From: Siphonodentalium dalli
Taxonomy: Eukaryota > Mollusca > Scaphopoda > Gadilida > Siphonodentaliidae
Assembly: GCA_032622095.1 (NCBI GenBank)
Contig: CP136068.1
Span: 125,059,989-125,123,988 of the forward strand
Direction: 5' to 3'
DNA: 64,000 nt
Both the position numbers and the translations under genes were made by a program. The notes under the pieces are model-generated. The model was not told the DNA's origin, ran no database searches, and worked only from the letters and a program-made list of their open reading frames with translations. Positions within the stretch are counted from its first letter, which is position 1, and the number at the start of each line of letters is the position of its first letter. Of the stretch, positions 1-64,000 are shown piece by piece.

Positions 1-2713
1 AACAAATCAGTGCCATCGGCCGCCACAATTACCTCTTTCCCATCTGGTGTCTGATATTGTCAGTTTTGATATCTGTCCAACGTGTGGATCAAGTGTTTCC
101 AAAACGTTGTCAGTGTCAGACAGAAGACCAGTTTCGTTATCTACAGCGTTGACAATTTCGCCAGCTGATTCTGTATCCGTTATGTCAGGCAATACTCTAT
201 CGGGTTATTCGACGACAGCCGATGTTAACTTGTTATAAAGAGCTACCGCTACTAGTATGTGGCCACGAATAGATGTTGAGATTGCATTTCCACTTATCAT
301 ATGTTGTACTGCATTAGGACCATATATTGTTTCCATTGCCTCTTCCAAACCAGATCCCTTCATCATGGAACAAATGCTCCCAAGACAGCACATCATGACG
401 TTGAATCCCCCGGGTCGACAAACGACATTCTACTGCATTTAACCACAGTAGCTGATCAAATGCCAAGCATGGGGTTGAAATGCTTTGTTTGATAGTCTGA
501 TTCTGTATGAAAAGCAACAGGACTCGTCAGACGGATTCAAGTCAATGATAGGCAAAAACACTTCTGATTTATTAGACGGGCCATTTGGGCACTCGGAGAA
601 TATATGTTCCATATAGACCCGACCAATTGGGTATAGGTGTGCTCACTTACTGGAAAGCCGCCCTGCATGCAAGAGCAAATCTGAATTGATATATGTGGGG
701 CAATGTGTGTACGAACTGTAGTTGGAGCAGAGGCTTGTGTGTGACTATTGAAAGTCACTTTTCGGGACAACTCATGTATTGGTGAATATAAGGCACTCCT
801 TTGCCTTTCACAATATCATCAACCTTGGATCTTTGTTGTCTTATGACTAACTGTTGTCTTGGTTGTAGTGGGGAATAATCGCGCGGAGTACATACAGCAA
901 TTATTTCCATTCCATGAAATGTCCCGTGACCATCTAGTGTTGCAACATTATGGTCCACGTTATCTGCAACTCACTGTGTAAACGTCCCTGGGAAATATGA
1001 AGCAGGAACACTGTCGTCATCTTCGGCCTGGATTACTGACTGCTTGTAATAAATAATGTATAGCATTTGTAAAGCGCCTTTCCCATGAGGCCCAAAGCGC
1101 TCAAAGTTTTTACAATTATTACCCTGATGAGCCTGAACATTCAGTAACCATCTACTGCTCCCCGGGGACAGGGGGAGGTACAGCCGGGAGTATGCGAGGA
1201 TACCATATGGCTAGCATACTGACAAGATCTTTCACTGCTCATTATCAGGTACCCTTGTAATGCATGGGTGGTGCAAAGCAGACACAGTACGAGCGACCTT
1301 GCTCAAGGGTCACAACTTGGCGCGAATTCAAACAGTGTACAATCAAACAATTGCACATCGCTCAAGTCGGCCAAGCCACTGCTGTGTGGAAACTCATAAC
1401 AGACCACCAGCCAGCCGCGAACTCGCCTCGCTTTGTTGACAGCGAAGACAAGTCCAACGCGCTAACCACTGGACCACGGAGCTCCACAACTCAACTTCAT
1501 AGTAATTAATCGAGAAGCCTAATCGCGATAGTTCCGTTACAAGCCAATTTGACCCAAATATATGGTCCAGCTCGACACCAAGGCCGATTAAAATCGGTAA
1601 TACCACTGATCGTGGTCGTGCTGCTTGAATAATAGACTGACCAATACTGATTTGCTTCAATTCTAAAGGAACCAGAACTTTCAACAGAGTTAGCAGATGG
1701 GCTGTAATCAAGCGTTTACCTCGCTCAACATCAGAAATGTCATCCATGCTAGGGTAAGGATGTACACTGTACTCCATCTCACTCAATTGAGCTCTGATAA
1801 TCTTGGCAGCTGCCATTACTATCCTCTCGGCTTCTTCCTCAATGTCATTTTTTTCTCGGCGTACCACTTATCATTGATTATGAAATTGGCCATATTTCTG
1901 AAACAAATAACGTTGATTCGACCATCCACATCAGCAAAAAACTATGAAGGTCCCATAGTGGTCAAGTAACTTCTCCTTTAGCCATTTTATGGAATATACT
2001 TCGGACCCACCAGAGAATTCTACCATCTTACTATGAAGTTCATAGAGAGTGTATAATTCGGCACCAGATTCTGACTCAATCCACTCACAGACAATTTGAA
2101 ACCATTGCTGCATTTCATAGTCTATTTTCCGACCGGACTGTGGCTTCGATCCATTGGTACTGTGATATATTTTTTCAACATGAAACGATTGAGACAACCG
2201 CAACCAGATCAATACAACCATGATGTTTTGTTTGGACAAAAAGATAAACGAATCCCCCCTTTTCGAGCAACACTATAATAACTTGTTGCGCAGTGGAAGT
2301 GTGGTGACACTTCGAACTTGTGTTCTAAGAGGATTGCTTTTATCGAAATGGGCATGTTGTCCACATATCAAGCAGTCATCTTTGTAATTGATAGGTAACA
2401 GGCTAGATCTGAGTTTTTTTGTCGATTACATCTCAACATTGCCACTAGCACTGCACAACCCTCTCTTAGAATCTGTAAAATCACGTCTGCATTTTCTATG
2501 TACCAACACATTTCTTATAGGACTTGCACTAATGCGACTATTTAAGTAACGCACGAGGTCTAGCCGACCACATTTCTCGCCGAAACTAATGAGGGTTAAT
2601 ATGCCTTTCTCCAAAACAGCAACTGATTGCTCTTCATCAAATCCAATACTACATATAACACATAAGTCAGCCAATAAATGACTAGTGTCCCCTGATGCCA
2701 ATTCCTCAGACAT
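1..2713 (-). pseudogene. Decayed gene for a large conserved protein with CxxC/HxxxC zinc-like motifs, split by a SINE
   Basis: Collinear minus-strand blocks give one broken protein that runs off the left edge. Block 2713-2426 has CVIC followed by VHRKCRRDF, a zinc-ligand pattern. After an in-frame stop comes DCLICGQHAHFD, a second CxxC. Block 2239-1931 has ELYTLYELHSKM. Block 1867-1520 has KQISIGQSIIQAARPRS and GLGVELDHIFGSNWL. After the SINE, YKQSV and DHNVATLDGHGTFHGM follow (about 1045-890). The last blocks have LAFDQLLW, MMCCLGSICSMMKGSGLEEA and IRGH (about 455-205). I recognise this motif order from large hypothetical proteins repeated in cnidarian, mollusc and fish annotations, often suspected to be mobile-element encoded. 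The biochemical function is unknown to me. In-frame stops and frameshifts in several blocks make it a pseudogene. Confidence 0.7.
1045..1490 (-). mobile_element. tRNA-derived SINE inserted in the decayed gene
   Basis: Read on the minus strand, the head has a Pol III A box (TGGTCCAGTGGTTAGCGCG) and a B-box-like GAGTTCGCGGC. The middle carries AGTGGCTTGGCCGA and GTTGTGACCCTTGAGCAAGG, which are shared with the SINE at 30727-31155. The 3' end has GAGCGCTTTGGGCC and AGGCGCTTTACAAATGC, then a TTATT-rich tail. It separates the host codons encoding INYYEV from those encoding YKQSV, so it landed in an existing coding sequence. No clean target-site duplication could be fixed. Confidence 0.8.
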
Positions 2714-4640
2714 ATCTATAATAATACACCTATTAATATGACACTCAAATAAACTATGATTAAACTCAAATGATAGAAAATGTGATTCTAATAAAACAAT
2801 TAATTACAACACCCTCACCAAGATAGCCTCACCAGTGATAATTACAATCAAATTGTCTCTAGCGTACGTTGACACCGTTAGGTTTCAGCAGGAGACGAAG
2901 TTTGACAAACCAATTTAATATAGAAATATTAATACACGTGTATCGATATGATAATAGTGCTGCGAAGTAGCTATGCGATGTGAGCGAGAGTTTGACTTGC
3001 ATACAAGTGACAAAATGTGTCGATGCTTTGTGGGTGGCGGACGCCTGGCAAATTAACAAAGGGCATTTGGATACACATAGTTCAGTACACAATGCTACAT
3101 TGTTTGGTGTGGCATTAATATACTATATGACGCATGAAGATCATATTTGACGCTCTTTACTAACTACATGTGTAATAGCCATTCATTGTGATTGCATGGG
3201 AGAATCAAAACAAAATGGGTTAAATGTGACCCCCTTGCACAGTTCTCAGGTTCATTATTTCCCAGTCGGATTTAGGTGGATTTTGGAATATTCATGAGAT
3301 ATCCACCACATACCTGCCCCAAACTCGGTTCTGAAAATATTTATATCAAGTTCAGCAGCTGAGTTAACAATTGCTCGCCTTTTATTGGGACAATGTACAT
3401 ATACTATACGGGTGTTCTCTGTTATATTAATAAAATAACCACTAATTTTCTATAAACATGCTACCAAAATGATTTAAAAGAATTACAAAATTACAAATAC
3501 CCCATAGTTGATCAATAAATAGGTAGTGTTATAGTTTTAAGTATTTTATTTTTTCCATTTTTTTTTTACCTGAAATTTCATGTTTTGGGGGTATGGTTAA
3601 TATTTTTCAGATATTTGTACTCTATGTTTAATTAAATTATCCAAGTTTCATAACGCCGTATTCAGGACATGCTTGTGCACATTTAAATATCATTTACGAC
3701 ACATTCCATGAACAAATCTCCAAACAATATACAATTTACTCGGATATATTTTTGAAAACGCGACACATTTTTGCGAAACTGAATGATATTTTCGTTAAAA
3801 AAATTAAAATTTCGCGGAAACTTTGGCCAATATTGACTTATTTACAAAGTTAAATACATACTGGATGTAATATATATCACAGTTACAATAATATATCAAT
3901 TTTATCTTGGTACCCAATGTTTGCCAATGAATCGCTCATTAGAAACTCAGCACACATATTTGAAAGAGGACCCCTATTTTAAAGTGATATAGAAAAAATT
4001 GCTCAAAGCGGATTTTAGCGGATTTTGGATATATTATTCTGGAGATATTCCCGCGTCCAATGACATAAAAACCGCTTCTCTACCAATTTCTTCTAGGTTC
4101 ACCATTTGTTTCGCCTTCTCCGACTATACTATATGTAGTATTGTTTTCTTCAACCACATGTGTGACTCATCCCTGGTATTTGAGGGGCTGAAGACTCATC
4201 CAAAACCAGTAATATCGTGTACAATAAACATTGGCACAACATGGGATGTCATCATGGCTGTGTGATATGGAGTAGACTGGCAATTATCGATTTTGCTAAG
4301 TTCAAATGTATTCTGCTAACCAGTGGTATCGCAGTGCTGTGCATCCAGATAATAACTATGTTATCATAAATGTTTTTGTATCATTTCCTATGTGTTATTG
4401 AATTTATACAAATAAATATGTTTAAACTAATAACTACTGGTGTTATGGCATGCGATGTTGGGAAGTACTATTCAAAATTGGTAAAATGAGAAATAGACAT
4501 GAACATGTAGGTCAGTTCTTAGATCAAATGCTCTGGTGAAAATAAGCACAATACAGGCTTCTTTTGAATGTCTCGTTTTACGCCCATATATAGCTTATTT
4601 GAGTACAAATACGCTCTGTATGGGCGTAAACTGTGTCGTT
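2714..4640. other. AT-rich intergenic sequence, no gene seen
   Basis: No open frame here resembles a known protein and none has convincing splice sites. The sequence is AT-rich with short homopolymer runs. Nothing else can be supported. Confidence 0.5.
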
Positions 4641-4649
4641 CAAAACAAG

Positions 4650-4830
4650 CCACTATTTAATCTTACTTTTTTCATCTACACGATTTACCAGGTTAACGCT
4701 CTTTATAATGTGTGTTCATTGCGGCCCGCGCAATTCAACGGAATTATAACGGGTATAAGTTACATATGATCCTATTTCAGAATCAAATAATTCCAATATG
4801 AACCTATGTGAACATTAGGTCCCATTTGCA
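4650..4830 (+). repeat. Diverged direct repeat, copy 1
   Basis: This stretch shares ordered blocks with 5018-5195: ATTTAATCT-ACTTTTTTCATC, a GCGGCCCGC-like block preceded by CATT or CACT, TTTCAGAATCAAATAA, and TTAGGTCC. The spacing between copies is about 360 bp. It also holds AACGCTCTTTAT at 4695-4706, the reverse complement of the AATAAAGAGCGTT motif found elsewhere in the window. The origin is unknown. Confidence 0.6.
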
Positions 4831-5017
4831 GGAGGATATCTTGAACCAGCCTCTTCTCGCGTAAATAAGCGTATGTAAAACTTATTTTATGCACACGAAA
4901 TAGGCCCATATAGCGATTTTTTGAATCTAATTAAGCTCTATATCAACCTAAATGATACACGATCAAACAGTCTGATATGAGCTTAAGTTCAATTCGAAAT
5001 AAGCTCATAGAGGCAAT

Positions 5018-5195
5018 ATTTAATCTACTTTTTTCATCGGCACGACGTATCAGATGAACACCATTTATGATGTGTTTTCACTGCGGCCCGCCCATTCAAA
5101 GGAACGGATATTAATCACACAAGAGCTTATTTCAGAATCAAATAAGTTCCATATAAACCTATATGAATGGTTAGGTCCTATGTGGACATATTTGC
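5018..5195 (+). repeat. Diverged direct repeat, copy 2
   Basis: This is the second copy of the unit at 4650-4830. It keeps the block order (CTACTTTTTTCATC, TGCGGCCCGC, TTTCAGAATCAAATAA, TTAGGTCC) with clear divergence between the blocks, so the duplication is not recent. Confidence 0.6.
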
Positions 5196-5199
5196 TCTC

Positions 5200-6700
5200 G
5201 ATGCTATGTTGTTTGAACAGTTACCTAGCTAAGGGAGCTTTCTATTAGTTTGTTTCTTATAAAATGAACACCTGTAAGTTCAATAGAGATGGAAACAAAG
5301 TTCATAGCTTATTAGAAGATGATTGAGGTCACATGGATTCAAATGAAATGAACATGTTTAAGCTCAATAATTGTTTCAATAATGCAAGGAATAACATGAC
5401 TTCTAGTTAACAATACATTTATAGGACTGAGTCCAAGCCAATTAACTTATCTCTAAAGTTGAATTATAGATAGTAATGCGAGAAGTCTATCACACGATGC
5501 CAATCGAAACAACATCAATTGTTGCAAAGTTGGTTCCGTTTAGAAAAGGCTATACGTGTATAACATGTAATACCAATGAACTCGAGTGTCCCGGACATTA
5601 TATCTTCTCCAGTTTGAAAATTCACTTAATTATTATAACCCGGAGATACGAGGGATACCCTCCCCAATACCGTAGATGTTATAGTTATACGTCGTACCGA
5701 TATTCCGTACCCAGGAACAATGTTCAAAAATATAAAATCTGAATTATTATATAAAAATGAACATATGCTCGATTTATCCTTATTTAAGTCGCTGTGACTG
5801 AATATGGAATATGAAAGACGTTTTAAATGAAGTAAGCGAGAATTTAAACAAATAGTTGTTTTAAATGCTTTTTCTCAGTCTGAAATTCCATAAAACAAAT
5901 GTTTTGTATAAATGCGTTTGACCAGCAAGGGCTATGACTGGTAAATATACAGTTAGACTGGGTCAATATCAATTGGGCACACACAGGTTGATGTTTTGAA
6001 AAATTCACAAGTTGCAGTGGTAATGTAACATCATGTTGAGGCAGATGTTGGGGTTATATCGGCTAAATTATACATCTTTTTGACCACAGTTGTTGGAACC
6101 AAATACAAGAAGACGTTTATTTGACATCCAAGTTATTATAAAAAGAGGGGTAAAAATCTTTCTGACATTGGATCTAGCAATTTTGCTTGGACTACCAATT
6201 GGGATGACAATGGTTCATATCTATTTCTATTGTTTAGGGTGGGTCAAACTCCAAATACTGGTATGATTTATAATACGGTATACTGGTAGTAGTTAACAGT
6301 ATCAGCAATTAAGAATGGGTACACATTTGTAATCGTTACATACTACGCGTTCATTTTGGGCTAAAATATCTGTCAGTAGTTACGTGACTGGTCTATTCTG
6401 GTTGTGGTTCACAAGATATCGAACCTTGTTAGCGTGACTCGGAATGGGTAAGTTCTCGTACGTAATGATCACATTACTGCTTAACCTCTTCAGTGCTAAT
6501 GATGTTATGACGTCGAGTGCTGGGCCGATGCCGTTATGACCATTACCCAGTGGAAAATATAACGGGAATATCACGAAAACCACAAAACTGACTCAGTTGA
6601 AACGCCAGTATCATTCGCAATCGCAGAAACTTCGAAACACAGTTGTTCCGATGCACCAATCTACGAATTCCAGTTTTGAATAATGACCGACTGCTAGTAT
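5200..6700. other. Intergenic sequence, no gene seen
   Basis: Only short random-looking open frames occur. No protein family, RNA gene or repeat could be recognised. Confidence 0.45.
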
Positions 6701-6702
6701 GC

Positions 6703-6778
6703 TGACGTAGGTCCGTACTCAGTACGGACGTATATCACACAGCGTGACATATTACGTCCAAACTCAGTACTGACGTAT
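6703..6778. repeat. Short palindrome with a degenerate second copy
   Basis: GTCCGTACT-C-AGTACGGAC at 6711-6729 is a near-perfect 19-base palindrome flanked by ACGTA/ACGTAT. A degenerate copy (ACGTCC-AAACTCAGTACTGACGT) follows at about 6754-6775. It could be a small hairpin or the remains of a foldback. No further function is evident. Confidence 0.5.
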
Positions 6779-7941
6779 AGCAGCTAATATATTATTATCG
6801 GTCCCGTGTTTCAATTTTGTTACATAACGTTCCCCGTGAACATCCAATGGTTATTGTTAATAATAAAATACTCGACTCGCTGCTATCACTCGATTATCCG
6901 ATAACATATTAATGACTGCAACGTCCCTTGGGTGTTTTTAACATATTCCATATGATCCGTGACGTGAACGCAGGGCAGAATTTCTGACTGATCAATACAA
7001 CTCATCAAGGATCATTTAGGACGATAACTAATCGCTAAACTATCCATCGGTTTATGATATGTTGATCTTCACGACGCGCATTGCGTTATTTCTGATCACA
7101 GATATTGATATATTATATATAGGGTACATGGCATGCATAGCATAATTGGGAGCAGTACATGGGACAATAAAAGACAAGCACCAGGTTTAGAGATACTACA
7201 CTTCTCAGCGCTACTGATATGGAATAAAAAGAACATTAATGTTGATAGAAATATGGTCACTCATGCACGGATTGGTTATATTAGTTTAGTCAATTTTATG
7301 ACGGCGAAATTCGCTACCCGCAGATGTGAGAAAAAACACTATATCATCCGTGTAATATCTATATGGGATGCATAGTCCCCTGTGGTCTTTCCTCTGTGAT
7401 CTGAACGCTGTCTGCATCAATTCTCATAGGTGGACACTTTAGACTGACAACTATTCACTGAATTATTCACGGGGTTTGTGGAAGGCTTTGCTCATTTTGA
7501 TGTACACCTCGTGACGTATTGAGCGCGAACATTGGGAATGGAACCGATATATTGGATGTGCCATGAACATATATATATCGGGAAATAGCATCGCGATCAA
7601 TAACACGCAACGGGTCTGGTGATACCCCACTTGGTGGCTCTTCTGATTTAGAATACAAGCAATATCAATGTTGATAGCGATTGGAACATACACGCGGGAT
7701 AGCTTAAAGTCAATGACCACACAAAGCGTCAAACAACTGTACCCAAGAGATCTAGATTCGAGAAGAAAAACGGAGATATTCGCCGCCGATTGTCGAATCG
7801 AATACTGAGATTGAATATATATAATTTCGAATATCGAATATCCGTAGGGCATTAATCCAGATCTTTCGCGCAGAGAAACCATCGGCTTCTACTTTATATT
7901 CACAACGCGATCGCTGCAAGTTATTAAGTCAATTTCCTGAC

Positions 7942-7947
7942 CACGTG
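7942..7947. promoter_or_regulatory. CACGTG E-box just upstream of the PAN exon start
   Basis: A perfect palindromic CACGTG sits 11 bases before the ATG at 7958. CACGTG is the core site of bHLH-zipper factors such as USF and Myc/Max. A regulatory role here is inference, since the transcription start is not known. Confidence 0.25.
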
Positions 7948-7957
7948 ATCCGACGTA

Positions 7958-8280
7958 ATGTTTTCAATTCAACTTCTCGACATTATGTTTCTTCTAGCCT
8001 CGAATCTAATTGTTCGTGGAGTTTGTGTCGTGGATACGATGAGATTTGAGCGGCTCCCATCGTTTGATGATGTCACGTTGGACGACGGGGCCCTCGTTGA
8101 TGTTTTCAGTGTGTATCCATACTCTGAACTGCTCTGTGCTATAAGTTGTGCAAGAACTCCCGGATGCCTTGTCGTGGTTGTAAACATAAACTTACTGACG
8201 TGCAGAACGTATGGTGCTGCTTACAAGATGACGACCACCAGTCAAGCCGGGAATATAGTTTTGAAGATGAAAAGAGGTTG
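7958..8280 (+). CDS. Signal peptide plus PAN/apple-like domain, first exon
   Basis: The ATG at 7958 opens a hydrophobic leader (MFSIQLLDIMFLLASNLIV) typical of a secretory signal peptide. A compact cysteine-bearing domain follows, with the core LLCAISCARTPGCLVVVV then CRTYG, which fits the PAN/apple fold. The frame runs to a stop at 8294-8296. However, a strong donor-like GTATGT lies at 8281, so I end the exon at 8280 (leaves two bases of a codon). A weaker donor, GTTGGT at 8277, would leave one base, matching the phase of the lectin exon at 18919. The product is probably a secreted recognition protein. An AATAAA at about 8661 could instead end a short transcript. Confidence 0.6.
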
Positions 8281-8299
8281 GTATGTTGGAAAATGACGG

Positions 8300-9519
8300 C
8301 ATTGAGATTTTCCTTTAATCGCCCAGACAAGCATGCGTTTAGTGTGCCTGTCATTTGCAGAATGAGGTCCACAGAGCGTGGATTTGGTGACACTAAATTC
8401 ATCCTCGGGGGACCTCATTCTTTTTACATCTCATCTTCCCTGGAACGTTTCGTTATTATAAAATTGTTAACATGCAAGGCTATGTTGTTCATACAGCTGG
8501 AAAAATGTTCTGACTAACTTTTATGAAATTCGTTGTGGACAGCTTTACCTAAACTTGTACATATTATGTACCTCTGATTGATGTATATGTTGTCTCAGCT
8601 GTCAAATGCCTCGATTGCTTGTCCTTTGCATTTTGCCGGATATCAAATGTCAGTTGTAGAATAAATTATGGAATGGATCTTTCCACGAATATTAATTGGT
8701 GGCAGGAACCTATGGTTACTGGGGCCTAATTTGTAATTGTTGAATGGTCTCGTACAAAATGTCACAAAGGATCTCCCAAAACACACCAGGATCTCCCAAA
8801 TGTGCAAAAAAAACAAAACCAAAAAAACACGTAGGATCTCAATGTCGATTCAAGGATACGGACCTGCGGTGAAATCAAACTCAAAGCGAACGAAATTTCT
8901 ATTCAGTTGAAATTTCACTCAGATCAAAACAAAATACTTGTAATAATAATAATAACTAGCGGCTTTTCGAATTCCCGATGGAAAATTCGTATACTTCCAT
9001 ATAATTAAACGTTTGTAATGATTCTCGTTTTACAAGTATTGCACTTCACCGCTCTCTATTCCTTCTTCTCTCTTCCTATTTCTCGCGTTGATGCTACTTT
9101 TATGTTTTGATTTTCTTGATGTACACCTGTTTGTTTGTTTCCACTGTCATCCGTAGTTGACTAAAGTCTCAGGTACTGTGTTTCTCTGGTACTTTGTGCA
9201 CAAGTACTTTTCTCAGTGGATGTTTGACGTCACGTTATATCTGGGAAAATTCAATTTACATGACTAAATAGTAGCATTGAGTTGCCCGTACACTTCTGAA
9301 CTATGTTATGAGACTGCTTTAATGATTCAATACCAATAGGTATTTCTGTACACGCACCAAGATGGACACCTCTGCCAAATTACAGACATTGTAATTTGTA
9401 TCACAATGCAGACAAAACTATTGAGTGGACAAATAGTCATACTATGTTTCTTGATATAAACGGTAAATATTGTTCCATGCTCACATACAAGATACAATTA
9501 AGTTAGAGGTACGTACGTT
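8300..9519. other. Probable intron or intergenic sequence
   Basis: The open frame running through 8146-8517 is mostly an overlapping shadow of the PAN exon and shows no recognisable domain past 8296. An AATAAA occurs near 8661. The rest is AT-rich sequence with no gene seen. Confidence 0.45.
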
Positions 9520-9831
9520 TTACGATATATAGCGTCGCCATGAGTAAACCATTCGCTCTAAAAGTTAGGAAATCGCTCTCAAGTTGCGCATTGATACACC
9601 TAATAACATCCAGTCATAAAAAAGTTATATCCCCATGTTTGATTTTTGAAGTGTTTTTCCAACTTTGGTTTTCGGTGGAATTTACCAATTTGAACCCACC
9701 GAATGCGAGCTCTCCGTTGGGCAGGTTGTTTCTTCAGTAGAACGCTCGAAGTTTGGGAGATTATCTATGGTATATCAAAATACCTGCTCCTGCATTAGCT
9801 CGCTCTTTCATTAGCCCGTTTGGATTTGGCG
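9520..9831 (+). repeat. Diverged direct repeat left of the LINE
   Basis: About 310 bases match 12744-13067 in order: CGCCATGAGTAAACC, AGTTGCGC, TTTGAACCCACC-like blocks, AACGCTCGAAGTTTGGGA and the closing TTAGCCCGTTTGGATTTGGCG. Identity looks moderate, so the repeat pair is older than a simple target duplication. No coding sense was found on either strand. Confidence 0.6.
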
Positions 9832-9849
9832 GGGAAAATAGGTTAGTGA

Positions 9850-12733
9850 TACAACACTTAACTATTCTCATTTAAAAGACATTATACAGAAAAAAATATT
9901 CCAAAAATAATACGATCCGATGGCTCAGAAACCGAGGACTTTTATCAAATTTTACAAGAACAAGAAAACTTCTATAGAGATTTATATAAATCTAAAGTTA
10001 AAAATAAGGAACAAATAACATCACAAGATGATTTTTGGGACCAAGATAACCCCTTTTTGAATACCCTAGATCAAAATGAGGGACCCTTAATTAATTTAGA
10101 ATGTGTAAATGTTTTGAAAAATATGAAAAATGACCGTTCACCAGGAAGTGATGGCTTCACTGCCAGTTTTTATAAATTCTTTTGGAAAGACCTAGGACAA
10201 TTCGTGACTAATTCTCTTAATTGTGGTTACAGCCAACTTGAACTCTCTATAACACAGAAATGTGGTATAATAACATGTATCCCAAAACCAAATAAAGATA
10301 AAGCGCATTTGAAAAATTGGAGACCTATCTCACTTCTCAATATAGACATGAAAATTGCATCAGCAGTGATAGCTAATAGACTAAAAAAATACCTCCCTAA
10401 ATTAATTTCCAACTCCCAACTTGGTTTTATGTCTGGACGGTATATTGGAGAATCCTCTCGACTGACACTAGATTTGATTGACAAATGTGAAAAAAAATGA
10501 TATTTCAGGGATATTAGCAATCTTGGATTTTGAAAAAGCATTTGACTCATTAGAGTGGTCTTACATAGAGAAGTGCTTAGACTTTTTCAAATTTGGAACT
10601 TCAATTAAAAGATGGGTGAAAACCTTCTACACATATATCTATAGCTATGTAATAAATAATGGTAATCTTTCAAATAAAATACAAATTTGCAGAGGAGTAA
10701 GGCAAGGAGTCCCTCTATCGCCATATCTTTTTATTCTCGCTGTAGAAATCTTAAGTGCAAATCTAAAATTTAACCCGGACATAAAAGGTATTGAGTTAAA
10801 TGGATCAGAATACTTACTCTCACAATACGCAGACGACCTCACACTCTTCCTTCAGGATGATCAAAAATCTCTCAATGTTGCACTTAATACATTTGATAAA
10901 TTTAGTGCCATATCAGGTTTAAAAGATAACTTTGACAAAACAGAAGCAGTCTGGATTGGGGCAAAAAGGGGTTGTGGTGAAGAAAAGGTGACTGACCAAA
11001 GAATATCCTGGAATCACAAAATATCATTCAAAATTCTTGGCATTGAAATAGATTTGTACAGTGAAAATTACATACAAAATAACTACAAGAATAAACTAAT
11101 GAAAATTGAAAAACTACTAAATGACTGGTCTCTATGGTAAGACTACAGTGGTTAAAACATTGTCGTTGCCAATGCTAACTCACTGTCTTACAGTATTACC
11201 ATCACCTTCGATTGAAATGCAAAACCAAATTCAAACAGTATTTTTCAAATTTCTTTGGTCAGGTAAACCAGACAAAATTAAGAGAAATATTATTATTAAT
11301 GAATTAGAAGCAGGTGGCCTTAAATTTCCTCATTTGGAATCTTTTAATAAAGCATTGAACTGACATGGATAAAACAAATGTTGAACCCAAATATTGAAAC
11401 TAGTTGGAAATCGATACTTATTGATGAGTTAGAACAACTTGGGGTGAAAAAATTTGGAAATTAAACAAAGAAGGGCTGAACTTAATTGGTAAAAAATTGA
11501 ATACTTTCTGGAAAGATGTACTTAAATCATGGTCTTGCTGGCAAACTATATCTATCACCACAACCCCAGAAGATATCCAAAGCGAACCGCTCTTTTACCA
11601 CAAGAATATCAGAATAAACCGAAAAATGGTCTTCTATAAGACTTTTTAAATGATTTAATAAATGATGAAACCTCTGGCATAATGCAATATGAGGAATTTT
11701 GTAGCAAGTGTGATTTACAAACTCCCTTCACCACCTATATAGGCCTGATTACAGCCTTACCAAAGGCATGGGAAGACTGTTTATCGACATCAATTCACCT
11801 TAACAGTGTGACATCTGATTATATAATTAGATTAAAAAACTGTGAAAAAGCTTGCAGAGAGTTTTACCCCATTTTCTTGAATGAAATTATCCTGTCACCC
11901 CAAACATCTCAGAAAAAATGGCAAGACCGCCTTGGGAAAATATTTTCAGCTGAGCAGTGGAAATCAATATACAATAACACGGCCAGAATAACAAATGACA
12001 CTGGGCTTTTATCTTTCCAATTCAAAATGAATCATGATATCTTATACACAAATTCAAAGCTTTTTAAATGCAAATTATCAGAAACTGAGTTGTGCTGCTT
12101 CTGTCAAGAACAAAAGGAAACACTGCTTCACTTTTTTTTTATGAATGCCCAGTTTCTAAATCAGTACTATTGTCATTACATGAAAAAATAGCGGAAAAAT
12201 GTAATATAAACTTTGACATTTCACCAGAACGGGTAACCTTGGGTTGCAATATAATTGAGACTGAAATAGATAATATAATTAGTCTTTGTATTTTACTATA
12301 TAAAAGGTATATATATTCCTATAAATTCAGGAACAGTGAACCTTCAGTGAAGGGCTTAATAGAAACAATACAGCATTATAAAAACATAGATGAGGTACCA
12401 TTGAAACGCTTCTCCACTAGGAAGGAAAAAACTTTCTTTGAAAGATGGAAACTTTTAAATTCTCTATTCACAACAAGTCACACTGTTAGGGTGGTTAGCC
12501 GTAGTAGAGACTCTATACCTGTTTAGATGCTTCCCTAAATTAAACTTATATGAAGTTCTCATTTCTATTTTTTATATCATTGAAATGTGGAGAATAATTG
12601 AAACTGAATATCTAATTGTAATCCTCTTTAATTTCTGCAATTTTTGCCAAATGTCTGTATTTTTTGTATGACAAGTCTGAATGAGTATATATTTTTGATC
12701 GCAATAAAAATTATTTAAATTAAAAAAAAAAAA
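9850..12733 (+). pseudogene. 5'-truncated Tx1/L1-type LINE, reverse transcriptase ORF with frameshifts
   Basis: This is the reverse transcriptase part of a non-LTR retrotransposon. The endonuclease is missing, so the copy is 5'-truncated. In order it has SPGSDGFTASFYKFFW, IPKPNKDK and NWRPISLLN, then LDFEKAFDSLEW (catalytic Asp motif), RGVRQGVPLSPYLFILAVEI, and YADDLTLFL (catalytic YADD). A long C-terminal region ends at 12526. It ends in an A-rich 3' UTR and poly-A (about 12721-12733). The frame breaks at an A8 run (10490-10497), near 11140, between 11360 and 11680 with stops, and at a T9 run (12132-12140). The motif spacing fits the Tx1 group of the L1 clade. The same clade recurs at 57891-59816. 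Confidence 0.85.
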
Positions 12734-12743
12734 ATACTCATTC

Positions 12744-13067
12744 ACCTTATAAAGCCTCGCCACGAGTAAACCTTTGGCTTTAGTGCGATTTGAAGAGACA
12801 TGACAAAGTTGCGCCTGAGCACTAGCTATCACATCCACTTATAATATATAAATATTTTTTATCTTCATGTGTGATTTTTTGACAAATTTCCCCCCTTTGA
12901 TTTTCGTTGGGATTTGCCAAAAGTTTGAACCCACCTGAAGCGATGTCGCTTTTGGACATGTTGCTTTTATAGTAGAGTGGTCAAACTTTGGGATCGTACC
13001 CACACGATACCGGCGTATATGCTACTGCATTAATCTTGCTAATTAATTAGCCCGTTTGGATTTGGCG
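12744..13067 (+). repeat. Diverged direct repeat right of the LINE
   Basis: Partner of 9520-9831. It starts right after the LINE poly-A (CGCCACGAGTAAACC) and ends with TTAGCCCGTTTGGATTTGGCG. The LINE is therefore sandwiched between two members of one unclassified repeat family. Confidence 0.6.
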
Positions 13068-13464
13068 CTATAAATAGTAATTTTGTTGTCCCGATCGTAG
13101 GTCGGTAACGGTCGGGCCAAAAAACTAACAAGTGGTATATTCGGGTCCGCATCACTCTTCCCATTCGGAACGCGCTATACAAAGTTTTCGACCGATTTAC
13201 AAAATGGAGACTATGACATGTATGTTTGGTCGCAATCGGAGAGAATTTATTTTTTACGACTTTGAACACCCCTCCCCAACTCCCCGGATAATAATCGGAC
13301 AACGTCCATTTTGTAGAACTGAATTACGTTGAAGTAGCTCTACATGATAACATTTGCCCCGTTCCGCTGCATCAAATGCGTTCCAGATATACTCTACAAT
13401 TGTCGATAAATGTGAGAGGCCGGTTTAAGGGCCATAACTCCATCAATCAAGCACGGACAAAATT

Positions 13465-13610
13465 CTCTTTTGGCACGTTTGAGAGATCCTGTGTGTCTTT
13501 TGGCACATTTACGAGATCCTTGGTGTCTTTTGGCACGTTTGATATTGATATGCTGTGTGTCTTTTTGCACGTTTGAGAGATCCTGTGTGTCTTTTGGCAC
13601 GTTTATGAGA
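13465..13610 (+). repeat. Minisatellite, about 31-bp unit
   Basis: Four to five imperfect units contain TCTTTTGGCACGTTTGAGAG followed by ATCCTGTGTG. One unit is disrupted by a TGATATTGATATGC insertion. The array ends in a short TATATATA run. Confidence 0.75.
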
Positions 13611-13999
13611 TATATATATGATTTTGTGACGTCACCAATTATTATCTAATACGACGAAGCTGTTATGAATTTCGCGACCACTTTTGTCGCACAGTAGATC
13701 GGTGCTTAAGTCATTAATGTCGTAATCGGAAAATCTTGTTACTGTGTCTTTTTATTACTGGTACTGCAAATGAGAATTGTGAACATTGAATTGCAAAGTA
13801 AGTTCATTCGTAGCGTTAGTTTACCGTTTATTGAGAAAATAAAACACAACAAATAACGACACTATAGTAACTACAATCTACACACATCGGGGCGAGTGAA
13901 AAGTTATCGAAATTCCTGATGTGAAATATAACAAGAAAACTAAGATGCATGCATCAGGTCGGCCGTGAACTATCTACCATAGAATTGTTGTAGCTATCG

Positions 14000-14345
14000 A
14001 TTATACATTTTGAAACACCTGTCTGTATGTATGTGTGTATGCGTGAATGCATGTGTGTATGTGTTATAGACTCTAACACTGCTCGAATTTGGTATTTAAC
14101 GTGTCAACTTGACCTCGCTCATAGGCATGTTTCTGGACCTTGACCGATCCGACTAAAAATTTGTGTGTAGGACTACTTCGATCCCGGGAGCAATATGGAC
14201 GGGTCCAATTTCACGTGGGACCATGTTCTCGAACGTGCTGATATAGGCATGTTTCTGGACCAATTGAACAATAGTTTGGCCAGACGCTGTATATACTGGG
14301 TACTGTCCAGATGGAGGCGATCACAAAAAAATCCCTAACTAGCCC
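14000..14345 (+). mobile_element. Non-autonomous repeat, possibly Helitron-like, copy 1
   Basis: It shares long blocks with 62530-62845: a GTCTGTATGTATGT leader, ATAGGCATGTTTCTGGACC, GATCCCGGGA-CAATAT, CCAGACGCTGTATAT, and an end reading CGAAGTCG-GTACATCAG then CTAG before T. A CTRR end next to a T resembles a Helitron 3' terminus, but no clear terminal hairpin or TC start could be verified. The two copies prove it is dispersed. The class is inference. Confidence 0.6.
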
Positions 14346-14369
14346 GAACGAAGTCGAGTACATCAGCTA

Positions 14370-14872
14370 GTTTAATATATATTTTGGACATTTGTCTGTC
14401 TGTTTGTCTGTTAGCTATGGCCGGGAAAACTGCCGGACAGATTTGACGAAATTTGATACCTAGGGGAAATTATTTCCAGGGAGTATTTTGGACGGGTCAA
14501 ATCTTGATCCCGACCTGACTTTGACATTCAAAAAGATCAATTCAAGGTCATATCTGGTAAAACGGAAGTATTTCAACGAAATTTGATACCTACTGTTACT
14601 TTTGTCCCAGGAGTGTTTCGGGTGGGTCAAATCATGACCCTGACCTGATCTTGACATTCAAAATTGTCAATTCAAGGTCAAATCGGGTATAAAGCCGGGC
14701 GGATTTCGACGGGTACTTTTGTCGTGACTTTTGTTCGGGGAGTGTTTTGGACGGGTCAAATCGTGACCCCGACATGACCTTCACCTTTAAAATAGTCAAT
14801 TCAAGGTTAAATCGCGCATTTCTCCGAAAATCAGAGGGGAACATCCCGGACGAAGTGGGGTCCACGAGCTAC
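14370..14872 (+). repeat. Repeat with three tandem internal units of about 130 bp
   Basis: After a GTCTGTCTGTTTGTCTG leader like that of the adjacent repeat, a unit recurs three times. Its core is GACGGGTCAAATC-TGA-CC, CCGACCTGACTTTGACATTC and GTCAATTCAAGGT. It ends in CCCGGACGAAG and CGAGCTAC, similar to the end of the 14000-14345 repeat. It is probably a related non-autonomous element with internal tandem expansion. Confidence 0.6.
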
Positions 14873-14879
14873 TATTATA

Positions 14880-16310
14880 TATTTCTAGATTTAGTTACAA
14901 ACTAAATACCTGTATATTGTACAAAGAAATGTTTGACAAATATATCTGTATCAATATTACCATACGGGTCATTAAAATAGATACGACGAAACAAATTTTG
15001 AAGGGTGCATGTATAAGGTAAATTTTTATATTTCAAATGATGACAGGAATGCAGAAAGTTGAAGTACCTACGTAATACTGGCTATCCGCATGAAGAGATA
15101 TACATGTATATAAAAACCAGATGAGGGATATGTCTGTACAGTTGCTAAACAATTCAGTCATGCAAAAGAGGATCAAAGAGTAAGATACCAAATTGCTGCC
15201 TGTGGTAATGTTTTTTAACGAAATTCGGGAAAATTAGATTACTCTCACCCTGGTTATCCAGAAGATAATTGTGGAATCTGATGACGATCGGACAAGGGTG
15301 TCGTCTGTAGGATCACCAAATTATTTAGCCATAAAAATAGTAAAATTGAAGATCACCGCTGGCAGTGATGTCTTCACAAGGACAGTTTGAGAACAAAATA
15401 TGGCTCACATCTAGCGGTGACCCAAAATATCCACATAAGAAAAAGTTCTCCAATAAAAGCTGGCTGCAGGGTGCGCCAATTGATTCAAATTCGAAATTTA
15501 GCAGGGTGTACTGCTTGTGGCCATGTTTTCCCCGCAAATTTGATAGACTGATGGACAAAACCACTGAATCCGTTGAATCAATATACATGTATACATGGAT
15601 TAATTTATATGCATTGTTATACACAGTACTGGTATATAAAGGTACTGAAAATAACTATATTACTAGTTTACACAAAATAAACCATATATCATGGCTATGG
15701 GTTCTAATATCCGAACATGACAGCTGAGAACTTGGTGTGAAATAAAGAGTGGTGGTTTCTCAAGCATATCTAACCCTCCACGTTAGAAACATGCCATTAA
15801 ATGTCATAAGTATAATCTAGCTTGAGGACAGAAGTGATCCATAAAACCCCCCTTAATTCAACCAGGTCCTCGCGCGATGTATGATCGATCACATGATGAT
15901 CTAGGGGGATTAGAATTGATGTATAACAACAGCACTGCATGTAAATATAAAATAAAATAGTGCTACATCTTATTACAGATTATTGCCATATATAATCAGT
16001 GATTATACAGACAGTCTGACAAAATAAAGTTTCAGTGACACTCTATCCGAATAGGGGAATAATTTCATCTGTTACAGTCAATGGAGCAATTATGAATCTG
16101 GAAAGGTGAAATTTCTAAGTAATACTAGATATCGACATGACGCGATAAAATATAACGTAAATGCAATATGGCCGCTGGCGACCATTTTTTCCTATGAAAT
16201 TAAAAAAATATTTGATAGCTCTCATCTGATAGATCAATATCAAGATAAATATGAAGTTTGGTGATGATCGGATGAGTGAAGTGGACTGTGGTCTGTGCTA
16301 AACGGTTTAG
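14880..16310. other. Intergenic or intronic sequence, no gene seen
   Basis: The 120-codon frame at 15365-15727 has no recognised domain and no supporting splice context. The rest is AT-rich sequence with no feature I can support. Confidence 0.4.
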
Positions 16311-16312
16311 TA

Positions 16313-16605
16313 ATGCTTAAAAAGATTCTTACCTTAATATTTTTATGTTCACTTTATAAACTTCACTGAGTCATCTTTGTCATGTATTGAGTTTGATATC
16401 TTTTGTTAACAGTTTATAAATCATGTATGTCTCATGTTTGTTATTTTAATTTATGTGTTTATTATCATTAAATAAAGTTGCATTCCTTAAAAAGATTCTT
16501 ACCTCAATGTTTTTATGTTCACTTTATAAACTCCACTGAGTCATCTTTGTCATGTATTGAATTTGATATCTTTTGTTAACAGTTTATAAATTATGTATGT
16601 CTCGT
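16313..16605 (+). repeat. Tandem duplication, period 170 bp
   Basis: AAAGATTCTTACCT starts at 16321 and again at 16491, and the following about 115 bases (TTTTTATGTTCACTTTATAAA, CACTGAGTCATCTTTGTCATG) are nearly identical. The second copy stops near 16605. The high identity implies a recent duplication. Confidence 0.85.
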
Positions 16606-16609
16606 GTTC

Positions 16610-18220
16610 TTTATAAAATCAACAAATTTGTAAATTTAAAAACAATTCAAACGTTGTTGTATTCCATGTCCCAGCCCGGACATATACACCAAATTTCAAT
16701 AATATTCATTGAGAAACAACGGACCAAACGCTATATAACACCCGTATACATCTTTTATTCCGAATCGGACTCGGGTACATGTTATAGTAGGTACCGAATT
16801 GACACACGTCGACTGGGCGAGTTGGCCATGGGGCGATTAGGCCGATTCCGGCACATTCTATAATTTACCGTATGTATCCGTTTACGCGTAGTTTACTTTA
16901 GAAAGTTCCGCAATTAATACCGTAAATAGAGCGACCTTATTTGACAGAGAATGCCTCTGTTATTGATTATCAAGTTGCTGTACATTAAAAACGACAAATT
17001 CACATGCTCGTTCAAGCGCAGTAGTCTATTTTCCCCATGTTAAAGGACATCCACAAATACTAAATAACGCTAACCTACTGCCGAATGTTTGACACGACAA
17101 CTGTTAACATATTTGGGCTGAATTCATCTGACGCGGTATTATTCCTCAAAATAAACAACAAAACCATCGTTACTTGGAAATGTAGTTTGGGCTAACATTT
17201 ACATAAATCCTCCAGATCAATTATCCGACACACACGTCAAATGAAAAAGTCACATGAAGTAACCGGCCAAATTGGCCGAAATAAGAATGTCATCACGAAT
17301 TTACCATTCTACTGTGCGAAGGTGGGCATTTAATGTACATCACTTGGTACGGTGCGGTACTTTGCGAAACGAAATAACTTATATCTAATAAGGAATTAAT
17401 TGTTATCATAGACTATATAGTACATACATGCATGTGATAATCCATAAATATACTATTTTCTGGATTCGAAAGGAAACGTTCAGACGATTCAGGCGAATTC
17501 GGTCAATGGGGAAAGTTACACGATGACGTTGTTGATTTTCGTTGAAATCGACACGATGTCAACTTTGAATGAAATGAACAGCTATGAAATGGACACGCTT
17601 CTCGGTATAGTATATCCACTGTAGTGCTCACCCAGCGTAAAGAAAAGAAATAAATTGGTTAAATTCATTAAAGATGTTTCCGTCCCCCTCTCGACAAGGT
17701 ATAACTATTTTATCTATGATGTTGGTACTAGTAGTTTATAACCATGAATAGTCTAGCTGTGGATCAAGACTATCCGGAAGAACGATTTGCCTAATTTATA
17801 CTCGAAATAACGATTGGGGTCTATTCATTCGACGAACCCAGGAAATATAGCCGTATGTAATCGTATTTGGAGGGAATACCAGATAATCGATAAACTGTTT
17901 TTGATAAAAAAAAAAAAAAAAAAAAAACAACAATCAGCTACCCCCATACGAGTGGTTTTGGTTTGGTTCGTTAATAACGCTAGCGTATGATTATATTAAC
18001 ATTTAGGGTGAGCAATGAATACTGAATGCAGCAAGTGACCGGCTCAGTCGCTGACTGGTAAACAATATCTGCTAATAATTATTTGATTCACAGCTGTGAA
18101 AAGGTCAATTAGATATATATCACCGGGAATATAGTAGCCGGTGCGATCAAACCCATACTGCAGTATAGAACGCTGCGACGAATTGTCTGAAAACCGCCAG
18201 GAAATTTACCAGTGTAAACA
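16610..18220. other. Non-coding stretch with a 22-base poly-A
   Basis: No gene was recognised. A run of 22 A at 17906-17927 may mark the 3' end of an old retrotransposed copy or be a simple repeat. No flanking duplication was found. Confidence 0.4.
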
Positions 18221-18224
18221 TATC

Positions 18225-18446
18225 TTAACCCCTTCATGAAGGGAGCTGCACTGGTGCATCATTAAAGACCATGTGCCAGTGCATATTCTTATATATGCGA
18301 GTCTCCAATTAGGAGCATCACATATATATAAGAGAATGCACCAGCTTACAATATCAAGGTAAATATTGTTAGGCGCATATATAAGAGAATGCATTGGCAC
18401 AGGGTTTTAGCAAAATTTCAGGAAGCTTAAGTCATGAAAGGGGTGT
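18225..18446. mobile_element. Diverged MITE relative with TTAACCCCTTCATGAAG end
   Basis: The left end TTAACCCCTTCATGAAG pairs with TCATGAAAGGGGT on the right. Inside are palindromic arms (TTCTTATATATGCGAG and TATATAAGAGAATGCA) and a final ATAAGAGAATGCATTGGC. These are shared with the TTAA-flanked MITEs at 20470, 24863 and 29859. The right TTAA is not preserved, so it is an older or related subfamily. Confidence 0.55.
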
Positions 18447-18918
18447 GGCTATAGGGTCTGCGCTGTGGTCGGGTTGTGGGTATCAACCTTGGAATTGTTC
18501 AACTGCATGCCGTCGAGCCCAACCAAATTCAAAAGTTCGAGATATTCCAGGTGTACACCTTTGAGTTAGAATTTCCCAACTGATAACTTAAGCTTTCCGA
18601 CTGGTGGAAATGTTCAACCTGATACACCCTAATGTTCGAAACTTTCATCTCATTGCCATGTCAGTCCAAAAAGGCAAACTATGAGAACAAGTTCAATCTA
18701 TTGTGGGCTGGAATTTCCAACTAATGTTGTTTCAAGCATATTTCCAAATGTTGAACATTTTGACCAACCCCATACTCCGTCAGCACGTACCTGTAGGTCT
18801 TTCTATCGTTTTTAGAGGTACTAGGAGAAGTATCCCCCTGTTACATGTAACTGGTGAAAATGATATCATTGTTCTCAACAACTCAATATTTTGTCTTGAT
18901 CATTCCATTCCATTTCAG

Positions 18919-19092
18919 AATGTCCCAATGATTACATGTTTGATCTCGCGACAAACGTTTGCTTCCGAGTTGTCTTGGCAAGTGTTCTTCATCGAGACGC
19001 ACTGGCAGCATGTCAAAATCGTGGTGGACATCTCATCAGGGTGCGTAACATGCAGATATGGAGCATGCTTGTCAATGAACTCAGCAAACCTG
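18919..19092 (+). CDS. C-type lectin-like domain, N-terminal exon
   Basis: After an acceptor-like CATTTCAG, the frame reads CPNDYMFDLATNVCF, then HRDALAACQNRGGHLIRV and IWSMLVNELSKP. This is the classic first half of a long-form C-type lectin-like domain: the extra N-terminal Cys pair, then the alpha-1 helix with the first conserved Cys and GGHL. It runs into a GTTAGT donor at 19093. The exon starts with two bases and ends with one base of a codon. The lectin exon at 25836 begins with exactly two bases, so the splice restores frame (GAG, Glu). The product would be a secreted lectin-like protein. Confidence 0.75.
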
Positions 19093-19868
19093 GTTAGTGT
19101 AAACAAATGTATTATCTCTTCTTCAGATGTTAATACCCCAATTCTCGAGGAAAAATTTGCGGGGAGCGGTATATACTGGATATGTGTCCGAGGATATATC
19201 TCAGTCATAGGTTATTGGGTCCGAATGAAATCTGGCATTGATGCTCATCACAACTGCTTTAAAAATTGTGCATAATGACGTTTCCCGTTCTATAGAGTTA
19301 CCTTTCTTTGTAACACTTTCGACTGTACATGGTGTGAGTATGGTTAACCCTATATGAGGGGTCATTGCCCTGGCCTGATGATGGGATCAACAACTCTGAG
19401 GTGAATGATATAGGTCATTGACTCTAGAATTCACTGCTTTCATCAAAACAAGTTTATTTGTCTACCTGCTTGATGGGAGCGGTGGACACGTGTTCCAATC
19501 AAATCACGACATCTGGAGGCCAGGGAGTTTCCTCAGCGCATATATACTGGACAGAGCCCAGGCGCTCGGGCGCTTGTTTCTGAACGCACTCTTGATCCGA
19601 ACGTATACTAGGAGAAGGTGTTAGTATGTGATTCTCCGTGACTACCTGCGATGATGTTAACTTGTAAATATTTGTATGAATAAATATCACCAACATGTTC
19701 TCAGAGTTGCCAACTTAGTGTAAAAGAACCTGGGGAGTATTACACAGTTGCACAGTTGAAAATAGACATATCATAAACAACATAATAACAAAAGCAAATA
19801 GTTAATATATAATACGGATAATGACACCTTTGCAATTATCAACTACTGAGCTGTTTTCTACGAATGAA

Positions 19869-20191
19869 GGGGAGCCTCGGTGGCTCAATCGGTTAGGGGT
19901 ACCACTCCAAGCCGTTTCGCCCTCCAGCGCTGGCGACAAGGGTTCAAATCCACATGTTTCCATCGTGGACTTCGTAACTCGAAATCGTTATCTGGTGGAG
20001 TTGTCAGTTACTCGCCGATGGCCGGTGGTTTGCCGCACATGGTTGACGAGTTTATCAGCCATTGAAATCACTGTTAGATTAGTCGCAAGTGTGCGGATTT
20101 CCTCCACCACTAAAACTGGCAATGCCGTGATATGGCCTTAGTGGATAAAGCGACAATAAAACCCCAATCAATCAATCAATCAATCAATCAA
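19869..20191 (+). mobile_element. tRNA-derived SINE with CAAT-repeat tail and 12-bp target duplication
   Basis: The head contains a Pol III A box (TGGCTCAATCGGTTAGG) and a near-perfect B box (GGTTCAAATCC). The 3' end reads GGATAAAGCGACAATAAAA followed by a CAAT tandem tail. It is bounded by TCTACGAATGAA (19857-19868) and TCTCCGAATGAA (20192-20203), a 12-bp target duplication with one mismatch. It belongs to a different SINE family from those at 1045 and 30727. It lies in the inferred intron between the two lectin exons. Confidence 0.88.
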
Positions 20192-20469
20192 TCTCCGAAT
20201 GAAAAATAGCCGGATTTTTCACACATAAGCATCGATGTAGGCATCGCATTGAATACTCACACGAAGTCCAGTGAAATATTCTCGTGCTTCTTATATATGG
20301 GTTAGGATTCAATAGACCATAGGACGAGTAATGAAAATGTGATTTTCTGCTACAATCACCCGGGCACTAAACACATTTTGTCTTATTTTGTATAACATAC
20401 ATAGGAGGTTTGAAATGTAAAATGTCCCCAGCGCGGGAAATGCAGTTTATGTCAGATCACCACCAAAGG

Positions 20470-20941
20470 TTAACCCTTTACCCAACAGAACGGCCCTGTG
20501 CCAATGCATACTATTATATATGCGAATCGACCATAGGTCGCCTCGCATATATGAGAGAATGCATTGGCTTAACATATTAAAAATGATAAAATTGTCAAAG
20601 AATGTAGAAAAATATTATAAAAATTGTTAAAAAATGTAAGAAAAAATTCTAAAATTGTTAAAGAATGTAAGAAAAAATGGTAAAAAGTGTTAAAAAAAGA
20701 TTTTGTTTAATCCAATGCATTCTTTTATATATGCGAGGCGACCTATGGTCGACTCGCATATATAAGAGAATGCATTGGCACAGGGCATAACTGTAACAAT
20801 CACAATGTGGTCAATGAACCGGTTTCAATGATATCCATATTTGTATGGTGTTATTGAGACAGACCGAAGACATTTTAGGCTGTTGAAGCTCTATTTGGGC
20901 GTTTTGGCCGGTTTTGGCTGTTTTGTTGGGTAAAGGGTTAA
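20470..20941. mobile_element. TTAA-flanked MITE with two 69-bp palindromes, copy 1
   Basis: Inverted ends TTAACCCTTTACCCAACA and TGTTGGGTAAAGGGTTAA are each bounded by TTAA, which fits piggyBac-type elements (TTAA targets, CCC-starting ends). There is no coding capacity. Palindromes lie at 20500-20568 and about 20711-20779. Each has arms of the GCCAATGCATTCTCTTATAT type around a three-base centre, and the second is the reverse complement of the first. Between them is A/T-rich filler. Orientation is opposite to the copies at 24863 and 29859. Confidence 0.85.
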
Positions 20942-20984
20942 AACAATTTCCGTCCTCTAGGAGATTTCGTTCCGCCATATTCGG

Positions 20985-21575
20985 AATATAATTGTTTTCA
21001 TCAACAACATGCTACATGGTGGAGTTTAATTTGTTCAAACCATAATATCAGTAATGTGCTTTTTTCGATTTCGGGTATATCGCTAGCAACCGTTACCACC
21101 CCATGTAAGTAAGAGATATATTCCCACACTAACAACTACTATAATTGTTTTCACCAAGGTGCATTTTAATTTGTTAAAACTTACATAATATCAGTCATAT
21201 TTACATTACTTCGATTTCGGGTAATGTACTTAGCAACTGTTAACACACCTGTACATGTAAGTAAGAAATATGGTAATTGTTCAGTCAAGTACACACCAAC
21301 AAAAACTATTATAACTGTTTTGCATCATATCATCCTACATAATTTGTTAAAACTGCCGTCATATGTATATTTTTCGATTTTGGGTATGCCCCTAGCAACC
21401 GTTAGCACCCCTGTAAGTAAGAAATGTGGTAATGTTCGTGTCAGATCCACACTAACAACAACTATTACAGTTGTTTTCATCATAAAATGATACAGTGCGT
21501 AGTTTAGTATGTTAAAACTGCCATAATATAATATTAGTCATATGTGCATTTATTCGATGTCGGAAGGTTGCCTAG
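20985..21575 (+). repeat. Tandem array of a 145-175 bp unit, about 3.5 copies
   Basis: The unit contains CGATTTCGGGTA (near 21067, 21209, 21375, degenerate near 21554), CTAGCAACCGTTA, CTGTAAGTAAGAAAT, ACACTAACAACTA and TTTGTTAAAACT. Copies are clearly diverged. It looks like satellite-type DNA, with no coding content. Confidence 0.8.
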
Positions 21576-21579
21576 AAAC

Positions 21580-22544
21580 AGAAGGACGGACATGTCGCCA
21601 TTGCCCCTATCTGACAAAATTTATGCCGAGTTGAATGCTTGTATTATCTTTTGAACAAGTGTTATACCAAACGCCTGGACTATATCAAATTCAACGGGAA
21701 ATTGAAACAACAAGCACAGAGAGATAAATCTATTTTGTACAGATATTAAAACTTAAATTAGCGAAATTGATATTCAAACTGCTATTAGTATCTCCACATA
21801 AGTATATTTGATGACGATATCTTACATTATGATCGTCTGTCGTGGCTAGTTTGCAATGAAATGTGTTTAGGGGCGTCAACCTGCTTTGTTTAGGCTGAAA
21901 ATATGTTTTAATATTTTGGTGAAGAACTACACACATTTGGTTTACAAAATACACTTTTAATGGAATATGTTTGGGAACATTTTGTATTATGACAGATTAG
22001 ACCCTTTCCCATAAAACATACTGTTCCCGTATTCCCCGAAGAGTTGTAACAAAACTTGTTTCTCGGCGTTTCCGGCGGTTCGTCCTATGGTCTACAAGGA
22101 TATATTCTTCCTTGAATAATACGTATGTGCGTAATTTGTTTTTTTTTCCATTCAATTTATGGTCGTCGAATATATCATGTTTAAATTGTGATATGTGTTC
22201 TTGTTTAACTTCACGACCAACTGCCTCTTATTTTGATGTATTAGCAGACAGTGGGACGTAGATAGATGGTCTCCGTTGGGGGTGTCCTAATTAAAATTTC
22301 ATACTGCACTCCCTTCTACCAGACCTAATTTACAAATTGGGGAAAATGCCGTTTCCAATTGTTAAAAAATACTGATAATGTTGAGAGGGAATGAGACACT
22401 CAAACATAGGATATTTAATTTTGGGATAGGGATTTTAGTCAGTCATAGTCGTAGATTTGAAAATATTAAGTGATCGAGCCATCGAGGACGCTGCAATTTT
22501 ATATTGCAGATGGGGAAAAATCGCAGGCGGAGAACAGTGGTAAG
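21580..22544. other. Non-coding stretch, no gene seen
   Basis: No domain or repeat was recognised. It probably belongs to the intron between the two lectin exons. Confidence 0.4.
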
Positions 22545-23099
22545 CTCGCAGACAGGGCTGGGGTAATTGTAATTTGTAATTGTAATTGATTGTAATTAAT
22601 TACATTTTTTCAAGTAATTGCATGTAATTGAGTTTATTCTCAATTACATGTAATTGCAATTGTAATTGGTTAGGATGTAATTGTAATTGTAATTAGGGTT
22701 TAATTTCAATTACTTCAAAATCACAGGTACTTGTTTCTTCTCAAAGTTCTCTTTCATGATTCACCCAATGGTTTCTTCAAATGGTTTTTTTCCCAAAATT
22801 TCAAAGTGTATGACTGGTGACTGGCTATCACTATGTTGTCACAACACTGAGTTTTTATCCACTGTGTCTCAATGGTGAATTCTGTTGACACCTCCTGTTT
22901 GTTTGCTTAAGCATTGGTTAACCTTTTAGTAGGCTTGTTTTGATAAATACAATGAGAAACCAACTTCAAATAATAGACAATATATCACTATAATATATCA
23001 CTCTTATGATAATGTTTCATTATCTCCATCTGATATGGTATATATGCTATGGTAGAAATTCATACCAACCATTGCTAATGCTATGAGCATGTTTACAAA

Positions 23100-23910
23100 A
23101 AATCTGGCAGCATTTTAATTTGCAGAAAGACACATCGTGTCCTATGAAAGCGAAGTGCAAACTTTGCCCAACTACAATATCCAGTTCCAAAAAAGTTACC
23201 TCCAATTTTGTGACACATCTGAAGGTAAGTTTCCATTTCTATGTATTAGCTTTGTTTAATTCCATTGACATATAACTTCAGTCATATGGTGGTATTGGTA
23301 ATTTAATTTATTTTTGTAATTCTTTTTCACCATTTGTACCACGATTGTGGTTTATGTGAATAAACAATTTGATTTGATTTGATTTGATTTGGTATATGCA
23401 TTGTATCTTGTCCCTTCTAATTTGCAACTGAATGACAAAGAGGGGACAAATATCTGCTTCAGTAATCCCCCAATTAGCACTGTCTATTGGAGGCATTGTG
23501 TTACCAATAAGCTGGTGGCCACAAAGGCTATTTAAGATTATGACTCTAATTAACAATCAGAGTGTTGATTATCTCATTGTCCTTTACAATTGGCCTGACT
23601 GTGTGTCTGACTTACTGAGATAGTCTTATTCCCTTAATAATTAAATGATGGATACATGTGTGTTACTAAAATACTCTATTATTTTCATTTTATAGCGAAA
23701 GCATCAAGATGTCTATGAATCAATAGTCACACAGGCACCATCAGCAAGTGATCAACAACCTACTAGGCTCTATCAGTATGCAAAAACATCGGTCAAGAAT
23801 GCGAAAGCATTGAAGATAGTTAGCAAAGTTCATAAATGTCTTATATCATTCCAATTTTTAGAAGATCAACCCCGACTACAAGCTGCCAATGCAACACGCT
23901 GGAATTGCCA
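23100..23910 (+). pseudogene. hAT transposase remnant: BED zinc finger split by an intron
   Basis: The first exon encodes IWQHFNLQK, KAKCKLC, then TSNFVTHLK and stops at 23224 before a GTAAGT donor. After a TTTTATAG acceptor the second exon (23696) reads RKHQDVYES. Spliced, this gives the BED finger C-x2-C...H-x4-H (HLKRKH). Further on, KALKIVSKVHKCLISF and ATRWN resemble the hAT transposase region around the conserved TRWN. A stop and frame loss follow near 23915, and most of the catalytic domain is missing. It is a dead, internally deleted copy. Confidence 0.75.
23290..23392 (+). mobile_element. Likely 3' tail of a LINE or SINE inside the hAT intron
   Basis: CCACGATTGTGGTTTATGTG then AATAAAC followed by a GATTT tandem tail resembles the 3' ends of short truncated non-LTR copies. 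There is no coding part and the 5' limit is unclear. Confidence 0.4.
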
Positions 23911-24862
23911 GCTATAAATCATGATTCGCTCAGTTCTACAAACACCTATACTGGACTCAGTACATTGGCTGCTCTGCACCAAGTGTGCTTCACCATGTAT
24001 TTCATCTTGCTTGTATTAAATTTATGTTTTGTTATCAAATAAAGTTTATATAAATAAAAAGTGTTCCTACATCAATTATGTGCTGAAATGTAATTGTAAT
24101 TGAATTACATTTCAAAGTAATTGTAATTATAATTAATTACATTGTGAAATAGATGTAATGTGAATTGTAATTGTAATTGAAAAATGTTGAAGTAATTGTA
24201 ATTGTAATTAATTACATTCACAAGTAATTGCCCCAAGCCTGCTCACAGACGCTGCAGTGCTGTGATGTTAGTTGAAATTATCTCCGTATAAAGTGCGAAA
24301 ACAAAGCCAAAAAGGCAAAGGGTTATATTTCATTCTCCTCATTATGCAATTATAGATATGACATGTATCTCAAGTATCTAAACTAAAGACTTGGCTATTT
24401 TTTATTTGAACTTGAACAATGCATTATATTCTATATTTTTTATATTTTGTACTCGATTTCTGTACCGATTGCGCAATATCAGCAATTGCTCAATGTGGTC
24501 TGGGCCGAGTGACCCTCTGCTCTATGTTGGCGTAGCATCGGGAAGAAACATTATATAAGTATATAAACACTCCCTTTCCTGCCTCAACTCGATTAAAAGT
24601 ATCTCCTTTTAAGAAGTACAATGGGTTGAATTTATTGTTTGCGCGTGTTACCAAGGACACGCCACGATTTTCCTGGTAAATCAAACATTGCTTTATCGCT
24701 ACGATATGCCTGCGGTCTTGTCGTGAGCGTGTGCAGTGGGGGCTCCACAGTGATTTCCCCCACCTTTTTGCGATGTAAAATCGCAGGAATTACTCCAGTT
24801 TGTAAGAATCTCTAGCTCAATTCGGTTGCATAATGAAGATGAAGCACGCTGTGACGTTCCAT

Positions 24863-25246
24863 TTAACCCTTTACCCAACAAAACGGCCAAAACCGGCCAA
24901 ATAAAGCTTCAACAGCCTAAAATATCTTCGGTCTGTCTCAACAGAACCATACAAATATGGATATCATTGGAACCGGCTCCTTGACCACATTGTGATAGTT
25001 ACAGTTATGCCCTGTGCCAATGCATTCTCTTATATATGCGAGTCGACCATAGGTCGCCTCGCATATATAAGAGAATGCATTGGCCTAAAAAAAATGTTTT
25101 TTAACACTTTTTACCATTTTTTCTTACATTCTTTAACAATTTTATAATTTGTAATGTGTTAAGCCAATGCATTCTCTTATATAGGTCGACTCGCATATGT
25201 AAGAGAATGCATTGGCACAGGGCCCTTCTGTTGGGTAAATGGTTAA
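24863..25246. mobile_element. TTAA-flanked MITE with two palindromes, copy 2
   Basis: It runs from TTAACCCTTTACCCAACA to TGTTGGGTAAATGGTTAA with TTAA at both borders. The first palindrome is at 25016-25084. The second (25163-25216) has lost its central part, leaving a shorter hairpin. The leader carries AAGCTTCAACAGCC and ATCTTCGGTCTGTCTCAA, shared with copies 1 and 3. Confidence 0.85.
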
Positions 25247-25674
25247 CATTGGTTAAACGGATATGGCTCATTCGAGCTTTTGGTGTCAACATTATTTATT
25301 TTGTATCCCAGATTTTATACAACAATTTACAAGATATATGCTTAAGTATGGCAAGTCTGAGAGAGAGTTGACATCAAGCACCATGCGCCTATATGGAGCC
25401 ATCTCCTAATTCGAGCTTTTAAAATGTTTCTACGTAATTTGAAAGGCGGACTAAAATCGTGTTGACATATACACGAAATATTGATATACCAGCTTCATAT
25501 GCTCTTGAAACTACTTGCCATGATCACATCCATTTGAAAGCTGTTTTAAAAGTTTCGCATTTTAGTGAAATAAACAGGAACAGAATAACATGGAGCGCTC
25601 TTTTGTGTTCCTGTCGTGCAAATGGCTGCTTTTTGTTGGGAATTGTGACCCCAAACATCGTGTTTAGAGTTGTA

Positions 25675-25812
25675 TTTTTCATGACATCACTACGTCATTT
25701 TGGGACGCACAATTCTCGAACAAAGGTAGTTCAGGTATTTATCGACCTATTTCGATGCCGGGAAAAATTCAAAAGCGAATATTAGTAGGTGTATTTTGGT
25801 GCGGAAACTGTA
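25675..25812 (-). repeat. Inverted-repeat family, copy left of the lectin exon
   Basis: Read on the plus strand, AAAGGTAGTTCAGGTATTTA and GGGAAAAATTCAAAAGCGAA match the reverse complement of 26872-27035 and 42895-43050. It ends 23 bases before the lectin exon at 25836. Thus the exon is bracketed by inverted copies of one repeat. Confidence 0.65.
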
Positions 25813-25835
25813 AGCGTTTCGTGCTCTCTTTTCAG

Positions 25836-26068
25836 AGTTTACAGCCGGCTGCGTCTACTTCGTGGATGGCTCGGACGAAGGTCACACGTGGACGTGGAAG
25901 TACTCAGACGGAAGTGGCGTTACATGGGTCAATTGGCAATCCGGAGAACCAAGCAGTTCGAGTGAGCACTGCCAGACAATGTACTGCAACACATCATGGA
26001 GAGTGATCGACACATACTGTAATCACGCGTCTTTTCCGAGGAACTATATCTGTGAAATCGATGTGTGA
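25836..26068 (+). CDS. C-type lectin-like domain, terminal exon
   Basis: An acceptor CTCTCTTTTCAG precedes the exon. The frame reads FTAGCVYFVDGSDEGHTWTW, KYSDGSGVTWVNWQSGEP, then EHCQTMYC, WRVIDTYC and NYICEIDV before TGA. This is the C-terminal half of the fold: W-x-W, a loop with EPS where sugar-binding lectins have EPN or QPD, and the conserved cysteines before YICE. The WND motif is replaced by WRV, so classical calcium-dependent sugar binding is doubtful. It begins with two codon bases, in phase with the exon at 18919-19092, which supplies the first half. No nearby AATAAA was seen. Confidence 0.8.
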
Positions 26069-26255
26069 CTCCGCGTCTTATCTGAGGAACTATATCTGTG
26101 AAATCGATGTGTGACTCCGCGTCTTATATGAGGAACTATATTTGTGAAATCGATGTCTGACTCCGCGCCTTATATGAGGAACTATATCTGTGAAATCGAT
26201 GTGTGGCTCCGCGTCTTATATGAGGAACTATATCTGTGAAATCGATGTGTGACTC
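26027..26255 (+). repeat. 46-bp tandem repeat that copies the last codons and stop of the lectin exon
   Basis: GAGGAACTATATCTGTG starts at 26038, 26084, 26130, 26176 and 26222, an exact 46-bp period. The first unit is coding (RNYICEIDV and stop); the next four lie 3' of the stop. Units differ by one to a few bases (one has TCTGA, one has TGTGGC in place of the stop region). Confidence 0.92.
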
Positions 26256-26289
26256 GATCGAACAGCTTTACGCCGAGGGAAGCGACTTC

Positions 26290-28030
26290 GTGGTCCATTT
26301 TGTGACATTTAGATTTTTTAAAGCAATATTCGAAGTAGAACTAACAACAGTTATAATTTGGAATCCAAAATAGTATAGTGTCATGTGAACTGAGATATCA
26401 CGAACACCAAAAACGGGTATGGGTAAATATGTGAACGCCATCACGTATACATAAGTACCGGTACTTTTGATTTTGATTATATCAAATTGACTACTAATAT
26501 CTTACTAAGGTTTTTAATCAAAAGTACTCTATTCTATAGAATAGGAATCTATTTCTTGTGACCTTCCATCGGCAAATCTCATTGATAAAGTTGCAATTTC
26601 AGCCATGTGTTATGTTCAAATGCTTGAGGCGGCTTCAAACACTTACCTAACTGCGGAAAGCCAATATGTTCACAAACAACTGTGCTCACTCCAATAATGG
26701 CATGTGATGGTTTAGAGAGGGACAATGCGTGGATGGTTCCAGACGCAGTCCCTACTGCTGTGCATATGTATCTGTATGTATTGTGGAATTATACATGTAT
26801 TACTCTTTCGGAGATAATATTTAAATGCTTGAGTTGGTTTTATCGCCTATCAGAGATGTACGACTGATTGCTCACATGGTGGTTTGCGCTTCAAAATTCA
26901 CCTAATAATATTCACTTTTGAATTGTTCCAGGTATCGAAATAAGTCGATACACACTTGAACTACCTTTCTACGGGAATTATATGTCACAGAAAGACGCAT
27001 TGGAGTCGTACCAAATACATACTCGCCCGTACAAAAAACTGACATTCACACTTCTTCCGATTACAGTCCACCATCATCAGACTGATGATTATGACTAACT
27101 TCATTTTGGCAATAGCTTGTAATAATTTCTCTTCATGATTAGAATTTGTAATAATATAATTTAATTTGAGTGTCATGATTGGTTGATAAGATTCTGTACT
27201 GAGTCGAGTGGGCTTTCTGGGACATCCAACATGGATATAGTTGGTTCATCATCATGGTCCTGAACTCGTCGACTAAATGATGGTGACTATTTCAGTTGGT
27301 ATAGCATTCCATTATCTTGTGGTCCGGCGGACGAAAGAAAATGTGTGGTAATCGTAGTTTGAGTGTGGAAATATATAACCGAAAATTTAATATTTATAAC
27401 AGCATTTAAGATGAGGCCTACGTCAAATTGTACTGTAAGAAGTATAATTCACGAAGAACAGTTATGTTTGATGCTCTAAATAGTTTTAATGATAGATTCT
27501 ATTTCTTTCCAGAAAACAAAACTTAAGATAATTCTAAGTTGTAAAGAGAACGACATATGCACAGTTGTAAATAAGTTCCTAGATGTAATATTAAAGATGC
27601 ATAATCCGATTAATCAGATATCGATTTTTGAAATCTATTATTTTTCAACATCAAGAATTAATAGTGGCCCAATAAACAGTCGACGAGCCGATGGTTTCGG
27701 ACCAAATTGCGAATGAAGATGGATAACTCTAAAACCAAGAGGCTTTCTGTTGTTAATAAGCACAATTTCGTTGAACAACATGTTGATAAATAACACGTAT
27801 CGGGCAATTTTATACTATAGTTGACAGTGGTTAGCATTATATATATGGGCAATTAATCAAATCTGATAGCTGAATCGGCATTTCAAAAAATGTTGTTGGA
27901 ATCTAATTATATGGGGACCATCGAATCGGATTGAGTACCTATCAAGGACAGAGGTAAAAAATTAATAATACAAGTGGCAATATACACAAGCATACATTTA
28001 CAGATTATGTTGTTCCAGGTTATGCATTGT
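26290..28030. other. Non-coding stretch holding one repeat copy (26872-27035)
   Basis: At 26872-27035 lies a second copy of the repeat described at 25675, in opposite orientation (TTCACTTTTGAATTGTTCC, GAACTACCTTTCTACGGGAA, CAGAAAGACGCATTGGAGT). Apart from this, no gene or RNA was recognised. Confidence 0.55.
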
Positions 28031-28034
28031 TTAG

Positions 28035-28178
28035 GAGATAAACGTACCCTGTAGAGTTGTACATTCTGGGATTCCAGCATGAAAACAGTTTGTGAACGAG
28101 CCGGCTTGCCGGCGAGTTCACAAACTGTTTTCATGCTCGAATCCCAGAACGTACAACGAAACAGGGTACGTTTATCTC
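28035..28178. repeat. Long hairpin, arms of about 62 bases
   Basis: Arms start GAGATAAACGTACCCTGT and end GAAAACAGTTTGTGAAC, and the reverse complement follows after a GC-rich loop of about 18 bases (GAGCCGGCTTGCCGGCGA). Pairing is near perfect with a few mismatches. There is no coding content. It resembles the other long hairpins in the window only in layout. Confidence 0.85.
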
Positions 28179-28560
28179 AATTGTAATTCAATTTAACAAG
28201 GAATTTGCAAAAATACTGTATAAAAAGTATCATTTAGTCATTTTAATGACACTAATCGAGACTATCATTTGCCATTGTCACCGTGCACAAATCGTTGGAT
28301 TTGTTCAATGCGTTACTCGGAACACTGCTCCGTAACAATTACATGTGGGGCGGGTTGGCTCGTTTCGCTACTCCGTTCTACGCTGATGAAATTTGACCGT
28401 ACTACATTCGGATCTGATGCACGCTGAAGCGGCCGATGTCGGTGAATCGAAAAGTAAAGTTAGCCGCTCTCGGCCAATCAGAATGCTTGTTTTAGTGACA
28501 AATATTCAATTGAATTACAATCATTTTTATTCCTGTTTAATCATTATTATTTTTTTAACA

Positions 28561-28681
28561 GGGGGGGGGGGGGGGTGGAAAAAAACTGCGGGACACAACG
28601 TACCGGGGGTGGGGGGGGGGGTACATAGGCGTAACAAATTTACACGTAAATTTATTCCTTATTCATTTAAGGGGGGGGGGG
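28561..28681 (+). repeat. Cluster of poly-G runs
   Basis: Runs of 15 G (28561-28575), GGGGGTGGGGGGGGGGG (28605-28621) and 11 G (28671-28681) occur within 120 bases. They could form G-quadruplex structures or be length-variable. Assembly error in homopolymers is possible. Confidence 0.85.
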
Positions 28682-28739
28682 TTGTCGGAAAAAATTTGCA
28701 TGTAATGTTTTTCCAAATATGTATTTTATGTATTTTCAG

Positions 28740-29663
28740 TCTCACAACTTCAATTTTCTCTCATTTTATAGAATATGGATTAACCTTAATATCCAAATCA
28801 TATATACATGAGTAGTACAATCCACCTAAAACAATTTTGGATAACCACTGTCTTGGTTTACATGTGATATTGACCCCATTAACCCTCTTAATAATGCCGA
28901 CTATGTCAGTGTCTACCAGTCGAATGCAGAATTCTACCCTGCGATCGCTTATCAGATTATCTGGCAATTTTTTACTGCAGAAATATCCCATGTATTCTGA
29001 TGTATTAAACAATTTCTCCTCCAATGGTATCAGAAAACAGTTATATGCTGGTATCTCACTCATCTCATTTGCATCTTTTTCAAAGTCGAGGTAATGACTA
29101 GTTGTCATTTTTTAAAGTGCATACAAAGCGTTGCGATCACCAATATACATGTTTGTACATGTCATGACATCACGAGGTACAAATCTGCGTTCTACTCTGT
29201 TCTACTGGTAGACAATGACCATTTTAGTCATAATAATCTAAACTAAGTTACCAAGCACCTTCTCGTGAATTGTATGCTCCGGTGTTTTTTTCGGTTTCCG
29301 ATCAAACCGAGTCGTTGTACGGCTGGGGTTTTCTGGTGGGGGGGGGGGGGGGGGGGGGGGGCAAATGGTCAGTGGAAAATACTGCAGTTTTTGCTGTTTT
29401 TTGGGGGGGGGGGTACCCAAACCGAAGAAAACAGTTTTTTCCACCCTGTGTCTGCAGTTTTTTTCAAGCCCCCCTGTCATAAATAAATTTTCCAGATGCT
29501 GCTGACATGATTCATTCATCAACTTGCATCGTTCAATTTGACCCATCTCTACAATTAAACCAGAAGTTTCGACACAAAGTGTAACGTTGACCATACCATC
29601 ATATGTTGTGTCATACATCAACTTCATAAGCATCATCATTTTGAGGTAAGAACATTTAACCAC
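28740..29663 (-). other. Unrecognised minus-strand open frames interrupted by poly-G runs
   Basis: Frames at 29108-28761 and 29663-29480 (first 60 residues) have unbiased, protein-like composition, with LPDNLISDRRVEFCIRLV as the most structured stretch. I considered a Ty3/gypsy RT N-terminus, but the following residues do not fit. No function is assigned, and it may be chance or a relic. Confidence 0.25.
29338..29413 (+). repeat. 24-base and 11-base poly-G runs
   Basis: G runs at 29338-29361 (24 bases) and 29403-29413 (11 bases) are separated by 41 bases. Such long pure G tracts are uncommon in animal DNA. Confidence 0.85.
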
Positions 29664-29858
29664 CCCTTTCCATTCAAGAACTATTTAACTGAAATCTAGT
29701 GCAAACATATGCAACCATTAGTGCATTTCTATGCACATGCTCTTTGTCGTGTAATTATTGAATTTGATTTAGCCATTTACTTCATATCAGCCCACCAAAG
29801 TAGACTTGTCGGGAAAGAAATTATTTTGTACACGGACGTTTACGACTTCTTTTGACGA

Positions 29859-30311
29859 TTAACCCTTTACCCAACAAACCGGACAAAAAACGCCCAAATA
29901 AAGCTTCAACAGCCTAAAATATCTTCGGTCTGTCTCAATAACACCATACACATATGTATATCATTGGAACCGGTTCATTGACCACATTGTGATGGTTACA
30001 GTTATGCCCTGTGCCAATGCATTCTCTTATATATGCGAGTCGACCATAGGTCGCCTCGCATATATAAGAGAATGCATTGGCATTTTTTAAACACTTTTTA
30101 CCATTTTTTCTTACATTCTTTAACAATTTAAAAAAAAATTCTTAAATTAAATTTAAAAAAAAAATATTTTTCTACATTCTTTGACAATTTTATCATTTTT
30201 AATATGTGTTAAGCCAATGCATTCTCTTATATATGCGAGGCGACCTATGGTCGACTCGCATATATAAGAAAATGCATTGGCACAGGGCCGTTCTGTTGGG
30301 TAAAGGGTTAA
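29859..30311. mobile_element. TTAA-flanked MITE with two 69-bp palindromes, copy 3
   Basis: Ends TTAACCCTTTACCCAACA and TGTTGGGTAAAGGGTTAA are bounded by TTAA. Palindromes are at 30013-30081 and 30213-30281. The second is the reverse complement of the first apart from isolated changes. Orientation matches copy 2. Confidence 0.87.
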
Positions 30312-30726
30312 GAGACGTAAATGTCCAAATATTAGGATATCTCGGAAATTGGTCTAATTTGTTGGACTAACTTTATATGCAACGAATATTTGATAAATCT
30401 TATGACCATACCTTAGATAAGTCATATAATACTCATTGTGGCACATAATACTTTTATTTTAATAGGCTACTAATACTTATCCTTTCCAATTCTTGTATAA
30501 AAATCCTTTCACTCATCTATACTCATTCTTCACCGTCATTCGTCTTTGTTTCACATTTTCATCTAATCAACTATATTTAGCTAAATGTGATGATTGTTAT
30601 TAAGAACTAATAAATACATTAAATTCATCTTTGAACACGGTGTTTGTTCACAAAAGAACCAACAGCCGTGTGATCGACGTGAAACAGGAAGACGGTTCCG
30701 TGTTAATATATTCCTGATAACTATTG

Positions 30727-31155
30727 TGGATGTGGTAGCCCAGTGGGTAGAGTGTCGGACTTGTAATGGTGTTAATGCACCGGCGTGAGTTCGCGCCTCA
30801 CTCGGTGGACTATTGTGTCCACAACAGTGGCTTGGTCGAATTGAGCGGTGTGTGTGCTATATATAGCCACAAGCTGTTTCAAATCTCGCGCCAGGTTGTG
30901 ACCCTTGGGAAAGGTCACTGACCCTTGGGCAAGGTCACTTGTACTGTGCGCGCTTCGTCGTACCTAGACGCGAAATAGGTACCTGGTTGTTGGGTATCCG
31001 TAAGCCGCTCTAGTGAAGCGCCTGTAAAATGGCAGCAGGCACAAGACTCGGCATTACTCATAAAAAACAGCTGGGGTAATAATGTGAGCGCTTAGAGCTA
31101 CACCAGGGATTAAGCGCTATATAAATGATATGCATTGTTATTATTATTATTATTT
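30727..31155 (+). mobile_element. tRNA-derived SINE with LINE-like 3' tail
   Basis: The A box is TAGCCCAGTGGGTAGAG and the B box is GAGTTCGCGCC. The central core AGTGGCTTGGTCGAATTGAG and GTTGTGACCCTTGGG is shared with the SINE at 1045-1490. The tail GAGCTACACCAGGGATTAAG, then GCGCTATATAAATGAT and a TTA repeat, matches the 3' end of the LINE at 35550-37290 (GAGCTACACCAGGGATGAGG, CGCGATACAAATACT, TTA repeat). This supports mobilisation by that LINE's machinery. Confidence 0.85.
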
Positions 31156-31159
31156 AAAA

Positions 31160-33790
31160 CCCACCGGCGTGTTATCCCTTTGTCCGGACAGGGCTCTTAT
31201 CTGGCAGAACGCTCAAGCGTTTTGATCGCATGAGCATTATTTTAACGCCAACAGTCATTCTTTTTTAAGAATGCCCGTGGGCATTATTTTTTAAGAATGC
31301 CCGGCATTATTTTTTACGAATACGCGAGGGATTAAATCGACTGAGGGACGTCATAGAGTGGCTCCTCCCCCAATCATGTATGTTGAGTCAAGAGCCTATC
31401 GGTAAGCTTAAAGGTACTTAATCCGATCGGGCCCTCATAAGTTACTATTTCTTTGGCTTCGGGGATAAAATGGTTGATTCGAGACGAGTAAGCCTACCTA
31501 TCAACGCTCATAGTGATCAGATTGTTTTTTGAAGTTTTATTATTTCAATTGTTTCTGGCCCAGTACTTGATCGGATTACTTGATCGGATTGAATACCTCT
31601 AATTTGTCTGAGCTAATTAAAACTGACAAATATTTTGCGATTTTGATTTTATATTGCCAAAAAATAAAATAAAATTTCTTCAAACTTTGATACAAAAACA
31701 CCAACAGCTATTTGGACTTACTATTTAGAAAAGTCCACAGGCAGGCTAAAACACACATATATAACATCTAAATACGTCCCTAAGTCGGTCAAATAAACAC
31801 AAAACCGTTTAACACAGATTTTAACTATATATACCTGTTCCGTAATAACATTGTATTTTATAGCAGGTAAAGGTCCCAATTCGAGTTTGCATGGTTTGGG
31901 GGACTTGAATTAATCGATTGTACTATAATGCGTCGCTTGGAATTTCATTGATGTTGGCTCACAAAGCTACACAAATCTTGCAACCTCGAGCTGGGGATTT
32001 ATTTTCAAGGAAGAGTATTAACACATAAATATATTCCCTGCGTGGTTTGTTCAATCTTCAACCCCGTCAAAAGATAATAGAAAAGGTTCACAGGGGTTGA
32101 ACATATGGAAAATGATATATACAGGGGTATATAGCCAGAGTAAAGATTCATGGTATGATCAAACATGTGGGCCGAACTTGAACATTTTAGGGTGAACATA
32201 CGTATGGCGTTCGCATTGGTCTGTAAAATCATTATCACCAAGAGAAAATGTTGAACAATGGATTGGTTTTATTCTTGTGTTGATTGTCGATAAGACATGG
32301 ATAAAGTGATCATGCGTTTTTTTTTACTTTTCTTGAAGCACGAGTCGTTTTACAATCGATACAATCTATTTGGTAAATGGTCAACAGAACCGAGATTAAG
32401 CAATATTTGGCGATAAAATGACTAGCAATGTTACAGTACTGTTCACATAAGTATGCAAAATGCATGGAAAGTATCGTTGTTGAACATCAGCGATCCAGTT
32501 AAAACGAGGTTTTGGCGTTTGAAACAAAATTGTGTGCACATTTACTCACTGCGAAAACCCCATGTTTAATGCTGGCATACAACATTCCATTATCAACTGA
32601 ATTTAAAAACAAAACAAATCGAGGCCTGAGTTTTCATGGAGTTAGACTTTTTTTATAGATGCTAGGATTTTACAGATTTCAGGCTCATGTCTCAAATTAT
32701 TTCATGATTCCTCCCCACAATTGGTACAGTTAATAAATTCCAAACCACGGGGTGTGAGCAAATGAAATTACACGACATTGCGAGCTCGGTCTGGTTAAAA
32801 GGGGCGGGATGCAGCCGAAAAATCACAGGAGCCCTCTAGCCACGTCGCTGGTGACTAATCAACTATATATTGGAACGATATATAATCACTATTTACGCGA
32901 TTGTATGCCGTTTCGAAGAAAAGATAATACATATTATACATTTGCGCACTAACCATTTGTTAAATTATGTGGGTGATACTTAAAGGTACATGTAAGGTCA
33001 TCGTGGTGAGTGAATATTTGGAAATCACACGTTGGGAAATTGCTAACAACGGGGAGAGAGGGGTTGGTGTGCGAAATTAAATTGTCATGTTGTTCTGAGT
33101 CACGTCTAGCCACGCCTATGTGTATAAACCACAGGATGATACTTAAAATTCAAGCAAGTACATCATGTAGGTTTCTTTCTGATAATAATTGGAAATTCAA
33201 AATACCCCATACAATTGAACACTATAATACTTCTATGCGTGCATATTCTACACAAGACAACAATGAGAAAGAATCAGTAAACCCGTTTATGCAAGCTTCT
33301 TGTGTGCTTTCGATTTATTAATAATGAGACAGTTTTACCAGGTATCGTGTTGTTGGCGCCATGATATTCGAAAAATCACATTGTATAAAGAGCGTTTTTA
33401 CATCATTACCATTATTTTTCATGTTTTATTTCCTGATAAATTATTATGGAATGTTAACGTATTTGATGTCGAATTAGATGAGGCATCTTTAAATCAAGAA
33501 AGAAAAAAAATAAACAAACACAATTGGATAGTAATATATTGCTCACATATACAGTGTCCGAATCCATGGCGCAACGACAACCTTCGGAAGAAACGTCCCT
33601 CAACTGGCGAGTCCTAATTCGAATTAAATAATAATTGAAATGTGTTGCTTTTCGGCGTGGACAACACGGACATCACAAACTGTCCGTGCTGAACTGTAGG
33701 CGTGTACTCTGGTAATCAAGGCAGAGATGATTGTGGGTCAGACAAAATGGATAGTTGGCTCCAATGACAATTCAATGAGTGGGTTTTAAG
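31160..33790. other. Non-coding stretch, no gene seen
   Basis: Near 31255-31320, a short unit TTTTTTAAGAATGCCCG recurs with GGGCATTATTTTTTA. The frame at 33010-33321 shows no domain. Nothing else can be supported. Confidence 0.4.
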
Positions 33791-33793
33791 TCA

Positions 33794-33890
33794 GATAATA
33801 TTCTCAGCGTCGGGAATTCGGTAAAGAATAGACTCGGGCAAGCCCTCGTCTATTCTTTTACCGAATTCCCTCTGCTTCGAACATTATCCT
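33794..33890. repeat. Long hairpin with GC-rich loop
   Basis: GGGAATTCGGTAAAGAATAG-AC pairs with GTCTATTCTTTTACCGAATT-CCC around TCGGGCAAGCCCTC. Outer arms AGATAATATTCTC and GAACATTATCCT extend it imperfectly. Non-coding. Confidence 0.85.
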
Positions 33891-33907
33891 TTACATAACA
33901 TAAAAAC

Positions 33908-34186
33908 AAAGAGCGTTTGTTCCACTTATGTGCGAAAACTTGGACAGCTGGAGCACGAGGAGCCGATACATGTATATCACTATTTCGTGTATTTATAAAC
34001 ATATCTTATATAGCCCCTGCCAGATTAGGTAGACAAAATTTGGGAGATTTACAGTGCTTTGGTAGTGGGGACCATTATGTCGACAAATCCGGAAATACCG
34101 GTGTTTAGACCCTATTTATTCTGAAAAAATCTGTCAGAATCCTGTTTTTGATGTTTCGCGCATAAGTGAAACAAACGCTCTTTATT
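33908..34186. mobile_element. MITE-like unit with AAAGAGCGTTTG inverted ends
   Basis: The left end AAAGAGCGTTTGTTCCACTT then ATGTGCGAAA is mirrored on the right by TTTCGCGCATAAGTGAAACA then AACGCTCTTT. The arms are about 31 bases with few mismatches around about 215 bases of non-coding sequence. The terminal 10-13 bases are the same motif that recurs at 33385, 48647, 48779, 48984, 49475, 55146 and 55187. Confidence 0.7.
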
Positions 34187-34229
34187 CAAACCATATAAGA
34201 ATGGACTAACATTGGACGCCCTTTATTAT

Positions 34230-35410
34230 TTCCGAGTATAAACTGCCAAAAGATGACTAAATATTCCCAACAAAAGCTGCTTTCACAGACATGCGAGTGA
34301 CGCATGCAGCTGTCGGTTTATTGGCGCAACCTTTCAAACCATACATATATCACCGGGGTTGCGGCTGACCACGTTAAACGCAACCGACTTCAAACGTTAC
34401 CCCTAACCCGATTATGGATAACCCCATGCATTGGCCGCATGCGTCTGTCGTAGGTTTGTGCAAGCAGCTTGAGGGACCAATTCGTTTTTATCGTTGACAG
34501 AAAGTATGACATTCGTCCTTGTGTCTAAAATAAAATACACTTTACACCGCATGTTGTTTGGGAGATTTAGCCAACGTTAATGTACATTAGATATATCATA
34601 CCAAACATATCAGGCAGAGTGTTTCGTTAATCAGTCGGCAGTCGGTTTATGATATCAGTCGTGAAATCTAATTGTTAAAATTGAGTGGTAAAAGGACACA
34701 ACCTCTTCCGATGTACTGTTGCCTCATCCCCGTTGAATGTAAGGCAATAAAGCGATTACGAATTACAATTTCTCTATACCAAATATCAATTGTGTTTCAG
34801 TTCAACATATCATCCCTCAAATACGCGCATAATCTACCTATAATGTGAAATAGGTACAATGGTGTGATTATTTGTTTCTGAAATAATCCGATAATGGACT
34901 CATACTTCGTTCGTTTTACAGCGCGGGGCGCAGTGAAAACATATTAAGAGCGTACGCATGAAAAGACATGAGTTGGCTTATTTGTGTCATTGTCCGCATA
35001 TATATCTGCTTAGAATCGCCTCATTATTAGTTGATAATGTGACTAAAACTTTCTCATTTTCAGCACATTATCGACTCAAAAGGAAGAGATTATAAGCAGA
35101 TTATCTACCTAAAACAACTTCTACTATAAGCAGATAATGTGCGGGATTTTCGGAGAACAGTCTGTTAAGTTGGCTTACAAGTCAAACGGCAGACCAGACG
35201 TGTGCTGGTAATGGTGGCTACGCGTGCACACAGGCCTACCCATACCCGTACTGGTTTGAAATCACAAACTCGCTATTATCGTCAAGAGAAATTGGCTGCG
35301 AATCTTGTCGAGAACGTTAATTGTGTCAGTCACATACCTTGTTCTATATTTACATGCACCTAATATCGCTTCCGATTTCCCATATAACGTTACAGTAGAC
35401 GCGCCCCCTG
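34230..35410. other. Non-coding stretch, no gene seen
   Basis: No protein domain, RNA gene or clear repeat family was recognised. Short ATAAGCAGATAAT-type repeats lie near 35090-35145. Confidence 0.4.
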
Positions 35411-35412
35411 CG

Positions 35413-35487
35413 TCAATGTGTTCATAAACCTATGAACGTAACGTGGCGTCACTTTCAATGTCGTTCATAGGTTTATGAACACATTGA
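35413..35487. repeat. Perfect 26-bp inverted repeat
   Basis: TCAATGTGTTCATAAACC-TATGAACG (35413-35438) is exactly mirrored at 35462-35487 around a 23-base loop. It lies about 60 bases before the first recognisable LINE coding sequence and could be its 5' border or an independent foldback. Confidence 0.9.
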
Positions 35488-35549
35488 TCCCGGAAATCAC
35501 CGGGGATTGTCGGACACGAACGACTGCTTGAGTATTCGCGTGCCCGGAA

Positions 35550-37290
35550 TTGGCAAGAAATTTGTTTTGGTCTATAATCAGTGTTGTTACCCTTTACCTA
35601 AAACTCATCTCCTCTGATTACACACCAATCAGGTCACACAACCCACATCTCGACACTAATTGTTGCCATGAGAAATACAACGTGCTGATATTGGGAGATT
35701 TTAACCTTCATTTTGACTCTACCTCGAATTCTAGTGTCCTATCAGTTAAAACATGTCTGAATGACTACAACCTCCAGCAAGTCGTTGCGAATGCCACAAC
35801 TGATCACGGTCACGTTATCGACTGGGTAGTTGTTCGTGCTGGGGATCCTGAACTGAGTTTTCTGGACGTTACAGACATGGAAGTCGCCGATCAACATGCC
35901 ATAACGTTCGGTCTCGATGTCACCAAACCACCCATATTAGTTGATAGGATCACCTCCAGGAAACTCAAGGAAATTAATCATGTCTCCTTCCGAGCCGAGC
36001 TCGAAAAACGAATCGCTCAGGATCTTATGTCTCAGTGTGATCCCGCAGAAGCATTTAGTGCCATCCTTCGGAATGTTCTCGATGACTTCGCCCCACCAGT
36101 TACGAGGGAGGTCCACCGTCGTCCTTCAGCCCCTTGGATGAATGCTGCTATAAAAGACGCCAAGCGAACACGACGCCAGCTTCAACGCCAGTGGCGCAAG
36201 AGCGGTCTTCAGTGCCACATACTTTATTCTCGGCAACATAAAGTCGTTCGCGCAGTTATCAAATCAGCCAGGACAGACTATTACAGTGATAAAATCATTT
36301 CAGCTAAATTTACGGTTCTGTCCCCCCATCTGGCCTGTCTTCTCTAATAAGAAAAGTGGAACTGTGTGTGTCTGATGTCAAGACATGGATGCTGTCTAAC
36401 AAGTTGAAACTAAATGATGATAAAACTGAAGTAATTGTGTGTCCTCCAGCCGGTAAGCACGAACCATTCGAAATCGGAAGATTGAACATCGGTGGATGTG
36501 AAATAGAGCCCGTACCGTGTGCGAAAAATCTCGGTATCAACATCGCTAATTCATTATCCATGGACGCCAAAGTACAACACATTTCCCGTTCCATATTAAT
36601 CGAACTCATGCGCCTTAGTCGTCTTCGCCCGTACTTAACAATGCCTGCGGCGAAAAAGGTTGCTTCATGCAATATATTGTCAAGATTGGACTACTGCAAT
36701 GTACTTTTCGTGGGAAGTTCCCAAGAACAAATAACTCGTTTGCAACGTCTTCAAAACTCAGCCGCGAGGATTGTAGTGCGTGCTCCGAAATCCACACATG
36801 TTTCTCCAATTTTGAAAAACCTACATTGGCTCCCGGTGCGCGCGAGAATTGAATTTAAGTTAGCCACATTCTGCTACTGTTACTTTCAATCCTCTTCGCC
36901 AGCATACATCTCGGACCTTCTTACTTTGTATAAACCGGGGCGTGATAATTTACGCTCCAAGCAAAAACAACTTCTGGCTGTTCCCAGGTGTAACTATAAG
37001 ACAATTGAACGTCGCGTGTTCACACATGCTGCGCCAAGTGTTTGGAACTCAATCCCTTTCGATGTTCGAAATTCGCAATCTCTAGAAATATTCAAACAAC
37101 GAATGAAAACTCACCTCTTTAGAATTTACCCACACACAACCAGCCGCAGATGACATTGTATTATTATCCAACTGTGTGTGATTGCTATCATCCAGTGTTT
37201 GTATATAACTTGTATATAGAGTCACAAGCGCTTCGAGCTACACCAGGGATGAGGCGCGATACAAATACTATATATTATTATTATTTCTCC
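35550..37290 (+). pseudogene. L2/CR1-like LINE lacking its reverse transcriptase core
   Basis: The first part (to about 36340) is the end of an APE-type endonuclease (VLILGDFNLHFD, HVIDWVVV, ADQHAITFGL). The linker to RT follows. The frame then jumps, near 36310-36358, straight to WMLSNKLKLNDDKTEVIV, which follows the RT catalytic core in this clade. LHWLPVRARIEFKLATF and AAPSVWNSIPFDVR end the protein at 37151. Thus the motif-A and YADD segments are deleted. The 3' tail (about 37215-37290) ends in a TTA repeat and is shared with the SINE at 30727. The copy cannot encode active RT. Confidence 0.85.
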
Positions 37291-37299
37291 CACCCCTAC

Positions 37300-38470
37300 A
37301 CATTTTAGCACAGGCAGCCCGTGTGGGATAGCTGTCTCACCCAACATGTGACAAGCTGTCTCACCCTACCCACGTGACTGCTTTACCTATTTAATTAAGA
37401 GCCGGAAATAATATAACAATCCGTCATCATGTTTTGTGTCAACTAAAACAATGGCGACCAACCAGTTACGCTTCATGTTACAAGTAAATAAATACGGACG
37501 AATTTGTGGACGCTAATACAAACGGGGATAAGACTCCAACATGTTAATCACGAAGAACCTTCAACATAACCTTACCTTACCGTAACACAATCGACCCCCC
37601 CCCCCCTATATAGTTCTCGAAGCGTGAGAACATCCAATTTCTATTTAATAACCCTCCTATAGTCAAGCCCCATTCAAATATTCCCTAATATGTATAAAAA
37701 CCCCGCCATCGTTTTTCGATTCTCTTACGAAATCATACTTAACCCGATTCGATCTAGTATATACATTTGACACATCATGCCCGTCATACCAAACCTATTT
37801 ATAAATATTACTCTGTTTACATATGTTTGAATTTATATTTGCCGTATGGAGCGGAGGTCCAGCTAAGTTTCCAGAACTTGTCCTCCAATCCCTAATAATA
37901 ATGTATTAATATATCCATTATACATGACAATAAATATGTTTAAATCAAAAACCTTACTTGCAGACACAGAGTTGCATAACATGCAATATAAACGACTAAT
38001 TTGCGAACATATTCCATCAAACGGAAGGCCCCAATCGAAACTGGCACCACTTGCACATTTCGTAACAGGTAAACAATAGCCGCTTCACAAATGACGAACG
38101 AAATAGTTCCACATTCGAACAGTTGTCATCGTTGCAATAAATCTCGGACGCATCTAACTAACATTTGTTTGTCATATATACACATGTTTCCTTTTGTAAT
38201 GGTACCGATATGTACAGTTCCCATGACAAACACGATTAGTCCAGTTGTATATACTTCATATCAATACGCCAGTTTATCGGAATCTATGCAGGTGCAACGA
38301 TTCGACATATTCAGGTCGATTTCACAAGACCATGTCGATTTCACTCTAAATGTATTAACCCTGCGCGCACGGGTAACGCGCTTTGTTTTTACGGTATATA
38401 CCGAAATCATCCCAGATAATCACGAATATCAGATTTTCCCCCAGATGTACCGTTACGAAGCTACTGGAAT
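37300..38470. other. Non-coding stretch with a C12 run
   Basis: A run of 12 C lies near 37595-37606. GCTGTCTCACCC is repeated near 37330-37365. The 132-codon frame at 38091-38489 has no recognisable domain. Confidence 0.4.
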
Positions 38471-38489
38471 GTGCCAAAGATTGGTATAA

Positions 38490-39400
38490 AAAAATCGGAA
38501 TGAGGCTCTTGGGTTGGCAGAAAAATTATCCATCATGACCTGGGATGTGGGCATGGAAAAATCTCACCCTCGGGGCATTTAAAACTGTTTATAATCCTCA
38601 TAAACGGGAAAATATGAAGACTGCAGCGCAGAGTTATGGGATATTAATGAACCGAAAACGTAAAGAATTTGATACAACGAGAAATATCAGCCAGCGAGGG
38701 AACCCAAATTATTTTGGAAGTCCCTTAAATCTCACTGTAACATGAATGGACAGATATATTCAAAAATTAATGTTTCTATAGACATTTCTTTCAGCATTTT
38801 CGACAACTAAACGTGAATATATGGCAAGATGTTGGAGTAATTTATTAAAAAAGAAAGGTTCAATGGTGGCCCAAACAATGCTGGGCCTGATTTAAAATTT
38901 GAACGGCACTAGACCGTAAATGGGAAGGAATTTCGATGAGTGAAAGAATTTAACATTATCAATTCCGCTGAGTGTAGTGAACTCTGGGGCAGACACAAAC
39001 CATTAACGCACCCCTAAATCGAACGTGTTAGAAAGTCCCCGACGGACAAACACATTCCGCAATGGCACACCGAGATGACCAGATCTTCTAGAGGATATTT
39101 TTCTAGTAGCACTAAAGAACGTCACAAACTTGATTTATATTTATCAGAGATACATTTTAACCTGGCTAGCTTTCGACTGAGACTTCGTTTTAGTATCCAC
39201 CGCCTCCCAGTCGAAACAGGGAGGGGGTGAAGAATAGAACATGTAACTTCCATGAAGGCGCTATTGGTGACGAATTCCACTTCGTGATTGAATGTGACAA
39301 ACTTAATGATCTTAGAACTAAATATATACCGGAATATTATCGGAAATTTACAAGCTTATGACTGTCCAAAATATAGCTATTTTAGCACGACTGTGTGTGT
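38490..39400 (+). pseudogene. Heavily decayed LINE C-terminal relic
   Basis: Across frames I can read NPKLFWKSLKSH-like sequence near 38700-38740, then RLRLRFSIHRLPVETGRG near 39165-39220, and IGDEFHFVIECDKLNDLR-like sequence near 39260-39315. The last resembles the Cys/His motif at the end of non-LTR RT proteins (GDEFHF...C). Many frameshifts and stops are present. Confidence 0.45.
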
Positions 39401-42400
39401 TTATAAAGTTTGGATTCAAACGATTGGATTTAGTTGCACATCAAAATTTGACAAATGTTTTATATGGGGATATTCTCATTGAGAAAACAGGTGTCCCCAA
39501 AAATTCTCTGGATTTGTCCCTGCATCTCACCAAACTTTATATGGAAGACCTCTAGTTTACTTTCCTTCTTTATCATTATATTCATTGCTCTGACATCACA
39601 ATTTGTTTATGTATAAAATAAGCCAGGGTTCTTATCGGTCGGCATTCCTTTGAATCACACTATTGGATTCTCTGTATAATGGAGATGATTATATCATGCA
39701 AATGATTATACGTTTGATGGGAATCTGCTACAAAACATGTTGCACCCCTCCTAACCCCATTCCTGACCGGACGGTATCATTTCGGGAAATAACGAGATGT
39801 CTATATATATATTTTGAGGAAATCGGCGACAAACGTTTTTATTCCATTTGACGCCCCTCCCGCCAACTCATCGCACGTGCCGACCTGTTCTGAGTCACTT
39901 TTATATATTTAAACGACACCATTTGATTCAATGTAAAATGGAGATGACATGGAAAAGATGAAAGGAGATGACATGGAGAAGATGGAAGAAGGTTTGTGGA
40001 AACTGACGTCACTTTTGAAAGTTTTAACCTGGACCATTATTTTTCTCATAACACGTTGCCCCCTTTAGACACCTTTTTAGTTCTTGAGATGGTCCCACGT
40101 TAACATCTATGGTGGACAGACAGACAAACAGCCATCCCCAAGGATAAAAAAAAAACAGATTACTGTTGTTGTTTTTTCGCTTATTCACTGGGGGCTCACC
40201 GTTCCTGCTAAATCCGTCCGAAATCGTATGATCGTCCAGTGCGCATCGATAAATGCTAAGTTGCCCTCCCTGCAATTTTGTAAAAATGATCGTGTCTGCA
40301 CTTAAAATGGTAAGTATTTTCTTAAAAATACAAATTATTCTTTCAATATTGAACTGTGATTTTTCAATATCACATTCTGTATCCGTGTGTGTTCAATTTG
40401 AGTTGTAGCGCTCATGGAAGATTGAACAGTCAGGAGTTTATCACTTCGTTTTTAACATTTTAACGTAACCTTCGGCGATAAAGTTTATTTTTAGACCAGA
40501 AATGGGACATTCCAATGGGCAAACCATAGTTTTCTGGTAAGTTTGTTATCTCCGGGACACAAATATGCAAAAATATACACGAACAATCTGAACAGTGCTA
40601 CAGGTGGCACGTTAAAAGACAAGCACACGGTGGCTCCAGTGCGAACTTTGTATGGCTCCAGTTCGAAAACGAGCAAATATGATAAGCTCCAATGCGCACC
40701 CACGATAAATAATTTAGATATTTCACAGAATTCATCGACAATTTAGTAGATTATAGACGTTATAGCCGAGCACAATGACATTTCATCTAATATTTGTGCA
40801 CAAATGTGTCTCTTTGTGCTTTGCTGGCAAATATATAGATGTTATATCATTGCAAAATATATAAGGCGGCTAAGTGTCATTTGAATAGTAACAGACTCGT
40901 TCACTTTATGATGCAGACCTGACATTTGCCACGAATGGCCAGAGTATGTCAATTATGAAGACTTATTATTTTTCCGACAAACCAATCGCAATGGTCGACA
41001 TATTCAAAATGGCCGCCACTTTTACGAGCTGGTCACCGTTTTGAGCTTTTGCTCAACGTATACGACGAATGTGACTTCTATTAATTATTTGAAAAAATTA
41101 ATATTTCACTCAAATAAAGGGTGTTGTAGGATGGCCGCAAGGCTCTACATGTATTTCCACACACACTCATCCCACCCCAATCCAACACGGCCGCCATTCA
41201 AATGGATTCAAATAGGGAACCCATGCCAGTTCTCGAACAAAAAGAGTGATGGTTGCTCCCAAGACATCCCACATATTCACCAAATACGTCCGATTCAAAA
41301 TGGCCGCCGTCCAAGTGGTCCAAATAGAGGACCACTGGGTTTGAACTTTCCAACTGTTGGAAAATTTCCAACTAACCTGACACTATAATGATGGTATATT
41401 TCCAATTGATAGCTATTTCAGACCAAAATTTTGACAAATTTTATAGAAAAGATTTGCTAGAGTTGAATTAAAACAACAAATATCCCACTAATTAGTTGCT
41501 GGAAAATCAAACAACTAACAATTTCAACCTATAAGTGGTGTAAAATTTCCAACAAATTCTGTGTGAGGCATGAAATGTCCAGCTGTTGAAAATGTTGATC
41601 AAAGTTGGAGGGTTAGTCGCCCCTCAACCCCCCCTGTTGCCACGTCCCTGTGGCGGAATGCACGCCTGTGGTAATATCCCCGGCGCCACATCCCTTTATA
41701 TTAGCAAAAAATAGCTTCATGGAAACGGTGAAGCATCGAAATCAACATGAAAGCACACTGAGGTAACGATTTCGGACTGGTGCACTTTCGCCGAATGCAC
41801 ACCCGTCGTGTAGCTTGTTATCGCAAAGGCAAAGTATCATTTTGTAATATTTATAAACCTTGTTTTAACAAACTTACGATCACCACATGACAATGATTTT
41901 GATCGGCAATATTAAAAACAATACCAATATGACAATAAACTGATTATTGCAGTAAAATTGAGCACATGCACCACTCAGAATGCTTTCGTATTTGTTTGTT
42001 ATAGTAAAAAGCACTGGAAATGATTAGGTTGGGAAAAAATACAAAGCATTTCAGGTTTATTGAATCCTGCGGACCAAGAGCCGCTTTACATACATAATGG
42101 CCTTTTATTGAGGGGAAACATAATTTCCATATATAAACTTCTGACAATAACGCTACCTGCGCTCAATTTCTGGGCATTGTAGACTTTCTCTTGCCGGAAA
42201 CGCACAGGAGCCTCGATTATCCGATTTCGGACGGATTTAGCAGGAGCGGTGGGTCCCCAGTGTTATTGGATATTGTTTTCTGAAAAGCAACGAGAAACAA
42301 TGACCGGCATCGACTAACATTAAATAGGGCGTATATGAGGGAAAACTATTTCCCGATGAAACCTCATTTGAAATGAAGAACAAGAGGTGAAATGCAATTC

Positions 42401-42720
42401 ACCAGGAATCCACATTTTACAACTGAACACATGGGCAACCAATCGATACGATAGCTGTACGATTGACTCGCGACAAAGAAATGTTTGTAGCTTTGAAACC
42501 TATTGGATTTCTCAGATAGTTAACCCGCAATCATAAAGGACAGCGCTCATCGCCACACCTTTCGATCGGGATAGACACCACACTAGCTGCTAGTGGAAGT
42601 GCTTCGTGGCCTAGTTATATCACCTTATTCTGAAGGTAAGGGAACTATTAATCCACACCCATATTTACATCTACAACAACCACTTAAATGGGCTTGGCAA
42701 AAAAAGTAATATATAAATGG
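39400..42720. other. Non-coding stretch, no gene seen
   Basis: Short repeated phrases occur (CAAAATGGCCGCC at about 41005 and 41296; GGAGATGACATGGA near 39940-39980). No coding domain was recognised. Confidence 0.4.
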
Positions 42721-42894
42721 ATATGTATTAAAGCCACATGGCGGTTTGCGTTTAAAATATACTTATTAATATTCGCTATTTAATTTATTTTGGTATCGCA
42801 ATAGATATTTCTACGTCCCATTGTATCACAACTACAAGTATCTATATCATATCATGTTTCCCATATTTTATTCTTATTTTAAATCCGGGGCCAC

Positions 42895-43050
42895 TTGTCA
42901 GGTTGCGTTCCAAAACACACGTAATACTTTTCGCTTTTGAATTTTCCCTGGTATTGATATAGATTGATAAATACATGAACTACCTTTTTACGGACATTAT
43001 ATGTCGCAGAAAGACGCATTAAAGTAATACAAAATACATCTTCGAACAGA
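42895..43050 (+). repeat. Dispersed repeat, third copy of the lectin-flanking family
   Basis: TTCGCTTTTGAATTTTCCC, GAACTACCTTTTTACGGACA and CAGAAAGACGCATTAAAGT match 26872-27035 in the same orientation. The repeat is therefore dispersed and not specific to the lectin gene. A C11 run follows at 43058-43068. Confidence 0.65.
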
Positions 43051-43099
43051 ATGTGCGCCCCCCCCCCCAAAAATCCCCAGCCATTTGCGAACACATGAA

Positions 43100-44560
43100 A
43101 AGCAGCTGGAACATGGCAAGTATTTACCAGAGCACATGCAACTGGTATAATTATATTGGGGTCGGGTTGTCCTGGTGTCGTGTTGTTCCTGGTCGATTGG
43201 GGCGAGTTGTCTGTGACGGTTTTGTACTATGCTAAATACCGCCCTCGGAGTTGCCTTGCCACTATGTCTGTTATAGGGACGTATACATAATTGTATGGTA
43301 TACCTTTAGCATAGCAACGGCATACTTGATGCGGGGAGCACCTTGTAAAAAGTTGTACGTTATATTATGCGGATAATCAGTTGTCAGACATCTCTCTTAA
43401 ACTAAATCGACATTAGAAATGTTTAAAATAAAAACTTTCCTTTACTGTCCTTCAATTTAAATGTGAGTCACCCCTGCGTGCTTGCCTTGAGGGCTGATTT
43501 AAATGCTCCGCCGAGGAGTCATTTAAGCATACCGATGCTGGTAAATAAATTAAGAAATTGCCATTAAATAAATAAACAATGCTTAAACAAACATATTTCT
43601 TTCAAAAAGGTGGTGTTTTCTCCTGTTTTGTGCCTAATTGACAGTATACATGTATGCTATCTGTACGGTACATAAGGTACTCTCCATTGTAGATCCATAA
43701 CTCCGTGCACAATGCTTTGAAGCTACTGACAATCCGAGCCAAATGCACTACCCAACACAATCACCTTGTGAAAAGTTATACGTATACTATGCGGATAATT
43801 ACATCTCTCTTAAACCGATTCGACGTATGAAGGGTTTAAAATAAAAGCTGCCTTAAAGAGAAACTAGTATGTGCGCCCAAAATGTAATTAATGGGGCATT
43901 CGCCATGAAAACAGATGTCCACACGACGACGTAACCGTCGTGGGAAGTGTGTGGAACAAATTATGAACATTAGATACTGAATTAACCAAGATTAGCTCTG
44001 ACTAGCTTATCATTAAGATTCTGGTTATTCTTAAATGCAATTATCACTTCTTCAACTTCTTCGCCTTATCCTTGTATATTCGCGCAATTTCTGTGTTGCC
44101 GCGAATATACAAGAGGAAGACATATCAAGCTGTTGGGTGGAGCTGGTTGATACACATTCATTTCATCGAGAATTGTGGTTTTAAGTGTGGATATCAAAAC
44201 TTCTTCTCGCTGCAGTCTCATATATGTAGTGTCCTCTTCTGTTTCACAGAGAGACACTATATATGGGCATGCAACGAAAGTCAGTAATAACGTTATATCC
44301 CGGTGAACAGAAATGGTTGGCAACTGGCTTGTCCAACATCAGTTTGATGCTTCAGAGATGTGACCTCATGCGGAATATGAGTTCAGTTTGGTCTGGCCTA
44401 CATTTTGGAATTGCAAAACTGACATGTTATAGATAAATTAAATATGCGGAGTAGCAATCCATTTGATGAGTGATCCGACATTGAACGCGATTTGTTTCGC
44501 TCTGAATGAAATTCCCAATCTGAATATATTGTCTGGGTTTCATGGCGCAATGCTTTTTTT
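43100..44560. other. Non-coding stretch with a small hairpin
   Basis: CTTGTATATTCGCG (44071-44084) pairs perfectly with CGCGAATATACAAG (44100-44113). Nearby, near 44219-44263, TATATGTAGTGTC pairs with GACACTATATATG. The frame at 44066-44323 has no recognised domain. Confidence 0.5.
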
Positions 44561-44569
44561 TGCAGGAAG

Positions 44570-45785
44570 TGACCTTTCCGTTCGAAAAATAGCGGCCGTT
44601 CGGGTGCAGTTTGAAAGGAAATGAGTGTGATTTAAATTGAAGAAATTCAGATATAGTTTCAGATTTAATTTTCTGAGTTGGCTTATTGAGTAGCCTCGAT
44701 GAATAAAAGATTGAAAGATAATTTTACAAGCTTCATTAAGATCATATTGATCTGAACAAATTCTGAGAAAGCGGATAATTTAGGATTTGATGAGGCCATT
44801 TAAAAGTCTAGGAAGATGAAATGAGCTTTTATGTAATAAGGCATGAGTATCAGTTTCCTTGAAGAAGACCTTTGTGTCTAATAAACCTTGTTCATGAAAA
44901 CGGCGGCCCTTAAAAATGGTTACATCTAGAAAATTGACTGATGAATTTGAGACTGTAGGTTCTAATTTAATGTTGTCACCGTAAGAGACGAAAAAATGAA
45001 AGAAAATATCTAATTCTGCTTGGGAATGAGTCCATATAAAAACGTGTCATCAAGAAAACGGAAATACATCAATGTTTTTGGTCACACTGCATGGGAAAAA
45101 GCTTCTCTCTCCATTTCGCTATAAAAATTGTCGCGAAGCTAGGAGCAAACTTTTGACCATTGCGACACCCTGGATCTGAAGCCAAAATATATTATTAAAT
45201 TTAAAAACATTGCTTTTGAGCGAAATTTCCAACAGTTGCAATACTTCCGATGTCGGTCTGTCCGGATCCGAATATTTATCAAATGGGTCATTAGTTGATT
45301 GTATGCCTGCTTCTACCGGTATGGATGTGTACATACTAGCGATATCCCAATTTACTAAAATTGCATCCTTGGGAACTGAATATTGACTCAAACGTAATAA
45401 AAAATTACCAGTGTCTTTGATATATGACGAAACACTGACATTGGTGGGGTATAACATTGTGGTGTTTTGTATTTTCTGAAAGTACATGTATACAGGGTGA
45501 ATGTACATGTACTGACTGTCAATATTCCAAAGAATAAATATATTATGATATATGATAACTCTCTGATCTACAATCTGAAACTACTGGTCGTCCTTTGGGC
45601 ATTAAAGGGTCCGGCCAGGTTGCGATAGGCTTATGGATTTTGGGAAGCATAACAAATAAACTACTCTTGGCCGACGGGCTAGCTTCAATATAATTAAGCT
45701 GGTTCTCATTGATAACTTTTCTCTCTTTAAGATCTCAAAAAGTTATTCTTTGAAACATTACAATGCGGTTTTGGTAATTACGTGC
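44570..45785 (-). pseudogene. Penelope-like element reverse transcriptase relic
   Basis: Reading the minus strand across frames gives LPKIHKP, GRPVVSDCRSESYHIS (45660-45570), SYIKDTGNFLLRLSQYSVP, ILVNWDIASMYTSIPVEAG (motif A), VFKFNNIFWLQIQGVAMV (45210-45160), FRFLDDTFLYG (catalytic DD, about 45065-45030), VNFLDVTIF, GLLDTKVFFKETDTHALLH and ACKIIFQSFIHRGYSISQL (to about 44680). The order is that of Penelope-like RT. A GIY-YIG domain was not found. Frameshifts and stops make it non-functional. An extra stretch between SESYHIS and SYIKDT is derived from hairpin-family sequence. Confidence 0.8.
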
Positions 45786-46078
45786 GCTTGCGCAACAGTA
45801 TGGTGATCAGTCAGATTCGTAGGTACGTACGTTGGTGTCACCCTACCGATTTCAGTCCATGACGTCACCCTTACGCAGTCCTTGTCGGCGACGTTACGGG
45901 GTAGATTATAGAGTTGACGCCCTTGGCACTGACTTCCGTTACTAGCTCGTAGCTATATAAACAAACCAGCGATGTGGCTTTTGTCGATTATTGACAGTCA
46001 GTACATTCGCCCTGTATACATGTACTTTCAGAAAATACAAAACACCACAATGTTATACCCCACCAATGTCAGTGTCTC
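45428..46078. repeat. Inverted duplication including a slice of Penelope RT code
   Basis: About 90 bases at 45428-45525 (CACTGACATTGGTGGGGTAT, AACATTGTGGTGTTTTGTAT, TTCTGAAAGTACATGTATAC) recur inverted at about 45990-46078 with only a few changes. The inverted copy ends abruptly beside non-Penelope sequence. Part of the unit resembles the arms of the hairpin at 46453-46622. Confidence 0.85.
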
Positions 46079-46452
46079 GATATCATTTGACCAAAGTTCT
46101 TGACATGAAACCGCGACAGACACGGTGTGAAATACATCGCATTGAGTAAACAATTTCCCATTGTTTCAATTCAACTTCAAGATCGCGGTAAAATCAAAAC
46201 AGCAATTTGTAAGTGGTAAACATGAAAAAGACATCAGGTACCTGCAGAAACTAATTGTTGTGCATATTGATTTCTATTTGAGGTGGAAAATTTTCATGTT
46301 TATCAGTATTTTTAACGATAAGAGCGATGGTAATTGGGGGACTATATGTTATCTAGCGCATTCAAGTGTTTTCTATGGCCGCACATTTCGTTGATAATTA
46401 CGAGCCATTTGTTTGTCTAAATAACATTTTTAAGTTCGAAGAGCATTAGAAT

Positions 46453-46622
46453 GGGGATAACAGTGTGGTGTTTTGTGATTTCGGAAAGGTACATGGCGAA
46501 TATACTGTGGCAAATACCCGTTAATGGGCTCCGGCTCCGCCGTCACCCATTAACTAAATTTGCCACAGTATATTCGTCATGTACTTTTCCGAAAACACAA
46601 AAAAACCACACTGTTATCCCCT
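46453..46622. repeat. Long hairpin, arms of about 78 bases
   Basis: GGGGATAACAGTGTGGTGTT, GGAAAGGTACATGGCGAATA and TACTGTGGCAAATACCCGTT are mirrored after a GC-rich loop near 46530-46542. The outer 50 bases are related to the repeated block at 45428-45500, so this is one family. Confidence 0.87.
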
Positions 46623-46629
46623 AAATAAA

Positions 46630-47320
46630 ATTATTGAAGATTGTAATTGTCTTTTTTTGCTAACATTAAATTAAATTAAATTAAATAAATTAAGTAAAAT
46701 ACAGTGAAATTATTATTTTAATTATTTTTTACTACATTTTTGCGCACGTTGGCATCTCTCTGAGTGCATTCTAGTTTATTATAGTGATCAGTGTTATTCG
46801 GTTGACGCAATGCCCCCTGAATGTATTTGTCCTTCGACATTAAAACTACGCAACTACATTTGTCTGTCTTTTTGATTACTAAATTTGGCATGTTACGTAA
46901 TTCCTTAATTGCTCTCTGTTGGTTCCTATCTTAAGTTTTGGGGGTTGGGTGGAAAGTTGACTTTGCCAACTTATTCATCAATGCTATTAACCAATCATCA
47001 ATATCCTCCGTCTAAGGGGTAATATCACTTGGTTCTTTAAATTTTATGGGGAATCCAGTCGTATCTCGGAAAATAATCAGCTAACGTGAACTTACTGCGC
47101 AAAAAGGAACACTGCATTGAATCCTGAGTGAGGTCATCTAATTTCCGATTGTTTCGTTCCTCCTAGTCTGAACCCTTCGCTGGTCCCCGTAAAGGTGACG
47201 TGGGTATGAAAGTCAAACCAAGTTTGAATAAAGATGTTTGGTTATCGGACAAAGTTAGACTCGGATGTATGTTCCTGTGTGCACTTCGACAGACTCTTCC
47301 TACTCTTTTATATGTAAATA
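46630..47320. other. Non-coding stretch, no gene seen
   Basis: It is AT-rich, with a TTAAAT-type repeat near 46667-46700. No domain was recognised. Confidence 0.4.
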
Positions 47321-47332
47321 TTGATAATAATA

Positions 47333-47795
47333 TGTCCTGTTTCTACCACATACTGTTTTTGCTTCCGTCGCTTCCTTTTTTTTTTTCGCGGCGAAGGAAC
47401 CGAAGGAAGCGAAACAATCAAACGAAGCAAGCGAAGTATCCGATGCAAGCGAAGGAACTACTGAACGCCAGCAACAACAACAACCAAGAAAACATTTGTT
47501 TTGGTTGTTGTTGGGTTTCGGCTCTTCCTTCGCTGGTTTCGGATACGTCGCGAAGGAACCACCGAAAGCGAAACAACACAATGTCGCACGAAGGAACCGA
47601 GGGAAGCAAAAAAACAAAAACAAACGAAGCAAGTGAAATAACAATATCTTTTTTCGCTTTCGTCGTTTGATTTTTTCGCTTGTTTTGTTTGATATTTTCG
47701 CTTTCTTCGGTTCCTTCGGTTCCTTCGCAAAAAAAAAAAACGAGGGAAGCGAAAAAGTATGGGGCGGAAACAGGACACCATAGGACCATGTTCGT
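47333..47795. repeat. Large foldback rich in CGAAGGAA/AAGCGAAA words
   Basis: The left border GTCCTGTTTCTACCACATAC mirrors the right border GGGGCGGAAACAGGACAC. Inside, runs of GAAGGAACCGAAGGAAGCG and GAAGCAAGCGAA on the left pair with CTTCGGTTCCTTCGGTTCC on the right. A nested hairpin (ACAACAACAACC and GGTTGTTGTTG) marks the centre near 47490. Open frames in all directions are a by-product of the low-complexity words. No target duplication was found. Confidence 0.85.
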
Positions 47796-47799
47796 TCTC

Positions 47800-48640
47800 G
47801 TGTTTTCTTTGTCCAATCGGCATGAGGAATCTTTTACGACAGAATGTAGGCAGTGGTCCAAATTTAGGCTACGTTGGACGCATGGTTGAAAAGTTATAAA
47901 CGCGCAAAAAGCGTGAGCGAGTTACATACATAGACTATTCGGTTCGCTATTCCGAAGGTTTTTATTTTAAAGGATTACTATCCTCATGAAACAACAAAAC
48001 TCTATCGGAAAGCCACCCCTATTGTGATCACAATGATCCAAGTCCCATAAAAATCGCGTAATAAATAAGCCGAGAAATAAATAAATAATACCACCACCGG
48101 TTGTCGGCTATCTCCGTCGCAAAACCTCGCATGACGTCAAGCGAGGTAAACTAATTAAAAACAGGGAGTCGGAGTTAATTAAGTCTACCTATATGGCGAT
48201 GGAAAATCCGGAATCGACATCAGCGCGTGAGTGTAATGGAATTCTGCGGGGCTTATCAATAGCATTGTGTACACATGGTGAATTGTCATCGCGCGGTGAG
48301 TTATCTTCACTTGTGATTTGTCTTAAGTGCTGTTTGGAAAGTTACGGTATTGTTTTGACAAAAAATATAGAGGGACGATTGAGCGGGGTAGATAACACTT
48401 TCGTATAAAGCTTATAAAAACACGAGCCGGCATGTGAACTTTATTCGGGTGCGTGTTCGCGATGTTGTTTTAATTTTCCGTATATATGCCCCGAGTGTCC
48501 CGTATTTACAATCATTCATTCATTCTAGTGACTCTCAGTTAGGCATATGCTGTATTCATTTCCAAACGATGTTCGTTTACGTGACATTTGGCAGGATTTC
48601 TGTGGGAAACTCGTTGCGCAAAATCAGAAACCGATTACAT
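47800..48640. other. Non-coding stretch, no gene seen
   Basis: Short open frames at 48193-48408 and 48434-48667 show no recognised domain. TTCGCTATTCCGAAGG near 47945 is related to CCTTCGGAATAGTGAA near 57170. Confidence 0.35.
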
Positions 48641-49490
48641 ATACCAAATAAAGAGCGTTTAATTTGACGAGTCAGTCATGGTTACGAATACATACAATTG
48701 CAGTTAAAGTGGGGAGTATGTTGATGAATAATTCACGATGACAACTATTCTAAGTCCCCATTTCCTTCACCATGGCTCAATAAAGAGCGTTCCATGTTAA
48801 GAGTTTTCCTAATATGGTACGAATAAAAAGAGTTTAATAAAGCGGAAATTGCTATGACAATGATGGAAGGATATATAAAGCATGCATATCGGAAGTTCAT
48901 GTACATGTATTGACCTGTATTGTTGTAATCAGTAAACAATCACTAGAACAACTGTTCTAAGTCGAGTCCCTTTACCTTGACACAATAAAGAGCGTTCACT
49001 ATTACGATATATTGCGAATAAAGAGCACTTGAATATGTGATTCAATATTAAACCGGATTATTGTCCCTCCTTCAAAAAGTGTTATATATGATTGTATGTT
49101 TAAACGAACCACGGCGAACATTTATATATTTTATAACCCTATTGTTATGCGTAATTGACACATAGAGGTCGATTTATGACCTGGATATTCAATAGACCGC
49201 ATCGCTAGAGTGCTAATTTTATAGGCCAATAACCATGCATAGATGCAGTGAATTTCCATCAGTGACAGTCGGCTAGATTGTTTTGGGGTGGGGGAAGCAA
49301 TATTCCGAAATATATATAAACACCATATTGCCCAAATATATACATGATTCATAACCAAGGAAAAATGAACTTATCATATCATATTGGTAATGAATGACTT
49401 GATTATAATTGATCAAATCCGACAGCAATAAACCAATTTTGTGTTGTTTTACCGCGTTACGATAAATTAAAACGAAACGCTCTTTATTGA
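48640..49490. repeat. Cluster of the AATAAAGAGCGTTY motif
   Basis: The motif is exact at 48647-48660, 48779-48792 and 48984-48997, and inverted at 49475-49488. Degenerate forms follow at about 48820 (GAATAAAAAGAGTTTAAT) and 49016 (GAATAAAGAGCACTT), each 30-45 bases after an intact one. The lead-in CAACTATTCTAAGTC to 48780 is repeated as CAACTGTTCTAAGTC before 48984, showing a local duplication of about 205 bases. The motif is also the end of the unit at 33908-34186. Confidence 0.75.
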
Positions 49491-49499
49491 CACACGACT

Positions 49500-50780
49500 A
49501 ATGGCATCTGGAAATTGGAATGTTTACGAGATGATAATTGCCTAATAACTATGCAAGTCTTCGCGTATATATGCAATCTTGATATGCATATATAATATAA
49601 CTTGGACTATTCCGGTAACGAAAAAATATATATAAACACGAGCACGCGTTTATATAGATAAATGCGCGCAAAACTGAATAATATACGGGCATGGCTTTAT
49701 AGTAACAACACATCGCGATACATATTATAATAGTAATAATAACATTTAATTACGAGAAAGGCAATGTTTTCGGCGAAGTTTTGCATTCGCAGTGTGATAA
49801 CGCGACAATCTTCAAAGGCCGCGATCGACTACATGCAAACTTAAAATACCGCCGTCGCGTATCTATGCGTTGTCAATGAGTTACCACGTGATCGATTGCG
49901 TGCTATGCTTCTGTTTACATGTGGAAATCACGTGATCGGGCTAATGGCCACGTGACTTCGTCTACAACACAATCTTCGGCTAACTTCGGAATTTGTTTTA
50001 ATCGTTATAAAAATAACGATTGGCGGCCGAATATTAGATTATATGCGCCCAATGGACATTTTATATATATATTATCGGTATATTGAAAGAAAATAATATT
50101 GTTTTTTTCAGGACCGTATTCCTTTAAAGATTAATTCTATATCCTAAGTATTGAGAGCGTTCTTTATCCCGAAGACTATTTTTATGAAGGAAATAATTTA
50201 ATTACATTAAAACAAAAATGCAATTGTTTTCTGTTTTCGCTGGTTTCCATAAGATTTAATATCATTACGTATGGCGTTATGTCTCAATGCATCTTTATGT
50301 CACGAAATATACTATAGATTCAATAAACGAGTAAATAATACAAACAATCAATCAATTACTATATAGATAAACATGTGGTACATAATAATGCATCACATGA
50401 ATAATGTAATCGACACTGTTGTACAATTCATTCAAAAACATACGTATATGCATTTTTTACGTTATGTGTACATACATATTATAGAAATGGCTGATTTAAA
50501 TGAAGGGAAACTCTACTCAAATGTTGTTGTTTTCTATATTAACTGCTTCGTCACCAGATTTCCGTTATAATAGAGCTCGAAGTAAACGACGAGAATAAGA
50601 TGTTACAGCCATAACTGTTAACTGTTTCTTTGTAGTTTCCCTCGTTGACTTGTCGAGGCACCGCTGTAGGTCCAGCGTAGTGATCCGCTAATAATATCCT
50701 ATGTCATCAGAATATATGTACACTCCCTGATTCTCTGAACCTGTACAAAAAACTAGATTGTTTTGTGAACAGTTATCGCC
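49500..50780. other. Non-coding stretch with three CACGTG sites
   Basis: CACGTG occurs at 49885-49890, 49929-49934 and 49949-49954, two of them as CACGTGATC. This could be a regulatory region, but no transcript was recognised next to it. The rest is AT-rich. Confidence 0.35.
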
Positions 50781-50794
50781 AGTCCTGAGCTCAA

Positions 50795-53700
50795 TTATTT
50801 TACACTGTAACCAGTTTCTGATTTCTTCGAAGGTGGATGGCAAAAATGTACTCTCGGCTCATGTGCTCTAGCTTGGCTGCTTGTAATTTCTTCAATGGTT
50901 GGATGAGAAGAATCAAGAAGAAGATGAGTTAGAAGTTTCGAATCTTCTATGAGGCGAGGGTTCCTTGTTACACTGTCCAATTCTTTAATCTTCTTTATAT
51001 ATTTTTCCCGTAGGTCTTTATATCCTTGACATTCAGCTATGAAGTGTTGCCTATCTTCTGAATCTTTTTGGCATACTTTACACTTGTCATCAACAGCATA
51101 TTGATTAAATTTTGCTCTGTTGCACTGCAATATGTAAGTTCCCGTCAGCAGACTGGCCTTGATTTCAGCTCTGTGTACATCATGCAGGTTCGCTCTGACA
51201 TATCTATAAATCTGGTGTATTTGGTTAACCTTGGGTGAGGGGTCAATATATTTTAGACTTGTCTTCTCAGATATCTTCTCTTTCCATTTGTTTTCGGTGG
51301 AGTAAGTTATAGCTATAGCAATTGTTTGTTTCCACGCTGCTTTCTCTTGTGTTTTTTGGAGTAAATTATAAGCTGAAGGTAGACTATACATATTTAGGAT
51401 TCTTCGAATATAAGAGAACCAGCTGGGAGATTTAAGATCTCGGATGGCAAGTTGTCTAACAGCAAGTTGGTATTCGGCTGAAGACGGAGTGCTGATGATT
51501 CTATGGACTTGGTTAAGTGCATTTCTGTGGATGATTGTTTCGATTGACATGATCCCAAGTAGAGAGCCAACAGCAACTGTTGCAGTTCTGTCGGGAAGAT
51601 GTTGAATTTGTTTGAGGATGGATGTTTGATGTTTTTCAAGCTTTTTCATTTCAGTTGATTTTATGATGAGAACTTCTAAACCATAAGTCAGTCTTGGTGT
51701 AACATAAGCATTCCATAATTGTGCTTTGACCTCTTGGGAGATTCCACTTTTTCCATGTAATCCAGCACCCATGAGAGAGTAACATGTTCTTCTGGACAGC
51801 TGTATCTTCTTTTCTATATCAGGTGTGTTGTGCCCATTTCGGATGATGCCCAGATGTTCAGTGTCAATGGGTCTTTTTTATTGCTTCTCCATATATTGTT
51901 ATCTCCTTAATTTCTGTTTTGGTGTTGTAGATCATAAGATTACTTTTTGTGGGGTTGATTTTGTATCGCTCTGATCTTGAATACTGCTCCACTCTGTTTA
52001 CCATATCTTGCATGTTTTCCGAATCGTGGGCCAGGAGAGCAAGGTCATCTGCACAGGTAACATGTGGGAACCTTAAAGATCCAATTGTAGCTACTTGACA
52101 GTGTTCTTCAATTTGAAGCAGGAGTTGGTTGTTGAAGCGCTTATAGTGTCCAGTTGATGATATACCCCCTTGTCTGACGCCTTGCTTTATGGAGAATGGT
52201 TGAGAAAGTCCACCGTCCCATTTCACTCTGGATTGGACACCGCTATATAGATCTTTTTACAACAGCCAGTCATCTCCTCTAATTCTATCAAGGAATAATG
52301 TTTGTAAAAGTATGGAATGATCCACCACATCGAAGGCTTTCTGAGCGTATAGTGTTATAAATAGTAGTGGTTTCTTCTGTATCTTGGCCTCAGCGATACA
52401 TTCATTCACTATTAGGGCCGCATTGATGGATGAAGTCCCCTTTGTGAAGCCTACTTGGAGCTTAGATTGTGATGGTAAGAGTATTTTTTCATGTCGTATA
52501 TTCAGGATATGTTCTAGAATTTTCTGTCATGTAGATGTCACTGTAATGCCTCGATAGTTTGAGGGATTATGTGGATAGCCTTTCTTGAAGACTGGTGTTA
52601 CCATTCCATCCTTCAGAATCTCTGGAGCTTTTCCGTGCTGTACTATGGAGTTGAGTTTTGATAGGTAATATTCGATTTCAGTCTTCGCAAACTTCAGATG
52701 TTCTGCCGTGAGTCCCATACAATCAGAGGCTTTATAATTTCCAAGTCTTAATATTGCATTAGAAATTTCATCTGGGGTGATGTTATCGATGGATTCTTCT
52801 TGTTTATGGCAGAAGTCTTCAATGTATAGTAGGTCAAGTTCTATGCTTTCTTTATGGTCTGGTTCAAATTCTGGGTAAATTTTAGGAGTTGCCAAATTTT
52901 TTAAGTTATTTGACCATCCTTTGAGTATATCTTCTGGGGTAGTTAGATTGGAGCTATCAACAACCAGTTCAGATACGGTATCTGATTTAGAAGAACGTTG
53001 TCGTCTCACTAGTTTTGAGAAGGTTCTGGCATCTGGTCTTGCATTGATAAGCTGCTCTAGTTCTTGTGTGCGTCGTCTAGCCATCTCCTGTCTCTGGAGT
53101 TTATGCAGCTTCCGTTTACTTATCCTGGATGTTTCGTATTCAATGCCTTGGATTTCCATTTCCACCAGGCTTCCTTGTTTGTTCGAATAGCTGAGTTTAT
53201 TTCTTCATTCCATGGTGTTAACTTTTCTTTATTATAAGCTGATCTTTGTATCCAGGTATGCTGTTCTTTGCTGCATTTACCAGTGTAGCCACGAGATGAG
53301 ATATTGCGTGCTCCATTAGGAGTCCTGTAGCTGGACCGGTTGGGAAGTCTTCTAGGGAGTTGTGTATCAGTTCAATGTAGATTTGTTTATTACATTTCCT
53401 CCAGTTTGGTTTTGGTTTAATTGTAATCTCTCGTTTCTTCTCGGTGCATTGAATGTTTATTTCACCGTATACTGGGATATGGTCCGACATGTTTGACTCA
53501 GTTTTTTCCAGGGTTCTGGATGGTTGTAGTTAAGATGTCTTTTGCATTCTTGTTGTAGAATATGTAGTCGATTTATGCCGTATCTATACCATTTGCATGG
53601 TAGAAGGTGGTTTTGCCGGTTTGTTTTGTTGACAGTTGCTCTTCTTCTTTGAACTTGGTAAGGAGGATATCCCGCTCGTTTTGTGGTTGTCGAGTCAGCG

Positions 53701-54182
53701 AGGAATTTAGGTCTCCACATAAGAGTATTGCATGTGTGTCATTATAGCAGATGATGAGTTCTTTGATTTCATCGAGTGTATTTGAAAAGTCTTGCCTCGT
53801 CGAATTTCCTCTTGATGGCATATATGCGGATATAATGCAAATGGGAGGGTCAGTCATCAGTTCCATGGCAGCGATTCGATTTCCACCATTTTTCTGAATT
53901 TTACATCAAGTTGTCTGTTTAGTAAAATGGCTACGCCCCCATATCCACGTGGGACTTGGTAAGGTGGTATTGGGTTATTGTCGTCTACTGCTTTGCGTGA
54001 CATATATGTTTTGTTGATAAGTCGTTAAGCTGTCTCAGTTGGAAATTGTATAGCCAGTGTTCCTGTAGACATAGGATATCTGCAGTTTTGAGACATTCTT
54101 GAACATAGATGGAATTACTGTTGATGTTCTTGACGTTGAGTGTCATTAAAACGAGTTTCGAAGGGGCGGTTGTTGTTTCCAC
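50795..54182 (-). pseudogene. APE-type LINE ORF2: endonuclease plus reverse transcriptase, inactivated
   Basis: The endonuclease begins near 54182 with LVLMTLNVKNINS and ILCLQEHWL (catalytic Glu), then ISAYMPSRGN, LLCGDLNSS and SDHIPVY. RT follows with GNYKASDCMGLTAEHLKFA, NYRGITVTST (52545), LYAQKAFDVVDH (52340), IKQGVRQGGISS and CADDLALLAHDS (52030). Motif A normally has Asp where this copy has Tyr (LYA), a one-base change. The C-terminus (51772-50795) has LPDRTATVAVGSLLG, CKVCQKDSEDRQHFIAEC and a stop at 50795. Frameshifts and stops lie at about 53985, 53570, 53465, 53220, 52527, 52250 and 51864. The clade is not certain; it resembles the CR1/Jockey-group elements. Confidence 0.85.
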
Positions 54183-54481
54183 CTGGTGGTCGAGGCCTGG
54201 CCGCGGGATAAAAAAGACTGGGGTTTGTTTTGCTCTACTGCCACCTGCGTACTGTCCGCTGTCTGATGGAGCTGTGTTGTATCAGCACAAACATTGGTCA
54301 GGTTGGGTGAGAGTTGAATAGTATCTTGTAGTAGGTCTTTACTGAATGTGACTTTTTTGGCGTTGAATGTCTACTTCCAGCGTTCTCCAGGGTTTTGTTC
54401 ATGGCTGTTGCTGCTTCCTGGAGGTTGTCCAATGTAACTGTTGGTGTTGGGTGTACACTCAGGGTTGGTTCATAATCTGCA

Positions 54482-55081
54482 TCATTCCGTACACGCCTCT
54501 CTCCAGTTTCTAGATCTGGGGGGTCGGTAGAGTTGATTTTGAGTGTTGGTCACATTTGTTTTTCTTCCTCGCTGTAAGGCTGCTGAGTGCTGTGTTTTTT
54601 GCACTGTTGGAGGTGCAGTTGGGATATATGTTCTCTTAGGTGGCGGTGGAGGACCGCAGCTGCTGAATACAGGAGGAGGTACCATATGCACACAGCCTGG
54701 TGGTGGTAGAACTGGATTAAAATGGTTGTATCTTGGTAGTAGTTGTAATTGCACTTCAATGTTACTCAGTCGCATTTGAGATTGTTGCATCTCGATTTTG
54801 TTTATTTGCTGTTGCAGGGCATAATTCTGACAGTCAGCTGCACAATGGTGAAGGTTAAGATGTTGTTCAACCTGTTGATGATGGATAGGGGGTTGTGTCC
54901 ACTCTTGGTGATGGTTAATATTAAAGGTACGGTTGGCCTTGGCGGTGGGTATCCTGTGAAAATTTCTCCACCCGTCAAAAACCGCTACAAACAGAAAGAA
55001 CATCAAAATGTAGATAGACTTTGTCCGTATAAAATAAGAAATATCGCATAAACAGTATGTTATTGTCATATGTTTGACCAT
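54482..55081 (-). pseudogene. Gln/His- and Pro-rich segment between the LINE ORFs
   Basis: The frame starts with a hydrophobic stretch (YILMFFLFVAVF), then is rich in Gln and His (HHQEWTQPPIHHQQVEQHLN), followed by a possible coiled coil (INKIEMQQSQMRLSNIEVQL) and proline-rich PPPPPKRTYIPTAPP. It lies between the PHD-bearing ORF1 part and the endonuclease in the same orientation. It is likely the C-terminal part of ORF1, separated from it by about 320 bases that contain two AATAAAGAGCGTT motifs. No independent host function is suggested. Confidence 0.5.
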
Positions 55082-55300
55082 TGTTATGTAAACAAAAGCA
55101 TAAAAAGTTACTTTTCTGGCGTTTGTTTATATTATGATGGTTAACATAAAGAGCGTTCTTTGTTGGTGAATTCCTGATATGGAAATAATAAAGAGCGTTT
55201 ATGCCATTTGTATGTGATTAGCCAGTAGCATTGTGCGGTCTTCTGTAACACAATCAGGCTCTTGCTTAGGTAAAATATAGTAGGTCTTTACGATAACATG
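55082..55300. repeat. Insert in the LINE with a pair of AATAAAGAGCGTT motifs
   Basis: ATAAAGAGCGTTC (55146) and AATAAAGAGCGTTT (55187) lie 41 bases apart inside the minus-strand LINE, between two ORF1-like segments. The same pair spacing occurs at 48779/48820 and 48984/49016. This suggests a small unit inserted into the LINE. Confidence 0.5.
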
Positions 55301-55407
55301 CTGTTTACGCGATGGTCATGGTATATGTGAACGAAAGTGTATGCGTTTTAATGTTTTTCTGTTTACAGTGTTTGGAACAAATATGAATATTTTCGACAAT
55401 TAAGGCC

Positions 55408-56780
55408 TCACGTGCTTTTAATAGCTTGCGCCCGCTCTTGTGAATGTTGCTCTTGAGCAGGGATGCCATTTCCTTGCACGGCGGCATGCATCTTCAGGAC
55501 CCTATTGCTGTTTTCTAGGTCGTGAATCTTAGCTTCTAGTTTCAAGATAAAGGAGTTTGCTAGTTTAAGTTGTTCTGTACCAGTGGGTTCATCTGGTTCT
55601 TCGCGCTTTTTTGGCTTTTGCTTCGCCTGAGGTTCGATACACTTTTGTGTTGTGACATTTGCCACCGTGGCATCAGGTTGTTGGCGTTGTGGTGTTGTCA
55701 TCAGATGTGTCACAATGAGGAAATAGCATAGGATGTGTTTCCGTACCGAGTTCTCCTTCACCAGCCTCAATGAGTGGTCTATGAGATTATTTATTTGGAC
55801 TGATTTTCCCTCCATCGGTTACTGTATGTATATCTCCGTAGTCATTACTTGATGGAACAAGGTTGGTATCTTTATCCTCTCTGTAGTTGTTGGTCAGTTT
55901 TGGATGTTTGTCCTCCCCGTTCATTGTGGGGGTAGTTTGGTGTTCATCGTCTGCTATCGAGTCTTCAGTTGTGTTACACTGGTCATCAGATAGGTTGAGG
56001 TGGTCAAATCTTATGCTTAGGTGGCGGCAGGAGATACAACTGTACTGAGGACCTCTGGCATTATGGAAATCGTCAATCCTTCATCTAATTTTTCACAGCT
56101 GGCATGATACCATCTGTTGCATAGATCACAACTGAGTCCTTCATCTACGTAGCAGTCGCAGTGTGGGCAGATGCTTAGACAGGATTTTTCAGCGTTGGTT
56201 AGGTCGTCGGTGTCAACGATAGTGAGGTTTTTGTCAATACACAGCATACTGGTGCCGACTTCTGACTGTTCCACGTTCTTCTTTGCACAGCGATCAATTA
56301 GGGCAGCTAGGTGGCGATCCAGTGTTGACATGGCTGGCTTCTTCATTATAACTTCAATCATTTCAGGGAGTACTTCGTCGTGAACGTCTGGTGTGTTTAT
56401 TCCATTCACGAGAATCGAAGACTGTGTGATACATGTTAATGGTGTATCTTACGTGTTTACCTTCTGTGCCATGCTGGAGGCGCCTGTGGGCTTTAACAAT
56501 GACTTCTGGTGAATGTCCTGTTTTTTTCCACTACTGTTATGTGCTGCGCTATGAATTGGTGTTTTTCAGCAAAAGCAGGTTCGAAAAAGTTTTGCAGGAT
56601 TTCCAGTTTAAGTAGTTCGTAGCAACCAGAGCTGCACTCGATCTTTAGTTGTTTTCCCTGGTCTCTTAGGATGATATTTATAAAGGGTCTGCTGCAGGCT
56701 TGTCGTTTCTTCTCCAAGGCCTTACCTCTTAATGTGCCAAGTTTTTTATCCGAAACATGTTTAATGGTTATCATTTATCA
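55408..56780 (-). pseudogene. LINE ORF1 with PHD-like zinc finger
   Basis: From about 56774, the frame reads KPFINII-like RPFINIILRDQGKQLKIECS. After a frameshift near 56520 comes EVIVKAHRRLQHGTEGKH and ILVNGINTPDVHDEVLPEMI. ICPHCDCYVDEGLSCDLCNR and WYHASCEKLDE (56160-56070) give the C-x2-C...C-x2-C-x4-H-x2-C pattern of a PHD-like finger, known in ORF1 proteins of some non-LTR elements. 55815-55408 adds a Lys/Glu-rich part and a probable coiled coil (LKLANSFILKLEAKIHDLEN). An inverted repeat AATTTTCGACTTTTT/AAAAGTCGAAAATT lies just upstream (56811-56880). Confidence 0.7.
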
Positions 56781-56884
56781 CTTTCGTGGTCGAGCTTTGC
56801 GGTTTTAAAGAATTTTCGACTTTTTGTCTGACGCTGAAGGCTTGGCGGTTCGGTGAGCGGTCATCTAAAAGTCGAAAATTATAA

Positions 56885-57870
56885 GTATACAATGTTAACA
56901 ACCGACAAGCTCGACTACATAGTACATGTATTTTATTTCAGTCATGGAGTCATCGTGTTTTCAAAATTCCATAATAAACTATAAACTGATGTTTCTTGCT
57001 ATTAATAAACGACATCTGGGACAATTTGGAAATTATAATGGGTTGTATAAATGTACATTTAGTATATGTGAATACTAGCGTAAGAGTATTTTTCACTCCT
57101 CGTGTGGTTTTTGTCTGGGGGGGGGGGGGACATGTAAATGTTGATTCATTTCTGACATAATATAAAACCTTCGGAATAGTGAACCTTCGGTATAGAGAAC
57201 CTTACCCGGTTTGAAGATGCCAAAGTGGCACCCACTGAGTTAGGGCGGGGTAGCGGCAGCAAATTTGATAGAATCTAAATTGTCAATAGAACTTGTAACC
57301 ATATATAAATTTTAGTTAATTATTAGGGCAAACTGTGTCAATTTAGTGAATAACCACAACTTGACCACTTAGTACTCAGGAATTATCCAATCGGGAAGAA
57401 TGTGACAATCATATACTATTGTCAAGAATTCCAACAATTCTGAAATAACGCAGTTTTAAATATATACTTCTTTGCTCGCGCGACAAGGTGAGCAACTCTT
57501 ATAATCCATGCATGGGATTGACGTTTTGTGATGACCATTTGGGTATAAAATTTGTGAGCTTTATAAATCTGGCAGTTTGTGGACATGTATATTGGTAATA
57601 TTGACCTAACACGTTATGTACTTATGTACATATATATTGGTAATGTAGATTACACAATGTAATGGGCGTTAATACTAAAATAAACGTAATCATATCATGT
57701 TATATCTCTGGTATTTGGAACTTTTCTCCACCGTTAACTCTATTTCGTGTGATTTGTCTTAAAGTTATGTGGAACATTCTGCTGTGGAGATCGACTACAA
57801 ATCCTACCCGCTCGTCTTTGCATGAGCCATGCGAATACTCTAGCTCATCGGCAAATGAAAAGCTTTCTAA
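56885..57870. other. Non-coding stretch with a G13 run
   Basis: A 13-G run is at 57117-57129. CCTTCGGAATAGTGAA and CCTTCGGTATAGAGAA form a short tandem near 57170-57200. No gene was seen. Confidence 0.4.
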
Positions 57871-57890
57871 TCCCAACCAATTACCCGCCC

Positions 57891-59816
57891 AAAAATTCAG
57901 GCACGTTTCGGGTCTTAAGATAAATTATAATAAAACGCAGGCAGTGTGGATTGGATATGTGACAGGTGGAAACTAAACTGGAATCAGGGGACATTTAAAA
58001 TGCTTGGCATAGAATTTCACAATGACAATGAAAGTATGATTGCTATTAATTTCTCAAAAGGTCTGATCCAATTGAAAAACACTCTTGTGGCGTGGAGTAA
58101 ACGCAATCTTACTTTGCTGGGTAGATTAACAGTACTACAATTACTTGCTATTTCAAAACTAGTGCACATTTTCTTAGCGCTACCAAATCCCCCGGACCAA
58201 TTTATTAAAGATATGAATAAAACAATGTTTGGTTTTATTTGGAATAATGGACCTGATAGAATAAATAGAAAACAACTCACCCAAGATTATACCGCGGGCG
58301 GATGCAAGATGGTTGAAATTAACTCGTTTATAAATTCTTTGAAAATATCATGGGTTAAACGGGTGATAACACAACAGTCTACATGGGTTTCTGTATTCGA
58401 AAATTCTGCACCTATATTTCAAAATTGTTGGTACCTTATGGCACCTTCCATCCTGAAAAAAACAATCCAAATCAATTGATAATCATTTTTGGAAAGATGT
58501 GATAAAAGCTTGGATGTTATACTGCGACAAAATAGAGCCGAAAACCCAGTGTGATTTTAAATCTCTACCTCTAATTAGCTTGGTAGACACTGTCAAATTT
58601 GTAGAACCTCGCTTGAAAGTATTCATGAAGGACACTATGACGTACATATCTGACTTCCAAGACTCGTCCGGAAATTTCTTAACACACAAAGACTTTATTT
58701 CATTACAAGGAATAAAACTTGATTTCTTGACGTATAATGGAATTATAAAATCTATAAAAATGCGTGAAAAATCTCTAAGTAATAGCGATAATATACTGTA
58801 TCCTCTAGTCCCGTTTCAACTGAAATCCATACTTACACCAAATTGTACTAAATCGGCATATAAACTACTGCTGCCCACAAGATTGCCATATAAACAAATT
58901 CGTAAATGGGAAGACAAATTGAACAAAACCCATCTACAGAATGGTGGACCGAGGTTTTCCGCTGTCCGTTCTATTATGCCAATGATATTAAGCTTAAATG
59001 GTTCCAGTATAGAATTAACACACGCATAATTTGTACGAACAAATTGTTAAAAACAATCAAAATTAATAACGACGATTCGTGCTCTTTCTGCAAAAACAAT
59101 ATTGAATCGATATCGCATATCTTCTGGGAATGCCCTATTATTCAAACATTCTGGAAAAATGTGGAGATGTGGGTATATAATATCACAAGTTACAGAATTC
59201 ATTTGACCGTAGAAATGGCAATATTTAGCACTTCGCCCGAGAAAGAGCATACACCATGGGTACGTTTCTTCTTATTGTTTGTCAGATACCATATTTATAG
59301 ATCAAAGTGGAACAACAATACACCAAATATTAATGTCCTAAAAAGAGAATTAAACGCATATTTTCTGGCAGAACGTGTATCTTACTATAACCAATGTAGA
59401 TATAATCAATTCATACGACGATGGTCCTATTTAGGACATTTAATTAAATAAGCTTCTCGTTATGATATATATTTGTCATATTGCTGCTCTGGGATATTCC
59501 ACACTGCCTGTGCGTGTTTATATAACAACAATATAACTTTACTATGACATATATAGACATCCCGATATAGATTTTTTCAGAAAACAAAAAAACAACCCAT
59601 TATTATTTCAAATGAGCATTGACTATATACAGCTGTGTATTTATATATGCCCTTCCCAACCCACCCCTCCCCACAAATTTAAAAAACAGACAAAAAGGCG
59701 GCAAAACAATTGATAATAAATTTGTCCAAATTGTATAAGATGTATATGTATTTGCTCTTTGTTTCTTCTCTTACCCTGAAATTATTTTGCCTGAATAAAA
59801 CTATTTTATAAAAAAA
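57891..59816 (+). pseudogene. 5'-truncated Tx1/L1-type LINE with perfect 16-bp target duplication
   Basis: The copy starts within the RT C-terminal half (SGLKINYNKTQAVWIG) and contains FKMLGIEFHNDNE, LTLLGRLTVLQLLAISKLVH and FIWNNGPDRINRKQL. The C-terminal SCSFCKNNIESISHIFWECP is a Cys/His motif typical of Tx1/L1 RT ends. The stop is at 59449-59451, then a 365-base 3' UTR with AATAAAACTATTTTATA and A8. AACCAATTACCCGCCC at 57875-57890 is repeated exactly at 59817-59832. Frameshifts lie near 57970, 58462 (A7) and 58930. The YADD core and endonuclease are absent. Confidence 0.9.
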
Positions 59817-59832
59817 AACCAATTACCCGCCC

Positions 59833-60530
59833 GGCATAATAATGCATTCATTGGAGAGGTTTAGCAAATCCACCCAAGGCTAGCTGTTACGACTACGTTA
59901 AAGGGGTACTCTACGCCATTTTCAATAAATTCCCGGTGATAACGATCTAATATCGACAATATATATAAAACTAAGTAATTTGAGTCGAAGATGTATTCTG
60001 TAAACGTTCAGGTTAATAGGTTATATTACAATCAAAGTTAATAATTTGATATAAATTTAATTTATGGCTGCAGCCATAAATTAAATTACGAATCTCCATG
60101 TACAAAACGTAATCAAAATAATTCACGGATAGTGGATTGGGTACACATGATCGTGTAAAAAATTACGTTAGTACGGGGCGTAAACTCAAGCCGCCCAATG
60201 ACTAGTGACTATACAATGACTTAAATGAGTATATGTGACTAGTATACATATAATATCACATTTATCTGATACATTTGCTCGAAAACTGTCCAAAAATTAC
60301 TCGACAGCAACAATTGGTATTTTACTAATATGTCATCCATAACATTACTTCGTACTCAAGAGACTTTCAAATAATGGAAATCTGGTTACCGTATTCTACG
60401 ATTCAGAGACTATATAGAAACCAACAACAACATTTGAGTACAGTATCCCTTTAAGCTTTTCGTCATACAATTTATTTCGGGTAAAAAATTTCGTTCGCAA
60501 AACGACGTGTATCATTACTCGACAACGCAT
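59833..60530. other. Non-coding stretch with a 34-bp perfect palindrome
   Basis: 60054-60087 is a perfect palindrome centred on CTGCAG (ATTTATGGCTGCAGCCATAA at its core), able to form a cruciform. No gene was recognised in the interval. Confidence 0.6.
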
Positions 60531-60533
60531 GGC

Positions 60534-62124
60534 TAATCTGACGAACTATCAAACGATATGCACAATAATCTGACGAACTATCACATGATAGGCACAAATA
60601 ATCTGACGAACTATCACATGATAGGCACAAATAATCTGACGAACTATCACATGATAGGCACAATAATTTGACGAACTATCACATGATAGCCACAATAATC
60701 TGACGAACTATCAAATGATAGGCACAATAATCTGACGAACTATCACATGATAGGCACAATAATCTGACGAACTATCACATGATAGGCACAATAATCTGAC
60801 GAACTATCACATGATAGGCACAATAATCTGACGAACTATCACATGATAGGCACAATAATCTGACGAACTATCACATGATAGGCACAATAATCTGACGAAC
60901 TATCACATCATAGGCACAATAATCTGACGAACTATCAAATGATGGGCACAATACTCTGACGAACTATCAAATGATAGGCACAATAATCTGACGAACGATC
61001 ACATGATAGACACAACGCGGACAATAATCTGACGAACTATCTGACGAACTATCAAATGATAGGCACAATAATCTGACGAACTATCAAATGATAGGCACAA
61101 TAATCTGACGAACGATCAAATGATAGGCACAATAATCTGACGAACTATCAAATGATAGGCACAATAATCTGACGAACTATCAAATGATAGGCACAATATT
61201 CTGACGAACGATCAAATGATAGGCACAATATTCTGACGAACGATCAAATGATAGGCACAATAATCTGACGAACAATCAAATGATAGGCACTATAATCTGA
61301 CGAACTATCACATGATAGGCACAATAATCTGACGAACTATCACATCATAGGCACAATAATCTGACGAACAATCACATGATAGGCACAATAATCTGACGAA
61401 ATATCATATGGTTGGCACAATAATCTGACGAACTATCAAATGATAGGCACAATAATCTGCGAACTATCAAACGATAGGCACAATAATCTGACGAACTATC
61501 AAATGATAGGCACAATAATCTGACGAACTATCAAATGATAGGCACAATAATCTGACGAACTATCAAATGATAGGCACAATAATCTGACGAACTATCAAAT
61601 GATAGGCACAATAATCTGACGAACTATCAAACGATAGGCACAATAATCTGACGAACTATCAAATGATAGGCACAATAATCTGACGAACTATCAAATGATA
61701 GGCACAATAATCTGACGAACTATCAAATGATAGGCACAATAATCTGACGAACTATCACATAATAGGCACAATAATATGACGAACTATCAAATGATAGGCA
61801 CAATATTCTGACGAACGATCAAATGATAGGCACAATAATCTGACGAACTATCAAATGATAGGCACAATAATCTGACGAACTATCAAATGATAGGCACAAT
61901 AATCTGACGAACTATCAAATGATAGGCACAATAATCTGACGAACTATCAAATGATAGGCACAATAATCTGACGAACTATCACATGATAGGCACAATAATC
62001 TGACGAACTATCACATGATAGGCACAATAATCTGACGAACTATCAAATGATAGGCACAATAATCTGACGAACTATCAAATGATAGGCACAATAATCTGAC
62101 GAACTATCACATGGTAGGCACAAC
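60534..62124 (+). repeat. Minisatellite, 32-bp unit, about 50 copies
   Basis: The unit is AATAATCTGACGAACTATCA followed by (C or A)ATGATAGGCAC, head to tail. Each unit contains the dyad CTATCA-nA-TGATAG. Variants alternate between CACATG and AAATG centres in blocks, and CAACGCGGAC or CAACGTGGAC appears near 61013 and at the right end (62121), probably a border or higher-order mark. The units are contiguous with no unique spacers. Confidence 0.95.
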
Positions 62125-62525
62125 GTGGACAATAATATCCTGTTCTATTCGGCTAGTCAATGATAGTGGACGGCGGGTTTCATAGTTGGTGCGTGTGATA
62201 AAGAACACCGATAAATTGACTGAGTATCTGTATATTCGAAAGGTTTTGCTACAATCCGAAGAAATTGAACCATATCCGTTATGGTAGTTATCCGCGACTA
62301 CCGTTACACATGAGTGCGCATAACTTGATAACGTAGTGGTCTAAATGTAATCGTAACTGCTAATATTGAATTCTGCGAAACATCTCTATTGTATTTCAAA
62401 AATTCGATTCCTCTTCAATTATCGCCGATATCCACTGCAGTTATCCACGTGAAACATGCAGGGGTTGCGGTTACGTGCGATAGACCACAATAATATTACA
62501 GGATATACACAGGGGGAAGTTGGGA
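62125..62525. other. Unique sequence between minisatellite and dispersed repeat
   Basis: No open frame with a recognisable domain and no repeat was seen. Confidence 0.4.
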
Positions 62526-62529
62526 TAGC

Positions 62530-62845
62530 ATCTATTATATATTTTGGAACTTCTGTCTGTCTGTATGTATGTACCTTGCTCATATACGCTCATATAGGCA
62601 TGTTTCTGGACCTCGACCGATCCGATTCAAATTTGGTATGTAGGCCTACATTGATCCCGGGAACAATATAGGCGGGTCCAATTTCATGTGCGCCCGTGTC
62701 CTTGACCTTGAACTCGCTCATATAGGCATGTCTCTGGATCGATCGAACAATAATTTGTCCAGACGCTGTATATTCTGCCCAGATGGAGGAAATCCCTAAA
62801 TAGTCCGCACGAAGTCGGGCACATCAGATAATATCATATATTTCT
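62530..62845 (+). mobile_element. Non-autonomous repeat, possibly Helitron-like, copy 2
   Basis: It matches 14000-14345 through ATAGGCATGTTTCTGGACC, GATCCCGGGAACAATATAGG, CCAGACGCTGTATAT and CGAAGTCGGGCACATCAG, without the final CTAG. The two copies are 48 kb apart in the same orientation. Confidence 0.6.
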
Positions 62846-62947
62846 CGGACGTAAGTAGCTCTGACTTCTGTCCGGCTTTGAAATACAAATATATTTATAT
62901 TTTCGATTGCTAATCATAGTCATAGCGCACATACCAAAGCTGGGTGT

Positions 62948-63475
62948 CTAGTAGAATTTTAAATCACTGGCATTCCCTGCATCTACGACAAACTGTGGTC
63001 GTCTGTTCCATATGTTGAGCACTCTCTGTGTAAAATACTGAAGCCTCACATTCTTTGAGCATTTGTTTATCTGAAATTTGTATGTGTGTCCTCTCGTGCG
63101 CTCATTGTTGACCTGAATAGTGTATTCATGTCTATGCAATATCTTGTACATTTAGATCAGGTCCCATATTAGCCGGCGATACTTCATAGGCATCAATTTC
63201 CACTAACCTTTCTCTGTAAGATAGGCTGCGAGAGTTTGGTACCAGTCGAGTGGCTCTCCTTTGAAATGTCTCATATGCCTTTGAGCGTTTAGTCAAGTTG
63301 GTATCGCTTACGCCGTGGCCATACTCCAGTATAGGTATAATGAGTGTTAGAATAAGAGGCATTATTATGTCTTTCTCCAAGAACGTGAAAGATATCCTTA
63401 TTGTACCGAATATTCGATTGGCTTTCGATACAGCGTGGTTGATGTCAGCACGGAAGGATAGTATTTTAAATATTG
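62948..63475 (-). pseudogene. C-terminal relic of a CR1/Jockey-group LINE
   Basis: The frame reads SKANRIFGTIRISFTFLEKD, IIPILEYGHGVSDTN, FQRRATRLVPNSRSLSYRER, then after a frameshift near 63155 KILHRHEYTIQ, NNERTRGHTYKFQINKCSKN and RVLNIWNRRPQFVVDAG. The order LEYG, QRRAT, TRGH, WN, VV-A is the usual C-terminus of RT proteins in this group. Only the last 170 or so residues remain. Confidence 0.8.
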
Positions 63476-63518
63476 TTTTATATCTATCTATATCTCAAGA
63501 TCTTTTTTGTTTTCCGAT

Positions 63519-63824
63519 ATGACTCGGAGCGATGTTATATGGCGTGCCGGAGTGATGTGTGCTGCAACCACTGCATTCTGCATGTGTGCGATCGCCGACC
63601 AATGCCATCCACCAGATTTAAACGTAGTGCCAGATCCACCACTGACCACCATGCACACCATGAGTAGTCTGAATATGATGCGGTGTCAGAGGGCGTGTGC
63701 TTACACTCTTGGGTGTCAAAATGTTGCATACAATACGACCAAGAAGATCTGCCATTTCCTGGGAAACGGAAGCAGAGAAATATCTAACAACAGTGCAATG
63801 GAATACGCCGAAAAGACCGTCCTG
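63519..63824 (+). CDS. Signal peptide plus PAN/apple-like domain, first exon of a second gene
   Basis: The ATG at 63519 begins TRSDVIWRAGVMCAATTAFC, a plausible signal peptide ending near CAIADQ. The domain has CHPPDLNVV, MMRCQRACAYTLGCQNVAYN and KICHFLGN, matching the PAN pattern R-C-x3-C-x5-GC...C. A donor-like GTATGT follows at 63825, so the open frame to 63839 is read as running into an intron. The phase is 0, unlike the 7958 exon. Layout (leader and PAN domain in exon 1) is the same as at 7958, suggesting paralogues. The rest of the gene is beyond the window. Confidence 0.65.
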
Positions 63825-64000
63825 GTATGTATGTTTTGACCAGCGTGTAGTATACTGAGTGTTAGATCGACATTACTTCATTCAATTGAACTTACTAGAC
63901 AATTGAGTAGAATATGCCTCATAATGGAGAAGATCCTTTCAATTAAAGATGACACAAGGCGTTGTGAATATAACCTCGCCAAATTATGAGCTGCCCCTTT

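Follow-up and report, generated by a model that had tools for sequence, protein, structure and literature searches.

A 69-bp near-perfect hairpin common to MITE families with unrelated ends in Siphonodentalium dalli

We analyzed a 64,000-nucleotide stretch of Siphonodentalium dalli DNA (the window) and found that three of its elements are young members of a very abundant non-autonomous TTAA-inserting (piggyBac-type) MITE, here called family A. The family carries a hairpin that recurs unchanged in MITE families with unrelated ends, and the constancy of this hairpin resides in the source lineages while inserted copies decay neutrally. A structural signal for amplification is the best reading of the hairpins, and we lean slightly towards the view that they form a cis-acting palindromic cassette that has moved from one MITE family to another and is retained because it aids amplification.

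The sequence agrees with the original prediction in placing three copies with TTAA at their borders (Table 1), copies 2 and 3 lying in one orientation and copy 1 in the other. The ends that the copies were said to have in common were found insofar as family A ends begin with CCCTTTACCC after TTAA, but one end of copy 2 departs from this form. Likewise, arms of 33 bp with one mismatch had been described for all six hairpins and were present only at 25016-25084 and 30013-30081. Four of the six window hairpins were near-perfect, one was the 54-nt deletion form and one carried four substitutions. The window hairpins greatly exceed chance expectation: a 21-bp piece of the arm had 15 matches in the window at up to three mismatches and none in 100 shuffles, and the hairpin folded as DNA reached -36.5 kcal/mol (z = -15). 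A fourth, decayed relative, of family E type, was located just beyond the 20470-30311 span. The window also holds an unrelated near-perfect palindrome at 28035-28178, with two 71-bp arms that are 90% complementary, a 2-nt loop, terminal ACCCTGT/ACAGGGT and miRNA-like Rfam matches that are sub-threshold only. Long inverted repeats at 45428-46079 and 46471-46602 (79 bp at 97%; 45 bp at 93%) resemble a further foldback element, a second copy of which is nested in it or lies next to it, and decayed pieces of a non-LTR retrotransposon were seen at 9862-12191 and 50795-53204 (a reverse transcriptase match and a weak zf-RVT match).

Table 1. Family A copies, their hairpins and a related older element in the window
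Feature	Positions	Strand	Remarks
Family A MITE copy 1	20470..20941	-	TTAA on both sides; subfamily 1 by diagnostic sites
Copy 1 hairpin, 30 bp from short-side tip	20500..20568		4 differences from consensus (substitutions); 5 of 33 pairs open
Copy 1 second hairpin, mirror orientation	20711..20779		2 differences; 3 unpaired positions
Family A MITE copy 2	24863..25246	+	TTAA-bounded; subfamily 2; right end CCATTTACCC, not CCCTTTACCC
Copy 2 hairpin	25016..25084		Equal to consensus; 69-nt form, single open pair
Copy 2 second hairpin	25163..25216		54-nt form, internally deleted
Family A MITE copy 3	29859..30311	+	TTAA-bounded; subfamily 1
Copy 3 hairpin	30013..30081		Equal to consensus; single open pair; DNA fold -36.5 kcal/mol
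Copy 3 second hairpin	30213..30281		1 difference; 2 unpaired positions
Decayed older TTAA element, family E type, TTAACCCCTTCATGA end	~18225-18446		Related hairpin pair; loop different, still largely pairing

The 2.23-Gb host genome (nine contigs) was searched for exact matches to family A patterns. The 21-bp hairpin core occurred 126,861 times, where ~0.001 occurrences are expected by chance, which amounts to ~57 cores per Mb. The hairpin-side junction of family A matched 38,851 times and one TIR pattern 26,529 times, and the family would occupy ~0.7% of the genome if one junction stands for one copy of ~410 bp. With lengths of ~240-500 bp, 24-bp TIRs, no coding capacity and many homogeneous copies, family A has the makeup of a MITE. 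In the counted sample, drawn mostly from one chromosome end, the distance from one hairpin to its tip was 30 bp in 52 of 56 copies, and that from the second hairpin to the opposite tip was mostly 153 bp; the spacer between them was variable. The motif CCCTGT lay outside both hairpins, and the asymmetry of the hairpin relative to this outer motif ran in the same direction 121 times to 0. The two hairpins thus sit within one long subterminal inverted repeat and are for that reason reverse complements of each other, as had been proposed and as holds true in the family consensus; the ability of both strands to give the same stem follows from this arrangement. Linked diagnostic sites divide family A into two subfamilies, both represented in the window. 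On one contig (C1, ~826-916 kb, first unit L081) hairpin pairs recurred every ~11.2 kb, indicating that a long segment with a family A copy has been tandemly duplicated there. Comparison of flanks also showed family A copies adjoining arrays of a ~130-bp repeat at six loci (L005, L033, L004, L031, L032 and L067).

The insertion mark of family A is of the piggyBac type. TTAA was found at both ends in nearly all of 64 sampled elements, whose flanks were unrelated, and related sites free of the insert showed one TTAA, or a form differing from it at one base (L090 against L007, L049 against L008, L004 against L075). These data bear out the suggestion of a MITE that inserts at TTAA and has spread recently. 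The terminal motif of the piggyBac superfamily is CC[C/T]T (PMC2872659), and the CCCTTTACCC start of family A ends conforms to it as the TTAA duplication conforms to the target site of that superfamily. Genome-wide, only 8 long-side junctions and 43 tips were without the expected C's. The genome also contains piggyBac transposase domains, with more than 120 matches among those listed, many in frames of 500-700 aa. An autonomous piggyBac-type relative with the same ends had been named as something to search for; among the 40 PF13843 (DDE_Tnp_1_7) loci that we read, out of ~128 listed from 649 candidates, none had TTAACCCTTTACCC ends or the hairpin. We therefore infer a mover acting in trans, and a piggyBac-type transposase would be the candidate to integrate this non-autonomous cut-and-paste family at TTAA. 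Because 40 of the 649 candidate loci were read, family A is provisionally filed as piggyBac-type by anatomy only. The ends of piggyBac itself contain identical subterminal 19-bp palindromes, placed asymmetrically from the tips and beside the terminal motif (PMC11707139). Family A resembles piggyBac in this asymmetric placement within both ends and in TTAA insertion, but its hairpin is 69 bp long and is common to a family of another insertion type, and its mover is a putative one.

A second mode of movement was also considered. In bacterial REPINs the spreading unit is a pair of inverted imperfect hairpins, strongly conserved and separated by a variable spacer; single hairpins occur too (PMC3116915). 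The elements described here have a like architecture, with two conserved imperfect mirror hairpins, a conserved tag outside them and a variable spacer between, and a Y1 (HUH) transposase could in principle mobilise the pair in single-stranded form. However, they are ordinary TIR MITEs in an animal-type genome, and family A leaves a duplicated TTAA on insertion, which marks double-strand cut-and-paste. A search for Y1_Tnp (PF01797) gave 0 matches in the host genome, while five control genomes matched. We consider REPIN-like movement extremely improbable, and Y1 mobilisation was rejected on the lack of a Y1 domain in the genome.

Raw divergence from consensus was about four-fold lower in the hairpins (0.65-1.0%) than in the rest of family A (3.8%). 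We rejected this gap as a sign of hairpin protection since it was caused by subfamily-diagnostic sites. Mutations private to single copies were as frequent in the hairpin (0.71%) as in the remainder (0.70%; p = 0.93). On the other hand, diagnostic sites fell at 0 of 152 hairpin positions against 21 of 206 outside (p = 9e-6), and with clean diagnostic sites only the figures were 0 of 152 and 10 of 206 (p = 0.006). The equality of private rates together with the absence of diagnostic sites in the hairpins indicates that copies decay neutrally after insertion and that the hairpin stays unchanged in the lineages that spread. The expectation that hairpins are better conserved than filler thus held across subfamilies and families and failed for mutations private to copies. 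Selection or gene conversion acting on resident hairpins, also proposed, was rejected: private rates were equal, none of 107 altered pairs was compensated, and no mutation was common to both hairpins of one copy. Overall, what the original prediction had observed was partly confirmed, and its interpretation was partly supported.

The consensus of the 69-bp hairpin was identical in families A, B and C and in unclassified contexts, and its T.C mismatch was retained in 141 of 143 cases. Beyond family A, loci with the hairpin belonged mainly to families B and C. Family B has non-TTAA ends (GTGACCCGCC...) with a 4-bp AWWT duplication in 8 of 11 cases, is symmetric around the cassette and has a junction with 19,326 exact matches genome-wide. 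In the middle of family B (L093, L097, L101, L103 and L111) we saw a further inverted repeat, GAGCCCCAGACAAACATGAGCAGACGA ... TGTGTGGGGCTCCCTGCAGGG, a relative of which adjoins TTAACCCATAGAGAGCCCC in L111 and is probably another nested TTAA element. Family C is another TTAA family, with TTAACCCTTTGAGTGCC ends and one hairpin. The TTAA families A, C and E thus have different ends and one internal region, the hairpin cassette, in common, which is the arrangement of CMITEs. Exact hairpin patterns had no match in the viral and prokaryote collections searched.

The main competing account is that family A is an ordinary MITE with a hitch-hiking, functionless palindrome, and that the identity across families stems from recent exchange among young families. 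Families A, B and C are all young, so part of this identity could indeed come from recent exchange. In addition, the hairpins of their copies lie only ~1-2% from consensus, resident hairpins are under no constraint, and nested elements are common in the sampled loci. A passive palindrome is harder to square with the distribution of change. In loci drawn largely from a single chromosome end, the flanking DNA within family A accumulated 10-21 diagnostic sites and the hairpin 0, with junctions the same in both subfamilies. Between families, in the same sampling, the homologous cassette filler diverged and the hairpin did not. The filler of A and B was identical at 55 of 62 positions, far above shuffles, and differed at 7 of 62, whereas the hairpin plus CCCTGT showed 0 differences in 75 positions (p = 0.003); the same contrast of hairpin and filler between A and C gave p = 4e-5. 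The conserved mismatch and a compensated older variant of the hairpin also speak against hitch-hiking, and we consider it unlikely.

This older variant was recognized by its core, GAGTCTCCCATAGGGAGCCTC, which had 10,121 exact matches, belongs to hairpins of the older TTAA family E and is two compensated base-pair swaps away from the present core with the same T.C mismatch. Since resident copies showed no compensated change, these swaps were fixed in source lineages. No core combining an old arm with a new one was seen among the 100 matches listed of a pattern admitting such a core.

How the cassette travels between families bears on a further alternative, in which an independent Tc1/mariner-like MITE 'D' inserts at TA, has the hairpins for its ends and has landed in other MITEs again and again, with its own transposase rather than that of the host MITE keeping the hairpin constant. 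TA almost always preceded CCCTGT in the non-A contexts that we read, including those outside families B and C (L085, L095, L096, L104 and L114), and L104 and L114 each held a complete hairpin pair that had TA-type flanks and lacked family B ends. The symmetry of family B around the cassette and the existence of a family C element free of the hairpin (L008:1330-1461) are also as this alternative would have it. In family A, which is the largest family with ~60% of cores by counts, the cassette is present without flanking TA; hence the nesting of a TA element does not by itself account for family A. Moreover, no transposase with such ends was found and no empty TA site emerged, and in this AT-rich context the TA could simply belong to the end of the cassette. 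We hold element D to be possible but rather doubtful, if less so than a hitch-hiking palindrome.

The hairpins had also been put forward as a source of small RNAs, in which case stem transcripts would be diced and the cassette would spread through interference with silencing or through host regulation. Perfect 33-bp stems would suit such a role, and as RNA the entire element folds into a single long foldback (-203.7 kcal/mol, z = -22). Structure of this kind is nevertheless expected of any inverted repeat, and the three-base loop is unlike that of typical pre-miRNAs. The Rfam miRNA matches were all below the gathering score. We judge a small-RNA role very unlikely.

The reading that we prefer, a cis-acting cassette aiding amplification, would work as follows. 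The cassette would consist of CCCTGT, the 69-bp near-perfect palindrome with its conserved T.C mismatch and AT-rich filler, two such units standing in mirror orientation, each at a set distance from its tip, 30 bp at one end and usually 153 bp at the other. Transfer between MITE families with unrelated ends would probably occur by nested insertion of a TA-flanked element ending in hairpins, followed by co-amplification, a course with which the TA-flanked pairs of L104 and L114 and the hairpin-free family C element agree. The hairpin would be kept intact in spreading lineages through its aid to amplification, as a palindromic protein-binding site and/or as an extruded hairpin with a presumed molecular reader, and copies, once inserted, decay neutrally. 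A broader form of this proposal treats the hairpin as a selfish unit, evolving by compensated pair changes while its mismatch is conserved, which would help any non-autonomous transposon that picks it up to spread, whether of TTAA or AWWT type. This form appears to us more doubtful than either the element D or the hitch-hiking account.

The nearest precedent, judging from published descriptions, is probably the CMITEs of Acropora corals. These are TTAA piggyBac-type families of ~100-bp elements with different CCCTTT... ends and a common 75-base internal region of unknown origin, which is more conserved between families than the ends, and their autonomous partner is mostly missing (PMC2872659). 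Compared by description, both systems comprise TTAA families with different ends and one better-conserved internal region. In contrast to the coral elements, the region found here forms a near-perfect 69-bp hairpin whose mismatch is fixed and of which an element of ~240-480 bp usually holds two, in mirror orientation; it also occurs in a non-TTAA family with an AWWT duplication, and copy numbers reach tens of thousands. The present elements add four things to the CMITE kind: a long hairpin, a compensated older form of it, its presence in a family that inserts differently, and the separation of source constancy from copy decay. The more than 126,000 exact cores constitute a very large natural set of long near-perfect palindromes carrying family labels. 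In this set the fate of a palindrome after insertion, namely neutral decay with no arm-to-arm correction, can be told apart from its letter-for-letter constancy in spreading lineages. This makes it testable why MITE families with unrelated ends, the coral CMITEs among them, have internal regions that outlast their ends.
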